NCBI GenBank assembly: GCA_024707205.1
Contig: JANQAD010000001.1
Location: 1,949,979-2,013,978 of the forward strand
Source of the DNA: Demequina sp.
GTDB taxonomy: Bacteria; Actinomycetota; Actinomycetes; Actinomycetales; Demequinaceae
DNA: 64,000 nt
Reading direction: 5' to 3'
Shown here: piece by piece, positions 1 to 64,000 of the stretch
Position numbering within the stretch: the stretch's first letter is position 1
Layout of the letters: every line of letters begins with the position of its first letter
Program-made: the position numbers and the translations under genes
Notes under the pieces: generated by a model
Databases searched by the model: none
Told to the model about the DNA's origin: nothing
What the model saw: only the letters and a program-made list of their open reading frames with translations

Positions 1-360
1 GCCGCCGCCGTGCCAGTGGCAGACGAGAGCCCCGCGCCCTCGCTGTGGGACTCCCATCCGCTGATCAACCCCGGCGCTTCGCCCGTGCGCGAGCTGCCCG
101 CCGAGCCGGTTCAGCAGGAGCTTCCCCGCCCCGATCTCAGCGCGCTGCTGAACACGCAAGCCAACCCCACCGTCGAGCAGCAGGCGCAGTTGCGCTCCAC
201 CGAGCCACTGACGTCAACGGGAGCGATCCCGCAGCGAGTCGTCGAGCCCCAGGTGGGAGGCGGCACGCGCCACTTCCGGTGGGCGCACCTTGCGGTGATC
301 GGCTCCATCGCGTTCCTGCTCGGCGTAGTCGCGTGGAACATCGCGAGGTCCGGTTCGTGA
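1..360 (+). CDS. C-terminal part of an uncharacterised membrane-anchored protein (5' end outside window)
   Basis: The frame is open from the first base, so the true start lies upstream. The visible 119 codons are Pro/Ala/Glu-rich and look disordered, and end in one hydrophobic helix (HLAVIGSIAFLLGVVAW) followed by a short Arg-containing tail, so this is probably a tail-anchored or single-pass membrane protein. Its stop overlaps the GTG start of rsfS, so the two are probably co-transcribed. In many actinobacteria an unnamed protein sits between nadD and rsfS, and this fits that slot. No function can be assigned. Confidence 0.6.
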   Translation, partial: AAAVPVADESPAPSLWDSHPLINPGASPVRELPAEPVQQELPRPDLSALLNTQANPTVEQQAQLRSTEPLTSTGAIPQRVVEPQVGGGTRHFRWAHLAVIGSIAFLLGVVAWNIARSGS

Positions 361-734
361 CGGCTTCCGAGCGGGCGCTTGACCTCGCGCGCAACGCGGC
401 GCTCGCGGCGGAGGACAAGAAGGCCGAACAGATCATTGCGCTCGACGTGAGCGAGAAGATGCCCCTCGCCGACGTGTTCCTCATCGCGTCCGGGGCGAAC
501 GAGCGTCAGGTCGTGGCGATCGTGGACGCGATCGAGGAGAGGCTCCACTCCGGCGGCGCCAAGGCGCTGCGTCGCGAGGGCGCACGTGGCGGTCGCTGGG
601 CGGTGCTGGACTTCAACGACCTCATCGTGCACGTGATGCACCAGGAGGATCGCGCGTACTACGAGCTTGAGCGACTGTGGAAGGACTGCCCAGTGGTGCC
701 CCTTCCGTCGGCGCCCGCCCCCGCAGCCGAGTGA
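357..734 (+). CDS. rsfS: Ribosome silencing factor RsfS
   Basis: A 125-residue protein of the RsfS/Iojap family, which binds ribosomal protein uL14 on the 50S subunit and blocks subunit joining when nutrients are short. The family core is visible as KKAEQIIALDVSEKMPLADV, then FLIASGANERQV, then GRWAVLDFNDLIVHVMH and a tail beginning REDRAYYELERLW-like (here QEDRAYYELERLW). The GTG start at 357 overlaps the upstream stop and the TGA overlaps the GTG of the next phosphatase gene, so it sits inside a tight operon. The length is normal for the family. Confidence 0.95.
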   Translation: MTASERALDLARNAALAAEDKKAEQIIALDVSEKMPLADVFLIASGANERQVVAIVDAIEERLHSGGAKALRREGARGGRWAVLDFNDLIVHVMHQEDRAYYELERLWKDCPVVPLPSAPAPAAE

Positions 735-1336
735 AGCGCCTGGTCATCGTCCGTCACGGGGAGACGGACTGGAACGTCGAGCGTCGGATTCAGGGCAGTT
801 CGGACGTGCACCTCAATGCGCTGGGTCGCGCCCAGGCTGCAGCGGCCGCCGACGCTCTCGCCGGCGAACTCGTCAGTCCCCTCATCGTGGCGTCGCCGCT
901 GGCACGCGCCCTGGATACCGCCCAGGCTGTCGCCGACGCGTGCGGCACCGAGGTCACCACGGATGCGAGGCTCGTCGAGCGCACCTATGGCGTGTGGGAG
1001 GGGCTCACCGTCGCGGAGCGCGACGCGGGCTACCCCGAGGCGAGCGCCACCTGGAACGTCGGCAATGAGCCCGTCTCGCTCGAGGGCTACGAGCGTCATG
1101 AGGCGGTGGCCGCACGCATGCGCGAGGCGCTCGCCAACTGGCAGGATCGCGCCACGAACGACCTGGTATTCGTAACGCACGGCTCTTCAGGGCGGATGCT
1201 CATCCTGGATCTCATGGGGCTCGCGCACAACTCGCCGCTCATTGGGTACCTGGGCAACTGCACCTGGTCCATCCTCACCCCGTTCCGCACGGGAGCATGG
1301 ACGCTTCACGAGCACAACGCCCGCGCACGTCGCTAG
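731..1336 (+). CDS. Histidine phosphatase family protein (first of three in tandem)
   Basis: A 201-residue member of the phosphoglycerate-mutase-like histidine phosphatase superfamily. The phosphohistidine motif is RHGETDWN near the N-terminus, the second catalytic His is in VTHGSSGRM, and the conserved segment SPLARALDTAQ lies between. Start chosen as GTG 731, which overlaps the rsfS stop and places RHGE at residue 8 as is usual. Members dephosphorylate sugar phosphates, nucleotides or other small phosphoesters; the substrate cannot be read from sequence. A histidine phosphatase after rsfS is a common actinobacterial arrangement (often called a phosphoglycerate mutase). Confidence 0.9.
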   Translation: MKRLVIVRHGETDWNVERRIQGSSDVHLNALGRAQAAAAADALAGELVSPLIVASPLARALDTAQAVADACGTEVTTDARLVERTYGVWEGLTVAERDAGYPEASATWNVGNEPVSLEGYERHEAVAARMREALANWQDRATNDLVFVTHGSSGRMLILDLMGLAHNSPLIGYLGNCTWSILTPFRTGAWTLHEHNARARR

Positions 1337-1345
1337 GGTCAAGGT

Positions 1346-1972
1346 GTGACCCGCGTATTCATCGTCCGCCACGGCGAGACCGAGTGGAACGCGCGCGGGC
1401 TCTTGCAGGGGACATCGGACGTGCCGCTCGCCGACGCTGGGCGTGAGCAGGCGCGGCAGATGGCTTCCGCGCTCGCTCGCTTGGTATCGCCCGACGCTGT
1501 GCTCGTCTCCTCGCCGCTGTCCCGCGCGCACGACACCGGTTTGGCGCTCGGTTCCGTATTGGGACAGCCCGTCGCGGTTGACGAGCGGCTGCGGGAGCGC
1601 GCCTACGGACCGTGGGAGGGCATCACGGCCGAGGCGAGGGAGGCCGGCTGGCCCGCCGAGGTGGAGGCCTGGCATGAGGGCGGCAACCCTCACCTGGACG
1701 GCTTCGAGGTGCACGACGTGGTGGCCGCGCGCATGTCCGAGGCGATCGAGGAATGGGCGTCCCGAGCGCCGTCCGACGTTGTGGTCTTCTCCCACGGATC
1801 CTCGTCGCGCATCGGGATGATGGGGCTGCTCGGGCTGTCTCTGAGCCACCGGACCCTGGGAAATCTGGGCAATACGTGCTGGTCCCGGCTGCGGCGTAGG
1901 CCCGACGGCCAATGGACGCTCGAGCGCCACAACGTGTGGGTGGACGTGCTGTACCCGGGGGTGGGGCAGTGA
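1346..1972 (+). CDS. Histidine phosphatase family protein (second of three)
   Basis: A 208-residue paralogue of the preceding gene, with RHGETEWN near the N-terminus, SPLSRAHDTGLAL, a proton-donor region RAYGPWEGI and the second His in FSHGSSSRI. It also shares the C-terminal LGNLGNTCWSRL block with its neighbour (GYLGNCTWSIL), so the first two genes look like a recent tandem duplication. GTG start at 1346, nine bases after the upstream stop; the stop overlaps the start of the third copy. Substrate unknown. Confidence 0.9.
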   Translation: MTRVFIVRHGETEWNARGLLQGTSDVPLADAGREQARQMASALARLVSPDAVLVSSPLSRAHDTGLALGSVLGQPVAVDERLRERAYGPWEGITAEAREAGWPAEVEAWHEGGNPHLDGFEVHDVVAARMSEAIEEWASRAPSDVVVFSHGSSSRIGMMGLLGLSLSHRTLGNLGNTCWSRLRRRPDGQWTLERHNVWVDVLYPGVGQ

Positions 1973-2580
1973 GCCGGATCATCCTGTGGCGGCACGCGCC
2001 GACTGCCTCCAACGAGGGCGGCGTGGTTCAGGGCCGCGTCGACACTCCGCTCGACGATGCGGGGATCGCGCGCGCCACGTGGGCCGCCCGGCGGATCGCC
2101 GATCGGTATGTCGCTCGCGACTGGCCGGAGCTGCGCGTCTACTCATCACCCCTGCTACGGGCAGTCCAGACGGCCCAGACGCTCACCCAACTGCTAGGCG
2201 GCTCCGTGATCGTCGACGAGGCCTTCACCCAGCGCTCGTATGGCGCGTGGGAGGGGCTGACGTGGGACGAGGTGCGCCGCGACTGGCCCGAGCAGTGGGC
2301 GCAGCGCGAGAGCGGCGTAGACCCGGATATCCCTGGCTGGGATGGTCAAGAGGCCGTGGGCGCGCGGGTGCTCGCTGGGCTCGAGAAGATCTGGGACGAC
2401 GACAGCCCCGCGGTGGTGGTGACCCACGGCAGCCCCATCACGCTTGGTCTGCTCGCCGCGATAGGCGAGCCGGCGTCGTCCCTTGCGCTCGGCCGCGTGC
2501 CGCACGCGGGGTGCGCGTCGGTGCGCAAGGTCGAGTCGGGGGCGTGGCACATCGAGGCGTTCGGAATCGGCGCGGACTGA
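1969..2580 (+). CDS. Histidine phosphatase family protein (third of three, divergent active-site loop)
   Basis: A 203-residue member of the same superfamily. The usual RHGE motif reads RHAPTASNEGG, so the Gly after the catalytic His is Ala and the following Glu is Pro; the rest of the site (SPLLRAVQTAQTL, RSYGAWEGL, VTHGSPITLGL) is intact. It is more distant from the other two than they are from each other. GTG start at 1969 overlaps the previous stop. RHAP variants occur in family members that are still catalytic, so loss of activity is not implied, but a different substrate is plausible. It closes the operon; palindromic repeats follow. Confidence 0.85.
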   Translation: MSRIILWRHAPTASNEGGVVQGRVDTPLDDAGIARATWAARRIADRYVARDWPELRVYSSPLLRAVQTAQTLTQLLGGSVIVDEAFTQRSYGAWEGLTWDEVRRDWPEQWAQRESGVDPDIPGWDGQEAVGARVLAGLEKIWDDDSPAVVVTHGSPITLGLLAAIGEPASSLALGRVPHAGCASVRKVESGAWHIEAFGIGAD

Positions 2581-2609
2581 TTCGCGCCCCGGCGCCTCAA
2601 CCTCCACCC

Positions 2610-2807
2610 GTTTAGGCAGCTGAGTCCTGGTCACAGCCGGTCCGAGGCTTGGTTTAGGCATCTCAGTCCTGATCTCGCGGTGCTGCCGCGCCCCCGTCGC
2701 TCGGTTCGCGCCACGTCACCCCACAGTTGCGGCACGAGGTCGGAACAGGACTGAGATGCATAAGCCAGGCACTTTGCAAGGCAGGAGCAGGACTGACGTG
2801 CCTAAAC
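2610..2807. repeat. Nested inverted-repeat array (four copies of a ~22-bp unit)
   Basis: Four copies of a unit close to GTTTAGGCAnCTCAGTCCTG: plus-strand copies begin at 2610 and 2652, minus-strand copies span 2743-2764 and 2785-2807. Copies on each side are offset by 42 bp, so the array is symmetric about 2708 and copies 1/4 and 2/3 can pair. It fills the gap between the phosphatase operon and the EcsC-like gene and contains no credible ORF. It could be a REP/REPIN-type element, a terminator or an operator array. Confidence 0.75.
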
Positions 2808-2835
2808 CGCGAGGCGGGGCGGTCATACTGGGGTG

Positions 2836-3726
2836 ATGAGCGAATTGCAGACCGTGAGCGGGAGCGCGCTGCCCGCAGACTTCCAGAATCGCCTGTTCGC
2901 GATCATCGCGAAGCAGCGCCCCGCAGCGCTCGCGTACATCAAGGAGATCCGCCGCAAGCACCCGGACGCCACGCCCGCGGAGGTCATGAAGATCATCGAG
3001 CAGTGGTACCTCGCGAGCACCACGGGAGCGAGCGCCGCCGCCGGTGCCACCGCGACCATTCCCGTGGTCGGCATCCCCACAGCGATCGCCCTTGGCGTCG
3101 CGGACCTGACCTTCTTCTACGAGGCAACGGCGCTGTTCGCGATCTGCATGGCGGAGCTGCGCGGCTATCGCATCGACGACCCCGACCGCGCCAAGGTCGT
3201 GGTCCTGGGCGCGATGCTGGGGGAGAAGCGCAAGAGCCGCGTGACGGACCTCGTCATGACCGCGCTGCCGGCCGGAGCCACGTTCACGGGCGCGCGCATG
3301 GCCACCGAGAACACGATCTCGAAGGTCTCGCCCAAGTGGGGCGACCTCGTGTCACAGCAGTTGCCCGATTCGGCCCTCGTGCCGGTGGCGATGGTGCTCG
3401 CCAAGGAGGCGCTCGCCCGCGGGGCCGTGATGGGCACGGCGCGCGTCGGCTCCAAGGCGCTGCCGTTCATAGGCGCATTCGTCGGCGGCGCCACGAGCTA
3501 CTGGTTCGGCTCGGGCGTGGTGAAGTCGTGCCGCGAAGGATTCAGCGCGCCGCTCGGGGAGTGGCCCCACTGGCTTGGCATCGGCGATGAGCCCACCGTT
3601 GCCACGCAGGTCTCTTCGAAGGCCATCGAGGCGGCCAAGAAGGGGTCCGACGCTGTGGTCGGCACCGCGAAGAGGGCAAGCTCCGCGGTGGCCGGCAGAC
3701 TCAGGCGAACCAAGCCCTCCGATTAG
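2836..3726 (+). CDS. EcsC-like family protein, function unknown
   Basis: A 296-residue protein. Residues about 55-105 are Ala/Gly-rich and hydrophobic (GASAAAGATATIPVVGIPTA then LTFFYEATALFAICMAEL), a second hydrophobic Gly-rich stretch lies near residue 205 (ALPFIGAFVGGATSYWFG), and the last 60 residues are Lys/Ala/Ser-rich. This layout resembles the EcsC domain family, often membrane-associated in actinobacteria, but I rate the family call as tentative. ATG 2836 is preferred; a GTG lies one codon upstream. It stands alone between the palindrome array and tRNA-Ala. Confidence 0.55.
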   Translation: MSELQTVSGSALPADFQNRLFAIIAKQRPAALAYIKEIRRKHPDATPAEVMKIIEQWYLASTTGASAAAGATATIPVVGIPTAIALGVADLTFFYEATALFAICMAELRGYRIDDPDRAKVVVLGAMLGEKRKSRVTDLVMTALPAGATFTGARMATENTISKVSPKWGDLVSQQLPDSALVPVAMVLAKEALARGAVMGTARVGSKALPFIGAFVGGATSYWFGSGVVKSCREGFSAPLGEWPHWLGIGDEPTVATQVSSKAIEAAKKGSDAVVGTAKRASSAVAGRLRRTKPSD

Positions 3727-3796
3727 GGGTTGCCCGCGCGGTTGGGCTACTATGGCAGTCGCTCTTTCGAGAGCGCCGTGTTGTTTGTACAACTGC

Positions 3797-3869
3797 GGGG
3801 CTGTGGCGCAGCTGGTAGCGCACCTGCATGGCATGCAGGGGGTCAGGGGTTCGAGTCCCCTCAGCTCCA
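3797..3869 (+). tRNA. tRNA-Ala (anticodon GGC)
   Basis: A 73-nt cloverleaf. The acceptor stem pairs GGGGCTG with CAGCTCC (one G-T pair), the anticodon arm is CCTGC-ATGGCAT-GCAGG giving anticodon GGC, and the T arm carries the GGTTCGAGTCC-type loop. The discriminator is A and the CCA tail is not encoded. It reads GCC, the dominant Ala codon of this GC-rich genome. A strong hairpin terminator follows 21 bases later. Confidence 0.95.
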
Positions 3870-3890
3870 CTCTGGTTGAGACAGAGCGTA

Positions 3891-3917
3891 GGGACCGCCC
3901 GAATGGGCGGTCCCTTT
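3891..3917 (+). terminator. Intrinsic terminator of tRNA-Ala
   Basis: A perfect 10-bp stem GGGACCGCCC / GGGCGGTCCC with a GAAT tetraloop, followed by TTT. It lies directly downstream of the tRNA and ahead of a convergent membrane-protein gene. Confidence 0.85.
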
Positions 3918-3928
3918 GCGTTTGCCCC

Positions 3929-4621
3929 CTAGAGAGCCAACGCCTTCACGGCTCCGTCTTGCGCGGGGTCGCCAGCGCGGCTCGTGTGCGCGATGCGAAT
4001 TGCGGCCCAGGTCCCGGCGACGCATGCGAGCAGCGTGGAGGCCAGCACCGTTGGGGGAGAAGGGACCGCCGCGTTGGCGAGCGACCCCACGAGGCACAGC
4101 ACAAAGGGCCACACGGGGATGATGCGACCGCGCCACAGGCCAAGGAACACGAGAGCGAACCCGATGAGGCCCACGATCTCGAGGATCCATCCCAGGCTGC
4201 TCCCGGTGAGCAGGGGTCCCGCGTCCGTGATGGCCTTCGCGAATGTGAAAGCCGTGTCGGCGTCGGACTGCGTGGCCAAGGCGAGGACGGCGAGGCCCGA
4301 GCCGTTGGCAAGGCCAAACCCGGCGATGCCGAAGCCCGCCATGATCGCGCCGATCGTCGCGACCACCCCGCCGCGTGCGCGCACGAGCGCGGTGGCGGCG
4401 ATGAGCGCGAGCGCCGTGATGGCGAAGCCCGCAATCTCGATCATCTCGGACATGACGAGCGTGTTCGCGTGCTCGCCCATGGTGGTGAAGCTCGTGCGCA
4501 TGTCCTCGGACTGGGGAACGCCAAGGATGATGAGGGCGGCGATGGAAGCGAGGATGGGGCCGGCGATGAGTCCCATCACGGTGAGCCAGCGACGCGCCCT
4601 GTCGGTTGATGTCTCTTGCAT
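3929..4621 (-). CDS. Multi-pass membrane protein, function unknown
   Basis: A 230-residue protein with about six hydrophobic helices (for example WLTVMGLIAGPILASIAALI, IAGFAITALALIAATALV, GFALVFLGLW, VWPFVLCLVGSLANAAV). The start is ATG 4621, preceded by an AAGGAGAG ribosome-binding site eight bases away. No catalytic motif is recognisable; it resembles the general class of small DUF4386-like actinobacterial membrane proteins, but that is only an impression. It is transcribed divergently from the two-component system at 4779, which might control it. Confidence 0.6.
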   Translation of the reverse strand: MQETSTDRARRWLTVMGLIAGPILASIAALIILGVPQSEDMRTSFTTMGEHANTLVMSEMIEIAGFAITALALIAATALVRARGGVVATIGAIMAGFGIAGFGLANGSGLAVLALATQSDADTAFTFAKAITDAGPLLTGSSLGWILEIVGLIGFALVFLGLWRGRIIPVWPFVLCLVGSLANAAVPSPPTVLASTLLACVAGTWAAIRIAHTSRAGDPAQDGAVKALAL

Positions 4622-4778
4622 GATCTCTCCTTCGGTTGGTGGTAAGCCCGACGCTATGGATGTGGGCACCCGGCTCACGTCTGGCTGGGGTCTCGTGTGC
4701 ATGGGCCATGCGGCCAGTTCGCATCTGTCGTGCGGGGGATAGGGGTCCTCCGCGCGACCGATGCCGTGTGAGTGCGGC

Positions 4779-5951
4779 ATGGATAGGCTGGCGAACATGG
4801 TCGAGGCCGACGCGCGCGAGCCGCTGTGGCGAGTGCTGCTGTTCGATGTGACGCCAGCGGTGGCGTTCCTCGTCATGGGACTCGTGGATCTCTACGCGCC
4901 GCTGACGGAGCCTTACGGCGATGCGCCGCTGTCGAGCGCGGTCATTCCGATTGTGCTTGCGAGCGGCTCGTTGTTGATCCGTCGCCGGTGGCCGCTCGCC
5001 GCGCTCGCGATCGCCGTGGCCGTGGTGGTGATTCCCGCGATGCTGTTCTCGGTGCTGCTGACGCTGTGGGGCCAGTTCCTGGTGTGGGTCGTGGCGATGT
5101 ACTCGGTGGGGCGCCACGAACCGTGGGAGCGGGCCGTGTGGGCGCCCATCATCTCGCTCGCGGGGTTTGGCGTGGTGATCGTCCGCTACCCGGGGCTGCA
5201 CATCGCGAGCGACGTGCTGATCGATGTGGTGATGCTGCTGGGTGCCTGGGGGATTGGGCGCCTCATCGCCGGCTCGGCGAGCAACAGGGCGAAGGCGATG
5301 GCGCTCGAGTTGGAGCGCGCACGGGCCGAGGAGCGCGCTGCGCTGAGCGAACGCACGCGCATCGCGCGCGAGCTTCACGACGTGGTCTCCCACTCGATCA
5401 CCGTGATCGTGATGCAGGCAGGCGGGGCGCGATTGGCCGCTGCCACGGACCCCGGTGCGGCCAACAGGGCGCTCGAGCTCATCGAGAACGTGGGCAGGGA
5501 GACGCTGCACGAGCTGGCGACCATGCTCAAGGTGCTGCGCAACGACGATGCTGGGGCCGCCCCGCAGCCGGTGCTCGCGAACATCCCCACGCTGTGCGCC
5601 CGCATGCTGCAGTTGGGGATGACCGTGGACGTGGACGTCGCCGAAGGGCTCGACCACGTGCCGCCGGGCGTTCAACTCGCGGCCTACCGCATTGTGCAGG
5701 AGGGCCTCACCAACATCCTCAAGCACGCTGGGCCGGTTCCCACGTCCGTGGTGGTGAGCCGAGACCAAGGCGCGCTTGAAGTGCGGGTGGCCAGCGCGTC
5801 GGGCCGTGACGACGGAGCCCTTGGGGGTTCCGAACTGGGGTTGGTGGGATTGAGGGAGCGCGTGGACTCGCTTGGTGGGCAGCTGCAGGCCGGGCCGAGC
5901 GGCGACGGCTATGGCATCAGGGCCGTGCTGCCTACGGCGGTGGCTACGTGA
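4779..5951 (+). CDS. Two-component sensor histidine kinase (NarL/DesK-type, HisKA_3)
   Basis: A roughly 390-residue kinase. The N-terminal 150 residues hold four or five membrane helices with very short loops and no large extracellular sensor domain. A coiled linker (ALELERARAEERAALSE) leads to the dimerisation/phosphoacceptor motif ARELHDVVSHSITVIV, with the His near residue 200, and a C-terminal HATPase (PPGVQLAAYRIVQEGLTNIL, then GLVGLRERVDSLGG). ATG 4779 and 4797 are both possible starts, and 4761 is a further upstream option. The stop overlaps the GTG of the response regulator gene. The signal is unknown; such intramembrane-sensing kinases often respond to envelope stress. Confidence 0.88.
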   Translation: MDRLANMVEADAREPLWRVLLFDVTPAVAFLVMGLVDLYAPLTEPYGDAPLSSAVIPIVLASGSLLIRRRWPLAALAIAVAVVVIPAMLFSVLLTLWGQFLVWVVAMYSVGRHEPWERAVWAPIISLAGFGVVIVRYPGLHIASDVLIDVVMLLGAWGIGRLIAGSASNRAKAMALELERARAEERAALSERTRIARELHDVVSHSITVIVMQAGGARLAAATDPGAANRALELIENVGRETLHELATMLKVLRNDDAGAAPQPVLANIPTLCARMLQLGMTVDVDVAEGLDHVPPGVQLAAYRIVQEGLTNILKHAGPVPTSVVVSRDQGALEVRVASASGRDDGALGGSELGLVGLRERVDSLGGQLQAGPSGDGYGIRAVLPTAVAT

Positions 5952-6619
5952 CTGGCGCCGAGATCTCCGTGGCGGTTGTTGACGATCAGCAGCTGCTGCG
6001 TGCGGGGGTTCGCATGATGCTCGACTCGCAGGCCGACCTCGTGTTTGCGGGCGAGGCGAGCAGCGGCGAGGAGGCGATCACGCTGGCGCGCACCGCGCGG
6101 CCCAACGTCATGCTGCTGGACATTCGGATGCCAGGGCGTGACGGTGTTGAGGTCATCGCGCCCATCCTCGAGGCGAGCCCGCAAACCCGTGTGGTGATGC
6201 TCACGACGTTCGGGATCGAGGACTACATCTTCGCGTCGCTGCGTGCGGGCGCGAGCGGGTTCCTGCTCAAGGATGCGACGCCGGAACAGCTGCTCGCGGG
6301 GATTAGGGCCGTGGCTTCGGGAGAGATGCTGCTGGCGCCGGACGTGACGCGCAGGATCATCGAGAACTTCATGACGGGCGCCCCGCGCCTCGAGGACGGG
6401 CCGCTCGCGGCGCTCACAGAGCGGGAAAGGGACGTGCTGAGCGAGGTCGCGGCCGGGCGCAGCAACGCGGAGATAGGCGCGGCGCTGTTCATCTCCGAAG
6501 GCACGGTCAAGACGCACGTGAGCCGCGTGCTCGCCAAGCTGCAGCTGCGGGATCGGGTGCAGGCCGTCATCGCGGCGTACGAGTACGGGCTCGTGGAGCC
6601 GAGGCGGAGGCCCGGGTAG
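5948..6619 (+). CDS. LuxR/NarL-family response regulator
   Basis: A 223-residue regulator paired with the kinase just upstream (GTGA overlap). The receiver domain shows the acidic pocket VVDDQQLLR, the phosphoacceptor Asp in MLLDIRMPG (about residue 58), Thr/Ser in MLTTFG and Lys in GFLLKDA (about residue 108). The C-terminal LuxR helix-turn-helix is TERERDVLSEVAAGRSNAEI followed by FISEGTVKTHVSRVLAKL. Targets are unknown; autoregulation or the divergent membrane-protein gene are the simplest candidates. Confidence 0.93.
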   Translation: MTGAEISVAVVDDQQLLRAGVRMMLDSQADLVFAGEASSGEEAITLARTARPNVMLLDIRMPGRDGVEVIAPILEASPQTRVVMLTTFGIEDYIFASLRAGASGFLLKDATPEQLLAGIRAVASGEMLLAPDVTRRIIENFMTGAPRLEDGPLAALTERERDVLSEVAAGRSNAEIGAALFISEGTVKTHVSRVLAKLQLRDRVQAVIAAYEYGLVEPRRRPG

Positions 6620-6703
6620 GAGGCAGGACGCGGCGTCCGCCATTCCACGGGCGAGCGAGAATCGCACGGCCGCAGATGCACCAACAAGGTGTACGGTATG
6701 TGT

Positions 6704-6913
6704 ATGACGCGCACCAACATCGAGATCGACGACAAGCTCGTCGCCGCGGTGATGTTGCGATACCACCTCCCCTCAAAGCGCAGCGCGGTGGAGTATGCGC
6801 TTCGCCAGTTAGCGATCGCGCCCAAGACGCGGGAAGAGGTCCTCGCGATGCGGGGCAGCGGCTTCGAGCTCACGAATGAGGAGATCGAGGGCGATTGGTC
6901 GCTTGACGGATGA
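6704..6913 (+). CDS. vapB: VapB-type antitoxin
   Basis: A 69-residue protein of the VapB family (DUF2191-like). The N-terminus MTRTNIEIDDKLVAAVM followed by a basic helix is the ribbon-helix-helix DNA-binding part, and the acidic C-terminus (ELTNEEIEGDWSLDG) is the usual toxin-wrapping tail. ATG 6704 is preferred over in-frame upstream codons because IEIDD normally lies at residues 5-10. Its TGA overlaps the ATG of vapC. It should neutralise VapC and repress the operon. Confidence 0.88.
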   Translation: MTRTNIEIDDKLVAAVMLRYHLPSKRSAVEYALRQLAIAPKTREEVLAMRGSGFELTNEEIEGDWSLDG

Positions 6914-7308
6914 TCGTCGACACATCTGTCTGGATTGAGTACCTGCGTCCAGGGGCGAGCGAAGTCGGCGACTATCTGGAGCGCATGATTCGCGCGGGCG
7001 CGGACATTGCCGTGCCGGAGACCGTCATGATGGAGTTGCTAAGCGGGACCACGGACGAAGCGACTGCCAACGACCGGCGTCGCATGCTGGAAGCGTTCGA
7101 CGTCCTGCCCGCAGTGCCGCTGGCCGATTCCTTCCTCGCTGCGGCCCTCCAGCGCTCGTGCCGCCGCGCGGGCCAGACTGTCCGCAATCTTGGCGACTGC
7201 CAGATCGCGGCCGTCGCGCTACGCCTGGACCTGGTGGTGTTGCATCGCGACCGGGACTTCGAAGTCCTCGCCGCCTGCGGCGGGCTCAATACCGTGTCGC
7301 TCTTGTGA
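6910..7308 (+). CDS. vapC: VapC-type PIN-domain ribonuclease toxin
   Basis: A 132-residue PIN-domain protein. The acidic catalytic set is visible: Asp4 in MIVDTSVWIEYL, Glu in MMELLSG, Asp in LGDCQIAAVAL and Asp in VLHRDRDFE. VapC toxins cleave specific tRNA or rRNA loops to arrest translation; the target here is unknown. It overlaps vapB by four bases, so the pair is translationally coupled. All catalytic acids are present, so the toxin looks functional. Confidence 0.92.
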   Translation: MIVDTSVWIEYLRPGASEVGDYLERMIRAGADIAVPETVMMELLSGTTDEATANDRRRMLEAFDVLPAVPLADSFLAAALQRSCRRAGQTVRNLGDCQIAAVALRLDLVVLHRDRDFEVLAACGGLNTVSLL

Positions 7309-7406
7309 CCGAGATCGACCTCTGAGGGTTCGCGGAACCTGCGGCCGCGCGTAGGGCGACGTCCACTCACGCCACTTGGGACCAAAGTCCCAAGAAGGTC
7401 CCATGC

Positions 7407-7452
7407 CACTACATCTAGTGTTACGTAACGTATATTCACACAACATGTAGTG
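7407..7452. promoter_or_regulatory. Tandem NrdR boxes upstream of nrdDG
   Basis: Two palindromic boxes, CACTACATCTAGTG (7407-7420) and CACAACATGTAGTG (7439-7452), start 32 bp apart, about three helical turns, which is the classic spacing for NrdR, the ATP-cone repressor of ribonucleotide reductase genes. A perfect palindrome GTTACGTAAC lies between them. The pair sits about 50 bp before the nrdD start, in an AT-rich promoter region. Repression by NrdR when dATP is high is the expected control. Confidence 0.85.
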
Positions 7453-7499
7453 GCCAACTCCCCGGTGGCGCCACGCTTGATCCCGCTCGGAGGAGCACC

Positions 7500-9725
7500 A
7501 TGACTGCCACCGATGTCAGCCGTACGTCCCCACCCAACCTAGCCACACCGTCGGGCACCCTGACGGTCGTCAAGCGCGACGGCCGCACGCTCACGTTCGA
7601 TGACGGCCGCATCCGCGAGGCGCTCCACAAGGCCTTCGCGGCGGTCCACGACGACGTCACCGACCAGCACGCCCGCACCATCGCAACACTCACCCAGCAG
7701 ATCGACCGCGAGCTCCAGGAGCGCTTCACAACAGAGGTCAAGATATATGAGATCCAGTCCGTCGTGGAGCACGTCCTGCTCGAGGCCCGCGAGTACGAGG
7801 TGGCCCGCGCGTACATCGACTACCGCGTGCAGCGCGACTTCGCTCGCTCCAAGGCCACGGACCTCAACCACTCCATCAACAAGCTGCTGGACAAGGACGC
7901 GACGCTCGTCAACGAGAACGCCAACAAGGACTCGCAGGTCTTCAACACCCAGCGCGACCTCACCGCCGGGATTGTGGGGAAGTCGATCGGCCTGCGAATG
8001 CTCCCGCCGCACGTGGCGAACGCCCACCAGAAGGGCGACATCCACTACCACGATCTCGATTACCACCCCTATCAGCCCATGACCAACTGCTGCCTCATCG
8101 ACTTCGAGACGATGCTCGCTACGGGCTTCCGCATCGGCAACGCCGCGGTCACGCCCCCAAGAAGCATCCAGACCGCCACGGCCCAGATCTCGCAGATCAT
8201 CGCGAACGTCTCCAGCAGCCAGTACGGCGGCTGCACGGTCAACAGGGCGGATGAACTGCTCGCGCCCTATGCGAGGCTGAACTTCGAGAAGCACCTGGCA
8301 GATGCCGAGATCTGGATTGGCCCGGAGTGGATCGATGACGCCAACAGGAGGCGCGAGTACGCCCAGGCCAAGACCCGCAAGGACATCTACGACGCGATGC
8401 AGTCGCTCGAGTACGAGATCAACACGCTCTTCACGTCCAACGGCCAGACCCCCTTCACGTCGGTTGGCTTCGGCCTCGGCACCGACTGGTTCGAGCGCGA
8501 GATCCAGATCGCGATCCTGAACATCCGCATCCGCGGCCTTGGCGGCGAGGGCCGCACCGCGATCTTCCCCAAGCTCCTGTTCACCCTCAAGCGCGGCCTC
8601 AACCTGGACCCTGGCGACCCCAATTACGACATCAAGCAGCTCGCCGTCGAGTGCGCCACCAAGCGCATGTACCCGGACGTGCTCAGCTACGACCGCATTG
8701 TGGAGATGACGGGCTCGTTCAAGGCGCCCATGGGCTGCCGCAGCTTCCTGCAGGGGTGGGAAGACGAGGACGGCCGCGACACCGTGGAAGGACGCATGAA
8801 CCTCGGCGTCGTGACGCTCAACCTGCCGCGCGTCGCGCTCGAGTCGCGCGGCAGCAAGGAGGTGTTCTGGGCGTTGCTGGAGGAGCGGCTGAGCATCGTC
8901 CACGACGCCCTCATGTTCCGCATCGCGCGCTGCAAGGAGGCCGCGCCCACCAACGCGCCCATCCTGTACCAGTTCGGCGCGTTCGGTAAGCGCTTGGGGC
9001 CGGCCGACGCTGTGGACCAGCTTTTCGCGAACGGTCGCGCCACCGTGTCGCTGGGCTACATAGGGCTCTACGAGGTGGCGGCCGCCTTCTATGGCGGCGC
9101 GTGGGAGGGCAACGCGGAGGCGAAGGAGTTCACGCTCGACGTGCTCCGCGCGATCCGGACCCACGCGCGGGACTGGACGGCAGCGTCGGGCTACCAGGTC
9201 AGCGTGTACTCGACGCCGAGCGAAAGCCTCACCGACCGCTTCTGCCGCATGGACAAGGAGCGGTTCGGCGAGGTCGCGGACATCACGGACAAGGACTACT
9301 ACACGAACTCCTTCCACTACGACGTGCGCAAGAGCCCAACTCCCTTCGAGAAGCTGGACTTCGAGGCGCCCTACGCGGACCTCGCGACGGGCGGGTTCAT
9401 TCACTACTGCGAATACCCGGTGCTGCAGCAGAACCCCAAGGCGCTCGAGGCGGTGTGGGACTACGCCTATGACCGCGTGGGCTACCTGGGTACCAACACG
9501 CCCATCGACCGCTGCTACGAGTGTGGCTTCTCGGGCGACTTCAACCCCACCGAGCGTGGATTCTCGTGCCCGGAGTGCGGGAATGAGGACCCGCGCACGT
9601 GCGACGTCGTGAAGCGCACGTGCGGCTACCTCGGCAACCCCCAGCAGCGGCCCATGGTGCACGGTCGCCACCAGGAGATCGCCTCACGCGTCAAGCACAT
9701 GCCTGGTAGAACCCGAGTTCCGTAG
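7500..9725 (+). CDS. nrdD: Anaerobic ribonucleoside-triphosphate reductase (class III)
   Basis: A 741-residue glycyl-radical enzyme reducing ribonucleotides to deoxyribonucleotides without oxygen. An ATP-cone occupies about residues 20-110 (VVKRDGRTLTFDDGRIREAL). The C-terminal zinc site has CYECG and CPECG pairs, and the radical loop is RTCGYLG with the radical Gly near residue 709, followed by RPMVHGRHQEI. The start ATG 7500 has an excellent GGAGGAGC ribosome-binding site. nrdG follows two bases downstream. Presence of a class III enzyme implies growth without oxygen, which agrees with the nitrate-respiration genes later in the window. Confidence 0.97.
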   Translation: MTATDVSRTSPPNLATPSGTLTVVKRDGRTLTFDDGRIREALHKAFAAVHDDVTDQHARTIATLTQQIDRELQERFTTEVKIYEIQSVVEHVLLEAREYEVARAYIDYRVQRDFARSKATDLNHSINKLLDKDATLVNENANKDSQVFNTQRDLTAGIVGKSIGLRMLPPHVANAHQKGDIHYHDLDYHPYQPMTNCCLIDFETMLATGFRIGNAAVTPPRSIQTATAQISQIIANVSSSQYGGCTVNRADELLAPYARLNFEKHLADAEIWIGPEWIDDANRRREYAQAKTRKDIYDAMQSLEYEINTLFTSNGQTPFTSVGFGLGTDWFEREIQIAILNIRIRGLGGEGRTAIFPKLLFTLKRGLNLDPGDPNYDIKQLAVECATKRMYPDVLSYDRIVEMTGSFKAPMGCRSFLQGWEDEDGRDTVEGRMNLGVVTLNLPRVALESRGSKEVFWALLEERLSIVHDALMFRIARCKEAAPTNAPILYQFGAFGKRLGPADAVDQLFANGRATVSLGYIGLYEVAAAFYGGAWEGNAEAKEFTLDVLRAIRTHARDWTAASGYQVSVYSTPSESLTDRFCRMDKERFGEVADITDKDYYTNSFHYDVRKSPTPFEKLDFEAPYADLATGGFIHYCEYPVLQQNPKALEAVWDYAYDRVGYLGTNTPIDRCYECGFSGDFNPTERGFSCPECGNEDPRTCDVVKRTCGYLGNPQQRPMVHGRHQEIASRVKHMPGRTRVP

Positions 9726-9727
9726 CC

Positions 9728-10285
9728 ATGCCCCTTGCACCAGACCCGACGCTGTGGCGAAGCGAGCGCGTGAGCCAAAGCTTCGTCGCGGACTACAAGC
9801 CGTTCACGTTCGTGGATGGCGAGGGGGTGCGCTGCGCCCTGTACGTGAGCGGTTGCCTGTTCAAGTGCGAGGGCTGCTTCAACGAGGCCGCGTGGAGCTT
9901 CCGCTACGGGCGACCCTACGACGGCGAGCTCGAGGCGCGGATCCTCGGCGACCTCGCGCACCCGGCCGTCCAGGGGCTGTCGCTCCTGGGCGGCGAGCCG
10001 TTCCTCAACACCGGCGTGTGCCTTTCGTTGGTGGCGGCGGTGCGTGAGGAGTTCGGCGGGTCCAAGGACGTGTGGGCGTGGTCGGGCTACACGTTCGAGC
10101 AGCTCTGCGCCGAGGGAGGGGACAAGCTGGAGCTGCTCCGCGCGTGCGACGTGCTCGTGGACGGGCCGTATCTGGCGGGGGAGCGAGACCTGACGCTGCA
10201 GTTCCGCGGCAGCCGCAACCAGCGAGTGCTGGACGTGCGGGCGTCACTGGAGGCAGCGTCGGCCCGTGCAGTGTGCGCGATGTGA
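9728..10285 (+). CDS. nrdG: Anaerobic ribonucleotide reductase activating protein (radical SAM)
   Basis: A 185-residue radical-SAM activase that generates the glycyl radical on NrdD. The [4Fe-4S] ligands are Cys43, Cys47 and Cys50 in SGCLFKCEGC, preceded by FTFVDGEGVRCALYVSG as in the family, and the SAM-contacting GGE motif is SLLGGEPFLN. It begins two bases after the nrdD stop and shares its NrdR-controlled promoter. Length is slightly above the usual 155-180 because of an N-terminal extension. Confidence 0.95.
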   Translation: MPLAPDPTLWRSERVSQSFVADYKPFTFVDGEGVRCALYVSGCLFKCEGCFNEAAWSFRYGRPYDGELEARILGDLAHPAVQGLSLLGGEPFLNTGVCLSLVAAVREEFGGSKDVWAWSGYTFEQLCAEGGDKLELLRACDVLVDGPYLAGERDLTLQFRGSRNQRVLDVRASLEAASARAVCAM

Positions 10286-10337
10286 CATTGGCAACGGGGG
10301 CATGCCCATGCGCGCCGGCCGCCCGTAGGATTCATCC

Positions 10338-11087
10338 GTGCGAATCGCTTTCGTGGGGGACAGCTTCATCGAGGGCGTCGGCGATGAGCAGGCCGACGGC
10401 TCCGTTCGTGGCTGGGCGGATCGCGTGGCCGAGGGACTCGCGGTCAACGGCCTGGAGCACGTCTTCTACGCGAACTTCGCGGTCCGCGGGCGCCTCCTGG
10501 AACCCATCGCCACCGAGCAGGTGGATGCGGCGCTCGCACTGGAGCCCAAGCCCGATCTGCTGGTGATCAACGGCGGCGGCAACGACATGATGCGCCGCGG
10601 GTATTCGACGCAGCGCTGCACCGAGTTGTTGGCGCGAGTCGTGGAGCGCACCGCCGAGGCGGGTGTGGACCTCCTGATCCTCAGCGGGCCCAACCCGAGC
10701 GACCGGCTCCCCATGGGCGCCACCTTCAACGGCCGCGGGCGTGAACTCACCGACGCTATACCAGGACTGATAGCCGGGATTGCGGGTGCCAGCTTCATCA
10801 GCTGTTTCGACGATGAGGAGCTGCGTGACGCGCGCTATTGGTCGGAGGATCGGCTACATCTGAACTCGCTTGGCCACGAGCGCGTTGCCGCGATAGTGCT
10901 CACTGCGCTCGGTGTCGCGACGCCGACCCCGCCACCGGGAAGCCCCGCGCCCCCACGCACCAGGCGCGGCGACGCGGCGTATGGCGTGCGGTACGCGGCA
11001 CCGTGGGTGGGTCGGCGCATCCTCGGAAGGTCCTCGGGCGACGGCCGCAGCCCCAAGCACCCCAGTTGGACCGCCGTGCAGGTGTAG
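10338..11087 (+). CDS. SGNH/GDSL-family hydrolase (first of a tandem pair)
   Basis: A 249-residue SGNH hydrolase. Block I is FVGDSFIEGVG (Ser nucleophile), block III is INGGGNDMM and block V is DRLHLNSLGH with the catalytic Asp and His. No signal peptide, so it is cytoplasmic. Family members de-esterify lipids, acetylated sugars or acyl-thioesters; substrate unknown. GTG 10338 places the GDS block at residue 8. A basic, Pro-rich C-terminus (about residues 200-249) is shared with the next gene, showing the two are duplicates. Confidence 0.85.
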   Translation: MRIAFVGDSFIEGVGDEQADGSVRGWADRVAEGLAVNGLEHVFYANFAVRGRLLEPIATEQVDAALALEPKPDLLVINGGGNDMMRRGYSTQRCTELLARVVERTAEAGVDLLILSGPNPSDRLPMGATFNGRGRELTDAIPGLIAGIAGASFISCFDDEELRDARYWSEDRLHLNSLGHERVAAIVLTALGVATPTPPPGSPAPPRTRRGDAAYGVRYAAPWVGRRILGRSSGDGRSPKHPSWTAVQV

Positions 11088-11127
11088 TACAACGCAGGTA
11101 GGCGCCCCATCGGCATACGATCGATGG

Positions 11128-11874
11128 GTGCGAATTGCGGCCGTCGGTGACAGCTTCATGGAGGGCGTCGGCGACGAGGACGAGCACGGCGAGCCGCGCG
11201 GCTGGGCGGACCGGGTGGCACACGCGCTCGCCCAGCGCCTCGACGAGCCGGTCTACTACGCGAACTTTGCGATCCGCGGGCGCATCCTCAAACCCATCGC
11301 CACCACCCAGCTGGACGCCGCCCTCGCGCTCGACCCCCAACCCGACCTGATCCTGTTCAACGGCGGCGGCAACGACATGCTCCGCCCAACCTTCAGCGTG
11401 AAGAAGATGATGCGGCTCACGCAGCGGGCCGTGGACGCGTGCCGCGAGGCGGGGGTCCCGCTGGTGTTCGTCACGGGAGCGCACCCCACGCCGCGGCTGC
11501 CCCTGGCGCGGCTCATGGACGGGCGCGGGGACGCGTACATGGAGGCGGCGCTCGGGCTCGTGGCGAGAACGGGCAATCGGCTCATCAGCAATTGGGAAGA
11601 CGAGGACATCCGCGACTTCCGCTATTGGGCCGACGACCGCCTGCACTTGGGGCCCCTCGGTCACGCGCGCGTGGCGGCCGCGGTGCTGACGGCGCTCGGT
11701 TACCCCACCGACCCGCCGCCGGAGGGCGACCCGGCGCCTGGAGCGACCCTCCGGTCCGAGGCGCGGTACGTTCGCGTCCACATGCTCCCGTACGTTGGGC
11801 GCCGCCTCGCTTCGCGCTCCACGGGCCGCGGCCGCGAGCCCAAGTACGCGACCTGGCACCGGATGGGAGCATAG
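11128..11874 (+). CDS. SGNH/GDSL-family hydrolase (second of a tandem pair)
   Basis: A 248-residue paralogue of the upstream gene with AVGDSFMEGVG, FNGGGNDML and DRLHLGPLGH in the same positions, plus the same basic C-terminal tail (YVGRRLASRSTGRGREPKYATW). GTG 11128 chosen by alignment with the first copy. It may form an operon with the amidohydrolase gene that starts four bases after its stop. Substrate unknown. Confidence 0.85.
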   Translation: MRIAAVGDSFMEGVGDEDEHGEPRGWADRVAHALAQRLDEPVYYANFAIRGRILKPIATTQLDAALALDPQPDLILFNGGGNDMLRPTFSVKKMMRLTQRAVDACREAGVPLVFVTGAHPTPRLPLARLMDGRGDAYMEAALGLVARTGNRLISNWEDEDIRDFRYWADDRLHLGPLGHARVAAAVLTALGYPTDPPPEGDPAPGATLRSEARYVRVHMLPYVGRRLASRSTGRGREPKYATWHRMGA

Positions 11875-11878
11875 GCGC

Positions 11879-13525
11879 GTGCACGCAGACCTCGCCTTCG
11901 TCGGTGGTTCCGTCTTTCTGCCCGACGCTGCTTCCAGACCCGCTTCCGCCGTCGCCGTCGCCGGTGGCCGGGTGGTCGCGGTTGGTGGAGATGAGGTTCG
12001 TGACCTCATCGGGCCTGGTACCGACGTTGTAGAGCTACACGGTGGGCTGCTGATCCCCGGCTTCCAGGACGCGCACGTCCACCCGTACCAAGGCGGGATG
12101 AGCCTGCTCAGTTGCAACCTGCGAGGCGCCGCCACCGGACCGGAGGCCGTGGCCATCGTCGCCGAGTACGCGGCCGCGCGCCCGCATGAGTCATGGATCA
12201 CGGGCGGGGGCTGGTACATGTCGATGTTCCCCGGCGGCACGCCGGAGGCGTCCCTCCTGGACGCCGCCGTGTCCGATCGCCCGGTGTTCCTCATCAACCG
12301 CGACGCGCACGGCGCGTGGGTCAACTCGCGCGCCCTTGAACTAGCGGGCATCACCCGCGCGACGCCGGATCCGCGAGACGGGCGCATCGAGCGCGACGCC
12401 GCCGGCAACGCCACCGGCACCCTCCACGAAGGCGCGATGGCCCTGGTAGGCGCCCTCATTCCCCAGACCACCGTGGACGAGCGGGCCAGAGCGCTCCTCG
12501 CGGCGCAGCAGCACCTGCACGGATTTGGCATCACCGCGTGGCAGGACGCGATCGTGGGCGACTATGCGGACATGCGGGACCCCGGCCCCGCCTATCACTC
12601 TCTCGGTACACAGGGGTCGTTAACTGCCCGTGTGGTGGGGGCCCTGTGGTGGGACCGGGACCGCGGACTCGAGCAGATCGGCGAGCTCGAGGAGCGGCGC
12701 GCGACCCTCGCGGCCGGGCGATTCGCCCCAACGAGCGTCAAGATCATGCAGGATGGCGTCGCCGAGAACTTCACGGCCGCCATGCTCTCCCCGTATGAGG
12801 ATGGGCACGGCCATTCCACGAGCAACGACGGCATCTCCTTCGTGGAGCCGGACCTCCTGAACCGCGCCGTCGCCGAGCTGGACGCCCGCGGCTTCCAAGT
12901 GCACTTCCACGCGATCGGGGACCGTGCAACGCGCGAGTGCCTCGACGCCGTCGGGCACGCTCTGGAGCGCAATGGGCGCCGCGATACCCGCCATCACATC
13001 GCCCACATCCAGGTGGTGCATCCCGAGGACATCCCGCGCTTCGCCGCCCTTGATGTCACCGCCAACATGCAGGCCCTGTGGGCCACGTACGAGCCGCAGA
13101 TGACCGAGCTCACGCTGCCGTTCCTTGGGGAGGTGCGGGGGGCGTGGCAGTACCCGTTCGGCGAGCTCGCTCGATCCGGCGCACGTCTCGCTGCCGGGAG
13201 CGACTGGCCGGTCTCAAGCCCGGACCCGCTCGCCGCGATCCACACCGCCGTGAACCGATGGGCCCCGGACGAGGGGGAGCAGGAGCCGTTCCTCCCGGGA
13301 CAGGCGCTGACGCTGCGCCGCGCGCTCACCGCGTACACGGCTGGGTCCGCCCATGTGAACCACCTGGACGCGGAGACGGGAACCATCGAGGTGGGCAAGC
13401 TCGCGGACCTCGCGGTGCTGGATCGAGATCCCTTTGCCGGACCGCAACAGGCCATTGGCGAGACGCGCGTACTGCAGACCTTCGTCGAGGGTGAGCGCGT
13501 GTTCGCCGCGGGGGATGCCTCGTGA
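11879..13525 (+). CDS. YtcJ-like amidohydrolase
   Basis: A 548-residue metal-dependent hydrolase of the amidohydrolase superfamily, YtcJ/NfdA-like group. Metal-site motifs are visible: GFQDAHVHPYQGG, the Lys of TSVKIMQDGV, HFHAIGDRA, HIAHIQVVHP and AAGSDWPVSSPDP, with a C-terminal composite beta domain (VGKLADLAVLDRDPF). Relatives hydrolyse N-substituted formamides and related amides; the substrate here is not predictable. GTG 11879 is chosen because the beta-strand start LAFVGGSVF follows at once. The stop overlaps the esterase start, implying coupled translation. Confidence 0.88.
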   Translation: MHADLAFVGGSVFLPDAASRPASAVAVAGGRVVAVGGDEVRDLIGPGTDVVELHGGLLIPGFQDAHVHPYQGGMSLLSCNLRGAATGPEAVAIVAEYAAARPHESWITGGGWYMSMFPGGTPEASLLDAAVSDRPVFLINRDAHGAWVNSRALELAGITRATPDPRDGRIERDAAGNATGTLHEGAMALVGALIPQTTVDERARALLAAQQHLHGFGITAWQDAIVGDYADMRDPGPAYHSLGTQGSLTARVVGALWWDRDRGLEQIGELEERRATLAAGRFAPTSVKIMQDGVAENFTAAMLSPYEDGHGHSTSNDGISFVEPDLLNRAVAELDARGFQVHFHAIGDRATRECLDAVGHALERNGRRDTRHHIAHIQVVHPEDIPRFAALDVTANMQALWATYEPQMTELTLPFLGEVRGAWQYPFGELARSGARLAAGSDWPVSSPDPLAAIHTAVNRWAPDEGEQEPFLPGQALTLRRALTAYTAGSAHVNHLDAETGTIEVGKLADLAVLDRDPFAGPQQAIGETRVLQTFVEGERVFAAGDAS

Positions 13526-14139
13526 CCCTCCACGCTGTCGGTTCATACGGGTCGCTTCCCGGCCCCACAGCGGTGTTCTTGCACGGCTGGGGCTCCGACG
13601 AGAACGACCTTGCGGGCCTCGCGCGGTACCTTCCGCGTGGCCTCGCATGGGCCTCCGTGCGCGCCCCGCTGCGGCACCCAAGCTTCGGTTATGCCTGGTA
13701 TCAGCTGGATACAGAGGACTCATTCGGGAACCTCGACCGCATCGGCGCTGCCACGGAGTCCCTCTGGGAGTTCCTCGACGACGCGATCCCCGCGCCCACG
13801 CCGCTGATCCCCATCGGTTTCTCCCAGGGAGGGCTCATGGCCTCGCAGCTGCTGCGCACTCGCCCAGAGCGCGTGCATGCCGCGGCGATCCTGAGCGGCT
13901 ACGTCGCCCCCGGCGCGCTTCCGGCCGACGCCGCGCTTGCTGTCGCACAACGTCCCGTGTTCTGGGGTCGGGGCGACGCCGACCCGGTGATTCCGGACGC
14001 CGCCATCGCCGTGACGGAGGCGTTCCTGCCTGAGCACGCGGATCTTGAAGTGCACATCTACCCGGGGCTGCCGCACTCGGTGAGCGAGCGGGAGTTGGCG
14101 GATCTGACCCATTTCCTCGAGCGTGCGCTGGCGCGCTGA
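13522..14139 (+). CDS. Phospholipase/carboxylesterase family alpha/beta hydrolase
   Basis: A 205-residue alpha/beta hydrolase. The oxyanion strand FLHGWGSDENDL, the nucleophile elbow GFSQGG (Ser near residue 102), the acid in WGRGDADPVIP and the His in GLPHSVSE form a complete triad. It matches the YpfH/carboxylesterase-2 group acting on short acyl esters. Its GTG start overlaps the amidohydrolase stop by four bases, so the pair may act on the same compound (ester and amide cleavage). Cytoplasmic; no signal peptide. Confidence 0.88.
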   Translation: MTLHAVGSYGSLPGPTAVFLHGWGSDENDLAGLARYLPRGLAWASVRAPLRHPSFGYAWYQLDTEDSFGNLDRIGAATESLWEFLDDAIPAPTPLIPIGFSQGGLMASQLLRTRPERVHAAAILSGYVAPGALPADAALAVAQRPVFWGRGDADPVIPDAAIAVTEAFLPEHADLEVHIYPGLPHSVSERELADLTHFLERALAR

Positions 14140-14187
14140 GGACCGCCGCCTCCCGTGAGGCGAACCCGCTGCCGCTACCGTTTCCCT

Positions 14188-14817
14188 ATGACAGAGCCCG
14201 CCGAGTCGCGGTTTGACCGACGCAAGGCCGCGACACGCGCCCGGATCGCGGCTGCGGGCGAGGAGCTGCTGGCCACGCGCGGATACGACAACACGTCGAT
14301 GGAGGACATCGCGGAGCTCGCGGACGTGGCGATTCGCACGATCTACCTGCACTTTCCCTCGAAGGCAGCGATCATGCTGGCGCAGTTCGACGGCTGGCTC
14401 GAGGCTTTCGTCGATGCGCTCAACGCGCGGCCCATCGAGGAGGCGCTGGCGGCGAGCGTGAGGCACGCACTCGCCGAGCTCGACGCGCAAGGTTGGCCGG
14501 ATCGCTCGTTCGGGTCCATGGCGGACCTGCACCCGATGGCAGAGATGCTCGCCTCTGGCAACGCCGAGGTCGCGGGACACGTCATGCACCAGTGGGTGCT
14601 CGCCCAGGACCGGATCGCGGCTTCAGCGGCCCAGAGGTCCGGGGCAAAGCCCGGCGACCTGGCGCCGCGTGCGCGCGCCGGCACCGTGTTCTCTATCTGG
14701 ATCTCCACCATCCTCATGGTCCGCGACCGCTTCGAGAGCGGCGACTTGGAGCCAACGCGAACGGGCAATCAGCTGGGCGCGGACCTCATCGATCTCGCCG
14801 TGCCGCCCACACTCTGA
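14188..14817 (+). CDS. TetR-family transcriptional regulator
   Basis: A 209-residue regulator. The helix-turn-helix is at about residues 14-60: RARIAAAGEELLATRGYDNT then SMEDIAELADVAIRTIYLHF. The C-terminal ligand domain is unassigned. ATG 14188 gives the usual short basic N-terminus. It follows the amidohydrolase/esterase genes on the same strand after about 50 bases and could regulate them, but no operator was identified. Confidence 0.88.
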   Translation: MTEPAESRFDRRKAATRARIAAAGEELLATRGYDNTSMEDIAELADVAIRTIYLHFPSKAAIMLAQFDGWLEAFVDALNARPIEEALAASVRHALAELDAQGWPDRSFGSMADLHPMAEMLASGNAEVAGHVMHQWVLAQDRIAASAAQRSGAKPGDLAPRARAGTVFSIWISTILMVRDRFESGDLEPTRTGNQLGADLIDLAVPPTL

Positions 14818-14850
14818 CCGAGTACAGCAGCCGGGCGCGAGGAGCTGGGG

Positions 14851-15402
14851 CTAAGCGCACTGGAGCTGACCCTGCTGCGTCTCGCCCACCTCTGCATACG
14901 CCACGGATCCGGAACTGGCGACATACCCGGAGGGGAGCACGATGGTCACCGAGCAAGACCACACGACGCCGCCGACGTAGGCCGACGCGTAGAACCCGGT
15001 GATCATGTCGTCGAGCGAGTAGACCTGGCTCCCAAGGACGTAGGTACTGGTCCTCACCCCGCCGCTGTTGGTGACTGTCGGCGTCGAGAGGGCGCTGCCG
15101 GTGACCTGGTAGGCGTGGTTGTACACACCGCCCTTGGTCTCGATGATCACGAGGGTGCCGGCCGGGAGCCCGGCCGCTCCGAGCGCGAAGTTCCACCTGA
15201 TCCTGAATTCGTACGCGACGCCCTTCTGCGTGCGCGAGTAGCACGTGCCGGCCACGGAGAAGGGGCCCGCGGCGATCGGTCCGGAGGCCGCGGCCGCCGG
15301 CAACGAGGTGGCGAGTGCTATCGCGGGCAGCGCCCACGCAGCGGACCGCACAATCGTGCGGCGGCTTGGTTCCGGCGTGGCGAGTTCCATGTCGAGTGCC
15401 AT
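14851..15402 (-). CDS. Secreted protein of unknown function with Tat-like signal peptide
   Basis: A 183-residue protein. The N-terminus carries SRRTIVRSAAWALPAIALA and an Ala-rich cleavage region (SLPAAAASG), a twin-arginine-type export signal. The mature part is Ser/Thr/Gly/Val/Tyr-rich with two or three Cys and looks all-beta, similar to small actinobacterial surface proteins. ATG 15402 has a GAGGGAGC ribosome-binding site. The upstream 110 bp (15403-15516) is unusually AT-rich for the window and probably holds its promoter, with repeated TTGCAT-like hexamers. No family was recognised. Confidence 0.7.
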   Translation of the reverse strand: MALDMELATPEPSRRTIVRSAAWALPAIALATSLPAAAASGPIAAGPFSVAGTCYSRTQKGVAYEFRIRWNFALGAAGLPAGTLVIIETKGGVYNHAYQVTGSALSTPTVTNSGGVRTSTYVLGSQVYSLDDMITGFYASAYVGGVVWSCSVTIVLPSGYVASSGSVAYAEVGETQQGQLQCA

Positions 15403-15516
15403 GTGCGTGCTCCCTCAGCATCAGTGACGACGGATGCAAGCATAGCAATAATGCAATGATGGCAATAAACAACGAAGCGCGTCGATCCCAGCCCCGTGCC
15501 GGGGTGCGAGTGGGCC

Positions 15517-16422
15517 CTACTCGTCGCCGCCCAAGGTGAGCTGCACCGTGGCCCACACATCGAGCGGAAGGTGGGCCACAGCGTCGGCCATGGCGCGCCG
15601 CACCTGGTCCTCGAAGCCGATGGTGACATCCGGGGAGACGACCACGTAGCGCACGTCGAGGTAGACCTTGAGGCCCAGCTTGGTGGCGCGAACCTGCGGC
15701 TGGGGCAGGTCGAGCGACGCCGTGACGGTGGCGACCGCGTCCTCGAGTGCCGCCATGGTTGAGCGGTCGGGAAGGCCCTCGAGCAGTTCGTTGACGCCGT
15801 GACGCACCAGCTTGACCGGTACCGGAACAACGAGTGCGCACGCGAGGAGCACGAGTGCCGAGTCGACGTAATCGGTGAAGGGGGCCCCGCGAGATACGGC
15901 GATCGCGCCAAGTGCGGCGCCGACCGCGGCCACGAGGGCGCGCACGCCGCCGGCTCGCCACTGGTGCGCCTCGGATGAGATGAGGTCACTTCCCGGCTTG
16001 ATGCGTCGCAGCCACGCCGCAAAGCCCACGCCCACCAGGCCTGCCACGCCAGCCATCACGGCGACAACACCAGCGTTGACCGGATGCCCGCCGTCGAGAA
16101 TGTCCGCAACCGCGGTCACCGCCGCGTACACGAGGGTGGCGCCCAGCGCGACGCCTTGGATCGCGACCACGAGCGGCGTCAGCGAGTCCAGCCCAAAGGG
16201 ATAGCGCCGGGTGGGGCCGCGCTCGGCCGCGCGCGAGGCCGCGAGCGCCATCCACGTGGACAGCAGGCCAATCGTGCCGAAGGCCGCCTCGAGGATCAGC
16301 AGCTGGCTGGATACGACCAGACCCACCGCAGCGGTGACGGCGGTCAGCGCGATGGACACCCACATCGACCCACGCAGGCCGCGCTCCTCGCCCTTGGCGA
16401 TGAGCTCCAGTTGGGTGGGCAT
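15517..16422 (-). CDS. Cation diffusion facilitator-like transporter with atypical metal site
   Basis: A 301-residue membrane protein with six hydrophobic helices and a C-terminal cytoplasmic domain rich in beta strands (KVYLDVRYVVVSPDVTIGFE), the layout of the CDF family that exports divalent metals. The loop RRYPFGLDSLTPLVVAIQG matches the family's HPFGHGR region. However, the helix II metal motif reads EAAFGTIG instead of HxxxD-like, and the helix V site EAHQWRAGG lacks the usual Asp. Transport of another ion, or loss of transport, is possible. ATG 16422. Confidence 0.8.
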   Translation of the reverse strand: MPTQLELIAKGEERGLRGSMWVSIALTAVTAAVGLVVSSQLLILEAAFGTIGLLSTWMALAASRAAERGPTRRYPFGLDSLTPLVVAIQGVALGATLVYAAVTAVADILDGGHPVNAGVVAVMAGVAGLVGVGFAAWLRRIKPGSDLISSEAHQWRAGGVRALVAAVGAALGAIAVSRGAPFTDYVDSALVLLACALVVPVPVKLVRHGVNELLEGLPDRSTMAALEDAVATVTASLDLPQPQVRATKLGLKVYLDVRYVVVSPDVTIGFEDQVRRAMADAVAHLPLDVWATVQLTLGGDE

Positions 16423-16469
16423 AGTTCCATCTTGGCCGATGCGGCCTCCGCGCGCCGGGACCTGAACGG

Positions 16470-16766
16470 CTAGCGCTGCTCGGGGAAGTTCACGTCTGCG
16501 CCCGGCACCTCGTTGCGCTCCAGGTAGCGGCGGATGAACGGGCACAGGGGAGTGATCGTCAGCTGTCGCGACACGGCGTCGGCGATGGCGCCTTTGGCGA
16601 GTTCGAGGCCAAGGCCCCGCCCCGAGAAGGCGGGGAGCGTCTCGGTGTGGGTGAAGGCGATTCCGCCGTCTCCGGCGATGAAGTCGGTGAAGCCCGCGAG
16701 CTCTCCATCCACCTGAATCTCGTAGCGGTTGCGCTCGTCGTTGCGGATGATCGTGGTCTCGGCCAT
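16470..16766 (-). CDS. GNAT-family N-acetyltransferase (YjdJ-like, small)
   Basis: A 98-residue protein of the compact GNAT group. The acetyl-CoA loop appears in LPAFSGRGLGLELAKGAI, preceded by strand IAFTHTETL and followed by LTITPLCPFIRRYLERN with the conserved Cys-Pro. These proteins acetylate small amines or are poorly characterised. It lies alone between the CDF-like gene and the dinucleotide-binding oxidoreductase, all on the minus strand. Confidence 0.85.
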   Translation of the reverse strand: MAETTIIRNDERNRYEIQVDGELAGFTDFIAGDGGIAFTHTETLPAFSGRGLGLELAKGAIADAVSRQLTITPLCPFIRRYLERNEVPGADVNFPEQR

Positions 16767-16775
16767 GCCTAGACG

Positions 16776-17390
16776 CTAGCCTTCCGCGGCCCTGAGGAGC
16801 GATTCTCGCGTCAGCGCCCGGCCAAACGCGGCCGATCCTGGCTGCAGCGCCACACCCTGGTCGAGTCCGCCAAGGACAACCGGCACAAAGCCCAAGGCGC
16901 TCACGAAGTCCTCCACAATCGCCGCCGAGTGGTTGTGGTTGGTCGCGATGCCGATGGCGATCGGCCTGCCGTCTCGCGCGTGCTGCGCGAGATCTGCAGC
17001 GCTCACGTGATTGAGCGACTTGACCACATGCGCCCCAGGAAGGGCCGACGCGACCGCGACGGATGTGCCGCCGGGATGGTCCGCGAACTCGGGGAGTTCG
17101 CCGTCGACGTCCTTCCAGTAGTTCGTCGCGTCGATGACCGTGTGGCCAGCGAGCGGCGGGAGCTCGAGCACCCGGTGAAGGGGCACCGCGAGGATGACGA
17201 TCTGGGCGTCCGCGATGGCCTCGAGGCTCGTGGTGGCGACCGCGCCCGGCGCCTCAATCTGAACGGAGAGCGCGATGAACTTGGGGTCACCAGAGCCGGC
17301 GATCCTCACGTCATACCCCGCCGCGGCCGCGAGCCGCGCGAGCACCCTGCCGAGCGCGCCCGCGCCAAGGATGGCGACCCGGTCAGGCAT
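16776..17390 (-). CDS. NAD(P)-binding oxidoreductase, NADPH:F420 reductase-like
   Basis: A 204-residue single-domain Rossmann protein. The dinucleotide motif is AILGAGALGRVLARLA at the N-terminus, followed by DAQIVILAVPLHRV, HTVIDATNYW and VVKSLNHVSA, as in the F420-dependent NADP reductase/NAD-binding-2 family. Typical members move hydride between NADPH and F420 or reduce small metabolites. ATG 17390 has an AGGAGGA ribosome-binding site eight bases upstream. Whether this organism uses F420 cannot be judged here. Confidence 0.8.
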   Translation of the reverse strand: MPDRVAILGAGALGRVLARLAAAAGYDVRIAGSGDPKFIALSVQIEAPGAVATTSLEAIADAQIVILAVPLHRVLELPPLAGHTVIDATNYWKDVDGELPEFADHPGGTSVAVASALPGAHVVKSLNHVSAADLAQHARDGRPIAIGIATNHNHSAAIVEDFVSALGFVPVVLGGLDQGVALQPGSAAFGRALTRESLLRAAEG

Positions 17391-17535
17391 ACGCGCTTCC
17401 TCCTGCCCCACGCACACGTGCCCTTCGCACGCCTCGTGGGGTGCAACCCGGCCAGGGGTACGCCCATTCCTCCCGGTGCCTCGTCACGCAGGCCGTGCCA
17501 TAGTGGGCGCTAGAAGCGACGAAAGCGAGGGGGCT

Positions 17536-19092
17536 ATGCGCAGGATTCTGGCGGCAGCGGCGTCGGTCACCGCGTTGGTGCTGGTAGCCACCGGCTGCAC
17601 GGACATGGACCAAGAGACCTCTCCCGACCCGTCCCTCGCCGAGACGGCAGAACCGCCATCCGCGCTGCCCGACGTCGCGCCCGCGCTGCCTCTCGCCGAA
17701 CTCGAGGCGTTCTCCGGTGTTGCCACCATGAACGCGGGCGGCAACTGCACGGGAACCCTCATCGACACGGGCGTGCCGACGGGGCCCGCGTACGTCCTCA
17801 CGAACGGCCACTGCGTTGGCGACATTGGGCGCTCCGCGCAGGGAACCACCACCGCCCTTGAGTGGTTCGGCGACGCCGAGTTCTTCCGCGCCGAAGGCAA
17901 CCTCGAGAACACGTACACGGTGCCCGTTGTGGAGCTCGCCTACTCGACCATGCGCCTCACCGACACGGGAATCGTGCGCCTAGACGCCACGCTCGGCGAG
18001 CTCGAGCAGGCGGGCGTGAATCCGGTGCCGATCGCGGACGCCGAACCGGCAGGCGGCGCCAGCGTGGTCAACATCGGGGTACCGGTGCAGGACCTGATGG
18101 ATTACCAATGGGTGATGCGCAAGGGCGCCTGCACGCTCGGCGAGCAGCACACCCTCATCGAGTTCCACTGGCTGTGGCAGAACGTGTGGTCAAACGACTG
18201 CCCCGGAATCATCCAGGGGTCGTCGGGCTCGCCGCTGTTCCAGACCGACGCTGCGGGCGCCCCCGCGCAGATCGTGGCGATGATCAACACCACCAGTTGG
18301 GGCACGTCCCAGGCGGAGGGCGGCGCCTGCGCCATCAACCGGCCGTGCCAGGTGGATGCGGACGGCACCGTGACGATGGTCGAGGAGACGAGCTATGCGC
18401 AGTCCGTAGCCGGGATCGGCCGCTGCTTCGACTCGGCCACCGGTGAGTTTTCGCTCTCTGACGACTGTCCGCTGCCGACGTCGAGCATCTGGACCACCAG
18501 CGGCGGCGGCACATTCCAAGGCGGCACCACGCCAAATGTCTCGGAGCGAGTGCCCTGGGCGAACTTCGTGGGAGCCACGGTGAACACGTTCCGGTACTCG
18601 CTGGTGCCCCTTGGCGATGGCGGCGTCTGCACGGATCCCGCCACCTACGCGCAGGCGCCGTCGGCGACCCTTGAGGTTGCAGGCGAGGCCTGGGAGGACA
18701 AGGGCACCCTGGTCGAACCCGTGCTTCCCGACACCGAGGGCTGGTATCTGCTGTGCGCCGTGAACGGTGACGACTACGCGGGCGCAGCCTCCGTGATCTT
18801 CCAGGTGGACGAGACGCCGCCGATCTTCCCCGCGGACGCGTCGCTTGAGCGCCAGGACGACGGTGCCGTGATCATCCACCCGCACTTCAATCCGCCGGAG
18901 ATCTCGACCATTCGCTACGTGCTGGGACCAGAGGGCACGGTGGACTGCGACGACACGGACGCGTTCCAGTCGTCGCTGACCTTCTTCACGTGGGTGGAGC
19001 CGGCGGACATGCCCGCGACGTACTGCCTGTTCGGGCTCGACGCGGCAGGAAACCGCTCGCCGGTCACGCAGATCGACATCCCCGCTCCCTAG
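17536..19092 (+). CDS. Putative trypsin-like serine protease lipoprotein
   Basis: A 518-residue exported lipoprotein. The signal peptide ends in the lipobox VATG-Cys21, so it is anchored to the outer face of the membrane. A chymotrypsin-fold protease domain follows: Cys-bounded TNGHCVG (His92), a candidate Asp in LTDTGIVRLD, and the Ser in IIQGSSGSPLF. The C-terminal 200 residues look like Ig-like or fibronectin-like repeats with paired Cys. ATG 17536 has a purine-rich AGGGGG site upstream. It is a monocistronic gene between divergent and convergent neighbours. Substrate unknown. Confidence 0.8.
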   Translation: MRRILAAAASVTALVLVATGCTDMDQETSPDPSLAETAEPPSALPDVAPALPLAELEAFSGVATMNAGGNCTGTLIDTGVPTGPAYVLTNGHCVGDIGRSAQGTTTALEWFGDAEFFRAEGNLENTYTVPVVELAYSTMRLTDTGIVRLDATLGELEQAGVNPVPIADAEPAGGASVVNIGVPVQDLMDYQWVMRKGACTLGEQHTLIEFHWLWQNVWSNDCPGIIQGSSGSPLFQTDAAGAPAQIVAMINTTSWGTSQAEGGACAINRPCQVDADGTVTMVEETSYAQSVAGIGRCFDSATGEFSLSDDCPLPTSSIWTTSGGGTFQGGTTPNVSERVPWANFVGATVNTFRYSLVPLGDGGVCTDPATYAQAPSATLEVAGEAWEDKGTLVEPVLPDTEGWYLLCAVNGDDYAGAASVIFQVDETPPIFPADASLERQDDGAVIIHPHFNPPEISTIRYVLGPEGTVDCDDTDAFQSSLTFFTWVEPADMPATYCLFGLDAAGNRSPVTQIDIPAP

Positions 19093-19108
19093 GTGCGGCC
19101 GTGAGCTC

Positions 19109-19909
19109 CTAGACCAGCCCCAGTTCAGCGAATGCGGGCGCGAGTCCCGCGCGCTCTGGCCCCGGGATCACACGGTCGGCGGCGGCGATCACGCGCGGAT
19201 CGGAGCCCTCGATCGCCACGGCGAGCCGGGCGAACTCGAGCATCTCTAGGTCGTTGAGCCCGTCGCCGAACGCCACCACCTGCTCGCGCGACATCCCGAG
19301 TTCTTCGATCACGGCTCGGATGCCCACCGCCTTGTTGATGTGTGCCTGGAACACCTCGCCCGCACCCGCGCCCAAATCGGGAATCGAGTTCGGCACCACG
19401 GCCACGGCGGGCGCGAGCGGCGCGATGATGTCGGTCAGCGCGCGGTCCCCGCCAAAGCAGATCACCTTCGCCACCGGCACATCGGTCAGGTCGTCGACGA
19501 TTTCGATGCGCAGCTCGGCGTTCTCTCCGCCGTACGCGCCGAGGGCGCGCGTCATGAGGTGCGCGGCACCGCGTCTCAGCAGCAGCTCGCGCGAGTTCTC
19601 GATGATGTACAGCACCTCGTGCTCGTCGAGCAGCGCGAACAGCGCCGCGGCGGACTCCGGCTCAAAGTTCACGTCCGCGATCGTCTCGCCGTCGATCTCC
19701 GCGTACGCCCCGGCCGCGCACACAAAGCCGTCGAACCCGGCCGCCGTCAACGAGTGCGGCAGGGCGGACACGGGCCGCCCGGTGCACAGGAAGACCTTGT
19801 GCCCCGCCGCCCTGGCCGCGCGAACCGCCCCCACGTGAGCGTCGGGCACCCTGCCGTGGAGGGCGTACGTTCCGTCCACGTCAAGAAATACGGCCCGACG
19901 CTGGCTCAC
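19109..19909 (-). CDS. HAD-superfamily phosphatase (Cof-type)
   Basis: A 266-residue Cof/YbiV-type HAD hydrolase. Motif I is FLDVDGTYA (nucleophile Asp and acid Asp), motif II is LCTGRPV, motif III Lys lies in FQAHINKAVGIRA and motif IV is VAFGDGLNDLEML; a C2 cap sits between II and III. Such enzymes dephosphorylate sugar phosphates or FMN-like cofactors. The start overlaps the FMN-reductase stop by four bases, so it is the last gene of a four-gene operon with flavin enzymes, which makes a flavin phosphate an attractive but unproven substrate. Confidence 0.88.
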   Translation of the reverse strand: MSQRRAVFLDVDGTYALHGRVPDAHVGAVRAARAAGHKVFLCTGRPVSALPHSLTAAGFDGFVCAAGAYAEIDGETIADVNFEPESAAALFALLDEHEVLYIIENSRELLLRRGAAHLMTRALGAYGGENAELRIEIVDDLTDVPVAKVICFGGDRALTDIIAPLAPAVAVVPNSIPDLGAGAGEVFQAHINKAVGIRAVIEELGMSREQVVAFGDGLNDLEMLEFARLAVAIEGSDPRVIAAADRVIPGPERAGLAPAFAELGLV

Positions 19910-20589
19910 TTCTGCGCGTCCCGCGGCTTCGATTTGCCGCCTTGGGCGAGGCGCATCAGGTCGCTGCTCAGGTCGATGCTGAGCTCCGTGCCCCCGGCCG
20001 AGCCGTATTCGTGCTGGTACCGCTTCCAGGACTCGTCCTTGACGGAGCGGGCGAAGCCGGACTCCATGAGCAGGACGACCTCGAATGCGGCGCGGTCGAT
20101 GCGCTCGCCGAGCGCCTTGTCGTTCCAGTCCTCGGTCGAGGCGAACAGACTCGTGGGAACCGGGAGGGTGCGCAGGTAGGCGAACAGCGCGCGCAGCTCC
20201 TCGTCGACGACCAGGGCGTGACGCGCCGTGCCGGCCGTGGCCGCAAGCACCACGGGCTTGCCGATGAGCAGGTCGTTGTCGAGCACCTGGAAGAAGCTCG
20301 TGAACAGGCCGGAGGCACCCGCCTTGTAGACGGGGGTCGCCGCGACCACGGCGTCCGCTTGCGCGAGCGCGCCGATCGCGGCCTGGAACTTGGGCCCGAG
20401 CAGCTGGCTCGACAGCGCGGCGGGAAGCTCGGGGAGGAGCTCGCGCAGGTCAATGGTCTGCACGGCGACCTCGTGGCCGCGCTCCTTGGCGAGGCTCGAG
20501 ACCCGCTGCGCGGCGCGGTCCGCGAGCAGGCGCGTGGAGCTGGGATCCGACGCTCCCGCGTTGACGACGACGATGGTGAATTCGGTCAT
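19906..20589 (-). CDS. NADPH-dependent FMN reductase (CE1759-like)
   Basis: A 227-residue flavodoxin-fold reductase: strand VVVNAGASDPSSTRLLADRA binds FMN phosphate, and the family segment ATPVYKAGASGLFTSFFQVL is present, followed by KPVVLAATAG. It should supply reduced flavin. Its start overlaps the MarR gene stop and it lies in the operon with the LLM-class flavin monooxygenase, which needs reduced FMN, so the two probably form a two-component monooxygenase. Confidence 0.9.
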   Translation of the reverse strand: MTEFTIVVVNAGASDPSSTRLLADRAAQRVSSLAKERGHEVAVQTIDLRELLPELPAALSSQLLGPKFQAAIGALAQADAVVAATPVYKAGASGLFTSFFQVLDNDLLIGKPVVLAATAGTARHALVVDEELRALFAYLRTLPVPTSLFASTEDWNDKALGERIDRAAFEVVLLMESGFARSVKDESWKRYQHEYGSAGGTELSIDLSSDLMRLAQGGKSKPRDAQK

Positions 20590-21020
20590 GACTGCTCCCT
20601 CTTGGAGACAAGTTTGGCGGTGAGTCTGGCGAGGTCCTGAAGTTCCTCGTCCGTGAGCGCGGCCATCGCTGCGGCGACGTCGGCCGCATGGGCGCGACCG
20701 ATGCTTCGCTGCAGGTCAAGGCCCGCGTGTGTGAGCGAGATGCGGACGGCGCGGGCGTCGAGCGGATCCTCGCAGCGCGAGACGAGGCCCTTCTCCACAA
20801 GGCGATCTACCAGGCGCGACAGGGCAGGCTGACTCAAGAGGACGTGCTCGCGCAGGTCGCTGATGCGCTGCCCCTCGCCGCACTTGGACAGCGTGTAGAG
20901 CACGTCGTATTCGCGGAGAGATGCGCCCTGCCACACGTCGCGTTCCGCGAACTGGCGCATGAGGACGGCGTGCGCGGTGAGCACTCCCTCCCATGCGTCG
21001 TTCGCGAGTCTCGCTCCCAT
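20586..21020 (-). CDS. MarR-family transcriptional regulator
   Basis: A 144-residue winged-helix regulator: SLREYDVLYTLSKCGEGQRI, recognition region LLSQPALSRLVDRLVEKGLV and wing RCEDPLDARAVRISLT. ATG 21020 overlaps the stop of the oxidoreductase gene. Located inside the flavin operon, it probably represses that operon by binding the palindrome at 22250-22278. One Cys lies in the helix before the recognition helix and could sense oxidants, though this is speculative. Confidence 0.9.
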   Translation of the reverse strand: MGARLANDAWEGVLTAHAVLMRQFAERDVWQGASLREYDVLYTLSKCGEGQRISDLREHVLLSQPALSRLVDRLVEKGLVSRCEDPLDARAVRISLTHAGLDLQRSIGRAHAADVAAAMAALTDEELQDLARLTAKLVSKREQS

Positions 21021-22207
21021 CACGACACCGCGGAGGCTTCCGCAACCTGCTCGCTGTCCTGGTAGGGCGAGCCACCGGTCACGTTGTCGCCGCGGTTGGC
21101 GTTGGGGCGTGGCTGACGCGGCTCGGCGTCGCCGTACTTGGCCTTGACCAGCTCGGCGTGCGTTGGCGGGTTCGCGGGAGCCTCGGGATCGCGACGGCTC
21201 TCCATCTCCTTGCGCAGCACGGGCACCACCTCTCCGCCGATGAGCTCGAGCTGGTCCAGGACCACATTGAGCGGCAGCCCGGAGTGGTCGCCGAGGAACA
21301 TCTGGCGCTGGTAATCGCCGACGTACTCGCGGAACGTGAGGGTCCTGTCGATGACCTCCTGAACGGAACCGACGGTCATGGGGGTCATCGAAGCGAACTC
21401 CTCCAGCGTCGGGCCGTGGCCGTAGACAGGGGCCTCGTTGAAGTACGGGCGGAACTGCTTGACCGCGTCCTGCGATGTCTTGCCCACGAAGATGTGGCCG
21501 CCCAGCCCGACGATAGCCTGCTTGGCGGTGCCGTGGCCGTACGCCTCGAAGCGGCGGCGGTAGAACTCCACCATCCGCTGCGTGTGCTCCTTGGGCCAGA
21601 AGATGTGGTTCGCGAAGAAGCCGTTGCCGTAGAACGCGGCCTGCTCGGCGATCTCCGGGGTGCGGATGGAGCCGTGCCACACGAACGGCGGCACGTCGTC
21701 GAGGGGGCGCGGCGTGGAGGTGAAGCCCTGCAGCGGGGTGCGGAAGGTGCCTTCCCAGTCCACGACATCCTCGCGCCACAGGCGGTGCAGCAGGTTGTAG
21801 TTCTCGAGCGCGAGTGGGAGTCCCTGGCGGATGTCCTGGCCGAACCACGGGTAGACGGGCGCCGTGTTGCCGCGGCCGAGCATGAGGTCCATGCGGCCTT
21901 TGGTGAGGTGCTGCAGCATCGCGTACTCCTCGGCGAGGCGCACGGGGTCGTTCGTGGTGATGAGGGTGGTGGAGGTCGTGAGCTGGATGGTGCTCGTCTG
22001 GGCGCCGATCGCGGCCAGGAGGGTGGTGGGGGAACTGCTGAAGAAGGGCGGGTTGTGGTGCTCGCCGATCGCGAAGACGTCGAGGCCGACCTCTTCGGCC
22101 TTCTTGGCGATCTTCACGATCGCGTCGATCCGCTCGGCCTCGCTCGGGGTGTAGCCGGTGACGGGATCGCGGGTGATGTCGCTGACGGACATGATGCCGA
22201 ACTGCAT
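21020..22207 (-). CDS. LLM-class flavin-dependent oxidoreductase
   Basis: A 395-residue luciferase-like monooxygenase. Family signatures are AEEVGLDVFAIGEHH, the strand IQLTTSTTLITTNDPVRLAE, LTKGRMDLMLGRGN and FVWHGSIRTPEIAEQAA. The C-terminal 40 residues are polar and atypically long. ATG 22207 has a good GGAGCC site. It is the first gene of the operon LLM oxidoreductase-MarR-FMN reductase-HAD phosphatase, so reduced FMN is likely supplied by the third gene. The organic substrate is unknown. Confidence 0.9.
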   Translation of the reverse strand: MQFGIMSVSDITRDPVTGYTPSEAERIDAIVKIAKKAEEVGLDVFAIGEHHNPPFFSSSPTTLLAAIGAQTSTIQLTTSTTLITTNDPVRLAEEYAMLQHLTKGRMDLMLGRGNTAPVYPWFGQDIRQGLPLALENYNLLHRLWREDVVDWEGTFRTPLQGFTSTPRPLDDVPPFVWHGSIRTPEIAEQAAFYGNGFFANHIFWPKEHTQRMVEFYRRRFEAYGHGTAKQAIVGLGGHIFVGKTSQDAVKQFRPYFNEAPVYGHGPTLEEFASMTPMTVGSVQEVIDRTLTFREYVGDYQRQMFLGDHSGLPLNVVLDQLELIGGEVVPVLRKEMESRRDPEAPANPPTHAELVKAKYGDAEPRQPRPNANRGDNVTGGSPYQDSEQVAEASAVS

Positions 22208-22249
22208 GGGAGGCTCCTTGCGGGTTCTGGGTCCGGGGTTCTGGACCCA

Positions 22250-22278
22250 ATTATATGCGTTTGCATGTAATAACGCAT
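22250..22278 (-). promoter_or_regulatory. Promoter and putative MarR operator of the flavin operon
   Basis: On the minus strand a consensus -10 TATAAT (22255-22250) lies about 45 bases before the oxidoreductase start. It abuts a TTGCATGTAA palindrome (22261-22270) nested in a larger inverted repeat ATGCGTT (22255-22261) / AACGCAT (22272-22278). TTGCAT/ATGCAA-type palindromes are typical MarR/SlyA sites, and the operon encodes a MarR regulator, so autoregulation is inferred. No convincing -35 hexamer was found. Confidence 0.6.
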
Positions 22279-22308
22279 GGCGCGGCGATTCATTCCCGGT
22301 TCGCGTGG

Positions 22309-22336
22309 CTGGTCGCTGGTCGCTGGTCGCTGGTCG
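22309..22336. repeat. Short tandem repeat, CTGGTCG x 4
   Basis: Four perfect head-to-tail copies of the heptamer CTGGTCG in the 300-bp gap between the LLM oxidoreductase and the ArsR gene. Such arrays vary in copy number by slippage. No coding role is apparent; the rest of this gap holds the MarR site, one hairpin and the ArsR operator. Confidence 0.85.
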
Positions 22337-22353
22337 CCGTTCCGTCCAGCCTG

Positions 22354-22407
22354 GAATGGGTCTTGAGTGTCGCGAGGAGCGAGTTTCGCGACACTGAGGA
22401 CCCATTC
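22354..22407. repeat. Imperfect 54-bp palindrome (hairpin)
   Basis: Arms 22354-22375 (GAATGGGTCTTGAGTGTCGC + GA) and 22386-22407 pair over 22 positions with about three mismatches around a 10-base loop. It lies between divergent genes, so it is not needed as a terminator. It resembles, in size and design, the other intergenic palindromes at 24483, 37496 and 60829. Confidence 0.7.
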
Positions 22408-22470
22408 GGGCTCAAGTTGGCGCATCCGGCGTGGGCTCCGCCTTCGCGGGCACCGCCCACTCGATATCGC

Positions 22471-22492
22471 GATATGATGGAACCGTCATATC
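22471..22492. promoter_or_regulatory. Putative ArsR-family operator
   Basis: A 22-bp palindrome with arms GATATGATGG / CCGTCATATC (one mismatch) lies 15 bases before the ArsR start. It overlaps a second short palindrome ATATCGCGATAT just upstream. Position and symmetry fit autoregulation by the downstream repressor. Confidence 0.6.
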
Positions 22493-22507
22493 AGGAAAGG
22501 CGACTCC

Positions 22508-22837
22508 ATGGACTCCGGACGCCCGCTCAACATCGTCAAGGCCGAGCTCTTCAAGGGCCTCGCCCACCCGGTGCGCATTCGCCTTCTCGAACTGCTAGAC
22601 GCGGGCGGCGAGTTGGGAGTTGCCAGGCTCATCGCCGAGACCGGGCTCGAGGCCTCGCACGTATCGCAGCACCTGCGCGTGCTGCGCGGCTATGACCTCG
22701 TGAGTTCCGAGCGCCGTGGCTCCGAGGTCTTCTACCGACTCGCGCACGATGGCGTCTCGGACCTGCTCGCCGCGGCGCGGTCTTTGCTGAGGGAGGTGCT
22801 CGCGACCCGCCAGGCGATGGTGGCCGCCGCCGAATGA
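22508..22837 (+). CDS. ArsR-family winged-helix repressor
   Basis: A 109-residue regulator: FKGLAHPVRIRLLELL, recognition helix GLEASHVSQHLRVLRGYDLV and wing SSERRGSEVFYRL. None of the classic ELCVCDL metal-binding Cys pairs is present, so it is unlikely to be an arsenic or cadmium sensor. ATG 22508 follows an AGGAAAGG site. Its stop overlaps the SulP transporter start, so it probably regulates anion uptake together with itself. Confidence 0.92.
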   Translation: MDSGRPLNIVKAELFKGLAHPVRIRLLELLDAGGELGVARLIAETGLEASHVSQHLRVLRGYDLVSSERRGSEVFYRLAHDGVSDLLAAARSLLREVLATRQAMVAAAE

Positions 22838-24474
22838 GCGCGCAACTGAGGTCGCTGCTGCCCGGCCGCTCTGACTACGCCGACCTGCGACACACCTGGC
22901 GCATCGACGCGCTCGCGGGCCTCACCGTTGGCGTGGTCGCGCTGCCTTTGGCGCTGGCGTTCGGCGTCTCGTCGGGTGTGGGGGCGGAGGCCGGAATCGT
23001 CACGGCCATCGTCGCGGGCGTCGTCGCCGCGATCTTCGGCGGCTCCAACGTGCAGGTCTCGGGGCCCACCGGCGCCATGGTCGTGGTGCTCGCGCCCGTG
23101 GTCGCCGCGCACGGGACCGGCGCGCTCGCGACCGTGACCCTCATGGCGGGCGTCATCGTCGTGGCCGCGGGCGTGCTGCGGCTCGGGTCCATCGTCGGAG
23201 CCATACCGTGGCCCGTTATCGAGGGCTTCACCGTGGGCATCGCGGTCATCATCTTCCTCCAGCAGGTGCCGGCCGCCCTGGGCCTTCCCGCCACTTCGCA
23301 TCAGACCAACGCGGCACTCGCGGCGATAGACGCGGTGCGGCGGTCCTCCCTCACCTCAGCATGGCCGACGCTGCTGATAGTCGCCGTGGTGGCTTCGATC
23401 ATGCTGGGGGTGCGCAGGTTCGGGCCCAAGATCCCGGGCTCGATGATCGCGATCGTGGTCGTGACCGCAGGAGTCGCGATCACCGGCGCCGCGGTGCCCG
23501 TGATCGGTGAGCTTCCCAAGGGACTCCCGATCCCTTCGTTTCCCGCGATCACCCCCCACGCGCTCGCCGCGCTCGCGGCCCCGGCGCTCACCATCGCCGC
23601 CCTCGCCGGAATCGAGTCGCTCCTCTCAGCCCGCGTCGCCTCCCTGCACTCTGACACCGGCCGCTATGACGGGGACCGCGAACTGGTGGGCCAGGGACTG
23701 GCCTCCATAGCGTCGGGCCTGTTTGGGGGAATGCCGGCGACCGGCGCGATCGCTCGCACCGCCGTGAACGTGCGCTCGGGCGCGAGGACGCGGCTCGCGG
23801 CCATCATGCACGCGCTGACCCTGCTCGTCATCGTGACCGTGGCTGGGGTGCTCGTGGCGAACGTCCCGCTCGCCGCGCTCGCGGGGATCCTCATGGTGAC
23901 CGCGGCGACGATGGTGCCGCGGCGCTCGGTCATGACAGTGATCCGCACCTCACGACAGAATGCCCTGGTATTCGCCGTGACGGCCGGCGTGACGGTGGCG
24001 GTGGACCTCATCTACGCGGTGATCATCGGGGTGCTGGTCGCGGCCGTGTTCGCGTTGCGCACGCTCGCCCGCTCTGCCGGAGTACACCGCGAGGAACTTC
24101 CGGGTCCGCCGGCGCCATGGGACGAGAGCATCGCCCTGTTCCGCATCGATGGGGCGCTGTTCTTTGGCGCGGCCGAGCGAGTGCTGGATCGCGTGGCCGC
24201 CACCGAGGGGGTGAGCGTGGTGATCCTCAGAATGTCGCAGGTGCAGCTCATGGATTCCACCGGCGCCCAGGTGCTCGCGGAGCTCGTGGCCGGGCTGGAG
24301 AGGCGTGGAGTGACGGTGATCGTCAAGGGCATCCAGCCGCAGCACCTCGAGCTCGCCACGCGGGTGGGCGTGCTCGCCGCGCTGCGTGACGAGAGGCACC
24401 TCTTCGACGCCCTCGAGCCCGCGGTGGAGCATGCGCGCTCCCACGTGCGGCGATCCTCGCCGTCCCGCTCCTGA
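22834..24474 (+). CDS. SulP-family anion transporter with STAS domain
   Basis: A 546-residue SLC26/SulP protein: about 12-14 membrane helices starting RIDALAGLTVGVVALPLALA, the conserved VSGPTGAMVVVL and GGMPATGAIARTAVNVRSGA blocks, then a cytoplasmic STAS domain (about residue 430 to the end) with the phosphorylatable motif LMDSTGAQVL. SulP proteins carry sulfate, bicarbonate, dicarboxylates or nitrate; specificity cannot be read. It is translationally coupled to the ArsR repressor. Confidence 0.92.
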   Translation: MSAQLRSLLPGRSDYADLRHTWRIDALAGLTVGVVALPLALAFGVSSGVGAEAGIVTAIVAGVVAAIFGGSNVQVSGPTGAMVVVLAPVVAAHGTGALATVTLMAGVIVVAAGVLRLGSIVGAIPWPVIEGFTVGIAVIIFLQQVPAALGLPATSHQTNAALAAIDAVRRSSLTSAWPTLLIVAVVASIMLGVRRFGPKIPGSMIAIVVVTAGVAITGAAVPVIGELPKGLPIPSFPAITPHALAALAAPALTIAALAGIESLLSARVASLHSDTGRYDGDRELVGQGLASIASGLFGGMPATGAIARTAVNVRSGARTRLAAIMHALTLLVIVTVAGVLVANVPLAALAGILMVTAATMVPRRSVMTVIRTSRQNALVFAVTAGVTVAVDLIYAVIIGVLVAAVFALRTLARSAGVHREELPGPPAPWDESIALFRIDGALFFGAAERVLDRVAATEGVSVVILRMSQVQLMDSTGAQVLAELVAGLERRGVTVIVKGIQPQHLELATRVGVLAALRDERHLFDALEPAVEHARSHVRRSSPSRS

Positions 24475-24482
24475 TCCCGCTC

Positions 24483-24540
24483 GCTCTCGGTACAACGAGG
24501 TCGTTTCCCGCGCGGGAAACGACCCGTATGTACCGAGAGC
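24483..24540. repeat. 58-bp palindrome after the SulP gene
   Basis: Outer arms GCTCTCGGTACA (24483-24494) / TGTACCGAGAGC (24529-24540) enclose a perfect inner 24-bp palindrome at 24500-24523 with half-site GTCGTTTCCCGC. Both share the same centre. It could serve as a Rho-independent-like terminator for sulP, but no T-tract follows, and related half-elements occur inside coding sequences at 12601 and 35460. Confidence 0.8.
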
Positions 24541-24563
24541 ATGCGAGGGCGTAGCGTGGTGGA

Positions 24564-25223
24564 ATGCGCCTCACCAAGTTCACCCAGGCATGCGTCCTCA
24601 TCACTGACGGCGAGCGCCGGGTACTCATCGACCCCACCCCCATGGAGCCCCGCGCGGCGGAGTTGCTCGCCTCCACGGCGGCTTTGCTCGTGACACACGG
24701 CCACCGCGACCACGTGGACCCGGCGATGCTCGCGGAAGCGCTCGTAGCGCGCGCGGACCTCTCGGTGTGGGCCCCTCGCAGCGTGGCTGAGGAAGTGCGC
24801 AACGCTATGCCCGACGCTGGTGCCGGGTTTGCGGGCACGCTCACCTCGGTAGTGCAGGGAGACGAGCTCGTGGCGGGAGGCTTTGGGGTGCGGGTCTTCG
24901 GCGGCAAGCACGCGGAGATCCACCCCGACATGGACACGGGCGAGAACGTCGCGTACCTGGTAGATGGCAGGGTCTACCACCCCGGCGACTCGTTCTTTGC
25001 CCCCGGGGAGCCTATTGAGGTGCTGTTGCTGCCGACCTCTGGCCCATGGCACACCACGGGAGGCGCCATGGACTTCGTGCGCACCGTAGCCCCGCGCAGG
25101 GCGATCCAGATCCACGAGATCTTCGCGAGCGATTTTGGGCAGAACGCCATGGTGCAGCGCATCGCGGGCGCGGCAAACGTGCAGCTGGAACTGGTGCCGA
25201 ACGGCCAGGAGGTCGAGGTCTAG
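24564..25223 (+). CDS. MBL-fold metal-dependent hydrolase (UlaG-like)
   Basis: A 219-residue metallo-beta-lactamase-fold protein. The zinc motif is LVTHGHRDHVDP, followed by GKHAEIHPDMD, RVYHPGDSFF and a late His in RAIQIHEIF. The start FTQACVLITDGERRVLIDPT is characteristic of the UlaG-type group. ATG 24564. Substrate unknown; probably a small phosphoester or lactone. It is convergent with the MFS gene. Confidence 0.88.
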   Translation: MRLTKFTQACVLITDGERRVLIDPTPMEPRAAELLASTAALLVTHGHRDHVDPAMLAEALVARADLSVWAPRSVAEEVRNAMPDAGAGFAGTLTSVVQGDELVAGGFGVRVFGGKHAEIHPDMDTGENVAYLVDGRVYHPGDSFFAPGEPIEVLLLPTSGPWHTTGGAMDFVRTVAPRRAIQIHEIFASDFGQNAMVQRIAGAANVQLELVPNGQEVEV

Positions 25224-25235
25224 AGAGCGCTACCT

Positions 25236-26477
25236 CTACAGAGCGCCGTGGGGCTCCACCGCGTCCACCTCAAGCGCACGCCCGCGCGGCCTCTGCGACA
25301 GCGCCTGCGAGAACACCGCGATCACCACGCCCGCCACGATCATGAGCGTCAGGCCCACGCGCAGCGAGTACGCGTCCGCAATGAGCCCCACGAGCACGGG
25401 GGAGAGCAGGAAGCCCAGCCGTAGTGTCCACGACAGGATCGTGAGGCCGGTCCCAACGCGGAAGCCGGGCAGTTCGTCTGCCTCGTGCATCGCGGCCGGG
25501 ATGGTGGTCGCCACGCCTAGCCCCGCTAGCCCAAAGCCCACGATCGTGAGGGGAATCGACGGCCACAGCAGCGCGGGACCCATGCCGATCACCACGAGCA
25601 CTCCGCCCGCCCGCGCCACGGTCCGCTGCCCAAAGCGATCCACCATGCGGTCGCCGATGAGCCGCCCGATCGTCTGCATCGTCATGAGCGCCACAAAGCC
25701 GAGCGCGGCGATCGTGGGGCCAGCGCCCAACTCGTCCTTGAGATAGCTCGCGGACCACGTGCCGCCCGCGTCCTCGACCCAGCCGCCCGCGATCGCGACG
25801 ACCGCCAGCGCGCCAAGGATCAGCCAGACGCGCACGGCGACGGCCTTCAGTCCGCCTCCGCCCGACGCTGCGGTCGCCGGGGGCACGGGGTCGTCACCTG
25901 GGAGCAGCATCCGGTAGCCGACCACGTTGACGATCGCGACGATGACCGCGACGCCCGCGAAGTGAATCGGGACCGGGATGTGGAGACCGGCGGCGGCCGC
26001 GCCCATGAGGCCGCCGAGCACGGCGCCGATGGACCACATCGCGTGGAACGCGTTGATGATCGATCGCTTCAGTTCTCGCTGCACTCGCAGCCCGTGGGAG
26101 TTCTGGGCGACGTCCGCGATGGAGTCGATCGCGCCTACGCCGAACAGCGCGGCGGCGAACAGGATGCCGTTGGGCGCGAGCGACGCCAGCAGCGCGAACA
26201 CCGCCATGAGGATCATCGAGACCACGGCGACTCGCGATGAGCGGTAGCGGCGGATGACTGCCGCTGCGGTGAGTCCCACGACCATCGCACCCACGGCGCC
26301 GAACATCACGGCGGTGCCGAACTGCGCATAGCTGAGGCCCAGCCCGCGCCTGATCTCGGGGTAGCGCGGCGCCAAGTTGGACCAGATGAGGCCGTTCGTG
26401 ACGAAGAGCAGCGTCACGCCAAGCCGCGCGCGGCTCAGCGCGGGGGTGGCAGGGGCCTCAGCCCGGGCGTCCGCCAC
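25236..26477 (-). CDS. MFS transporter
   Basis: A 413-residue major-facilitator protein with about 12 hydrophobic helices; SNLAPRYPEIRRGLGLSYAQ and the cytoplasmic loop RYRSSRVAVV mark the N-half, GRLIGDRMVDRFGQR the conserved mid-loop. It resembles the YbjJ/FucP-like group. The GTG start at 26477 abuts the stop of the beta-glucosidase gene, so the pair forms an operon and the transporter may move the sugar product or substrate of that enzyme. Confidence 0.85.
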   Translation of the reverse strand: MADARAEAPATPALSRARLGVTLLFVTNGLIWSNLAPRYPEIRRGLGLSYAQFGTAVMFGAVGAMVVGLTAAAVIRRYRSSRVAVVSMILMAVFALLASLAPNGILFAAALFGVGAIDSIADVAQNSHGLRVQRELKRSIINAFHAMWSIGAVLGGLMGAAAAGLHIPVPIHFAGVAVIVAIVNVVGYRMLLPGDDPVPPATAASGGGGLKAVAVRVWLILGALAVVAIAGGWVEDAGGTWSASYLKDELGAGPTIAALGFVALMTMQTIGRLIGDRMVDRFGQRTVARAGGVLVVIGMGPALLWPSIPLTIVGFGLAGLGVATTIPAAMHEADELPGFRVGTGLTILSWTLRLGFLLSPVLVGLIADAYSLRVGLTLMIVAGVVIAVFSQALSQRPRGRALEVDAVEPHGAL

Positions 26478-28714
26478 TAGACCTTGACCTCGAAGGGAGC
26501 GACGAGCAGATCATCGAGGCGAGAGGACGGGCCGACGAGCAGCTCGAACGCGCCGGGCTCCACGACCCGGCGGCCGTCTGCGGTCACGATGGTGCATGCG
26601 GAGACCGGGATCTCGATCGCCACACGCTCACTCTCGCCGGGCGCCAGGGATACCTGCGCGAACGCCTTGAACTCCCTGTCCGCCCAGGTTGCGGAGGTGT
26701 TGACGTCGCGGACGTAGGCCTGCACGGTCTCAAGCACCGGGCGGTTGCCGGTGTTGGTCACGAGCACCGAGGCCCGCACGGTGTCCTCCGGGCGCAACAG
26801 CGGCAGCGAGATCGCGAGATCGTCGTACGAGACCGAGGAGTACGAGAGGCCCTCGCCGAAAACGAAGTGCGGCTCCTGGGTCAGGTCCGCGTAGCGCGTG
26901 CCGTGCTGGGCGTGAATCTGGTTGTAGAAGGTGGGCTGCTGGCCAACGTGGCGGGGCCACGAGATGGGCAGGCGCCCGGTGGGCTCGATCTCGCCGAAGA
27001 TCAGCTCGGCGACGGCCCGCCCGCCCTCCATGCCCGGGTTCGCCGCCCAGATGATCGCGGCGCAGCGCTCCGCGGATGGCGGCAGCACGTGCGGCTTGGA
27101 TGCGAGCACCACGAGGATCACCGGAACGCCGGTCTCGACGAGCGCATCGAGAAGCGCCACCTGCCCGCCCTGCAGCTCGAGGGTCGCCGTCGAGCGACCC
27201 TCGCCCACCAGGTAGATGCAGTCGCCGAGCACCGCGATGACGGTGTCCGAGCCCTCGGCGGCGGCGACGGCCGCGGCGATCTGCTCGGGGTCCGGGGGGA
27301 TCGGAATCGCGATCGGGTGCCGCGGCTGGCCGTCGGCGTAGAACTCGCCGTCGGGATCGGGACCCGTAGCGACGATCTCGGCCCCGCGCTCGTAGGTGAC
27401 CACAGCGTCGGGCACAAGGGAGCGCACGCCGTCCAGAATTGTGGTGATCTGCTCGCGGCGGTGCCCGTCCGGCAGCCAGTCCGCCTGGCCGGAGTTCCCT
27501 GCCCAGTCGCCAAGCTGGTACTGGGCGTCGTCGGCGTTGGGGCCCACCACGGCGATGCGGCGAGTGGCCGACGCTGCCAACGGCAGGGTGCCGTCGTTGC
27601 GGAGCAGCACGAGCGAGCGGCGAGCGGTCTCGAGATTCAGGGCGGTGTGCGCGGGCTGGCCGATCACCGCGGACTGGCGCGCAGCGTCGGGCACGCGGGG
27701 GTCCTCGAACAGCCCAAGCTCAAACTTGAGCGTCAGCACGCGGGCCACGGCCGCGTCGATGTGCGCCTCGTCCAGCAGGCCTTGCGCCACGGCGGCCTGC
27801 GCACCCTCGAAGAAGGCGGGAGTCGTCATGATCATGTCGTTGCCCGCATTGACCGCGGCCGCACCGGCCTGCGCGTAGTCGGGGAACAGGCGCTGCTCGC
27901 GCACGAGGTTGCCCACGTTGTCCCAGTCGGTGACGAGTGCGCCCTGGTAGCCCCATTCGCCGCGCAGCACGTCGTTGAGCAGCCACTTGTTGATGGTGAT
28001 CGGAATGCCGTCCGTTGACTGATACCCGAGCATGAAGGAGGCGACGCCCTCGCGGGCCACGCGCTCAAAAGGCGGCAGATACCAGGAGCGAAGCTTGCGC
28101 TGCGAGATGTCCGCCTCGGACGCGTCGCGACCGCCCTGGGTCTCCGAATACCCGGCGAAGTGCTTCGCGGTGGCGAGGATCGCGTCGGGATCGGCGAGGC
28201 CATGGCCCTGGTAGCCGCGGACCATCGCGGAGGCGAGCTCGCCGATGAGGAACGGGTCCTCGCCGAACGTCTCGTCGACGCGCCCCCAGCGCAGGTCGCG
28301 AGCGATGCACAGCACGGGGGAGAAGGTCCAGTGGATGCCGGTGGGCGCAACCTCAACGGCCGTGGCGCGGGCCACGCGCTCCAGTAGATCAGCCGAGAAG
28401 GATGCCGCCATGCCTAGCTGCGTCGGGAAGATCGTGGCGCCCTCGAAGAAGGAGTGGCCGTGAATGCAGTCGTCGCCGATGAGCAGGGGAATGCGCAGCC
28501 GCGTCTGCTGCACCAGCTCGTGGGCGCGCGCGAGGTTCTCCGGCGAGGCGTGCAGCAGGGAGCCGACGGTGTACTCGAGCACGTACTCGTCCACGCCGTT
28601 CTTGGCGTCCAGTTGGAGCATCTGGCCCACCTTCTCGGCGAGCGTCATGCGGGAGACGAGGTCGGCTACGCGGTCTGCGATAGGCAGGGTCGCATCACGA
28701 AACGATTCGGTCAC
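26477..28714 (-). CDS. Glycoside hydrolase family 3 beta-glucosidase
   Basis: A 745-residue GH3 enzyme with the (alpha/beta)8 domain, the alpha/beta sandwich and a C-terminal fibronectin-III-like domain. Substrate-binding motifs IGDDCIHGHSFFEGAT, RDLRWGRVDETFGEDPF and AKHFAGYSETQGGRD are present and the nucleophile is Asp263 in LVTDWDNVG. No signal peptide, so it is intracellular and probably cleaves imported oligosaccharides. A -10 like TACACT lies only seven bases before the GTG start, suggesting a leaderless mRNA. Cotranscribed with the MFS gene and probably controlled by the divergent TetR. Confidence 0.92.
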   Translation of the reverse strand: MTESFRDATLPIADRVADLVSRMTLAEKVGQMLQLDAKNGVDEYVLEYTVGSLLHASPENLARAHELVQQTRLRIPLLIGDDCIHGHSFFEGATIFPTQLGMAASFSADLLERVARATAVEVAPTGIHWTFSPVLCIARDLRWGRVDETFGEDPFLIGELASAMVRGYQGHGLADPDAILATAKHFAGYSETQGGRDASEADISQRKLRSWYLPPFERVAREGVASFMLGYQSTDGIPITINKWLLNDVLRGEWGYQGALVTDWDNVGNLVREQRLFPDYAQAGAAAVNAGNDMIMTTPAFFEGAQAAVAQGLLDEAHIDAAVARVLTLKFELGLFEDPRVPDAARQSAVIGQPAHTALNLETARRSLVLLRNDGTLPLAASATRRIAVVGPNADDAQYQLGDWAGNSGQADWLPDGHRREQITTILDGVRSLVPDAVVTYERGAEIVATGPDPDGEFYADGQPRHPIAIPIPPDPEQIAAAVAAAEGSDTVIAVLGDCIYLVGEGRSTATLELQGGQVALLDALVETGVPVILVVLASKPHVLPPSAERCAAIIWAANPGMEGGRAVAELIFGEIEPTGRLPISWPRHVGQQPTFYNQIHAQHGTRYADLTQEPHFVFGEGLSYSSVSYDDLAISLPLLRPEDTVRASVLVTNTGNRPVLETVQAYVRDVNTSATWADREFKAFAQVSLAPGESERVAIEIPVSACTIVTADGRRVVEPGAFELLVGPSSRLDDLLVAPFEVKV

Positions 28715-28745
28715 GCGCGCCAGTGTAGCGCAACTCCTACCGTGT

Positions 28746-28773
28746 GGTAAGTTGCGGGAGCGAGTTACTTACC
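28746..28773. promoter_or_regulatory. Putative TetR operator between bglX-like and TetR genes
   Basis: Inverted repeat GGTAAGT (28746-28752) / ACTTACC (28767-28773) in the divergent promoter region. It overlaps the expected -35 region of the beta-glucosidase promoter on the minus strand and the core promoter of the TetR gene on the plus strand, so one bound dimer could control both. Confidence 0.6.
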
Positions 28774-28794
28774 GATGGTCGAAAGGGGGCCTCG

Positions 28795-29364
28795 ATGGGC
28801 GAGTCAGAGCGCGGCGCGGCAACGCGTGAGCACATTCTCGCGACGGCGACCGCGATGTTCGGCGAGGCCGGCTACCGCGGAGCCTCCCTGCGCGATATCG
28901 CCGCCCGGTGCGGTCTCACGCACCCCGGCCTGCTCTACCACTTTCCCACCAAGGCGGGCCTGCTCGAGGCGGTGCTCCAGCGTCGGGACCAGGACGACAC
29001 CGCAAGGGCGGAGGAGGGCGCCCGTGGATTGGCGGCGCTGAACGGACTCGTGGAGGTGGCGCGCAAGAACGCCGGCACCCGCGGCCTCGTGGAGCTCTTC
29101 GCCACCCTGTCCGCAGAGGCGACCGCCACCGACCACCCCGCCCATGCCTACTTCGTGGCGCGTTACGACCGCGTCGTCGGCGAGGTCACCGCGCACTTCG
29201 AGGAGCTCGTCGCGGACGGCGCCGCGCGCCCCGGGCTGGATCCGCGGGCGGCCGGCCGTCAATGGGTCGCCCTCATGGACGGTCTCCAGATCCAGTGGCT
29301 GCTCGACCCTTCAACCGACATGGCGGGCGTGCTCAAGGCGCACCTGGACGCCCAACTGGCCTGA
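28795..29364 (+). CDS. TetR-family regulator, divergent from beta-glucosidase
   Basis: A 189-residue regulator with the helix-turn-helix at about residues 9-55 (REHILATATAMFGEAGYRGA then SLRDIAARCGLTHPGLLYHF). ATG 28795 preceded by AAAGGGGG is preferred; an upstream in-frame GTG lies inside the operator. The C-terminal domain (AGRQWVALMDGLQIQWLLDP) matches the TetR_C_6-like group often tied to sugar or flavonoid metabolism. It likely represses the divergent beta-glucosidase/MFS operon. Confidence 0.88.
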   Translation: MGESERGAATREHILATATAMFGEAGYRGASLRDIAARCGLTHPGLLYHFPTKAGLLEAVLQRRDQDDTARAEEGARGLAALNGLVEVARKNAGTRGLVELFATLSAEATATDHPAHAYFVARYDRVVGEVTAHFEELVADGAARPGLDPRAAGRQWVALMDGLQIQWLLDPSTDMAGVLKAHLDAQLA

Positions 29365-29395
29365 GCGTCGGGCATTCACAAGCCGGCCCGACGCT
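29364..29395. terminator. Bidirectional hairpin built from the iterated AGCGTCGGGC motif
   Basis: A perfect 10-bp stem AGCGTCGGGC (29364-29373) / GCCCGACGCT (29386-29395) with a 12-base loop exactly fills the space between the convergent TetR and M3-peptidase stops. No T-tract is seen, so termination is inferred from position. The two arms are copies of the over-represented CCCGACGCT motif of this genome. Confidence 0.6.
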
Positions 29396-29397
29396 GG

Positions 29398-31308
29398 CTA
29401 CAGCGAGGCGAGCCACTCCCGGTAGGCGTCGGTTGAGTAGGGACGCCCAAGGAACGCCTCGATGCTCTCGGCGGCGTGGCGCCGATTGCCCGGATCGAGC
29501 ACCTCGCGGCGGTAGCGCTTGGAAACGGAAGCGTCGAGCATGTTCTCGGGATCGAAGGCGGTGAAGAGGTCCTTCGCGATCGACAGGCTCCACTGATACG
29601 TGTAGTAGCAGGCCGAATAGTCGGTGAGGTGCCCAAACGACGCGTACTGGTGCGTGTTCGGGATCATCTCGCGCACGTCGTATTCGGCCTCGATCGCCTC
29701 GGCGAAAGGAGCGATCTCCGTGGGATGGTCCCGGTGCAGGCGGTGGGAGAGCGCCGCGTAGGCGAGCTGACGCGCCGTCATGAGGCCCTCGCAGAAGTCG
29801 CGAGACGCGCGAAGGGCGTCCACGAGCTCCGTCGGAATGGCCTCCCCAGCTGCGTTCGTGGCGAAGCGCTGCAGTACGGGTGCGGACCAGGCCCACTCCT
29901 CAAGCATCTGCGACGGCGCCTCTACGAAGTCCCACTCCTGCTGCTCGATGAGGCCGGAGCAGCGCGCCCAGGTCTGCCTGCCGGCCGCGATCTCGTGCAC
30001 GAGGTGCCCGAACTCGTGAAGGAAGGTGACCAGGTCGTCGAACGTCATGAGGCCCCGCGAGAAGTTGCACATGAGCGCGGACTCCGGCACGTTGCGGTTG
30101 GTGAACCCCGAGGCGATCGGGAAGCACGCCATGTGGCTGAACTTGCCCTCGCGGGGATGCATGTCGAGGTAGATGCGCCCAAGCAGTTCGCCGTCCTCCA
30201 CCACGTCGAGCGCCTCCACGTCCGGGTGCCACGTCGCGACGTCCGGCGCGGGCACATAGTCGAAGCCGAACAGGTGCGCGGTGAGGTCGAGCACGCCCTG
30301 GCGCACCTTGGAGAAGTCGAGATACTCGCGCACCTCGTTCGCATCCACACCGAGCTCCTCGGCCTTGATGCGCTCCATGTAGTACGTCGAGTCAAAGACG
30401 GTGACGGTCGTGGCGTCCGGGTAATCGCGGCGCTTGCGCTCGAGCAGCCGCGCGTGGTCGCGGAGCGCGGCGGGACGAGCCTCAAGATTGATCTCGTCGA
30501 TGAAGGCGCCAATCGCCTCGCCGTCGGCGATCATCTGGCGCTGCGTGGCGACGTCGGCGAACGACTTCAGCCCCAGCAGCTCCGCCTTGCGGTGGCGTGC
30601 CGCGAGCAGGTCCACGAGCACGGCGTCGTTCTCGGGGTACGCGCGGGCGTAGTCCGCCATGACGAGGTCCCTACGGGCATCGGCATCGCGCGCCATCTCC
30701 ATGAAGGGGAACTTGTCCGGGTACGCGGTGGTGATCTCCACGAGCCCGTCCTCGCCAACGGGGTGGTCGTCGATGTAGTCCTGAGGGAGCCCGTCCAGGC
30801 GCTCGGGCGAGATCCGAATCGACGCCTGGGCGTCGCGAATGTTCTCGGAGAAGGTCGTCATCAGCGAGGTGATGCGCTCGTTGACCGCGGCTAGCTCCAT
30901 GCGCGCCTCGTCGCCGAGGTGCGCCCCCTCCGCGCGGAAGTCGCCGAGGATCAGCTCGCGCACGGAGGCGGCATCCGGGGTGAGGGAGTCCGCGTCGAGT
31001 CCGTCGATGAGGGCGAAAAGCGCCGCGTCCTGATCCCGGTCAAGCCGCAGCGCCTTCGCGCGCACGTACAGGGTGCCCGCGAGTTCGCGGACCTCCGCAT
31101 CGGGGTGGCATTCCGCGAGGATCTGCGGCAGCTGCTCCGCGTGAAGGATGGAGATGTCCGCTTCGTTCCACTCACTGAGCACGTCGTTCCCTCGCCCCTC
31201 GCGCAGCGCGTCAAGAGTTGCGCGCGCGGCGTCGAGTCGCGAGGTCACATAGATCTCGAGGTAGTCGCTCCACGACACGCCGTCACGAGGAAAGTCAAGG
31301 GTGGTCAT
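29398..31308 (-). CDS. M3-family metallopeptidase (oligoendopeptidase-like)
   Basis: A 636-residue zinc peptidase of the M3 (thimet/oligopeptidase A) family. The zinc motif HEFGH is at residues 431-435 in TFLHEFGHLVHEI, with downstream Glu in FVEAPSQMLEEWAW. The N-terminal half is helical (ARATLDALREG, ISILHAEQLPQILAE). No signal peptide; it should degrade short peptides in the cytoplasm. ATG 31308. It stands alone. Confidence 0.9.
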   Translation of the reverse strand: MTTLDFPRDGVSWSDYLEIYVTSRLDAARATLDALREGRGNDVLSEWNEADISILHAEQLPQILAECHPDAEVRELAGTLYVRAKALRLDRDQDAALFALIDGLDADSLTPDAASVRELILGDFRAEGAHLGDEARMELAAVNERITSLMTTFSENIRDAQASIRISPERLDGLPQDYIDDHPVGEDGLVEITTAYPDKFPFMEMARDADARRDLVMADYARAYPENDAVLVDLLAARHRKAELLGLKSFADVATQRQMIADGEAIGAFIDEINLEARPAALRDHARLLERKRRDYPDATTVTVFDSTYYMERIKAEELGVDANEVREYLDFSKVRQGVLDLTAHLFGFDYVPAPDVATWHPDVEALDVVEDGELLGRIYLDMHPREGKFSHMACFPIASGFTNRNVPESALMCNFSRGLMTFDDLVTFLHEFGHLVHEIAAGRQTWARCSGLIEQQEWDFVEAPSQMLEEWAWSAPVLQRFATNAAGEAIPTELVDALRASRDFCEGLMTARQLAYAALSHRLHRDHPTEIAPFAEAIEAEYDVREMIPNTHQYASFGHLTDYSACYYTYQWSLSIAKDLFTAFDPENMLDASVSKRYRREVLDPGNRRHAAESIEAFLGRPYSTDAYREWLASL

Positions 31309-31484
31309 GGGTTAGGAGCCTATGCCGAATCCCGTGCTCCGCGCTCGCCAGTCACTGATCGCTCGGTAAGGGTAGCGGGACTGTGGTCCCGGGCCTGGGG
31401 CCAAACCCGCTCCTAGATTGCTCAGTGGGTGCTACCCCGGCGCCCCGGGCCAACAAGGCCCGTGTGATGAGGAGAAAAATCACC

Positions 31485-32075
31485 ATGGCAACGACGCCCG
31501 AAGCGCCAGCGGTCACCACCGCAGCGGCGCCCACCCTTACCGGCCACAAGCTTGGCTGGGTATTTCTGAGCCTGGCTCGCATTGGAGTCGGCTTCGTCTT
31601 CCTCTGGGCCTTCTTCGACAAGCTGCTTGGCCTCGGCTTCAGCACCTGCCGCACGGTGGCAGAGGACGGCACCTTCTCGATCGACGCGTTCTGCGACAAG
31701 GCGTGGATCAACGGCGGCCACGTGACCGAGGGTTACCTCGTCTACGGCGGCAACGTCAACAGCCCGTTCCACGACTTCTTCGTGAGCCTGGGTGCTCAGC
31801 GCTGGACCGACTGGGTATTCATGCTCGGTCTGCTCGGCATCGGCTTCGCCCTGATGGTGGGCGTGGGCACCAAGATCGCGATGGTCACCGGCCCGCTCAT
31901 GCTGCTGTTCATGTACATGACGCAGATGTGGCCGTCCACCAACCCCATCCTCGACGAGCACATCCTTGAGGCCCTGATCATCATCGCCGCAGTTCTCCTT
32001 GAACTCGGCCACCAGTCCATCGGCCTCGGTGAATGGTGGAAGAAGAAGGTCGGAGTCAAGCACTGGTCTGTCTAG
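31485..32075 (+). CDS. DoxX-family membrane protein (first of a pair)
   Basis: A 196-residue membrane protein with four helices: WVFLSLARIGVGFVFLWAFF, FMLGLLGIGFALMVGVG, MVTGPLMLLFMYMTQ and LEALIIIAAVLLELG. Between helices 1 and 2 lies a long loop with two Cys (FSTCRT and FCDKAWINGG) that may be disulfide-bonded outside. ATG 31485 follows a GAGGAG site. DoxX-like proteins are linked to respiratory electron transfer and redox homeostasis; the exact role is unknown. A terminator follows and a paralogue lies downstream. Confidence 0.85.
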   Translation: MATTPEAPAVTTAAAPTLTGHKLGWVFLSLARIGVGFVFLWAFFDKLLGLGFSTCRTVAEDGTFSIDAFCDKAWINGGHVTEGYLVYGGNVNSPFHDFFVSLGAQRWTDWVFMLGLLGIGFALMVGVGTKIAMVTGPLMLLFMYMTQMWPSTNPILDEHILEALIIIAAVLLELGHQSIGLGEWWKKKVGVKHWSV

Positions 32076-32096
32076 ACCCCCAGATCCTCCCTCGAC

Positions 32097-32134
32097 GGGC
32101 CCCGCAGCGACAAGCAGCGGGGCCTGTCGCTTTC
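32097..32134 (+). terminator. Intrinsic terminator after the first DoxX gene
   Basis: Stem GGCCCCGC / GCGGGGCC around an AGCGACAAGCA loop, followed by a T-rich tail (TGTCGCTTTCTT). It isolates the first DoxX gene from its paralogue. Confidence 0.75.
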
Positions 32135-32239
32135 TTGCGACACGCCACGTATCCCGCGCATCTGTTGCGTGCCAGGACTAGCGTTGAGCGCGGGGGACGG
32201 GTCCCCGGTCCCCTCTGTGTCCATCCTGGGAGGGAACAC

Positions 32240-32836
32240 ATGAGTTCGGAAGTGACTGATACACCTGCTTCCGCGGCAGCGTCGCCGTCGGAAAGCAAGG
32301 CCGGCTGGTTCTTCCTCAGCCTCACTCGCATCGCCATTGGATTCGTCTTCCTCTGGGCGTTCTTCGACAAGCTGTTCGGCTTGGGCTTCAGCACGTGCCG
32401 CACCATGAACGATGACGGGTCGTGGGGATCCGTCGAGTACATGTGCGACAAGGCGTGGATCAACGGCGCGCGCATCACCGAGGGTTACCTCGGCTCGTCC
32501 ACAGGCCCATTCGCCGACTTCTTCAAGGATCTGGGCCAGCAGGCGTGGACTGACTGGCCGTTCATGCTCGGCCTGTTCGGCATCGGATTCGCGCTGTGCT
32601 TCGGCGTGGGCACTCGGATCGTGCTTTTCGCGGGACCCGCGATGCTCATGCTGATGTACATCTCGCACTACTGGCCGGGCCAGGGTGGCAACACCGCGAA
32701 CCCGTTCGTGGAGGAGCACCTTATCGAGGCGCTCGCGATCATCGCGATCGTCCTGCTCGAGCTGCACTACCGCCAGGCCATCGGCTTTGGCGAGTGGTGG
32801 AAGCGCAAGGTAGGCGTCAAACACTGGACCGTGTAG
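32240..32836 (+). CDS. DoxX-family membrane protein (second of a pair)
   Basis: A 198-residue paralogue of the preceding gene, with the same four helices, the loop Cys residues in FSTCRTMNDDG and MCDKAWINGA, and an almost identical C-terminus (GEWWKRKVGVKHWTV). ATG 32240 has a GGGAGGGA site. Each copy has its own terminator, so they are independently transcribed duplicates that may respond to different conditions. Confidence 0.85.
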   Translation: MSSEVTDTPASAAASPSESKAGWFFLSLTRIAIGFVFLWAFFDKLFGLGFSTCRTMNDDGSWGSVEYMCDKAWINGARITEGYLGSSTGPFADFFKDLGQQAWTDWPFMLGLFGIGFALCFGVGTRIVLFAGPAMLMLMYISHYWPGQGGNTANPFVEEHLIEALAIIAIVLLELHYRQAIGFGEWWKRKVGVKHWTV

Positions 32837-32851
32837 CGGTTCTGCTGTCGA

Positions 32852-32881
32852 GGGTGGGTCACCTTTGGGTGGCCCGCCCTT
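32852..32881 (+). terminator. Hairpin terminator after the second DoxX gene
   Basis: Stem GGGTGGGTCACC / GGTGGCCCGCCC (G-T pairs allowed) with a TTTG loop, followed by TTC. Confidence 0.65.
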
Positions 32882-32923
32882 CGCATGCCCGACGCTGTGC
32901 TCACCGGTGCCAGAATGGTCACC

Positions 32924-33526
32924 ATGCCTCCCCGTTCCCTTGGCTTGCGCGCCCTTGCGGTGACGGCGCTCACGGTCGCCGCCGCTGCGCTCGCGTTGCC
33001 GGCGTCGGCGCACGCCGAGCTTGTCTCCTCCACACCCGAGGACGGCGCGACTGTGAGCGAGCTGACCACGGTCCACCTCGAGTTCTCCGAGGATCTGCTC
33101 GAGATCGGCAACTCCGTGGTGGTCACTGACGGGGCGGGCGTCGAGCACGACGCGGAGCTCACCTTCCCGCAGCCCAACCAGATTGACGCGGCCGTCACCG
33201 ATGTGGCGCCCGGTGAGGTGACGATCGCCTGGCGCAATGCCTCCGTTGACGGGCATACCGAGGAGGGGGAACTCCACGTGACGCTTCTCGCTCCCTCGCC
33301 CAGCCCGTCGGCCACCCCCAGCCCCACGCCCACGGTGACCGTCACGGCCACCCCTTCGCCGTCGGCGAGCCCTTCGCCAAGCCTCACCGTGGTGCCCATC
33401 GACAGTGGCAGCGGCGGCACCGGGTGGTGGGCGTGGGTCCTGCTCGGCGTCGCCGTCATCGGTGGAACTGCTGCCGCCCTCATCGCCGCCTTGCGCAAGC
33501 CGCCCGCGCCACCCTCGGAGTCCTGA
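32924..33526 (+). CDS. CopC-domain secreted/membrane-anchored protein
   Basis: About 200 residues. A signal peptide (RALAVTALTVAAAALALPASA) is followed by a mature N-terminus beginning HAELVSSTPEDGATV, the copper-binding His start of CopC domains, a Ser/Pro/Thr-rich linker (about residues 125-160) and a C-terminal membrane helix (WAWVLLGVAVIGGTAAALIA). Periplasm-facing copper handling is the family role. The stop overlaps hemC, so it heads the haem operon, and copper supply for the NirK encoded later is a possible link. ATG 32924 chosen; 32915 is an alternative. Confidence 0.85.
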   Translation: MPPRSLGLRALAVTALTVAAAALALPASAHAELVSSTPEDGATVSELTTVHLEFSEDLLEIGNSVVVTDGAGVEHDAELTFPQPNQIDAAVTDVAPGEVTIAWRNASVDGHTEEGELHVTLLAPSPSPSATPSPTPTVTVTATPSPSASPSPSLTVVPIDSGSGGTGWWAWVLLGVAVIGGTAAALIAALRKPPAPPSES

Positions 33527-34443
33527 TGAAGATTCGCCTCGGCACCAGGGGTTCCGCTCTCGCGACCACGCAGTCCGGCATGGTCGCGGAGTCGCTCGTG
33601 GCCGCTGGGGCGAGGCACGGCATCGAGGTTGAGGTCGAGCTCGTCACCATCACCACCCACGGCGACATCTCCAAGGCCTCTCTCGTGGGGCTGAGCGAGG
33701 TGGGTGTCTTCGTCACCGCGCTGCGAACGTCGCTGCTGGCGGGGGAGTGCGACGTCGTCGTGCACTCGCTCAAGGACATGCCCACCGCGCCCGCCGAGGG
33801 CCTCGAGCTGGCCGCGCTGCCCATCAGGGAGGACGTTCGCGACGCGCTGTGTGCCAACGGCCGCAAGCTCGCCGGGCTGCCCACGGGCGCGCGCGTCGGC
33901 ACCGGATCTCCAAGGCGCTCCGCACAGATCCTGTCGCTCCGCAGCGACCTCGTGGCGGTCCCCATTCGTGGGAACGTGGACACCCGGTTGGCGATGGTGG
34001 GCAAAGACCTCGACGCCGTGGTGCTCGCCGCCGCCGGGCTGCACCGGCTTGGCCGCGGCGACGAGGCGAGCGAGCTGTTCGATCCCGCGGACATGCTGCC
34101 TGCCCCCGGCCAAGGCGCCCTCGCGGTGGAGATTGCGGCGGACGCGCCGGTGGAGCTCGCGGAGCTTGTCCGCTCGCTCGACGACGCCGATACGCGCGCG
34201 GCCGTGACGGCGGAGCGCGCGGCGCTTGCCGTGCTTGACGCCGGCTGCAGTGCTCCCGTTGGCGCGTTTGCAACCGTGGGCGGGGGGTCGCTGAGTCTCA
34301 CGGTGCGCGTTATGAACCTGGACGGGACGCTCGCGCTGACAGAGAAGGCGTCCGGCCGCGCAGGGGACGCACTTTCGCTCGGTCGCGCGGCCGCGTACGC
34401 GCTGCTCGGCCGAGGCGCGGCAAGCCTCATGGGGCGCGCGTGA
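33526..34443 (+). CDS. hemC: Hydroxymethylbilane synthase (porphobilinogen deaminase)
   Basis: A 305-residue enzyme that joins four porphobilinogens into hydroxymethylbilane. Family motifs are MKIRLGTRGSALATTQS, VHSLKDMPT, GSPRRSAQIL, IRGNVDTRL and LPAPGQGALAVE, and the dipyrromethane-cofactor Cys is in DAGCSAPVG. ATG 33526 overlaps the preceding stop and the gene overlaps hemD by four bases. Confidence 0.97.
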   Translation: MKIRLGTRGSALATTQSGMVAESLVAAGARHGIEVEVELVTITTHGDISKASLVGLSEVGVFVTALRTSLLAGECDVVVHSLKDMPTAPAEGLELAALPIREDVRDALCANGRKLAGLPTGARVGTGSPRRSAQILSLRSDLVAVPIRGNVDTRLAMVGKDLDAVVLAAAGLHRLGRGDEASELFDPADMLPAPGQGALAVEIAADAPVELAELVRSLDDADTRAAVTAERAALAVLDAGCSAPVGAFATVGGGSLSLTVRVMNLDGTLALTEKASGRAGDALSLGRAAAYALLGRGAASLMGRA

Positions 34444-35204
34444 CGCTCGCGGGCCGTCGGATACTGGTGCCGGTCACGGCGGGCCGGCGGGACCTCGCCG
34501 AGCGCCTTCGCGCTTCGGGGGCGATCGTCGACGAGGTGGAGTTCATCGAGATCGTCGAGACCGCGCAGCCGGAGGTGCTTGCGGCCGCGACTCTCGAGTG
34601 GTGCGACGGGGGCTTCGACTGGCTCGCGGTGACGAGCCGCAATGCCGTGCTCGCCATGGCGGCCGTCGCCACCGCGAATGCCCGACGCTTGGGCGAGCCC
34701 GTCCCGCCCGCTCGCGTCGCCACGGTCGGCGAGGCCACGCGATCGGTCTGCGCGAGCGTCGGGCTCGAGGTTGCGCTGGTGCCGAGCGAGCGACAGGACG
34801 CGCGCGGCATCGTCTCCGAGTTTCCCGACGGGCCCGGGCGGGCTCTCGTGCCCCTTGGCGACCTCGCGGGGCCGGTCTTGGCGCGCGGGCTCGTGCGCAA
34901 GGGCTGGGACGTCACCGAGGTCGAGGCCTATCGAGTGGTTGACGGACCGGGCATCTCCGCGGACACGGCCACCGCGCTCGCGGCGGGGGAGTTCGACGCC
35001 GTGCTCCTCACGTCCGGGAGCGTCGCTGAGCGTTACGCACCGCACGCGGCGCCCGCCGGGACGCTGGTGGTGGCGATAGGGCGCACCACCGAGGCCGCGG
35101 CGAAGGCGGCGGGGCTGACCGTGGGGGCCGTGGCAACCACGCCGAGCCACGCGGGTATCGTGGAGGCATTGGAAAACGCCTGGAATACCAGGGAGGACGC
35201 ATGA
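34440..35204 (+). CDS. hemD: Uroporphyrinogen-III synthase
   Basis: A 254-residue two-domain synthase that closes and rearranges hydroxymethylbilane to uroporphyrinogen III, the branch point to haem and sirohaem. HemD sequences are poorly conserved; visible here are [29 protein letters not shown] and [15 protein letters not shown] start overlaps hemC and the stop overlaps hemB, so position supports the call. A second HemD-like protein (at 41851) carries a DNA-binding domain. Confidence 0.92.
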
Positions 35205-36172
35205 CAGGACCGATCCGCCCGCGCCGATTGAGGGCCACGCCCGCCCTGCGTCGCCTAGTTGCGGAGACGCGAGTGAGTCCCTCGCAGCTCGTGCTGCCCG
35301 TGTTCGTGCGCGAGGGCCTGACGGCCCCACGGCCCATCGACTCACTGCCCGGCGTGTCCCAGCACTCGCTGACGTCCCTGGTAGACGTGGTTGGCGCGGC
35401 CGCGGATGCCGGGCTGGGCGGCGTCATGCTGTTCGCCGTCCCGGAGGTCCGGGACGCTGTCGGTACACAGGGGTCGGATCCGGATGGGATTCTCAACCGC
35501 GCCATCGCCGTGGCGAGGGACGCGGCAGCCGGTCGCCTCGTGGTCATGGCCGACCTCTGCCTCGACGAGTTCACCGACCACGGCCACTGTGGCGTGCTCG
35601 CTGCCGACGGCACCGTGGACAACGACTCGACCCTCGTGGTCTATGCGCGCATGGCCCTTGCGCAGGCCGACGCGGGCGCCGAGGTGCTGGGCCTGAGCGG
35701 CATGATGGACGGCCAGGTCGCCGCCGTGCGCGCGGCGCTCGACGACGCGGGGCACACCGACACCGCGGTCCTCGCCTACGCGGCCAAGTACGCTTCGGCG
35801 TTCTATGGCCCGTTCCGCGACGCCGTCGAGAGCCAGCTCGAGGGCGACCGCCGCACCTACCAGATGAACCCGGCCAACCGCCGCGAGGGGCTGCTCGAGG
35901 CCGCCCTCGACGAGACCGAGGGCGCCGACATCGTCATGGTGAAGCCGGCCCTGCCCTACCTGGACGTGCTCGCGGACGTGGCGGCAGCGTCGGCCATTCC
36001 GGTGGCCGCGTACCACGTGAGCGGCGAGTACGCCCAGATCGAGGCCGCGGCCGCGAACGGCTGGATCGATCGCCGCGCCGCCCATGTGGAGGCCGTGACG
36101 TCGATCGTGCGCGCTGGTGCCGACATCGTGCTGACGTATGCCGCGCTCGAGTTGAGCGAGTGGCTCGCGTGA
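35201..36172 (+). CDS. hemB: Delta-aminolevulinic acid dehydratase (porphobilinogen synthase)
   Basis: A 323-residue enzyme condensing two aminolevulinates into porphobilinogen. Schiff-base Lys residues lie in [17 protein letters not shown] and [10 protein letters not shown]. The metal-site region reads [14 protein letters not shown]: it keeps two of the three Cys of the zinc-type motif, with Asp in place of the middle Cys, so it is intermediate between zinc and magnesium types. Overlaps hemD and hemL. Confidence 0.97.
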
Positions 36173-37461
36173 CGTTCTATGAGCGGGCCGCCGCGATCGT
36201 CCCCGGCGGTGTGAACTCGCCGGTGCGCGCGTGGAATGGCGTTGGCGGGCACCCGGTGCCGATCGCGTCGGGCAGCGGGGCGTACGTGACCGACGCTGAG
36301 GGCCGTACGTTTGTGGACCTGGTCTGCTCGTGGGGCGCCGGGATCGTCGGCCACGCGCATCCCGTGGTGGTGGAGGCGGTCACGCGTGCCGCCGAGCGCG
36401 GGCTGAGCTTCGGCGCCACGACGGAGGGCGAGATAGCGCTCGCCGAGGAGATCAGCCGCCGCTATCCGCCCGCCGAGCGGGTGCGCCTGGTCTCCACCGG
36501 CACCGAGGCCACGATGACCGCGCTGCGGCTTGCCCGCGCGGCCACGGGTCGCGACGTGATCGTGAAGTTCGCAGGTCTCTACCACGGACACTCGGACTCG
36601 CTGCTGGTGGCGGCGGGCTCGGGCCTTGCGACCTCCGGCATCCCGGATTCCGCGGGCGTCACCAAGGCCGTGGCCGCGGACACGCTCGTGTTGCCCTACG
36701 GCGACGAAGCCGCGCTCACAGACGCCTTCGCCGAGCACGGGGCCTCCATCGCCGCCGTCATCGTCGAGGCGGCGCCGTGCAACATGGGCGTGGTCACGCC
36801 CCCGCTCGGTTTCAACCGACTCATCGCGACCCTGTGCCGCAACGAGGGCGCCGTCATGATCTGCGACGAGGTGCTGACAGGCTTCCGGGCCGGTCCAGCA
36901 GGGTATTGGGGGGTGGAGCGGGACGCCGCGCTGGCCGCCGGGGACGAGCCGTGGGTGCCGGACCTGGTCACCTTCGGCAAGGTCATCGGCGGCGGACTGC
37001 CGGTGGCCGCGGTCGCCGGCAGGCGGGACCTCATGGAGCAGCTCGCGCCGCTCGGTCCTGTGTATCAGGCAGGCACGCTATCTGGGAATCCGGTAGCCGT
37101 GGCCGCCGGGCTCGCGACCCTCTCGCTCATGGATTCGGCGGCTTACCAGGGACTTTCCCTCACGTCCGACGCTCTGGTTGCCGGAGTCTCGGGGGCGCTG
37201 GCATCTGCTGGAGTGCCGCTCTCGGTTGGCCGAGCGGGCACGCTCGCCTCCTTCTTCTTGGGCCTTCCCGACGCTCCGGTCACCTTCGATGCCGCGCGCC
37301 TCCAGGACTCCGCGGCCTACGCGCGGCTCTTCCACTCGCTTCACGAGGACGGCGTCTACCTGCCCCCAAGTGCGTTCGAGGCGTGGTTCGTGTCCACCGC
37401 GCACGGCCAAGCAGAGGTGGCCGCGGTGGTGAGCGCCGTGGAGGCGTGGGCGAACGCCTGA
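36169..37461 (+). CDS. hemL: Glutamate-1-semialdehyde 2,1-aminomutase
   Basis: A 430-residue PLP enzyme making 5-aminolevulinate from glutamate-1-semialdehyde. N-terminus [23 protein letters not shown] phosphate region [26 protein letters not shown] and the Schiff-base Lys in [11 protein letters not shown] are all intact. GTG 36169 overlaps the hemB stop. It ends the hemCDBL operon; hemA and hemE are not in the window. A large inverted repeat follows. Confidence 0.97.
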
Positions 37462-37495
37462 CTTCTCCCAGCGTCGGGCCGGCCGCCCACCGCGC

Positions 37496-37576
37496 CCCAA
37501 CACTCCTGACCACTCAGGAGGACGTTGAGCGCTCACAAGTGCGGCGAAGGCCCCGAAAGTGGTCAGGAGTGTTGGG
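37496..37576. repeat. Inverted repeat with perfect 19-bp arms
   Basis: Arms CCCAACACTCCTGACCACT (37496-37514) and its exact reverse complement (37558-37576), separated by 43 bp. It lies 35 bp after hemL and about 120 bp before nirB, preceded by one AGCGTCGGG motif. The rest of the 233-bp gap is the nirB upstream region. It may terminate the hem operon or be a member of a dispersed repeat family. Confidence 0.85.
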
Positions 37577-37588
37577 AGAGCGGGTGGT

Positions 37589-37604
37589 GTGACCGGAATT
37601 TCAC
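37589..37604. promoter_or_regulatory. Possible regulatory palindrome upstream of nirB
   Basis: GTGACCGGAATTTCAC is a short imperfect dyad (GTGA..TCAC) about 90 bp before the nirB start. GlnR- or NnaR-type control of nirB is known in other actinobacteria, and a regulator of the NnaR type is encoded in this operon, but the site itself does not clearly match either consensus. Confidence 0.3.
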
Positions 37605-37694
37605 AGTCGGCGGCGGTGGCGGGTGAGACGGAAGTTGCGCCGCATTTACGCCCGAAGGGAGTCGCTGTAACACGCCCTTCCTAGCGTGGTGAGC

Positions 37695-38513
37695 ATGATC
37701 CAGTCTCCGGAACACGTGGTGGTCGTTGGCGGCGGGATGGTGGCGCATCGGTTCGTTGAGGCACTGCGGTCTCGCGACACCGAGGGCCGCTATCGCGTGA
37801 CCGTGTGCGCGGAGGAACCCCGCCGCCCCTACGACCGCGTTGCGCTCACCACCTACTTCACGGGCCGCCACCCAGAGGACTTGGAGCTCGGCGACCGTGG
37901 GCTGTGGGACGACGCGCTCGTGACCCTGCGCCGCGATCACCGTGTCACCGCGATCGACCGCGAGCAGCGCACGGTCACGGCTGCCGATGGAACCACCGAG
38001 CACTACGACCACCTGGTGCTCGCTACGGGCACCTACGCGTGGGTGCCGCCCATCAAGGGCGCCGATCTGCCAGGGGTGTTCGTCTACCGGACCATCGACG
38101 ACGTCGCCGAGATCCGAGGCTACGTGGAGCGGCTGCGCGCTGAGCGCGGCGGCGGAGTGCTGCGGGGAGCCGTGCTCGGTGGCGGTCTTCTGGGCCTCGA
38201 GGCGGCTGGTGCACTTCAGGAGTTGGGCCTCGTATCTACCGTGATCCAGTCCGGACCGCGCCTCATGAACGTGCAGGTGGACGACGCGGGCGGGGCCGCG
38301 CTCAAGCGGCTCGTCGAGAAGCTCGGCGTCTCCGTGATGCTCGACGCGAACACGTCACGCTTCGCGCCCGGCCGCACCGGCACAGTGGGCTCGGTGAGGT
38401 TCGCCGACGGCGCCGAACTGGCCACCGACGTCGTCATCGTCGCTACCGGGGTGAGGCCGCGAGACGAACTTGCCGCAGCGTCGGGCCTTGAACGGGGCGA
38501 ACGGGGGGCGTGA
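37695..38513 (+). CDS. nirB: Nitrite reductase large subunit NirB, N-terminal fragment (FAD/NAD domain)
   Basis: A 272-residue fragment of assimilatory/ammonifying NADH-nitrite reductase. It has the FAD motif VVVVGGGMVAHRFVEAL, the NAD motif GAVLGGGLLGLEAAGAL and VVIVATGVRPRDEL, then stops at 38513. In intact NirB the chain continues without a break into DDTCLTADPNVSAIGE, which is found in the next frame. One more G in the six-G run 38503-38508 would fuse the two (reading ERGGVTVDDTC). The break falls inside the flavoprotein fold, so natural gene fission is unlikely; sequencing error or a real mutation is favoured. First gene of the + nitrogen/Moco operon. Confidence 0.88.
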   Translation: MIQSPEHVVVVGGGMVAHRFVEALRSRDTEGRYRVTVCAEEPRRPYDRVALTTYFTGRHPEDLELGDRGLWDDALVTLRRDHRVTAIDREQRTVTAADGTTEHYDHLVLATGTYAWVPPIKGADLPGVFVYRTIDDVAEIRGYVERLRAERGGGVLRGAVLGGGLLGLEAAGALQELGLVSTVIQSGPRLMNVQVDDAGGAALKRLVEKLGVSVMLDANTSRFAPGRTGTVGSVRFADGAELATDVVIVATGVRPRDELAAASGLERGERGA

Positions 38514-40252
38514 CCGTTGACGACACGTGCCTGACCGCGGACCCGAACGTCAGCGCAATCGGCGAGGTCGCGTCCATCCAGGGTGCGTGGGTGGGCCTCG
38601 TGGCCCCCGGCTACACGATGGCGGAGATCGCGGTGGACCGGCTGCTCGGCGGGACATCCACGTATCCGGGAACCGACACCTCGGCCAAGCTCAAGCTGCT
38701 GGGCGTGGATGTTGCGAGCTTCGGCGACGCATTCGCGACCACGCCGGGCTCGCTCGAGGTGGTCTTCGCCGACCCGGTCGCGGGTGTGTACAAGAAACTC
38801 GTGCTGACGGACGACGCGCGGACACTGCTCGGCGGCATCCTCGTGGGCGACGCCTCCGCGTACTCGAGCCTGCGGCCGATGGTCGGCGCGGAGCTTCCCG
38901 GCGACGCCGCAACGTGGCTGCTTCCCGAAGGGGCAGGGGACCGCCCGCAGCTGGAGCTCCCGGACGCCGCCACAGTGTGCTCGTGCAACAACGTCAGCGC
39001 GGGCACCATCCGCGGGGCAGTCACGGAACACGACTGCACCGATCTCAGCGCGGTGAAGGCCTGCACCAAGGCGGGCACCGCGTGCGGCTCGTGCGTGCCA
39101 CTCGTGAAGAAGCTCATGACCACGGAGCTGGAGCGTGCCGGCATCGCGGTCTCCAACGCCATGTGCGAGCACTTCGCGATGAGCCGCGCGGAGCTCTTCA
39201 ACGCCGTGCAGATCGCGGAGCTCACCGCGTTCAGCGACATCATCGAGCGGTTCGGCACGGGGAGGGGCTGCGACATCTGCAAGCCCGCCGTCGCGTCGAT
39301 CCTCGCGAGCCTGTACAACGGCCACGTGCTCGCGGAGGGCCGCGCGGCGCTGCAGGACACCAACGACCGCGTCATGGCGAACATGCAGAAGGACGGCACC
39401 TACTCGGTGGTGCCGCGCGTGCCCGGCGGCGAGATCACTCCGGAGAAGCTGATCGTCATCGGCGAGGTCGCCAAGGAGTTCGGCCTCTACACCAAGATCA
39501 CTGGGGGCCAGCGCATCGACCTGTTCGGCGCGCGCATCGAGCAGCTCCCGTTGATCTGGAAGCGCCTGGTAGATGCCGGAATGGAGTCCGGGCACGCGTA
39601 CGGCAAGAGCCTGCGCACGGTCAAGTCCTGTGTTGGATCAACCTGGTGCCGCTACGGCGTGCAGGACTCCGTGGGCATGGCCATCGCGCTCGAGCTCAGG
39701 TATCGCGGCCTGCGCAGCCCTCACAAGCTCAAGCTTGGCGTCTCGGGCTGCGCGCGCGAGTGCGCGGAGGCTCGCGGCAAGGACGTTGGCGTGATCGCCA
39801 CCGAGAAAGGTTGGAACGTCTACGTAGGCGGCAACGGCGGCTTCAACCCCAAGCACGCGCAACTCCTGGTGGAGGACGTCGATGACGCAACGCTGCTCCA
39901 GGTCATCGATCGCTACCTGATGTTCTACATCCGCACGGCGGACCGCCTGCAGCGCACGGCGCCCTGGCAGGAGGACTTCGAGGGCGGGCTTGATCGCCTG
40001 CGCGAGATCATCGTCGACGACGCGCTCGGCATCTGCGCGGACCTCGACGCCCACATGGCGCGCCACATCGACTCCTACGAGGACGAATGGGCGGCCGTGC
40101 TCCGCGACCCGGCTCGCCTCGCGCAGTTCGCGAGCTTCATCAACGCGCCCGACGCTCCCGATCCCTCGCTCGCCTACGTCACCGAGCGCGGGCAGCGGCG
40201 TCCCGCCGGGCCGGTTTTCGTCGCAGGCGACACTTTGGAGGTGCGGGCATGA
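38510..40252 (+). CDS. nirB: Nitrite reductase large subunit NirB, C-terminal fragment (sirohaem/Fe-S part)
   Basis: 580 codons continuing NirB after the apparent frameshift. It begins at a GTG overlapping the upstream stop, so it could be translated by coupling. It contains the end of the FAD domain, a BFD-type [2Fe-2S] domain (VCSCNNVSAG and CGSC), and the sirohaem/[4Fe-4S] reductase core with Cys in KSCVGSTWCRYG and VSGCARECAEARG. It reduces nitrite to ammonium with six electrons. nirD overlaps its stop. Confidence 0.92.
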   Translation: MTVDDTCLTADPNVSAIGEVASIQGAWVGLVAPGYTMAEIAVDRLLGGTSTYPGTDTSAKLKLLGVDVASFGDAFATTPGSLEVVFADPVAGVYKKLVLTDDARTLLGGILVGDASAYSSLRPMVGAELPGDAATWLLPEGAGDRPQLELPDAATVCSCNNVSAGTIRGAVTEHDCTDLSAVKACTKAGTACGSCVPLVKKLMTTELERAGIAVSNAMCEHFAMSRAELFNAVQIAELTAFSDIIERFGTGRGCDICKPAVASILASLYNGHVLAEGRAALQDTNDRVMANMQKDGTYSVVPRVPGGEITPEKLIVIGEVAKEFGLYTKITGGQRIDLFGARIEQLPLIWKRLVDAGMESGHAYGKSLRTVKSCVGSTWCRYGVQDSVGMAIALELRYRGLRSPHKLKLGVSGCARECAEARGKDVGVIATEKGWNVYVGGNGGFNPKHAQLLVEDVDDATLLQVIDRYLMFYIRTADRLQRTAPWQEDFEGGLDRLREIIVDDALGICADLDAHMARHIDSYEDEWAAVLRDPARLAQFASFINAPDAPDPSLAYVTERGQRRPAGPVFVAGDTLEVRA

Positions 40253-40626
40253 TTCCGACGCTGACGCCAGTCTGCGACCTGGATCGCCTCACGCCGGACC
40301 TGGGTGTGGCGGCGCTGTTTCACGACACGCGGCTCGGCGACGTCCAGGTCGCGATCTTCCGCCTCACGGACGGCAGCGTCTACGCGGTGCAGAACCTGGA
40401 TCCTTTCTCCGGCGCCCACGTGATGTCCCGCGGCATCACGGGTACTCGCGCGGGCGAACCCACGATCGCCTCGCCCATCTTCAAGCAGGTGTTCTCCCTG
40501 CGCACGGGCATGTGCCTCGCCACGATGGACCGCGAACCCGCAGCACCCGGCGGGCCGGACTTGGAGACATTCGCCGTGACCCTCGACAATGGCCAGGTGT
40601 TCATCAACCTGGCCGGTTACCGGTGA
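40249..40626 (+). CDS. nirD: Nitrite reductase small subunit NirD
   Basis: A 125-residue Rieske-fold protein that partners NirB. As in most assimilatory NirD proteins, the Cys/His ligands of a true Rieske cluster are absent; the fold is marked by VQVAIFRLTDGSVYAVQNLDP and SPIFKQVFSLRTGMCL. ATG 40249 overlaps the nirB stop and its stop overlaps cysG. Its intactness suggests the operon was recently functional. Confidence 0.93.
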   Translation: MIPTLTPVCDLDRLTPDLGVAALFHDTRLGDVQVAIFRLTDGSVYAVQNLDPFSGAHVMSRGITGTRAGEPTIASPIFKQVFSLRTGMCLATMDREPAAPGGPDLETFAVTLDNGQVFINLAGYR

Positions 40627-41837
40627 CGACCCTCTTCGGCCTTGACCTCTCGGGCAAGCGCGTCCTCGTCGCGGGCGCGGGAGCCGTGGCCACGCGCCGC
40701 GTGCGCCGTTTTCTCACCGCGGGAGCCGACGTGCGCGTGGTGGCGCCAACAGCGTCGGACGACATCCAACGGCAGGCGAGCCACGGCGACCTGACCTGGC
40801 AATCCCGCCCCGTAGAACCCTCGGACCTGGACGACGCCTGGCTGGTGCTCGCGGCCACGGATGACCCGGCTCTCAACGACCGGATCGCCGGGTGGGCGAC
40901 CGAGCGGCGCGTGTGGTGCATCGATGCTTCCGACGCCTCGCGCGGCACGGCGCGCCAGGCCGCGATGTCCACGCATGGCGATGTGACGGTTGGCGTGGTG
41001 TCGCTGGAGGCGCCGGACCCCAAGCGGATCCGCTCGATGCGCGACGCGATCGCCGAGTACATCGACTCAGGACACGTGGACCTGCGTCGCCGCCGGCCTG
41101 GGGCTGGGCGCGTGATCCTGGTGGGCTCCGGGCCCGGGGATCCGGGGCTCGTCACCGTTCGCGGCCGGCAGGCATTGGCAGAGGCCGACGTTGTGGTCAC
41201 CGACCGCCTTGGCGCCACCGGGCTGCTGGTTGCCGTTCCCTACGACGTTGAGATCATCAACGTGGGCAAAAGCCCTGATAATCACCCGGTTCCCCAAGAG
41301 GAGATCAACGCGATCCTCGTGGACAGGGCGCTCGCGGGAAAGACCGTGGTGCGCCTCAAGGGCGGCGATCCGTTCGTGTTCGGCAGGGGAGGCGAAGAGG
41401 TACAGGCGTGCCTCGAGGCAGGGCTTGACGTGGAGGTGGTGCCCGGCGTCACGAGCGCGCTGAGCGTGCCGGCGCTCGCGGGCATCCCCGTGACACACCG
41501 GGCGGTCTCGAACTCCGTTCTCGTCACCTCGGGCCACGCGGGCGCGGACGCCGCGGCTATCGCCGCGATCACGTCGGGCGCAACCGTGGTGTTCCTCATG
41601 GCCGTCAACGCCCTTGAGGGGATCGTCCCGGCGGCCCTCGCCGCGGGTGCCGATTCTCAGTTGCCCGTAGCCATCATCGAGCGTGGCTCGACCTCACAGG
41701 AACGCGTGACGCGGGGTGAACTGGGCGCGATCGTTCGTATCGCCAACGAAACGGCGGTGAAACCTCCCGCCGTTATCGTCGTGGGAGAGGTGGCGGCTCC
41801 GGGGTTTCTCGGTTCGGACTCGGGCGTCACCTCCTGA
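40623..41837 (+). CDS. cysG: Sirohaem synthase-type fusion: precorrin-2 dehydrogenase + uroporphyrinogen-III C-methyltransferase
   Basis: A 404-residue fusion. Residues 1-160 form the NAD-dependent dehydrogenase/ferrochelatase part (RVLVAGAGAVATRRVRRFL, ADVRVVAPTAS). Residues 165-404 are the SAM uroporphyrin-III methyltransferase (VGSGPGDPGLVTVRGRQAL, VVRLKGGDPFVFGRGGEE, VVPGVTSALSVPALAGIPVT). It makes the sirohaem needed by NirB, explaining its place directly after nirBD. GTG 40623 overlaps the nirD stop. A separate chelatase (CbiX) follows two genes later. Confidence 0.93.
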   Translation: MTTLFGLDLSGKRVLVAGAGAVATRRVRRFLTAGADVRVVAPTASDDIQRQASHGDLTWQSRPVEPSDLDDAWLVLAATDDPALNDRIAGWATERRVWCIDASDASRGTARQAAMSTHGDVTVGVVSLEAPDPKRIRSMRDAIAEYIDSGHVDLRRRRPGAGRVILVGSGPGDPGLVTVRGRQALAEADVVVTDRLGATGLLVAVPYDVEIINVGKSPDNHPVPQEEINAILVDRALAGKTVVRLKGGDPFVFGRGGEEVQACLEAGLDVEVVPGVTSALSVPALAGIPVTHRAVSNSVLVTSGHAGADAAAIAAITSGATVVFLMAVNALEGIVPAALAAGADSQLPVAIIERGSTSQERVTRGELGAIVRIANETAVKPPAVIVVGEVAAPGFLGSDSGVTS

Positions 41838-41850
41838 AGGGGAGGCAGGC

Positions 41851-42963
41851 GTGGCTGCAATCGGTGAACCGCTCGTCGGGTGCGTCGTGGTGATCACGGC
41901 GGACCGTCGCAAGCGCGAGCTCGCCGCCGCCCTCGAGCGGCGCGGAGCCATCGTGCGTCACGCGCCCGCGCTGTCAACCGTCTCCCACCTCGACGACCAC
42001 CTGCTGGTCCGCAAGACCCGCGGGATCATCGCCGAGCCCCCGGACGTCGTGGTCGCCACCACGGGGATCGGCTTCCGCGCGTGGGTGGAGGCCGCGGATG
42101 CGGCGGGGCTTGCGGATGAGTTGCTGGGCGTGCTCGGACGAGCCCGGCTCATCGCTCGGGGTCCCAAGGCGCGCGGGGCGATCCAGGCCGCCGGGCTTGA
42201 GGCGGACTGGGTGGCCGAGTCAGAGACGGCGGCCGAGTTGCGCGACTATCTTCTGGCAGAGGGGGTCAGCGGACGGAGGATCGCGGTGCAGCACCACGGC
42301 AACGGCTCCGACGGCCTCGACGAGGCGTTCGCTGCGGCCGGCGCGGACGTGGTGGGGCTCGTGGTGTACGGCTGGGGACCGCCGCTCGATCCCGCCGCTC
42401 ACGTGGAGTGGCTCCGGGCCGCGGCGAGCGGCCACTGTGATGCGGTGCTGTTCACCTCGGCTCCTGGCGCCAGCGCATGGGTCGCGGCGGCTCGTGAGCT
42501 TGACGTTCTGACGGGCATCCGCGAGCGTGCGCTCGCGGGGGAGCTGCTGCTGCAGTGCGTGGGGCCCGTGACGGCGGAGCCGCTCGCGCTTGAGGGCCTT
42601 CCCGTGCACTATCCGGACCGTTGGCGGCTCGGTGCCCTCGTGCGCGACGTGGTGCGGCACTATGGCGACGAGCAGTTGGCTCGCCCCACACGGGCGGGTT
42701 CACTCGTCATCCGTGCGACCACCGCGGTACTGGACGGCAAAGTGCTGCCGGTGTCGCCGTCGGGCTTCGCCATTCTCAAGGCCCTCGCCGCGGCGAACGG
42801 ATCCGTGCTGACCCGAGAGCAGTTAGGCGAGATCATGCCGTCCGGCCAAAGCGGTGCGCACGCGGTTGAGGCGGCCGTCAATCGACTGCGTGAGGCGTCG
42901 CAAGCGCGAGCTCTGGTGCGGACGGTCGTGAAGCGCGGATACGCGCTGGCGGTGGCCGCATGA
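41851..42963 (+). CDS. HemD-like domain fused to a winged-helix DNA-binding domain (NnaR-type nitrite/nitrate regulator)
   Basis: A 370-residue protein. Residues 1-260 form a uroporphyrinogen-III synthase-like bidomain (VVITADRRKRELAAALERRG, VVVATTGIGFRAW, VLFTSAPGASAW). Residues about 280-370 are an OmpR/PhoB-type winged helix (SPSGFAILKALAAANGSVLT, HAVEAAVNRLREA, VRTVVKRGYAL). The same architecture is found in mycobacterial NnaR, which activates nitrite/nitrate assimilation genes. Location between cysG and cbiX fits a regulator, not the main haem-pathway enzyme, since a plain hemD exists in the hem operon. GTG 41851. Confidence 0.85.
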   Translation: MAAIGEPLVGCVVVITADRRKRELAAALERRGAIVRHAPALSTVSHLDDHLLVRKTRGIIAEPPDVVVATTGIGFRAWVEAADAAGLADELLGVLGRARLIARGPKARGAIQAAGLEADWVAESETAAELRDYLLAEGVSGRRIAVQHHGNGSDGLDEAFAAAGADVVGLVVYGWGPPLDPAAHVEWLRAAASGHCDAVLFTSAPGASAWVAAARELDVLTGIRERALAGELLLQCVGPVTAEPLALEGLPVHYPDRWRLGALVRDVVRHYGDEQLARPTRAGSLVIRATTAVLDGKVLPVSPSGFAILKALAAANGSVLTREQLGEIMPSGQSGAHAVEAAVNRLREASQARALVRTVVKRGYALAVAA

Positions 42964-43661
42964 GCGCGCCGATCCTGATTCTGTGCGCACACGGAACGCG
43001 CGACCCAGCTGGCCAGGCGTCCGTGCGCGCGGTGGCCGAGAGCGTTGCCGAGCGCCTCGGCGTTGAGGTGTGCACGGCCTACGTAGATGTCCAGGAGCCA
43101 CACCTCGACGAGGTGGTGCTCGGCATCCCCGAGAGCGCGGAGGGGATCGCGGCGGTGGTGGTGCCGTACCTCTTGGCGGGCGGCTATCACGTGCACGTGG
43201 ACATCGCCAATGCGGTGCTTACCAGGCCCGACGTTGTGGCGGCTCTCCCTTTGGGTCCCGATCCGCGGCTCATCGCCATTGTGCGGGACCGGGTCGCGGA
43301 GGCAGCCGTGCAACCCACTGCGACGCTCGTCCTCGCGCCCGCGGGCAGCTCCGATGCGAGGTCTCAAGCGGACACGGAGAAGACCCTGGATGCGCTGCGC
43401 CTCGCGTGGGACGGGCCGGTGCGCGTCGGCTATGCAGCAGGCATCGAGCCGACCGTGGCGCAAGCCGTCGAGGCCGCTCGGGCCAACGGCGAGTACGAGG
43501 CGGACTCGGACGTGGCGGTGGTCTCCTACCTGCTCTCACCCGGGTTCTTCCAGGACCGGCTGGGGCAGGCGGGAGCGGACCAGGTGACCGAGCCGCTCGC
43601 CCCCGATGAGCGGCTCGTGGACATCATCGCCGACAGGTATCGTGACGCAGGTGGAACCTGA
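42960..43661 (+). CDS. Sirohydrochlorin chelatase-like protein (CbiX family)
   Basis: A 233-residue protein with two CbiX half-domains. The metal-binding His residues are in LCAHGTRDPAG and GGYHVHVDIANA; the second half carries VSYLLSPGFFQDRL. It inserts iron into sirohydrochlorin in the last step of sirohaem synthesis, complementing CysG upstream. ATG 42960 overlaps the regulator stop; its end overlaps the MoeB-like gene by 20 bases, which is unusually long for this operon. Confidence 0.88.
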   Translation: MSAPILILCAHGTRDPAGQASVRAVAESVAERLGVEVCTAYVDVQEPHLDEVVLGIPESAEGIAAVVVPYLLAGGYHVHVDIANAVLTRPDVVAALPLGPDPRLIAIVRDRVAEAAVQPTATLVLAPAGSSDARSQADTEKTLDALRLAWDGPVRVGYAAGIEPTVAQAVEAARANGEYEADSDVAVVSYLLSPGFFQDRLGQAGADQVTEPLAPDERLVDIIADRYRDAGGT

Positions 43662-44379
43662 TCCGTTCGTGAGGCAGCGGGCCCTCGCGGGCTTCGCCGG
43701 TGAAGGGCAGTCCGCGCTGAGCCGGGCACGCGTCGCGATCGTCGGCGTCGGGGGCCTCGGGTGCCCCGTTGCCCAGTACCTGGCCGCGGCGGGCGTTGGA
43801 GCGCTGACGCTCATCGACTCGGACTCGGTGAGCATCACCAACCTCCATCGCCAGGTGCTCTTTGGGCCGGATGACGTTGGGCAGCGCAAGGTCGATGTCG
43901 CCGCCTCCGCGCTGCGCTCTCGCGCCCCATGGACCGCGGTCACCCCGCTCGACGCGCGCCTCTCGGACGCCACCGCCGGGGGCGTCCTCGCGGGCCATGA
44001 CGTCGTCGTGGACGCCACCGACACGTTCGCGAGCCGACGCATCGTCGCGAGCGCGGCGGCCGCGAACGGAACTCCGCTCGTGTGGGGAGCGGTGAACGGC
44101 TGGCACGGCCAGGTCACGGTGTTCGACGCGAGCATCGGGCTCGACGACGTCTTTCCCGAGGATCCGCCGCTCGAGCTCGACGCATGCGAGAACGCGTCGG
44201 TCCTCGGCACGCTGTGCGGTCAGGTCGGCACCGCAATGGCCACCGAGGTCGTCAAGGTCGTCACCGGTGCGGGCGCGCCGCTTGTCGGCACCCTCGCGAT
44301 CCTCGACGCCCGCTCGGGGCGCTGGCGCGAGGTCGCCGTCAAGCCCGCCGTGCCCGTGAAGCGCCCCACCCATGCGTGA
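43642..44379 (+). CDS. moeB: ThiF/MoeB-family adenylyltransferase
   Basis: A 245-residue E1-like enzyme predicted to adenylate the C-terminal Gly-Gly of MoaD. It has VAIVGVGGLGCPVAQYLAAA, NLHRQVLFGPDDVGQRKV and DATDTFASRR, but lacks both CxxC zinc pairs of typical MoeB (the CYRC region reads ASIGLDDVFPED) and has no rhodanese domain. A Cys in LDACENASVLG and one in GTLCGQVG remain. moaD closes the same operon. The GTG start lies inside cbiX. Confidence 0.85.
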   Translation: MTQVEPDPFVRQRALAGFAGEGQSALSRARVAIVGVGGLGCPVAQYLAAAGVGALTLIDSDSVSITNLHRQVLFGPDDVGQRKVDVAASALRSRAPWTAVTPLDARLSDATAGGVLAGHDVVVDATDTFASRRIVASAAAANGTPLVWGAVNGWHGQVTVFDASIGLDDVFPEDPPLELDACENASVLGTLCGQVGTAMATEVVKVVTGAGAPLVGTLAILDARSGRWREVAVKPAVPVKRPTHA

Positions 44380-45576
44380 CGTCGCCGCCCACGCCGCCGC
44401 CGCTCGCGCGCTCGTGAGCCCGCTTCCCGTTGTGTCCGTGCCGCTCGACGACGCGCTTGGGCGCGTGCTCGCCCACGATGTGGTGGCCCTGTGGTCCAGC
44501 CCTCCGTTCACGAACTCGGCGATGGATGGCTATGCCCTGCTTGGGGCCGACGCTGCGGCAGCGAGCGCGGACGCTCCCGTTCTCTTGACCCTCGTGGGTG
44601 AGTCGGCGGCCGGGCGGCCCTTTGAGGGCACCGTTTCTGCGGGCCAGGCGGTGCGCATCATGACGGGAGCCGTGGTCCCCGAAGGGGCCGACGCCGTTGT
44701 TCCCATCGAACGCGCGAGCGACGACGGCGCGGTGGTGAGCGTGCGGGAGGCGCCGCGGCCCGCGGCGCACATTCGGCGCGTTGGCGAGGACGTGGGAGAG
44801 GGGGACACCGTGCTCAAGGCGGGCACCGTGCTCACTGCCGCCCGCCTCGCCGCCGCCGCCAGCGTCGGGCATGCCAACGTGCCCACGCGACCGGCCGCTG
44901 TTGTGGCCATCCTCGCCACGGGCGACGAGCTCGTGGCTCCGGGCGTGGTGCCGGGGCCCGGCCAGATCGCCGATTCGAACTCCGTGGTGCTCGCGGGGCT
45001 CGTGCGTGCCGCGGGGGCGACCGTGCTCCGCCTCCCGCACACGAGCGACGACCCCGAGGCCCTCCTCGATGCGCTTCATGGCGTGGAAGCCGACCTCATC
45101 GTCACCACGGGCGGCGTCTCCAAGGGCGCGTACGACGTGGTGAAGGGCGCGCTTGCGCCTCGCGGCGTGGACTTCGTAGACGTTGCGATGCAGCCCGGCA
45201 AGCCACAGGGCCTCGGGCTCGTGAACGGTGTGCCCATCGCGTGCCTGCCAGGGAACCCGGTCTCCGTGCTGGTGTCTTTCGCGGTCGTCGTTCGCCCCAT
45301 GCTGCGCGTGCTGCAGGGCGAGGCGGATCCGTCCCCCGCACCGCGGTGGCCGCAGAAGGCTGGAACTGCCCCGCGGGCAGGCAGCAGTACATGCCCGTGC
45401 GCTGGGTGGGGGACGGGGAGGCGGGTCGCGGTGAGGTGGCGCCCGCGACCGCCCGCGGATCGGGCTCCCACCTCGTGGCGAGCCTCGCCAAGGCGGAGGC
45501 GCTCGCCGTGATCCCTGCAGAGACGGACCAGGTTCGCGCTGGCGATACCGTGGTGGTCATGGAGATAGGCGGATGA
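44372..45576 (+). pseudogene. moeA: Molybdopterin molybdotransferase MoeA with an apparent -1 frameshift near the C-terminus
   Basis: MoeA inserts molybdenum into molybdopterin. The first frame runs from ATG 44372 through FTNSAMDGYALL, ILATGDELVAPG, SNSVVLAGLVRAAG, VTTGGVSKGAYDVVKGAL and CLPGNPVSVLVSF, then loses homology after GEADPSP. The missing domain IV (AAEGWNCPAGRQQYMPVRWV to MEIGG) is encoded in the next frame up to 45576. One extra C in the five-C run 45333-45337 restores a full 400-residue protein. Without it a product of 379 residues with a nonsense tail ends at 45511. Sequencing error and true mutation are both possible. Confidence 0.85.
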
Positions 45577-46040
45577 GCGAGTTCGTGCACCTCGACGATG
45601 CGGGCCACGCGCGAATGGTCGACGTCACGGCGAAGCAGCCGACGGTGCGGGCCGCGACCGCTCGCGCCTTCGTGGAGGTCGGCGCTGACGTGGTGGCCAG
45701 GCTTCGCGACGGCTCCGTTCCCAAGGGAGACGCGCTCGCGGTGGCGCGCGTGGCCGGCATCCAGGCGGCGAAGCGCGCCCCGGACCTCATCGCTCTCGCG
45801 CACGTCATCGGCGTGCATGGGGTGGAACTGGACCTGGAGATCCGCGACGGCGGCGTGGAGATCACCGGCACCGTGCGCACCGCGGACCGCACGGGCGTGG
45901 AGATGGAGGCGCTGACGGCAGTCTCCGTGGCCGCCCTGAACGTGATCGACATGGTCAAGGGCCTCGATCGCCGGGCGGCGATCCGGGACGTGGAGCTGGT
46001 GTCCAAGGAGGGCGGCAAGTCCGGGACATGGCGGCGCTGA
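45573..46040 (+). CDS. moaC: Cyclic pyranopterin monophosphate synthase MoaC
   Basis: A 155-residue enzyme acting after MoaA in molybdopterin synthesis. VDVTAKQPTVRAATARAFV, KGDALAVARVAGIQAAKR, LIALAHVIG, VEMEALTAVSVAALNVIDMVK are visible; the usual LCHP reads LAHV, so the Cys beside the catalytic His is Ala and the Pro is Val. The catalytic Lys, Glu and Asp are kept. ATG 45573 overlaps the restored moeA stop and the gene overlaps mobA by 13 bases. Confidence 0.93.
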   Translation: MSEFVHLDDAGHARMVDVTAKQPTVRAATARAFVEVGADVVARLRDGSVPKGDALAVARVAGIQAAKRAPDLIALAHVIGVHGVELDLEIRDGGVEITGTVRTADRTGVEMEALTAVSVAALNVIDMVKGLDRRAAIRDVELVSKEGGKSGTWRR

Positions 46041-46609
46041 CGCCCCCTGACGTTGACTACGCCGCGATCGTGTTGAGCGGCGGCCGCGCCCGTCGCCTCG
46101 GCGGCGCGTCGAAGCCCGATCTCGTGGTCGGCGGCGAGCCGCTCCTGGTGTCAGCGCTCAAGGCGGCCGCGGGCGCTGCGGCGACCATCGTCGTCGGACC
46201 GCCAAGCGCCCACCACCCGCCGGAGCTGACTACCAGGGAGGACCCTCCAGGCGGCGGTCCGGTTGCCGCCATTGCCGCCGGTCTGGGCCTGGTTGGGGAC
46301 GCCGAGTGGGTGCTCGTGCTCGCGTGCGATACGCCCCGGGCGGCAGCCGCAGTGCCGGTGTTGCTCGCGGCGGCGAACAGCGGGCCCGACGCTGTTGTCG
46401 GGTTCGCGGATGGCCACCGGCAGCCTCTTCTCGCCCTATACAGGAGGGACGCCCTCGCGTCCGCGCTTGCCGTCATGGACGTGGAGTCCGCGTCCATGAG
46501 GGCGCTGCTTGACGGTCTCGACGTGGTCGAGGCGGAGCTGCCTGAGGGGGCCGCGAAAGACCTGGATACGTGGGAAGATGTTGAGCAGGCACGAAGGGAG
46601 TTCTCATGA
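46028..46609 (+). CDS. mobA: MobA-like molybdenum cofactor guanylyltransferase
   Basis: A 193-residue nucleotidyltransferase. The GTP loop LSGGRARRLGGASKPDLVVG and the metal Asp in VLACDTPRAA are typical of MobA, which adds GMP to Mo-molybdopterin to give the bis-MGD cofactor of NarG-type enzymes. ATG 46028 lies inside moaC; the stop overlaps the next small gene. Its operon position supports MobA over other NTP-transferases. Confidence 0.88.
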   Translation: MAALTPPDVDYAAIVLSGGRARRLGGASKPDLVVGGEPLLVSALKAAAGAAATIVVGPPSAHHPPELTTREDPPGGGPVAAIAAGLGLVGDAEWVLVLACDTPRAAAAVPVLLAAANSGPDAVVGFADGHRQPLLALYRRDALASALAVMDVESASMRALLDGLDVVEAELPEGAAKDLDTWEDVEQARREFS

Positions 46610-46869
46610 CTGGGGACAGCGTTCTTGACGCGTGGGTCGCGGCACTCGCGAAGAAACTTGACGTGGATCTCGGCGACCTGGACGTGCAGGCGATCCTCGA
46701 TGTGGCCCGCGATGCCGCGCACAATGTGATGCGGCCCGGCGCCCCCATCGCGACCTTCATGGTGGGCTATGCCTCGGCGACCCGAGGTGGCGGTCCTGAG
46801 GCCATTGCGGCCGCGGGCGAGGCCGTGAGCGCTGCCGCCCTCGCCTGGCCGCAGGGCACGCCCCAATGA
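46606..46869 (+). CDS. Small DUF6457-like protein in the Moco operon
   Basis: An 87-residue acidic, Ala-rich, probably helical protein (VLDAWVAALAKKLDVDL, VARDAAHNVMRPGAPIATFM). It resembles the short actinobacterial DUF6457 proteins that are often found beside mobA. No catalytic motif is evident. Overlapping starts and stops with mobA and moaD show it is an integral part of the operon, so a role in cofactor assembly or chaperoning is likely but unproven. Confidence 0.75.
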   Translation: MTGDSVLDAWVAALAKKLDVDLGDLDVQAILDVARDAAHNVMRPGAPIATFMVGYASATRGGGPEAIAAAGEAVSAAALAWPQGTPQ

Positions 46870-47102
46870 CCAGAGTGCGCCTCTTTGCCGCGGCCGCGGA
46901 GGCTGCGGGCGTGGACGAGCTGACGGCCGACTTCGCGACTCTCGCGGAACTCGAGCGTGACCTCGACGAGCGCTTCGGAGACGCGTTCGCGCGCATCCGC
47001 ACCCAGTGCTCCGTGATGGTCGACGGCGAACGCAGCACGGGCGACCGTGCCCTCGCCGCGGGTCAGACCGTGGACGTGCTGCCCCCGTTCGCAGGCGGCT
47101 AG
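46866..47102 (+). CDS. moaD: Molybdopterin synthase small subunit MoaD
   Basis: A 78-residue ubiquitin-fold sulfur carrier ending in the required Gly-Gly (VLPPFAGG). It receives sulfur through adenylation by the MoeB-like enzyme and works with MoaE, encoded in the opposite operon. Last gene of the + operon; its TAG overlaps the nirK TAG on the other strand through a shared CTAG. Confidence 0.93.
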   Translation: MTRVRLFAAAAEAAGVDELTADFATLAELERDLDERFGDAFARIRTQCSVMVDGERSTGDRALAAGQTVDVLPPFAGG

Positions 47103-48427
47103 TCGGTCACCTCGAATACGCCCTGCGCGCCCTTCTCGCTCAGGCTCATGGCGTGGTTGACGAACGCGTAGTGGCCGGGCTCTCCCGCGGTGAACTCCAC
47201 GAAGCCGCCCTGCGCCGGCAGCAGCGGCAGCACTTGAGCGCCCGTGGTGCCGGTGTCGACGCCCTCGGTCCAGACCCGATCGAACTGCTCTCCAACCACA
47301 TGGAATGACAGCGCCTCGTTCGGGCCGGCGTTGAGCACCCACACGCGCACCCGCTCGCCCGAGCGCACGGGCAACGGGTGCTCCACGTACTGGAACGCGC
47401 GGCCGTTGAACGCCATCACGTCGGGGGCGAGCGCGGCCAGCTTGTCCGTGTTCGCGGGCTCGCCGTTCGCGCCCAGGTAGATCTCGGATTCCACCAGCAC
47501 GTAGGAGCGATCCACGGGAGTCAGATCATCCGGCTCGATCACCACCGCCCCGAACATCCCGCTCGCAATGTGCTGCGACATGGGCATCGTGGAGCAGTGA
47601 TACATCCAGATACCAGGCCTATCGGCGGTGAATGCGTAGACGAGGCTCTCGCCGGGCTCAATGGTGCGCATCGGTTCGTCTGGAGCGAGCTCGCCCGCGT
47701 GGAAGTCGATCGAGTGCCCCATCGTGCCGTCGTTGACCAGGGTCACGCGGAACGTGTCGCCCACCTTGCCGTGAAGAATCGGTCCGGGTGTGGTGCCGTT
47801 GTAGGTCCACACGGCGCGCGTGACGCCCTCCGCGATCGTCTCCGTGCTCTCGGTCACGGTGAGGGTGACGTCGTGAACGGTGCCGGGCTCCAGGGACGGC
47901 AGTGCGGCGTCCCTCGCGGGGGTTAGCGCGGCCTGCTCCATGAGCGCCGCCATCGTCGGCGCGGAGACGGCGGCGTCGTCCGTGTGCGACGGGCTGGGGC
48001 TCGCGCCGCCCACCGCCACGATGTCGAGGCTCATTCCCATGGCACGGTGGCCCGCGATGGTGCACCACGCCTGAGTGCCGGCGGTGATGACTCCGGCGTC
48101 CACCGTGCCGCTCTCGCCCGGCGCCAGGCGATCGGTGCCTACGCCAGACGCGAGCACCAGATCGTGCACCGCGTCCCCCGTGTTCTCGAACGTGATGACC
48201 AGGCGGTTGCCCGCGGGCACCTCGATGCGGTTGGGCACGTAACTCATTCCGGCCACCTTGACCGTCACCGTCGTCGTCTGGCCGGTTGTAGTGCCCGACG
48301 CTGTGGTTCCCGGCTCGCTGCCGCCCCGCTCTGCGGTGGCCCACAGCAGCGCGGCGAGGGTGACGAGCACCACCGCGAGCACCCCGATCACCGCTTGCGC
48401 GACCCGGTTCGCGCGCTGTTCGGTCAT
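47099..48427 (-). CDS. nirK: Copper-containing nitrite reductase NirK with an extra N-terminal cupredoxin domain
   Basis: A 442-residue protein anchored by one N-terminal helix. Residues 50-140 form a cupredoxin with a type-1-like site (His88, Cys122, His127, Met132). Residues 175-442 form the two-domain NirK core: type-1 copper ligands His238, Cys278, His286, Met291; type-2 ligands His243, His277, His376; catalytic Asp241. It reduces nitrite to NO outside the membrane. The fused domain may accept electrons directly. Last gene of the nar/Moco - operon; ATG-type overlap with the membrane protein gene upstream. Confidence 0.9.
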   Translation of the reverse strand: MTEQRANRVAQAVIGVLAVVLVTLAALLWATAERGGSEPGTTASGTTTGQTTTVTVKVAGMSYVPNRIEVPAGNRLVITFENTGDAVHDLVLASGVGTDRLAPGESGTVDAGVITAGTQAWCTIAGHRAMGMSLDIVAVGGASPSPSHTDDAAVSAPTMAALMEQAALTPARDAALPSLEPGTVHDVTLTVTESTETIAEGVTRAVWTYNGTTPGPILHGKVGDTFRVTLVNDGTMGHSIDFHAGELAPDEPMRTIEPGESLVYAFTADRPGIWMYHCSTMPMSQHIASGMFGAVVIEPDDLTPVDRSYVLVESEIYLGANGEPANTDKLAALAPDVMAFNGRAFQYVEHPLPVRSGERVRVWVLNAGPNEALSFHVVGEQFDRVWTEGVDTGTTGAQVLPLLPAQGGFVEFTAGEPGHYAFVNHAMSLSEKGAQGVFEVTD

Positions 48428-49764
48428 GACTCCTCCGTAGGGGTCACGGGCGGCCGCGTGCCGAGCGGGGGCAAAGGCTCGAATGCATCTTCGCGGTGCG
48501 CGCGGCGGGCCTTAGCCTGGCGAGCGCCGGCGGCGGCCAAGGCAACGACGTCGGCCGCGAACGTGAGGATCACGAGCAGCCACCACGCCCACCGCGCGGC
48601 GGAGCCGACGCCGATCGTCACGGCGAGCGCGACGAGGGCCACGTTCCGCACCACGAGCCGCGCCGTGGCGAGCGTCTCGATGGTTGCGATCCCCGTGCGC
48701 ACGGGCGTGGGGCCGCCGCCAACAACGACGGGTAGCAGGTACGAGAGGGCTCCGACGAAGATCTGCGCCACCGACGCGGCCCCGATGACCGGAATCCACT
48801 GGACGGCGGACTGCTGAGCCGCAGCAGCGTCGGGCGCCCTGGCGATGAGAACCGCGAAAGCCGCGATGCCGAGCCCGCCCCAGGCAACGCCGGCGACCAT
48901 GGACCACGCCGCGTACTCGCGTGGGCCGCGCCGCGCCGTCGCCTTCGCGAGCGGGAGGCCGATCCACGCGCCAAGCCCAATGCCGTAGACCGCGAGCGAG
49001 ACGCCGGCCACGACGGTCCAGCCCGCGAGCACGGAAACGGCGGCCACACCGACAGCCGCCACGAGGAAGGGGAGCGCTCGCACCGCGGAAGGCGCGGCGT
49101 CGTCCTCCATCTTGGTGCGCAGCACCGTGGGGCCGAGCGTCACGAGCGTGCCCGCGATCGACAGCCCAAGCCAGCCGCACACCATGAGCAGCGAGTGGGC
49201 GAGAGCCCAGCGGTCGAGGGCGTCGGAGATCCAGGCCGGCGCGTGAGCGTCGAGGGTGCCTACGGCCAGCACGCCGGCGACCGCGCACCCCGCCACGAAC
49301 AGCGCGGCGGCTGCCACGTAGAAGCGGATCACCGCCCGGAAGCGAGAGCCAAGCGCGGTGCGGCTCGCGGACGCGAGCGCCCAGCCGTGCCACGCGACCG
49401 CGGCGCCCACGAGCGTGGCCGCCGCGACCACGAGCGGGATCACGCCCGCCCACATGCCCGCCACGAGGGCCACGAGCGAGGCGTTGAAGGCGATGGCGCG
49501 GATGAAGGCATCGCGAGCCCCGCCGCGGTAGTCGGGCGGCAGGCGAAGGATACCGCGGGCGAAATACCAGGACCATTGCATGATCCCGTTGGTCAGGACG
49601 CCCAGGGTGACGAGGTGAATCGTGGTCCACCACGCCTGCGGCACGTCCACCGTTGAGGTCACCACGAGTGCCGCGCACACGATAGCGGCGATCATCCATA
49701 CCGAGGTGATCCTGTCGGTGCGGGGGCGTCGTGAACGGCGCGCGGGAGTGTTTGTGGTGGGCAC
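48424..49764 (-). CDS. Multi-pass membrane protein coupled to nirK, possibly NnrS-like
   Basis: A 446-residue protein with about twelve helices. Two similar segments, IHLVTLGVLTNGIMQWSWYF (His50) and AHSLLMVCGWLGLSIAGTLV (His190), each place a His at the head of a helix followed by a Gly-rich stretch, as in NnrS and haem-copper oxidase-like proteins. Other His are at 126 and 174. Its stop overlaps nirK, so a role in NO handling, copper delivery or electron supply to NirK is inferred. Assignment to NnrS is tentative. Confidence 0.6.
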   Translation of the reverse strand: MPTTNTPARRSRRPRTDRITSVWMIAAIVCAALVVTSTVDVPQAWWTTIHLVTLGVLTNGIMQWSWYFARGILRLPPDYRGGARDAFIRAIAFNASLVALVAGMWAGVIPLVVAAATLVGAAVAWHGWALASASRTALGSRFRAVIRFYVAAAALFVAGCAVAGVLAVGTLDAHAPAWISDALDRWALAHSLLMVCGWLGLSIAGTLVTLGPTVLRTKMEDDAAPSAVRALPFLVAAVGVAAVSVLAGWTVVAGVSLAVYGIGLGAWIGLPLAKATARRGPREYAAWSMVAGVAWGGLGIAAFAVLIARAPDAAAAQQSAVQWIPVIGAASVAQIFVGALSYLLPVVVGGGPTPVRTGIATIETLATARLVVRNVALVALAVTIGVGSAARWAWWLLVILTFAADVVALAAAGARQAKARRAHREDAFEPLPPLGTRPPVTPTEES

Positions 49765-49785
49765 TGCTTGTCCTTACGGGTCTGG

Positions 49786-50781
49786 TCAGCCGCCGATGGC
49801 GCTCATGGGACGGGATGGCTGCACAAACGCGGGGTCGTCGATGCCGTGGCCGGGGCGCTTGGTCGCCACGCACGCGATCATCGCCTCGGCGATGCGGTCG
49901 TCGTCGGCGCCCTCGCGCAAGAGGGTGCGCAGGTCGGATTCCTCGTGGGCGAAGAGGCAGTTGCGGAACTGGCCGTCCGCGGTGAGGCGCACGCGGTCGC
50001 AGCGCTCGCAGAAGGTGCGGGTCACGGAGGCGATGACGCCAACCGTGACGTCCGCGCCCGCGATCGCCCATTCCTCGGCCGGGGCGGTGCCGTGGATGCC
50101 GAGCGGCGTGAGCTCAAAGCGGCGGGAGATTGCGGCGAGGATCTCGTCTGCCGTCACCATCTCCTCGCGGCGCCACGTGTGCCCCGCGTCGAGCGGCATG
50201 TGCTCGATGAAGCGCATCTGCAGGCCGCGGTCCACGGCGAACTGCACCAGGTCCGCGATCTCGTCGTCGTTGACACCGCGCATAATCAAGGCGTTGAGCT
50301 TGATTGGCGCGAATCCGACGGCGCGGGCCGCCTCGATCCCTGCGAGCGTGTCCGCGAGCCGGTCTCGCCGCGTGAGCTCGATGAACCGCGCCCGCTGCAG
50401 CGTGTCCAGCGAGATGTTGACCCTGTTGAGCCCGGCGTCGCGCAAAGGAGCGGCGAGCGACGGCAGCCGCAGCGCGTTGGTGGTGAGCGAGAGATCGAGC
50501 GGTCCGTCAGGGGTGGTGATCGCCGCGAGCTCGGCGACCACGTCGACGATCGCGGGCCGCAGCAGCGGCTCTCCGCCGGTCAGCCGCACCTCGCGGACGC
50601 CGAGCGAGACGGCGATGCGAGCGAGCCGCACCAGCTCGTCGGTCGTGAGGAGGGTGGAGGATGCCAGCCACGGCACGCCGTCGGCCGGCATGCAATACGT
50701 ACACCTCAGCGAGCAGCGGTCGGTGAGCGAGATGCGCAGGTCCGTGTGGACCCGTCCATAGCGATCTACCAGGCGATTCAT
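49786..50781 (-). CDS. moaA: GTP 3',8-cyclase MoaA
   Basis: A 331-residue radical-SAM enzyme starting molybdopterin synthesis. N-terminal cluster CSLRCTYC, SAM motif LTGGEPLLRP, C-terminal cluster FCERCDRVRL then NCLF, and the terminal Gly-Gly (SAIGG) required for activity are all present. ATG 50781 overlaps moaE. Lies in the same operon as narGHJI. Confidence 0.96.
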   Translation of the reverse strand: MNRLVDRYGRVHTDLRISLTDRCSLRCTYCMPADGVPWLASSTLLTTDELVRLARIAVSLGVREVRLTGGEPLLRPAIVDVVAELAAITTPDGPLDLSLTTNALRLPSLAAPLRDAGLNRVNISLDTLQRARFIELTRRDRLADTLAGIEAARAVGFAPIKLNALIMRGVNDDEIADLVQFAVDRGLQMRFIEHMPLDAGHTWRREEMVTADEILAAISRRFELTPLGIHGTAPAEEWAIAGADVTVGVIASVTRTFCERCDRVRLTADGQFRNCLFAHEESDLRTLLREGADDDRIAEAMIACVATKRPGHGIDDPAFVQPSRPMSAIGG

Positions 50782-51197
50782 GCGAGGCCCACCCAGCTGT
50801 GGGAGCCGTCGGCCATGATCTCGCGCTTCCAGATGGGCAGTTCGGCCTTGATGCGTTCCACTGCCTCTCGGCACGCGTCGAAGGCGGCCGCCCGGTGGGC
50901 GTGCGCCGCCGCGGCGACGATTGCGGGCTCTCCCACCGCGAGCGTCCCCACGCGATGGGACAGGGCGATGACGGCGCCGTGCGCCCGCTCGACCTCGGCG
51001 ACGATCCGCTCGAGCACGGCGGCCGCATTGGGGTGCGCCGAGTACTCGAGCGCGGTCACCACCCCCTCGACGCTCGGATCGTGGTCCCGCACGAGGCCCA
51101 CAAAGGTCGCCACCGCGCCGTGGGACGGATCGCTCACAGCGGCGACGTGCTCATCGAGGGACAGCGGCAGCGCGCTGAGCGCGGCGATCGCGGGCAT
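50778..51197 (-). CDS. moaE: Molybdopterin synthase catalytic subunit MoaE
   Basis: A 139-residue enzyme adding two sulfurs to cPMP with thiocarboxylated MoaD. GAVATFVGLVRDHD, ALEYSAHPNAA, HRVGTLAVGEPAIVAA, HRAAAFDACREAVERIK and the catalytic Lys pair in IKAELPIWKREIM are seen. Overlaps mogA and moaA. Confidence 0.95.
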   Translation of the reverse strand: MPAIAALSALPLSLDEHVAAVSDPSHGAVATFVGLVRDHDPSVEGVVTALEYSAHPNAAAVLERIVAEVERAHGAVIALSHRVGTLAVGEPAIVAAAAHAHRAAAFDACREAVERIKAELPIWKREIMADGSHSWVGLA

Positions 51198-51703
51198 CAG
51201 TGGTCACCGCCGTCCAGCTGCTCGATCGCGTGGGCGAGCACATCCGGAAGCACCTCGAGCGCAGACGCCACTGCGGACGGCGCGCCGGGCAGATTGACCA
51301 CGACCGCGGGCCGTGGGCGCGCGGTGACGCCGGCGAGCCCGCGCGACAGCGCCACGAGCGGGGTTCGCCCAGCGTCGCGCTGCCGCAGCAGCTCAGGAAT
51401 GCCGGGCAACTCGTGCTCGAGCAGGGGGGCGGTGGCCTCGGGGGTCGCGTCCCGCGGCCCCACCCCCGTGCCGCCCGTGGTCACCACCGCTCTGGCGCCC
51501 GACGCTATGGCCCCCTCGATCGCCAGCCTCACCTCGGTGACGTCGTCACCGACGGTGACCAGGTCCGTTCTGGCCCCGCGGTGGGCGAAGGTCGAGGCGA
51601 TCACTGGTCCCGTAGCGTCGGGCCTCTCGCCGGAGGCGGCACGATCGGAGACGGTGACGATGGCGACGTGTAGGCCGTCAAGGGAGGGGGTATTGGCAAT
51701 CAC
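51197..51703 (-). CDS. mogA: Molybdopterin adenylyltransferase (MogA/MoaB family)
   Basis: A 168-residue protein adenylating molybdopterin before MoeA acts. It has VAIVTVSDRAASGERPDATG, VVTTGGTGVGPRDATPEAT and ARPRPAVVVNLPGAPSAV. Start GTG 51703 lies 14 bases after the narI stop; no better codon is near. Its place after narI joins the cofactor genes to the nitrate reductase operon. Confidence 0.92.
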   Translation of the reverse strand: MIANTPSLDGLHVAIVTVSDRAASGERPDATGPVIASTFAHRGARTDLVTVGDDVTEVRLAIEGAIASGARAVVTTGGTGVGPRDATPEATAPLLEHELPGIPELLRQRDAGRTPLVALSRGLAGVTARPRPAVVVNLPGAPSAVASALEVLPDVLAHAIEQLDGGDH

Positions 51704-51717
51704 TCTTGGCGGCGCTC

Positions 51718-52494
51718 CTAGTCCCTGCGCGTGGGTTCCCAGCCGCGCCGCGGAGCGCGCGCGCCCGTGGGGTACTGGTCGCGGGTGCGGTACACGATGT
51801 ACGGCCTGGCGACGTACTGGATCGGCGCGGACAGGGCGTGCACGAGGCGCGTGAAGGGCCAGACCGCGAAGAGCACGAAGCCCGCGATGGCGTGGGCCTG
51901 GAAGATCATGGGCGCGGACGCCATGAGCTCTGGCTGGGGCTGGAACAGCAGCACCGAGCGCAGCCACACGGAGACGTCCTCGCGGTAGTTGTGGCCCTCG
52001 CCGAAGATGCCGGACGCGTACCAGGACGCGGTCACGCCGAGCAGGATCGCGGCGCCGAGGAACAGGTACATGGCCTTGTCGTTGGCGGTGGTGCGCTGGA
52101 ATACCAGGGCACTTGTGCGGCGACGGTAGACGAGCATGACGAAGCCCACGAGCGCAGCCGCGCCCGCGGCGAGCGACATCGGCAAGGTGAGCATGTGGTA
52201 CGTATGCTCGTCGAGGCCGAGCGCCTCCGTCCAGGTCTCGGGAATGAGCAGCCCCAGCACGTGGCCGAACGCCACAAAGATGATGCCGTAGTGGAACAGC
52301 GGCGACGCGATGCGCATGAGCCGCTTCTCGTAGATCTGGCTCGACCGCGTGGACCAGCCGAACTTGTCGAAGCGGTAGCGCCACACGAGGCCCACGATGA
52401 GGATCGCGAGGCACACGTATGGCAGGGCCGTCCACAGCAGCAGCGAGCCGGTGGGCAGGTCGGTGGTGGTGGTCGCGGCAAAGACGGCGCTCAT
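51718..52494 (-). CDS. narI: Respiratory nitrate reductase gamma subunit NarI
   Basis: A 258-residue cytochrome b subunit with five membrane helices. Haem-ligand His residues lie in PLFHYGIIFVAFGHVLGL and FQAHAIAGFVLFAVWPFTRLVHAL. It oxidises menaquinol and passes electrons to NarH. ATG 52494 overlaps narJ. A basic tail (GARAPRRGWEPTRRD) ends the protein. Confidence 0.96.
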   Translation of the reverse strand: MSAVFAATTTTDLPTGSLLLWTALPYVCLAILIVGLVWRYRFDKFGWSTRSSQIYEKRLMRIASPLFHYGIIFVAFGHVLGLLIPETWTEALGLDEHTYHMLTLPMSLAAGAAALVGFVMLVYRRRTSALVFQRTTANDKAMYLFLGAAILLGVTASWYASGIFGEGHNYREDVSVWLRSVLLFQPQPELMASAPMIFQAHAIAGFVLFAVWPFTRLVHALSAPIQYVARPYIVYRTRDQYPTGARAPRRGWEPTRRD

Positions 52495-53138
52495 GATGCT
52501 GCTCCGGTGGGTGTCAGGGCGTCCGACGCGTAGGGGCGCGGCGCGGTGGGGAACGGCTCCAGGCCAACCGTCTCGACCGGCGGTCCCGTGCGCGCGAGCT
52601 CCGCCATCCGCCTCGCGATCTCCGGCGTCATGGCGGGAAGGGTGGCGAGCACCGCGTCGATGACGCGGGCATATGGCGACTGGGCCTTCGTGAGCGCCTC
52701 GCGCATGAGCCCCATCCCCACGCGGTTCTCAACGAGTAGCGCATCTCCGGTGAGCTGGTTGCCGATCGCGGCGAATTCGAGCACCACCGCCAGGTGGTCG
52801 GGAAGCTCCTCGTCTCCGAACTCGAAGCCGGAGGAGAGGTACGCCTGCTTGAACCGCAGCAGCGCGAACCCGCGGTTGCGGGTATCGCCGTCTGTCCAGA
52901 AAGAGAGGTACAGGGCGGTGCGGCGGCGCATGTCGAAGGTGTCGACATAGTGGCGCTGCGCCTCGACGAAACCCACCTCGTCAAGCCAGGCCACAGCGTC
53001 GGACAGCGGCGCGCGCGTGGCCTCCGGCAGCTCGGCAACGGCGGCGCGAATCTGGGGCAGCCGCTCCGCGAGCTGCTCGTCCGGGTACCACAGCAGCCAG
53101 GCCGCGCACAGGCGGGCGGCGGCGGTGAGGTCCGTCAT
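52491..53138 (-). CDS. narJ: Nitrate reductase assembly chaperone NarJ
   Basis: A 215-residue TorD-type chaperone that keeps apo-NarG ready for cofactor insertion. Typical segments are YVDTFDMRRRTALYLSFWTDGDTRNRG (split here by context) and LPDHLAVVLEFAA. ATG 53138 overlaps narH and the stop overlaps narI. Not part of the mature complex. Confidence 0.95.
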   Translation of the reverse strand: MTDLTAAARLCAAWLLWYPDEQLAERLPQIRAAVAELPEATRAPLSDAVAWLDEVGFVEAQRHYVDTFDMRRRTALYLSFWTDGDTRNRGFALLRFKQAYLSSGFEFGDEELPDHLAVVLEFAAIGNQLTGDALLVENRVGMGLMREALTKAQSPYARVIDAVLATLPAMTPEIARRMAELARTGPPVETVGLEPFPTAPRPYASDALTPTGAAS

Positions 53139-54793
53139 GGCCGTTCCTCCGATTCCTTGCGAATGGGCGGCATGCCAAGCGCGACGCCCTTGCCGTCCCA
53201 GTGCGGCAGATTGACCGACGCCGTGGTCACCAGGGACTCGCGGCGCTCCTGCTCCACGCCCTTGAGCACGTGGAAGGAGTCCGCGGGCAGCACGTTGGGG
53301 TGGGAGGCGTGCGCCTCGGGGCCGTTCCCGCCGGGGCCGCCGACCGAATCCAGCGAACAGGTGAGGTCGTCGAGCTCGCGTGCCACCTCGGCGTGGGCGG
53401 CAGGAATGACGTAGCGGTCCTCGTACTTTGCGATCGCGAGCAGGCGATACAGCTCGAGGATCGCGGTCTCGTCGAGCCCCACCGCGGCCGGGATCTCCGG
53501 CTTGGTGGCGTTGCCCAGGTTGTGGTCGCGCATGTAGGAGCGCATCGCGGCCAGGGTGTCCAGAGAGCGCAGCACGGGCGCCGGGTCGCCGGCCGTGAAG
53601 AGCTCTGCCAGGTACTCAATCGGGATGCGCAGGGACCGCAGCGCGCCGAAGAGGCTGCCCGCGTCCTCGCCGTCGTGGCCGGTGTCCCGCAGCGCCTCGG
53701 AGACGGGGGACAGCGGCGGGATGTACCAGACCATGGGCATGGTGCGGTACTCGGGGTGCAGCGGCAGTGCCACGCGGAACTCCTTGGCGAGGCGGTAGAC
53801 GGGAGAGCGGCCTGCCGCCTCGATCCAGTCCGCGGGGATCCCGTCGCGGGCCGCCGCGGCCTGCACCGCGGGGTCATGCGGGTCCAGGATCAGGTCAAGC
53901 TGCGCCTCGTAGAGGTCCTGCGGGTTGGGGGTCGCGGCGGCAGCGGTGACCTTGTCCGCGTCATACAGGAACAGGCCCAAGTAGCGCAGGCGCCCAACGC
54001 ACGTCTCGGAGCACACCGTGGGGAGCCCTGCCTCGATGCGCGGGTAGCACAGCGTGCACTTCTCGGCCTTGCCGGTGGCGTGGTTGAAGAACACCTTCTT
54101 GTAGGGGCAGCCGGTGACGCACATGCGCCAGCCGCGGCACGCATCCTGGTCCACAAGCACGATGCCGTCTTCCGCGCGCTTGTACATCGCGCCTGACGGG
54201 CACGCGGCCACGCAGGCCGGGTTCAGGCAGTGCTCGCAGATGCGCGGCAGGTAGAACATGAACGCCTGCTCGTACTCGAACTTGACGCGGTCCGTCACCT
54301 TGTCCTTGATCGCCTTGATGACGGGGTCGCCGCCCGCGGTCTCAGGGGCGCCCGCGAGGTCGTCGTCCCAGTTCGCGGACCACGTGATCTTCATGGGCTT
54401 GCCCGTGATCGCGGACTGCGGCTGAGCCACGGGGGAGGTGCGGCCCTGAGGGGCCGTCAGCAGGTTGTCGTAGTCATAGGTCCACGGCTCGTAGTAGTCC
54501 TCGACGCCGGGGAGCTTGGGGTTGGCGAAGATCGAGGCGAGGCGCTTGACGCGGCCTCCTTGGCGCAGCTTGAGCTTGCCGCGCTTGGTGAGCACCCACC
54601 CGCCTTGCCACTTCTCCTGGTCCTGGTAGGTGCGCGGGTATCCGAGGCCGGGCCGCGTCTCCACGTTGTTGAACCACGCGTACTCCATGCCGTCACGGTT
54701 GGTCCACGCCTGCTTGCACGTCACCGAGCACGTGTGGCACCCGATGCACTTGTCGAGGTTCATCACCATCGCCACTTGGGCCATGACCTTCAT
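53135..54793 (-). CDS. narH: Respiratory nitrate reductase beta subunit NarH
   Basis: A 552-residue Fe-S subunit. Cys clusters are CIGCHTCSVTC, CEHCLNPACVAACP, CRGWRMCVTGCP (Trp replaces one Cys, marking the [3Fe-4S] site) and CTLCYPRIEAGLPTVCSETC. It wires NarI to NarG. ATG 54793 has an AGGAGGTGA site and overlaps the narG stop. Length is slightly above the E. coli homologue. Confidence 0.97.
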   Translation of the reverse strand: MKVMAQVAMVMNLDKCIGCHTCSVTCKQAWTNRDGMEYAWFNNVETRPGLGYPRTYQDQEKWQGGWVLTKRGKLKLRQGGRVKRLASIFANPKLPGVEDYYEPWTYDYDNLLTAPQGRTSPVAQPQSAITGKPMKITWSANWDDDLAGAPETAGGDPVIKAIKDKVTDRVKFEYEQAFMFYLPRICEHCLNPACVAACPSGAMYKRAEDGIVLVDQDACRGWRMCVTGCPYKKVFFNHATGKAEKCTLCYPRIEAGLPTVCSETCVGRLRYLGLFLYDADKVTAAAATPNPQDLYEAQLDLILDPHDPAVQAAAARDGIPADWIEAAGRSPVYRLAKEFRVALPLHPEYRTMPMVWYIPPLSPVSEALRDTGHDGEDAGSLFGALRSLRIPIEYLAELFTAGDPAPVLRSLDTLAAMRSYMRDHNLGNATKPEIPAAVGLDETAILELYRLLAIAKYEDRYVIPAAHAEVARELDDLTCSLDSVGGPGGNGPEAHASHPNVLPADSFHVLKGVEQERRESLVTTASVNLPHWDGKGVALGMPPIRKESEERP

Positions 54794-57700
54794 CAGTACG
54801 TCACCTCCTGCGACCGACGGCGGATGACCGTGACCTCGTCGCGCTGGTTTCCGGTTGGGCCTAGGTAGTTGAAGGCGAAGGACAGCTGCCCGTAACCGCC
54901 CACCACGTGCGTCGGCTTGATCATGAGGCGGGTGAGCGAGTTGTGAATACCGCCGCGGTGGCCGGAGGTCTCCGCGATCGGAACATCCACCACGCGGTCC
55001 TTCGCGTGGTACATGAACACCGTGCCCGCGGGCATTCGGTGGCTGACGACCGCGCGCGCAACCACAACGCCGTTGCGGTTGTACGCCTCGATCCACTCGT
55101 TGTCCTTGACCCCGATGGCCGCGGCGTCCTCGACGCTCATCCATAGGTCAGGGCCGCCTCGAGACAGCGACAGCATGTACTGATTGTCCTGGTAATTCGA
55201 GTGAATGGACCACTTCGAGTGAGGCGTCAGATAGCGCACCGTCACCTCCTTCTCGCGACCCTGGCCCTGGTCCCCGTACATGCGGTGCATGTTGAGCGGT
55301 GGCCGGAACGTGGGCAGGTTCTCGCCCATCTCCGCCATCCAGTCATGGTCGAGGAAGAAGTGCTGACGGCCCGTGAGCGTGTGCCACGGCTTGAGGTGCT
55401 CCACGTTGATCGTGAAGGCTGTGTAGCGTCGGCCGCCGTGCTCGGAGCCGGACCACTCCGGCGACGTGATCACCGGCACCGGCCGCGACTGCGTGTCCGG
55501 GTAGGTGATGCGCTTGCCCTCCTCCTCGAGCGCGAGGTGGGCCAGATGCTGACCCGTGCGCTTCTCGACGTTCCGGAAGCCCTCCACCGCCACGCGCCCG
55601 TTCGTGGTGCCGGAGAGCGCGAGGATAGTCTCGCACCCGTGCACCGCGGTGACGAGAGACGGGCGCCCGGCCGCCGGGCCGTCGGCTATTACGCCGTTGA
55701 GCTGGGCGAGCCGCTCAACCTCTGGCGCCACGTTGACGGCGACGCCCTTGGTGAGCGTGCCCAGCTTCTCCATGAGCGGGCCGAGCGCCGACCACTTGGC
55801 GCCAAGCTCCGTGTAGTCGCGCTCCACGAGCACAAACTTGGGCGCCGTCTTGCCGGGAATCAGGTCAACCTCGCCCGCCTTCCAGTCCTTGACCACGCCG
55901 CCGGGCACGCTCATCGCGTCCGCGGTGTCGTGAAGCAGCGGCACCGCCACGAGGTCCGTGACCTTCTCGATGTGGCCGGGAGCCAGCTCGGAGATCGACT
56001 CGGCGAGCTCGCGGAACGTGTCCCAGTCGCTCTTGGTCTCCCACGGCGGGTTGATCGCCGGCGTGAACGCGTGCACGAACGGGTGCATGTCCGTGGACGC
56101 GATGTCGTTCTTCTCGTACCACGTGGCCGCGGGCAGCACGATGTCGGAGAACAGCCCGGTGGACGTCATGCGGTAGTCGAGCGACACCAGCAGGTCCAGC
56201 TTTCCCTCCGGCGCCTCGTCGCGCCATTTCACGTCCCGCGGCCGCAGCTCCTCCGGGCTGTCCTCGGCCGTCACGGCCGAGTGCGTGCCGAGGAGGTGGC
56301 GCAGGAAGTACTCGTTGCCCTTCGCGGACGAGCCCAGCAGGTTCGCCCGCCACACGGTGAGAATGCGCGGCCAGTTGTCCTCGGCGTCGGGGTCCTCGAT
56401 GGCGAAGCTGGTCTCGCCGGAGAGCAACTGCTCCTTCATGAACTCGCCGGGCTGCTTGCCCGACGCTGCCGCGAGTTCTCCCAGTTCCAGGCTTGAGCGG
56501 TTGAAAGTTGGGTAGGACGGCATCCACCCCGAGCGCGCCGACTGGGCGAGCACGTCCATCGAGTGCTGGCCCTCGAACAGTCCCTTGCCGAGCGGCGACG
56601 AGATGTCTCTCGGCATCATGCCGTCGTAGCGCCACTGGTCGGTCTGCGTGTAGTAGAAGCCGGTGCCGATCATCTGACGCGGGGGCCGCGCCCAGTCGAG
56701 GCCGAAAGCGAGCTGCGCCCATCCGGTCACCGGACGACACTTCTCTTGGCCCACGTAGTGCGCCCAGCCGCCGCCATTGACTCCCTGGCATCCCGTGAGC
56801 GTGATGAGCGCGAGGAAGGTGCGGTAGATGGCGTCGGAGTGGAAGTAGTGGTTGGTGCCGGCGCCCATGAGGATGAGCGAGCGGCCACCGGAGTCCTCGG
56901 CGTTCTGCGCGAACTCGCGGCCAACGCGGGCGGCGGCGTCCGCAGGCACGCCCCGTGATCTCCTCTTGCCACGCGGGAGTGTAGGGAGAGGGGTCGTCGT
57001 ATCCGGTTGGCCACTCGCCGGGGAGGCCGTCCCTGCCGACGCCGTACTGCGCGAGCATGAGGTCGAAGACGGTGGTGACGAGGGCGGGCCCGTTGGCCGT
57101 CTCGAGCGTGGCCGAGGGCACGCCGCGGCGCAGCACTCCGCCGCGCTCGTCGGTCTCCTGGCCCGTGTCAAAGCGGGGCAGCAGCACCTCCGAGGTGCCC
57201 GTTCCGCGCGCTCCGTGGAGGCTCAGGGCGGGGTCGACCCCCTCGAGGTCCAGGTTCCACTTGCCCTCGCCCTCCTCGCCGAACCGGAAGCCGAGGCTGC
57301 CGTTCGGCACGGCGGGCCGGCCCGTCGCGGAGTCGATGAGCACCGTCTTGAAGGCCGCGTTCTCGCTCGTATCTCCGAGGTCCGCGGCGGTGACGAACTT
57401 CCCGGGCACGTACGCGCCGTCCCGCTCCTCAAGGGTGACGAGGAACGGCAGGTCCGAGTAGCGCTTCACGTAGTCGACGAACCGAGGCACGGTGCGCTCC
57501 ACGAAGAATTCCTTGAGGATGACGTGGCCCATCGCCATCGCGAGCGCGCCATCCGTGCCCGGGTGGGGGTTGAGCCACTCGTCCGCGAACTTGGTGTTGT
57601 CCGCGTAGTCGGGGGAGACCACCACCACCTTCTGGCCGCGGTAGCGAGCCTCCGTCATGAAGTGCGCGTCCGGGGTGCGCGTCACGGGAACGTTGGATCC

Positions 57701-58507
57701 CCACATGATGAGATAGGCGGCGTTGAACCAGTCCGCGGACTCAGGGACGTCCGTCTGGTCGCCGAATACCTGGGGCGATGCCACCGGAAGGTCCGCGTAC
57801 CAGTCGTAGAACGACAGCATCGAGCCGCCCATCAGCGAGATGAAGCGGGCGCCGGCCGCGTGGGACGCCATCGACATCGCCGGGATGGGGGAGAAGCCGA
57901 AGACCCGGTCCGGGCCGTGCTCCATGAGCGTGTGCACGTGGGCCGCGGCGATGATCTCCTTGACCTCGCTCCAGCGGGCGCGCACCAGCCCGCCCTTGCC
58001 GCGGGCCCGCTGGTACATGCGCCTGGTCTCGGGATCGCTCACCACGGCCTTCCACGCCGCCACGGGGTCTGCGTGCTCCGCCTTCGCGTTGCGGTACGCG
58101 TCGAGCAGCGTTCCGCGGATGTACGGGTACTTCACCCGCGTGGGGGAGTAGGTGTACCAGGAGAATGCGGCGCCTCGGGGGCAGCCGCGGGGCTCATACT
58201 CTGGGCTGTCAGGGCCGGTGCTCGGGTAGTCGGTCTGCTGCGTCTCCCAGGTGATGACGCCGTCCTTGACGTAGACCTTCCAGGAGCAGGAGCCCGTGCA
58301 GTTGACTCCGTGCGTGGAGCGGACGATGCGGTCGTGGCTCCACCGATCGCGGTAGAAGACGTCGGCGCCGCGCCCGCCCTCGAGCGTGACCGTGCGCATG
58401 TCCTCGGCGACGGTTCCCGGGTGGAAGAAGCGGCCCGCCTTGACGAGCAGGCTTGCCGCCGCGTCCGGGTTTCCTGTTGCGGTGGTGCCCGACGCTGTGG
58501 TGGTCAT
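54793..58507 (-). pseudogene. narG: Respiratory nitrate reductase alpha subunit NarG with an apparent +1 frameshift
   Basis: The molybdopterin catalytic subunit, about 1237 residues if repaired. The N-terminal part has the FS0 cluster His66-x3-Cys70-x3-Cys74 in STHGVNCTGSCSW and the Mo-ligand region SFYDWYADLP. It reads correctly from ATG 58507 to QEEITG near 56955; the following VPADAAARVGREFAQ continues in another frame to 54793. One G too many in a four-G run (plus-strand CCCC 56951-56954) explains this. As read, the product loses its C-terminal 60 percent. Either an assembly error or a true null allele. ATG overlaps the regulator stop. Confidence 0.9.
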
Positions 58508-59256
58508 GGCTGCTCCTTGGTGGGTGGGCGTGGGGTGGACGACGGTGCGATGGCGATGCGTGTGGGAACGGTGTCCGGTCGATTGAGGCGGGCGCGGCAC
58601 ACACCCGGCCGCACCCAGACGTCGAAGCCCTCGAGCGTCACGGGCTGGCCGGTGCGCTTGAGCAGGTTCGAGACGAGTTCGGCGTGGATGGTGCAGATCA
58701 TCGGGTGGTCGTCGATGAGGCTCGCGTACGGGCACTCGGACATCGTGATGGTGTCGCCCACCTCGTCGGTGTGCGCCTTGAATCCGGCTCTCTGGAGCGA
58801 CTCCACCGCTCGGGCCACCGCCTCGTCTAGGTCGCGCGCGGTGCCGACTTGGGGCACTGAGGAGGCCCAGCGTCGGGCCGTCTCGATGGCCACCTCATCC
58901 TCCATACTTGCCACTACTGCGCGAGTGAGGAACTGTTCCAGTTCATCGTATGGCTCGGCGGCGGCGGCGGAGGGCGTGTAGAGGACTTTGGGGCGGCCGC
59001 GACCCGCGGCGGCCGCGGTGGTGCGCGTCACGAGATCGGCGGCGACGAGAACGTCGAGGTGGTGGCGCGCGGTGTTGACGTGCAGATCGGTTGCAGCGGC
59101 GATGTCCTCGATGGCGAGGGCCTCATCCGCGGCGAGCAGAGCGTCGACGATCGCACGGCGCGAGCCCACGAGAACGCTCGAGTGCGGCGCCTTCGGCGAG
59201 CCGAGCGCGACGAGGCGCCGGAGTGCGCCCTCGAGCTCCTGGCTGGACGTTGCCAT
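58504..59256 (-). CDS. HTH regulator with C-terminal Cys cluster, first gene of the nar operon
   Basis: A 250-residue regulator. Residues 25-95 form an ArsR-like winged helix (RRAIVDALLAADEALAIEDI, HVNTARHHLDVLVAADLV, wing GRGRPKVLY). The C-terminal domain carries Cys175 and Cys188 (C-x12-C) and Cys220, comparable to the iron-sulfur site of SufR-type sensors, which suggests sensing of oxygen or NO. Its stop overlaps narG, and narK is divergent, so it probably controls both. ATG 59256 follows AGGAAGGTGG. Confidence 0.85.
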   Translation of the reverse strand: MATSSQELEGALRRLVALGSPKAPHSSVLVGSRRAIVDALLAADEALAIEDIAAATDLHVNTARHHLDVLVAADLVTRTTAAAAGRGRPKVLYTPSAAAAEPYDELEQFLTRAVVASMEDEVAIETARRWASSVPQVGTARDLDEAVARAVESLQRAGFKAHTDEVGDTITMSECPYASLIDDHPMICTIHAELVSNLLKRTGQPVTLEGFDVWVRPGVCRARLNRPDTVPTRIAIAPSSTPRPPTKEQP

Positions 59257-59306
59257 GCCACCTTCCTACCACTATTCCCACCGTTAGAACATTAAAACTA
59301 CATCAA

Positions 59307-59334
59307 TTGACGATGGTGAAAAACCATGTATCGT
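59307..59334 (+). promoter_or_regulatory. Candidate narK promoter
   Basis: TTGACG (59307-59312), a 16-bp spacer and TATCGT (59329-59334). The spacer is itself a hairpin-forming dyad ATGGT-GAAAA-ACCAT that could be an operator. The 165-bp divergent region to the regulator gene is the most AT-rich part of this district. Confidence 0.5.
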
Positions 59335-59421
59335 TTCCACCGAGGGAGGCAGGACAGGTGGCGTCACGGCGCCACCGCGCGACAAGCCGGGGCGCCGCCC
59401 CGATACTTGAGACAAGGATCA

Positions 59422-60765
59422 ATGATGACCACTTCCGTTGAACGCAAGGGCTGGATCCAGGATTGGGACCCTGAGTCCAACTGGAACTCCAGGTTCGCTT
59501 GGCGCACCCTCATCATCACCACTTTCAGCCTCACGCTGTGCTTCATCGTGTGGTTCCTGGTCTCCGCCATCGCGCCCATGCTCAACGAGCTCGGCTTCGA
59601 CATCTCCGAGCAGCAGCTGTACTGGCTCACGGCCATGCCGGGACTCGCCGGCGGCCTGCTGCGGATGGTGTGGATGTTCCTGCCTCCGGTGCTCGGCACC
59701 CGCAAGCTCGTGACGTACACCACGGCACTGCTGCTGGTGCCGATCATCGGCTGGTCGCTCGCGGTGCAGAACCCGGACACCCCCTACTGGGTGCTGCTCG
59801 TCTTCTCGTTCTTCACGGGCATCGGCGGAGGCGCCTTCGCGGGCTTCATGCCATCCACGTCGTACTTCTTCCCGCGCGCCAAGGCGGGCACGGCGCTGGG
59901 GATCCAGGGCGGAGTGGGGAACTTCGGCGTCTCGATCGTCCAGCTCGCGACCCCGTGGATCGTGGGCTTCATGCTGCTTGGCGGCGCGTTCGCCGGAATC
60001 ATTGGCGCACCCCAGGAACTCACCGATGAGACCACGGGCCAGGTGCGCGAAGTCTGGTACCAGAACGCGGGCTACGCGTGGTCCTCTCTCACGGTGATCG
60101 GCGCGGTGCTTGCCTGGCTGCTGCTGCGCTCCGTGCCCGTTGGGGTCAGGAGCGTGCGCGAACAGCTGGGCGTTTTCCGCGACAAGCACACCTGGATCAT
60201 GACGCTGCTGTACGTGGTGACCTTTGGCGCCTTCTCTGGCTTCGCGGCGATCTTCGCGCTGCTCATCAGGAACTACTACGGCGCCTCGGTGTTCGGGGAC
60301 GAGGGCATCGATCCCCTCAAGTACGCGTTCCTTGGTGCACTCGTTGGCTCGGCCGCGCGCGTGCTCTTTGGGCCCGTCGCGGACAAGCTGGGCGGCGGCA
60401 AGGTGACGATGATCGCGTGCGTCGGCATCGCGCTCTCGTGTGCGTACACGGCGTTCCAGCTCAGCCCGGAGTCCGCGAGCGAGTTCCCCAAGTTCCTGTG
60501 GGGCATGCTCGCGATCTTCTTCTTCGCGGGCATGGGCAATGCGTCCACGTTCAAGCAGATGCCGAGCATCTTCGAGCGCAGCCAGTCCGGAACGGTGATC
60601 GGGTTCACCTCGGCGATCGCCGCGTTCGGGCCGTTCTTCTTCTCGATCATCCTGGTGGCCGTGCCGGCGCCCTTCCTGTTCTGGTGGTGGGTGTTCTGCG
60701 CGGCGAACGCGTCCGCGATGTCGTGGTTCTACTACGCGCGCGCAAAGGCCGAGCGCCCGTCCTAG
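59422..60765 (+). CDS. narK: NarK-family nitrate/nitrite MFS transporter
   Basis: A 447-residue transporter with twelve membrane helices. Family features are WNSRFAWRTLIITTFSLTLC at the start, the Gly-rich nitrate signature around FFTGIGGGAFAGFMPSTSYF, and FFFAGMGNASTFKQMPSIF in the second half. It imports nitrate and/or exports nitrite for NarGHI. Two ATG codons (59422, 59425) follow an AAGGATCA site. Divergent from the nar regulator. Confidence 0.95.
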   Translation: MMTTSVERKGWIQDWDPESNWNSRFAWRTLIITTFSLTLCFIVWFLVSAIAPMLNELGFDISEQQLYWLTAMPGLAGGLLRMVWMFLPPVLGTRKLVTYTTALLLVPIIGWSLAVQNPDTPYWVLLVFSFFTGIGGGAFAGFMPSTSYFFPRAKAGTALGIQGGVGNFGVSIVQLATPWIVGFMLLGGAFAGIIGAPQELTDETTGQVREVWYQNAGYAWSSLTVIGAVLAWLLLRSVPVGVRSVREQLGVFRDKHTWIMTLLYVVTFGAFSGFAAIFALLIRNYYGASVFGDEGIDPLKYAFLGALVGSAARVLFGPVADKLGGGKVTMIACVGIALSCAYTAFQLSPESASEFPKFLWGMLAIFFFAGMGNASTFKQMPSIFERSQSGTVIGFTSAIAAFGPFFFSIILVAVPAPFLFWWWVFCAANASAMSWFYYARAKAERPS

Positions 60766-60787
60766 GCGGGGCAGGTTCACCCTCGCC

Positions 60788-60881
60788 CGTACGCACATGA
60801 GCGTCGGAATCGGTGCTGCCTGCTTGCCCGTACGCACATGAGCGTCGTATTCGATGCTCAGACCGACGCCCATGTGCGTAC
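60788..60881. repeat. Three copies of a 19-bp repeat, two forming a hairpin (left flank of DUF559 gene)
   Basis: CGTACGCACATGAGCGTCG occurs at 60788-60806 and 60829-60847, and inverted with one mismatch at 60864-60881. Copies 2 and 3 form an 18-bp stem with a 16-base loop, in the gap between convergent narK and the DUF559 gene, where it may end both transcripts. The same repeat flanks the other side of that gene. Confidence 0.9.
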
Positions 60882-60898
60882 AAGATCCGCGACGTCCG

Positions 60899-61825
60899 CT
60901 ATGCCGCTCTGCGCGCGAGGCCGGACCGGACCGCCCTGAGCACGGTCCGCCGCACCCACTCTCGCCGGTAGAGAAGGTCGTGCATCGTGAAGTGGAGCAC
61001 CGCGTAGCCGTCGGACACGAACTCGTTGTCGCGCATCCGATCCTTCTCGCGCTTCTTGGCGCCTCCGTGGTACTTCCAGCCGTCGAGCTCGATCACCACC
61101 CGTGCCTCGCGATGAAGCACGTCGGGCGTGCGATCACGACCTGCGATCTCCATCGGCTCTTGCCACTCCAGGTCGGCAAACTCGGGTCCGATCAGCACCT
61201 CGGTCTTGGCCAGCACCTCGAGCGGCGACGTGGCACCGTCTTTGAAGTGAGCGAGCAACCTGAGCAGTTGGCCCCGCGCGACCAAAGTGGGTTGACTCCG
61301 CTGAGCCTCGAGCAGTTGGCTGGCAGTGCACAGGCCATCCCACAGAGCGAGGTACACCTGCTCTTGTCGACGCCCCGGCGTTGCCTGACGCCATGCATCG
61401 AGTGCTGCCGCGGCTGGCGGTGTGCAGCGTATTCCACGGACTGTCGCCACGTCGTCGTCCAGATAGGCGGATCGCACGCGAAGCCATTTCGGCGCACGCG
61501 ACCGCGTGTGATGCTGCACGACGACCATCGCACCCCTCGGCGCCGTCTCATCACCGCGGTGAATCGCGAGCGCCAGTTCGCCGGTGACGACGGCTTGCGG
61601 CCACCAGGCGTTGAGCGCTGATCCCACCGCCTCGGGACTTCCCAGGTGTTCCCGCGCCACATAGACACCGGGCAGGACGCGCCGGAGCACTCCCTCACGG
61701 ACCGCGCGCTCCAAAGCGGCCCGGGAGAAGCGTTCGAGAAGATCCGCCGCACGATGCGCGGTCGGGGCACGGCGCACGAACACCGCCAACTCCCGGTAGC
61801 CAAGGCGTGTGGTGGGCTGGGACAT
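60899..61825 (-). CDS. AbiEi-like winged helix + DUF559 endonuclease-fold protein
   Basis: A 308-residue protein. Residues 10-65 look like the winged-helix of AbiEi-type antitoxins (FSRAALERAVREGVLRRVLP, then GVYV). Residues 205-300 match DUF559, a Vsr/PD-(D/E)xK-like nuclease fold, with the putative catalytic core RVVIELDGWKYHG (Glu246, Asp248) and AVLHFTMHDLL. No partner toxin gene is adjacent. Start ATG 61825 is preferred, because longer frames read through the repeat block at 61955. Hairpin repeats of one family flank both ends. The function of such actinobacterial proteins is not established. Confidence 0.75.
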   Translation of the reverse strand: MSQPTTRLGYRELAVFVRRAPTAHRAADLLERFSRAALERAVREGVLRRVLPGVYVAREHLGSPEAVGSALNAWWPQAVVTGELALAIHRGDETAPRGAMVVVQHHTRSRAPKWLRVRSAYLDDDVATVRGIRCTPPAAAALDAWRQATPGRRQEQVYLALWDGLCTASQLLEAQRSQPTLVARGQLLRLLAHFKDGATSPLEVLAKTEVLIGPEFADLEWQEPMEIAGRDRTPDVLHREARVVIELDGWKYHGGAKKREKDRMRDNEFVSDGYAVLHFTMHDLLYRREWVRRTVLRAVRSGLARRAA

Positions 61826-61954
61826 GCGGAAACGGTGGTCCCCACACGTGGCACGGCGCAAGGCATCATCTCGGATCTGTGGATAAGCGCCCGACCGCAT
61901 CTTGGTCCACAGGCGGGCTCCCTGCGGCGGCGCGGCTCGGGCAGGCCCATATCC

Positions 61955-62070
61955 CGTACGCACATGAGCGTCGAAACAAGGCTCATTTCCGACGCTCATG
62001 TGCGTACGGGGCAACGGGGCCGACGCTCATGTGCGTACGGGGCAACGGGGCCGACGCTCATGTGCGTACC
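61955..62070. repeat. Four copies of the 19-bp repeat (right flank of DUF559 gene)
   Basis: CGTACGCACATGAGCGTCG at 61955-61973, then three inverted copies at 61990-62008, 62021-62039 and 62052-62070 (last base variant). The first two form a perfect 19-bp stem with a 16-base loop, the same geometry as the left-hand hairpin. The inverted copies recur every 31 bp with an identical GGGCAACGGGGC-type spacer. The block lies between the modC stop and the DUF559 promoter region. Confidence 0.92.
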
Positions 62071-62091
62071 GGGTCACGGGCGGCCCGACGC

Positions 62092-63053
62092 TCACACGGA
62101 GTAGGCGGCGCCCGTCGCCTTGACGCGGAAGAAGACCGCATCGCCAGGGCGAGGCAGCGGCCCGGCGACGGGATCGAGATCGGCGGCCAGTCGCGACCCG
62201 TGGACCCGCACCAGATCACCATGGGGTTCGAGCGCGGTGACGACGTCCGCGATTCCCGTGGTGTCGACGGCGATGTCCCGGGGGTGCACGGCGATCGCGG
62301 CGGTCGCGCCTTCGGCGACCGCCTCGGTCTCGCACGCCACGAGCTCTCCTGAATCGAGCCGCACACCGCCCGGCTCCGGGCTGCCCTTAATCAGCACGCG
62401 ACCAGCCATGCGCGCGGCGAACGGCGTGCGCGGCTTGGTGAGCACGCGCGCCACGGGGCCGGACTCCACCACACCGCCCCCTCGAGCACCGCGATATGGC
62501 TCGCGAGCGCGTACGCGTCGAGTGTGGTGTGCGTGGCGATGATCGCGGTGAGCCCGGCCAACTCCTCCGCGAGGAGCGCGCGGATAGACGTCGCCGCCTC
62601 GAGGTCGAGGCCCGCGAAGGGCTCGTCGAGGAGAATCACCTCAGGCGAACTGGCGAGCGCGCGGGCGATCGCCACGCGGCGCGCCTGACCGCCGGACAAC
62701 TCGGTGGGTCGCCGCGTCGCGAGGTCCGCCGCCCCCACCCGCTCAAGCCAGGACCGTGCGAGCTCCCGCGCCGGCTCTCGCTTCATGCCTCGGGCTCGAG
62801 GCGGGAACGCCACGTTGTCCACCACGCTCATCGTGGGGAACAGCTCGCCCCGCTGGGTGACAAGCGCCACCCTCTCGGGCGCCGCGGGGGTGACCACAGC
62901 GTCGGGCAGCAGGCCGGCGAGGGCCTCGAGGATAGTGGTCTTGCCGGAGCCGTTGGGACCCAACAGGGCAAGCACGCGGCCCGACGCCACACTCACCTTC
63001 GCGTCGATGCCTCGCCCGGGCGCGGTGACGGTGAAGGCCAGGTCGCCGGTCAC
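62092..63053 (-). pseudogene. modC: Molybdate ABC transporter ATPase ModC with an apparent -1 frameshift
   Basis: The ATPase of molybdate import. The first frame from GTG 63053 has Walker A LLGPNGSGKTT, signature ELSGGQARRVAIARAL and Walker B VILLDEPFAGLD, up to IAVLEG. The expected continuation GVVESGPVARVLTKP and the C-terminal TOBE/MOP molybdate-binding domain lie in another frame to 62092. One extra G in the five-G run (plus-strand C 62477-62481) restores a roughly 320-residue protein. The ATPase core is unbroken, so a product lacking only TOBE could still work. GTGA overlap with modB. Confidence 0.87.
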
Positions 63054-63838
63054 TGGGAGGTACCTCGGGTCAGGGGTCGGTAGGCGACCGCAACCACAGA
63101 GACAGCCACGATGAGCAGCAGCAGGGACAGCGCCACAGCGACATTCGGGTCCACCTCGCGCTGCAGGTAGATTTCGAGCGGCGCCGTGCGCGTGACGCCC
63201 TCTAGGCTGCCCGCGAACGTCAGCGTGGCGCCGAACTCTCCGAGCGCTCGCGCGAAGGCGAGCACGGTGCCCGCGGCGAGCGCGGGCCCCAGCGCCGGCA
63301 CGGTCACCCTGAACAGTGTGCGAGTCCGGGAGGCGCCGTACATTCGCGCGATCGCCTCGTTGCGCGTGCCCCGAGCGGCCACGGCCGATTCGGTCGTGAG
63401 CACCATGAACGGCATCGCCACGAACGTCTGGGCGAGCACCACGGCCGTGGTGGTGAAGGCGATGGTGATGCCCCAGTGCTCGAGGGTGGAGCCCAGCAGC
63501 CCGCGCCGCCCGAACGCGTACAGCAGCGCAAGGCCGCCCACCACGGGCGGCAGCACTAGCGGCGCGAGCACGAGCGCGCGCAGCACCGGCCGCCACCGCG
63601 AGCGCATCACGGCGAGCGCGTAGCCCAGGGGCGCTCCGAGGATCAGGCAGGCCACCGTGGCCAGCACGGCCGTGCGCAGGCTCAGCCCCAGCGCGGTGAG
63701 TGCGCTGGGGCTGGTGACCTGATTGCCGAAGTCGCTCCAGTCCACGCGGGCGAGCACGCCCGCGATAGGCAGCAGGACCAGCACCGCCCCACCTACGGCG
63801 AGGGCGGCCACCCATCGGGGCAGGGGAGAGCGGGTCAC
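63050..63838 (-). CDS. modB: Molybdate ABC transporter permease ModB
   Basis: A 262-residue permease with six helices. The ABC-coupling EAA-type loop is GTRNEAIARMYGASRTRTLF, followed by VTVPALGPALAAGTVLAFARALGEFGATL, which is characteristic of ModB. It forms the membrane channel with ModC. GTG 63838 overlaps the modA stop, and its own stop overlaps modC. Confidence 0.95.
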   Translation of the reverse strand: MTRSPLPRWVAALAVGGAVLVLLPIAGVLARVDWSDFGNQVTSPSALTALGLSLRTAVLATVACLILGAPLGYALAVMRSRWRPVLRALVLAPLVLPPVVGGLALLYAFGRRGLLGSTLEHWGITIAFTTTAVVLAQTFVAMPFMVLTTESAVAARGTRNEAIARMYGASRTRTLFRVTVPALGPALAAGTVLAFARALGEFGATLTFAGSLEGVTRTAPLEIYLQREVDPNVAVALSLLLLIVAVSVVAVAYRPLTRGTSQ

Positions 63839-64000
63839 GACGCGGGGAGGAACCCTGCCGCCGCGAGCACTTCCTGGCCGTGCGCGGACTGGACGAACTC
63901 GATGAACTTCGCGGCAGCGTCGGCCGCATCGCCGGTGTCCATGACGGCGATCGGGTACTTGTTGATCGCGGCTGCGGCGCCCTCGATGGTGACGCCCTGG
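63835..64000 (-). CDS. modA: Molybdate-binding protein ModA, C-terminal end (partial)
   Basis: Only the last 54 codons are in the window. The end AAAKFIEFVQSAHGQEVLAA and GFLPAS is the typical C-terminus of periplasmic molybdate-binding proteins, and the preceding INKYPIAVM fits the ModA pattern. Its stop overlaps modB. Completes the modABC order on the minus strand and supplies molybdate for the Moco genes. Confidence 0.88.
   Translation of the reverse strand, partial: QGVTIEGAAAAINKYPIAVMDTGDAADAAAKFIEFVQSAHGQEVLAAAGFLPAS

Follow-up and report, generated by a model that had tools for sequence, protein, structure and literature searches.

A DUF559 gene in a Demequina genome is bracketed by copies of one short repeat, which raises the question of whether the encoded protein acts on these repeats or whether the gene merely landed among them. 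The window (the whole stretch of DNA that was analyzed, 64,000 nucleotides) contained seven copies of the 19-mer, of which five were exact, one had a single mismatch, and one had two. Only 0.02 copies were expected by chance from shuffled sequences. All seven copies that the initial annotation had placed around a single gene were recovered (Table 1). On one side they separate the DUF559 gene from an MFS transporter gene, and on the other from ABC-transporter genes. The right arm of the left pair stops 16 bases short of the DUF559 stop codon (60899-60901), and the left arm of the right hairpin lies ~130 bp upstream of the start codon. In both inverted pairs (60829/60864 and 61955/61990), the arms were offset by 35 bp, leaving a 16-nt loop. 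Folded as single-stranded DNA, the right hairpin (61950-62012) reached −29.8 kcal/mol (z −10.3) and the whole left cluster −30.7 kcal/mol (z −5.2). An inverted pair with a 16-base loop was confirmed on each side as an arrangement of copies, but on the left the best fold paired the outermost copy with the minus-strand copy and did not use the inner pair. An Rfam search of the last 6 kb of the window returned two microRNA models far under their gathering scores, which were rejected as chance matches.

Table 1. Repeat copies and the enclosed gene, in window coordinates.
Feature	Position	Strand	Description
Repeat copy	60788..60806	+	Exact; outer copy, left element
Repeat copy	60829..60847	+	Exact; left arm, left inverted pair
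Repeat copy	60864..60882	-	2 mismatches; right arm, left inverted pair
DUF559 gene, 308 aa	60899..61825	-	DUF559 and AbiEi-like match
Repeat copy	61955..61973	+	Exact; left arm, right hairpin
Repeat copy	61990..62008	-	Exact; right arm, right hairpin
Repeat copy	62021..62039	-	Exact; outer copy, 31-bp spacing
Repeat copy	62052..62070	-	1 mismatch; outer copy, 31-bp spacing

Next, we analyzed the enclosed gene. Its frame is open from 62014, and the ATG at 61825 is the start that fits the lengths of its relatives. The protein matched DUF559 in Pfam (E 9e-7); its match to AbiEi_4 was weak (E 0.003) and under Pfam's cut-off, and PADLOC AbiEi models matched down to E 5e-12. Among 33 aligned relatives, including the window protein, DUF559 was recognized in 31, the REase model MTES_1575 in 32, and AbiEi_4 in nine (E 0.01). 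The domains comprised a winged helix (residues ~8-60), an AbiEi C-terminal/NTase-like region (~60-195), and a Vsr/homing-endonuclease-like nuclease corresponding to DUF559 (~198-304). An AlphaFold2 model built from 35 sequences (mean pLDDT 91.5) was compared with known folds by VIA-align. In the model, residues 198-304 resembled a Neisseria endonuclease-like protein (Z 12.3, 92 residues, rmsd 2.1), the homing endonuclease I-Bth0305I (Z 12.0, 96 residues, rmsd 2.3), and Vsr (Z 9.7, 99 residues, rmsd 2.5), and residues 8-192 resembled AbiEi (Z 10.4, 181 residues, rmsd 6.0). No transposase stood out in this comparison, in which TnsA was present at Z 6.3. E203, D235, H238, E246, D248, H253, and D262 were invariant across the 35-sequence alignment. 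We take these acidic and histidine residues to be catalytic, and their conservation suggests an intact predicted active site. The winged helix and Vsr-like DUF559 domain of the initial annotation were thus recovered, and its Glu246/Asp248 are among the invariant residues.

The initial annotation had named two findings that would speak against a repeat-associated nuclease, namely a repeat confined to this locus and repeats distributed independently of DUF559 genes. As to the former, an 18-base core was searched in the 2.54-Mb chromosome and gave 21 matches at up to two mismatches, compared with one for the reversed pattern. The repeat was thus dispersed, with matches at eight places: 439667, 1069579, 1475331, 1601677, 1645225, 1915573, and the two window clusters. 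All eight contained an inverted pair at the 35-bp offset (at most five mismatches over 21 bases), and seven also had outer copies at 41 or 31 bp; the element at 1645225 was the most complete, a symmetrical array of four copies. The six solo elements had no DUF559 place closer than 40 kb among the seven listed of the nine matches in this genome. A crude coding predictor covered 8 of 49 hairpins compared with 75% of random positions, and it covered two of the eight own-genome elements (L023 and L026), perhaps by starts extended too far. In 118 other genomes, the search returned no exact match, one match with a single mismatch, and otherwise matches with two mismatches; since these 24 matches equaled the 24 obtained with the reversed pattern (hand count), the family was specific to its own genome within that sample.

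We then asked whether other DUF559 genes carry repeats of their own. Relatives were present in all 43 other Demequina genomes searched, with 2-9 protein matches each. The two 400-bp flanks of each gene were compared by an ungapped score (+1/−1.5) at several thresholds, these choices being our own. For 35 named loci, a shared flank repeat scoring at least 15 was observed in 27, compared with 11 of 210 random intervals of 930 bp drawn from those loci and with 22 of 210 flank swaps. Neighboring predicted genes served as a further control, the flank here extending 45 bp into the end of the gene. At a score of at least 18, 26 of the 35 DUF559 loci and none of 109 neighboring genes were positive; the corresponding values were 28/35 and 6/109 at 15, and 29/35 and 23/109 at 13, as the background climbs at low thresholds. 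A set of 96 loci from 41 of the 44 genomes, picked before the flanks were examined, comprised the 30 best matches, six more from the own genome (seven of its nine), and 60 further matches in rough rank order. This set covered listed matches only; some broken, partial, or contig-edge matches and many low-ranking ones stayed outside it. At a score of at least 20, 64 of the 96 loci shared a flank repeat, compared with 0/192 same-genome and 13/576 cross-genome mismatched pairs; at 15 or more, the values were 73/96, 7/192, and 30/576, counts that are not independent of those for the 35 loci or of one another because the sets overlap, orthologues are frequent among the loci, and the genomes are related to one another. 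The remaining 23 loci scored under 15 and had no convincing shared repeat; of the seven loci compared in the own genome, three (L083, L086, and L087) lacked one. The absence of same-genome swaps at this highest threshold indicated that the repeats differ between paralogues within one genome. Thus, at most loci, DUF559 paralogues were indeed flanked by their own repeat families, a point that the annotation had put forward for checking.

The flank repeats were mostly hairpins. By eye, many had a common inner GAGTGC-like part and a common outer CTGG/CCAG, with a variable middle. Similar bracketing was observed in another family of the order, where 18 of 30 loci were positive at a score of 20 compared with 32/828 swaps, and 22 of 30 at a score of 15 compared with 92/828, although some of these genes are fragments and GC-rich flanks lift the background. 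A Mantel test between protein and repeat similarity, made on the 71 loci for which a shared repeat was already established, gave r 0.25 (0/999 permutations). As orthologues in the same place inherit both gene and repeat, this result was set aside as proof of co-evolution.

Dispersed copies were analyzed for further repeat families. Of the 44 genomes, 14 carried the GGGACATG family, with 69 hairpins in all; 67 measured 45 bp and two 46 bp, although the pattern permitted lengths of 36-64. The GAGGTGCT family comprised 31 hairpins in eight of 44 genomes, all of 47 bp, and the GCTGACAC family seven, all of 52 bp, in one of 44 genomes (G019), which carries a gene (L170) flanked by that family. Reversed-pattern controls for all three gave zero. 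In G010, where gene L167 has flanks like the GCTGACAC type, the strict pattern found no copies, and a variant copy was present. A BLAST query from G010 containing two hairpins matched, through these two parts, ~16 and ~12 separate places in G019 (hand count). For the own-genome paralogue L084, two further pairs had the 21-bp offset seen next to the gene itself; its family search at three mismatches gave 24 matches compared with 7 reversed, a weaker case. Therefore, all five repeat families tested were dispersed, one of them (L084) weakly. Within the GGGACATG family, agreement between the arms exceeded that expected from column composition at several free positions, such as 11 (0.69 compared with 0.42) and 13 (0.76 compared with 0.51), and no excess was observed at position 21 (0.42 for both). 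This covariation fits a hairpin and also symmetrical protein binding.

Nor were the two hairpin families tested across the genus distributed independently of the genes. Dispersed GGGACATG hairpins occurred in eight of nine genomes with a matching gene compared with six of 35 without (Fisher p 1.3e-4), and GAGGTGCT hairpins in four of five compared with four of 39 (Fisher p 2.4e-3), in related genomes and with copies beside fetched genes left out. Here, "without" refers to the genes fetched, which were zero for G004, G007, and G016. Hairpins in the absence of a matching fetched gene were observed in ten genome-family cases, six for GGGACATG (two in G003, one in G009, two in G023, one in G029, five in G037, and eight in G038) and four for GAGGTGCT (three in G006, one in G016, three in G019, and one in G037). 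Conversely, G043 and G022 had a matching gene and zero dispersed copies by the strict pattern. The clearest exceptions were G037 and G038, in which no exact GGGACATG was present among the four fetched genes each (of five and seven matches, respectively). Gene L169 of G038 carries GGGAACTGAG, a near variant of GGGACATG, in surroundings common to GGGACATG-flanked genes of other species. The GGGACATG hairpins of G037 and G038 may be relics of an earlier specificity.

Hairpins at fixed sites were then compared between species. At site 1, which is intergenic, a CTGACAC hairpin was present in G010 and G019, a GGGACATG hairpin in G038, and GAGGTGCT-type sequence including a full hairpin in G002. G022 was hairpin-free there, with 13 bp where G010 has 71; this one site thus held three hairpin families across four species and none in a fifth. 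Site 2 had the GGGACATG type in G010, G037, and G019 (the G019 copy is a variant that lies at the end of a contig and is accompanied by a GAGGTGCT-type hairpin) and the GAGGTGCT type in G002, and no hairpin was recognized in G022. At site 3, the GGGACATG type was present in G010, G019, and G037, a variant lay a little way off in G038, and G022 had the GAGGTGCT type, with an alignment on a single side. G002 and G022 each possess a DUF559 gene with GAGGTGCT-type flanks (L179 and L082). The different hairpins at shared sites indicate gain or loss at the species level. No target-site duplication or base-exact empty site was found, the intergenic flanks being too diverged to show one. As separate observations, G002 contained at site 3 an inverted repeat unrelated to GGGACATG and GAGGTGCT (L250, between 1244 and 1501), and G019 had, relative to L228 of G010, an additional ~826 bp immediately next to a dispersed hairpin (L235, 1306-2132), with an open frame resembling a membrane protein.

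We consider it likely that the gene and its hairpins form a cognate repeat-nuclease pair that resembles REPIN-RAYT and uses an unrelated enzyme, the protein mobilizing or processing the hairpins. This reading draws on the bracketing, the gene-specific repeat, the dispersal at near-constant length or offset, the arm covariation of one family, the association between gene and family, and the turnover at fixed sites. Each subtype would be represented by one gene per genome, often in conserved surroundings, whose product would combine an AbiEi-like DNA-binding front end with a Vsr-like nuclease and recognize the palindromic hairpins that bracket the gene. The AbiEi-like module may read the variable middle of the hairpin, and the nuclease may nick the hairpin, probably when extruded or single-stranded. 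Host repair or replication would then copy the 45-60-bp hairpin to new extragenic sites at a low rate. Binding, cleavage, and mobilization by the DUF559 protein are what we infer from this pattern. The repeat-associated nuclease proposed initially is thus supported to that extent, as bracketing was general in the genus and neither finding named against it was obtained. More tentatively, AbiEi-DUF559 proteins could constitute a new class of domesticated mobilizing nuclease, with several orthogonal nuclease-hairpin pairs per genome in which enzyme and hairpin core change together, a class that would reach another family of the order.

The window locus taken alone would be compatible with a gene that landed among repeats by chance, which the annotation had held equally possible; that such repeats bracket most DUF559 loci, but none of the neighboring genes at the threshold of 18 and none of the same-genome mismatched pairs at 20, makes this extremely unlikely. 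It is also highly improbable that the gene and its inverted repeats move as one unit, as an insertion sequence would. Long inverted flank repeats do occur at several loci (e.g., L196, L202, L204, and L206), and one gene (L066 in G037) is inverted relative to neighbors conserved with L169, L060, and, on one flank only, L183. Such an inversion would also follow from recombination between flanking inverted repeats. Furthermore, homologous flanks were lacking in 24 of the 60 cross-genome pairs listed as closest. However, the other 36, and all of the ten closest pairs, had homologous flanks, and no near-identical gene pair was present within any genome, the highest identity being 69% among the 96 loci, a set that lacks some paralogues. 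The DUF559 gene is therefore unlike an insertion sequence in its behavior.

The main rival is that the repeats are operators, whereby the AbiEi-like domain autoregulates the gene through the upstream hairpin, the dispersed copies form a regulon, and the nuclease has another task. AbiEi antitoxins are known to bind inverted repeats in promoters, as described in PMC7319586. The protein model resembles AbiEi, a hairpin ended 60-170 bp upstream of the start in 24 of 35 loci (hand count), and arm covariation is also expected from binding by a symmetrical dimer. Nevertheless, 27 of 35 loci (hand count) also had a hairpin whose start fell within −26 to +19 bp of the end of the gene, and of the six solo elements in the own genome, three (L022, L024, and L027) lie, by our reading, between convergent genes and not at promoters. 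Together with the occupation of one site by different hairpin families in different species, the hairpin at the gene's end weakens this explanation, which we regard as unlikely. Alternatively, the protein could police the repeats by cutting their cruciforms or foldbacks, with some other process dispersing them. The closeness of the nuclease fold to the repair enzyme Vsr would agree with this, but policing would not readily account for each gene having a repeat family of its own or for the correspondence of hairpin family and gene, and we consider it quite unlikely.

The preferred reading, a cognate nuclease-hairpin pair, was compared with known systems. REPINs, as PMC3116915 and PMC8049555 describe, are inverted REP doublets able to form hairpins, and their duplication is the work of RAYT transposases that are single-copy and vertically inherited. 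As in that system, palindromic repeats of its own bracket the Demequina gene, which is not multiplied within a genome, as its low within-genome identity and the flanks shared by the closest pairs attest; hairpin-capable inverted doublets are dispersed and mostly extragenic, and the repeats vary along with the gene. In contrast, the REPIN-RAYT enzyme is an HUH tyrosine transposase (TnpA-REP), whereas that of Demequina joins an AbiEi-like front end to a Vsr-like nuclease, and the copies counted per Demequina genome were few, tens or fewer, compared with the 69-235 REPINs per E. coli genome given in PMC8049555. A profile search of the own genome for Y1_Tnp (PF01797) found none. Since the enclosed gene is DUF559, the system, by analogy, works like REPIN-RAYT but is not a member of it; the design noted initially, a REPIN-like layout beside a gene other than a tyrosine transposase, was accordingly recovered.

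The modeled nuclease domain shares its fold with Vsr and I-Bth0305I, from which the Demequina gene differs by its accompanying hairpin repeats. With AbiEi type IV antitoxins, the protein shares the predicted fold of residues 8-192 and the gene shares nearby inverted repeats, but the Demequina protein is fused to a nuclease. At the window locus, where the neighbors are MFS and ABC-transporter genes, no AbiEii (DUF1814) toxin gene was found adjoining the DUF559 gene; the adjoining ABC ATPase matched, over 21 residues, AAA_21, a general ATPase model whose title names AbiEii. In the open-access papers searched, we found neither a link between DUF559 and repeats nor a paper that combines RAYT, REPIN, and actinobacteria. 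The system looks like an undescribed counterpart of REPIN-RAYT built on an unrelated enzyme. If so, a second enzyme, unrelated to RAYT and with hairpins of its own, would supply a mechanism for such repeats in actinobacteria; part of DUF559 would gain a function, and recognition could be compared across a natural collection of nuclease-hairpin pairs. The REP economy would then have been invented independently, from a repair or homing nuclease. These results make hairpin mobilization by a Vsr-like nuclease a directly testable question.

Minor observations concerned reading frames in the own genome. A nitrate reductase alpha-type gene in the window (54793-58735, minus strand) consists of two overlapping frames whose matches follow one another along a single molybdopterin oxidoreductase domain; this split is a frameshift or a sequencing error. 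By eye, the ABC-transporter ATPase gene beside the right hairpins (62092-63929, minus strand) apparently changes frame near 62391-62472, and its short downstream frame had no Pfam match. Similarly, a thiL-like gene before the solo hairpin of L024 (~4900-5098) apparently changes frame near its end, also by eye, and as read it enters the repeat. Taken with the two split genes of the window, this frame change hints at indel errors in the assembly.
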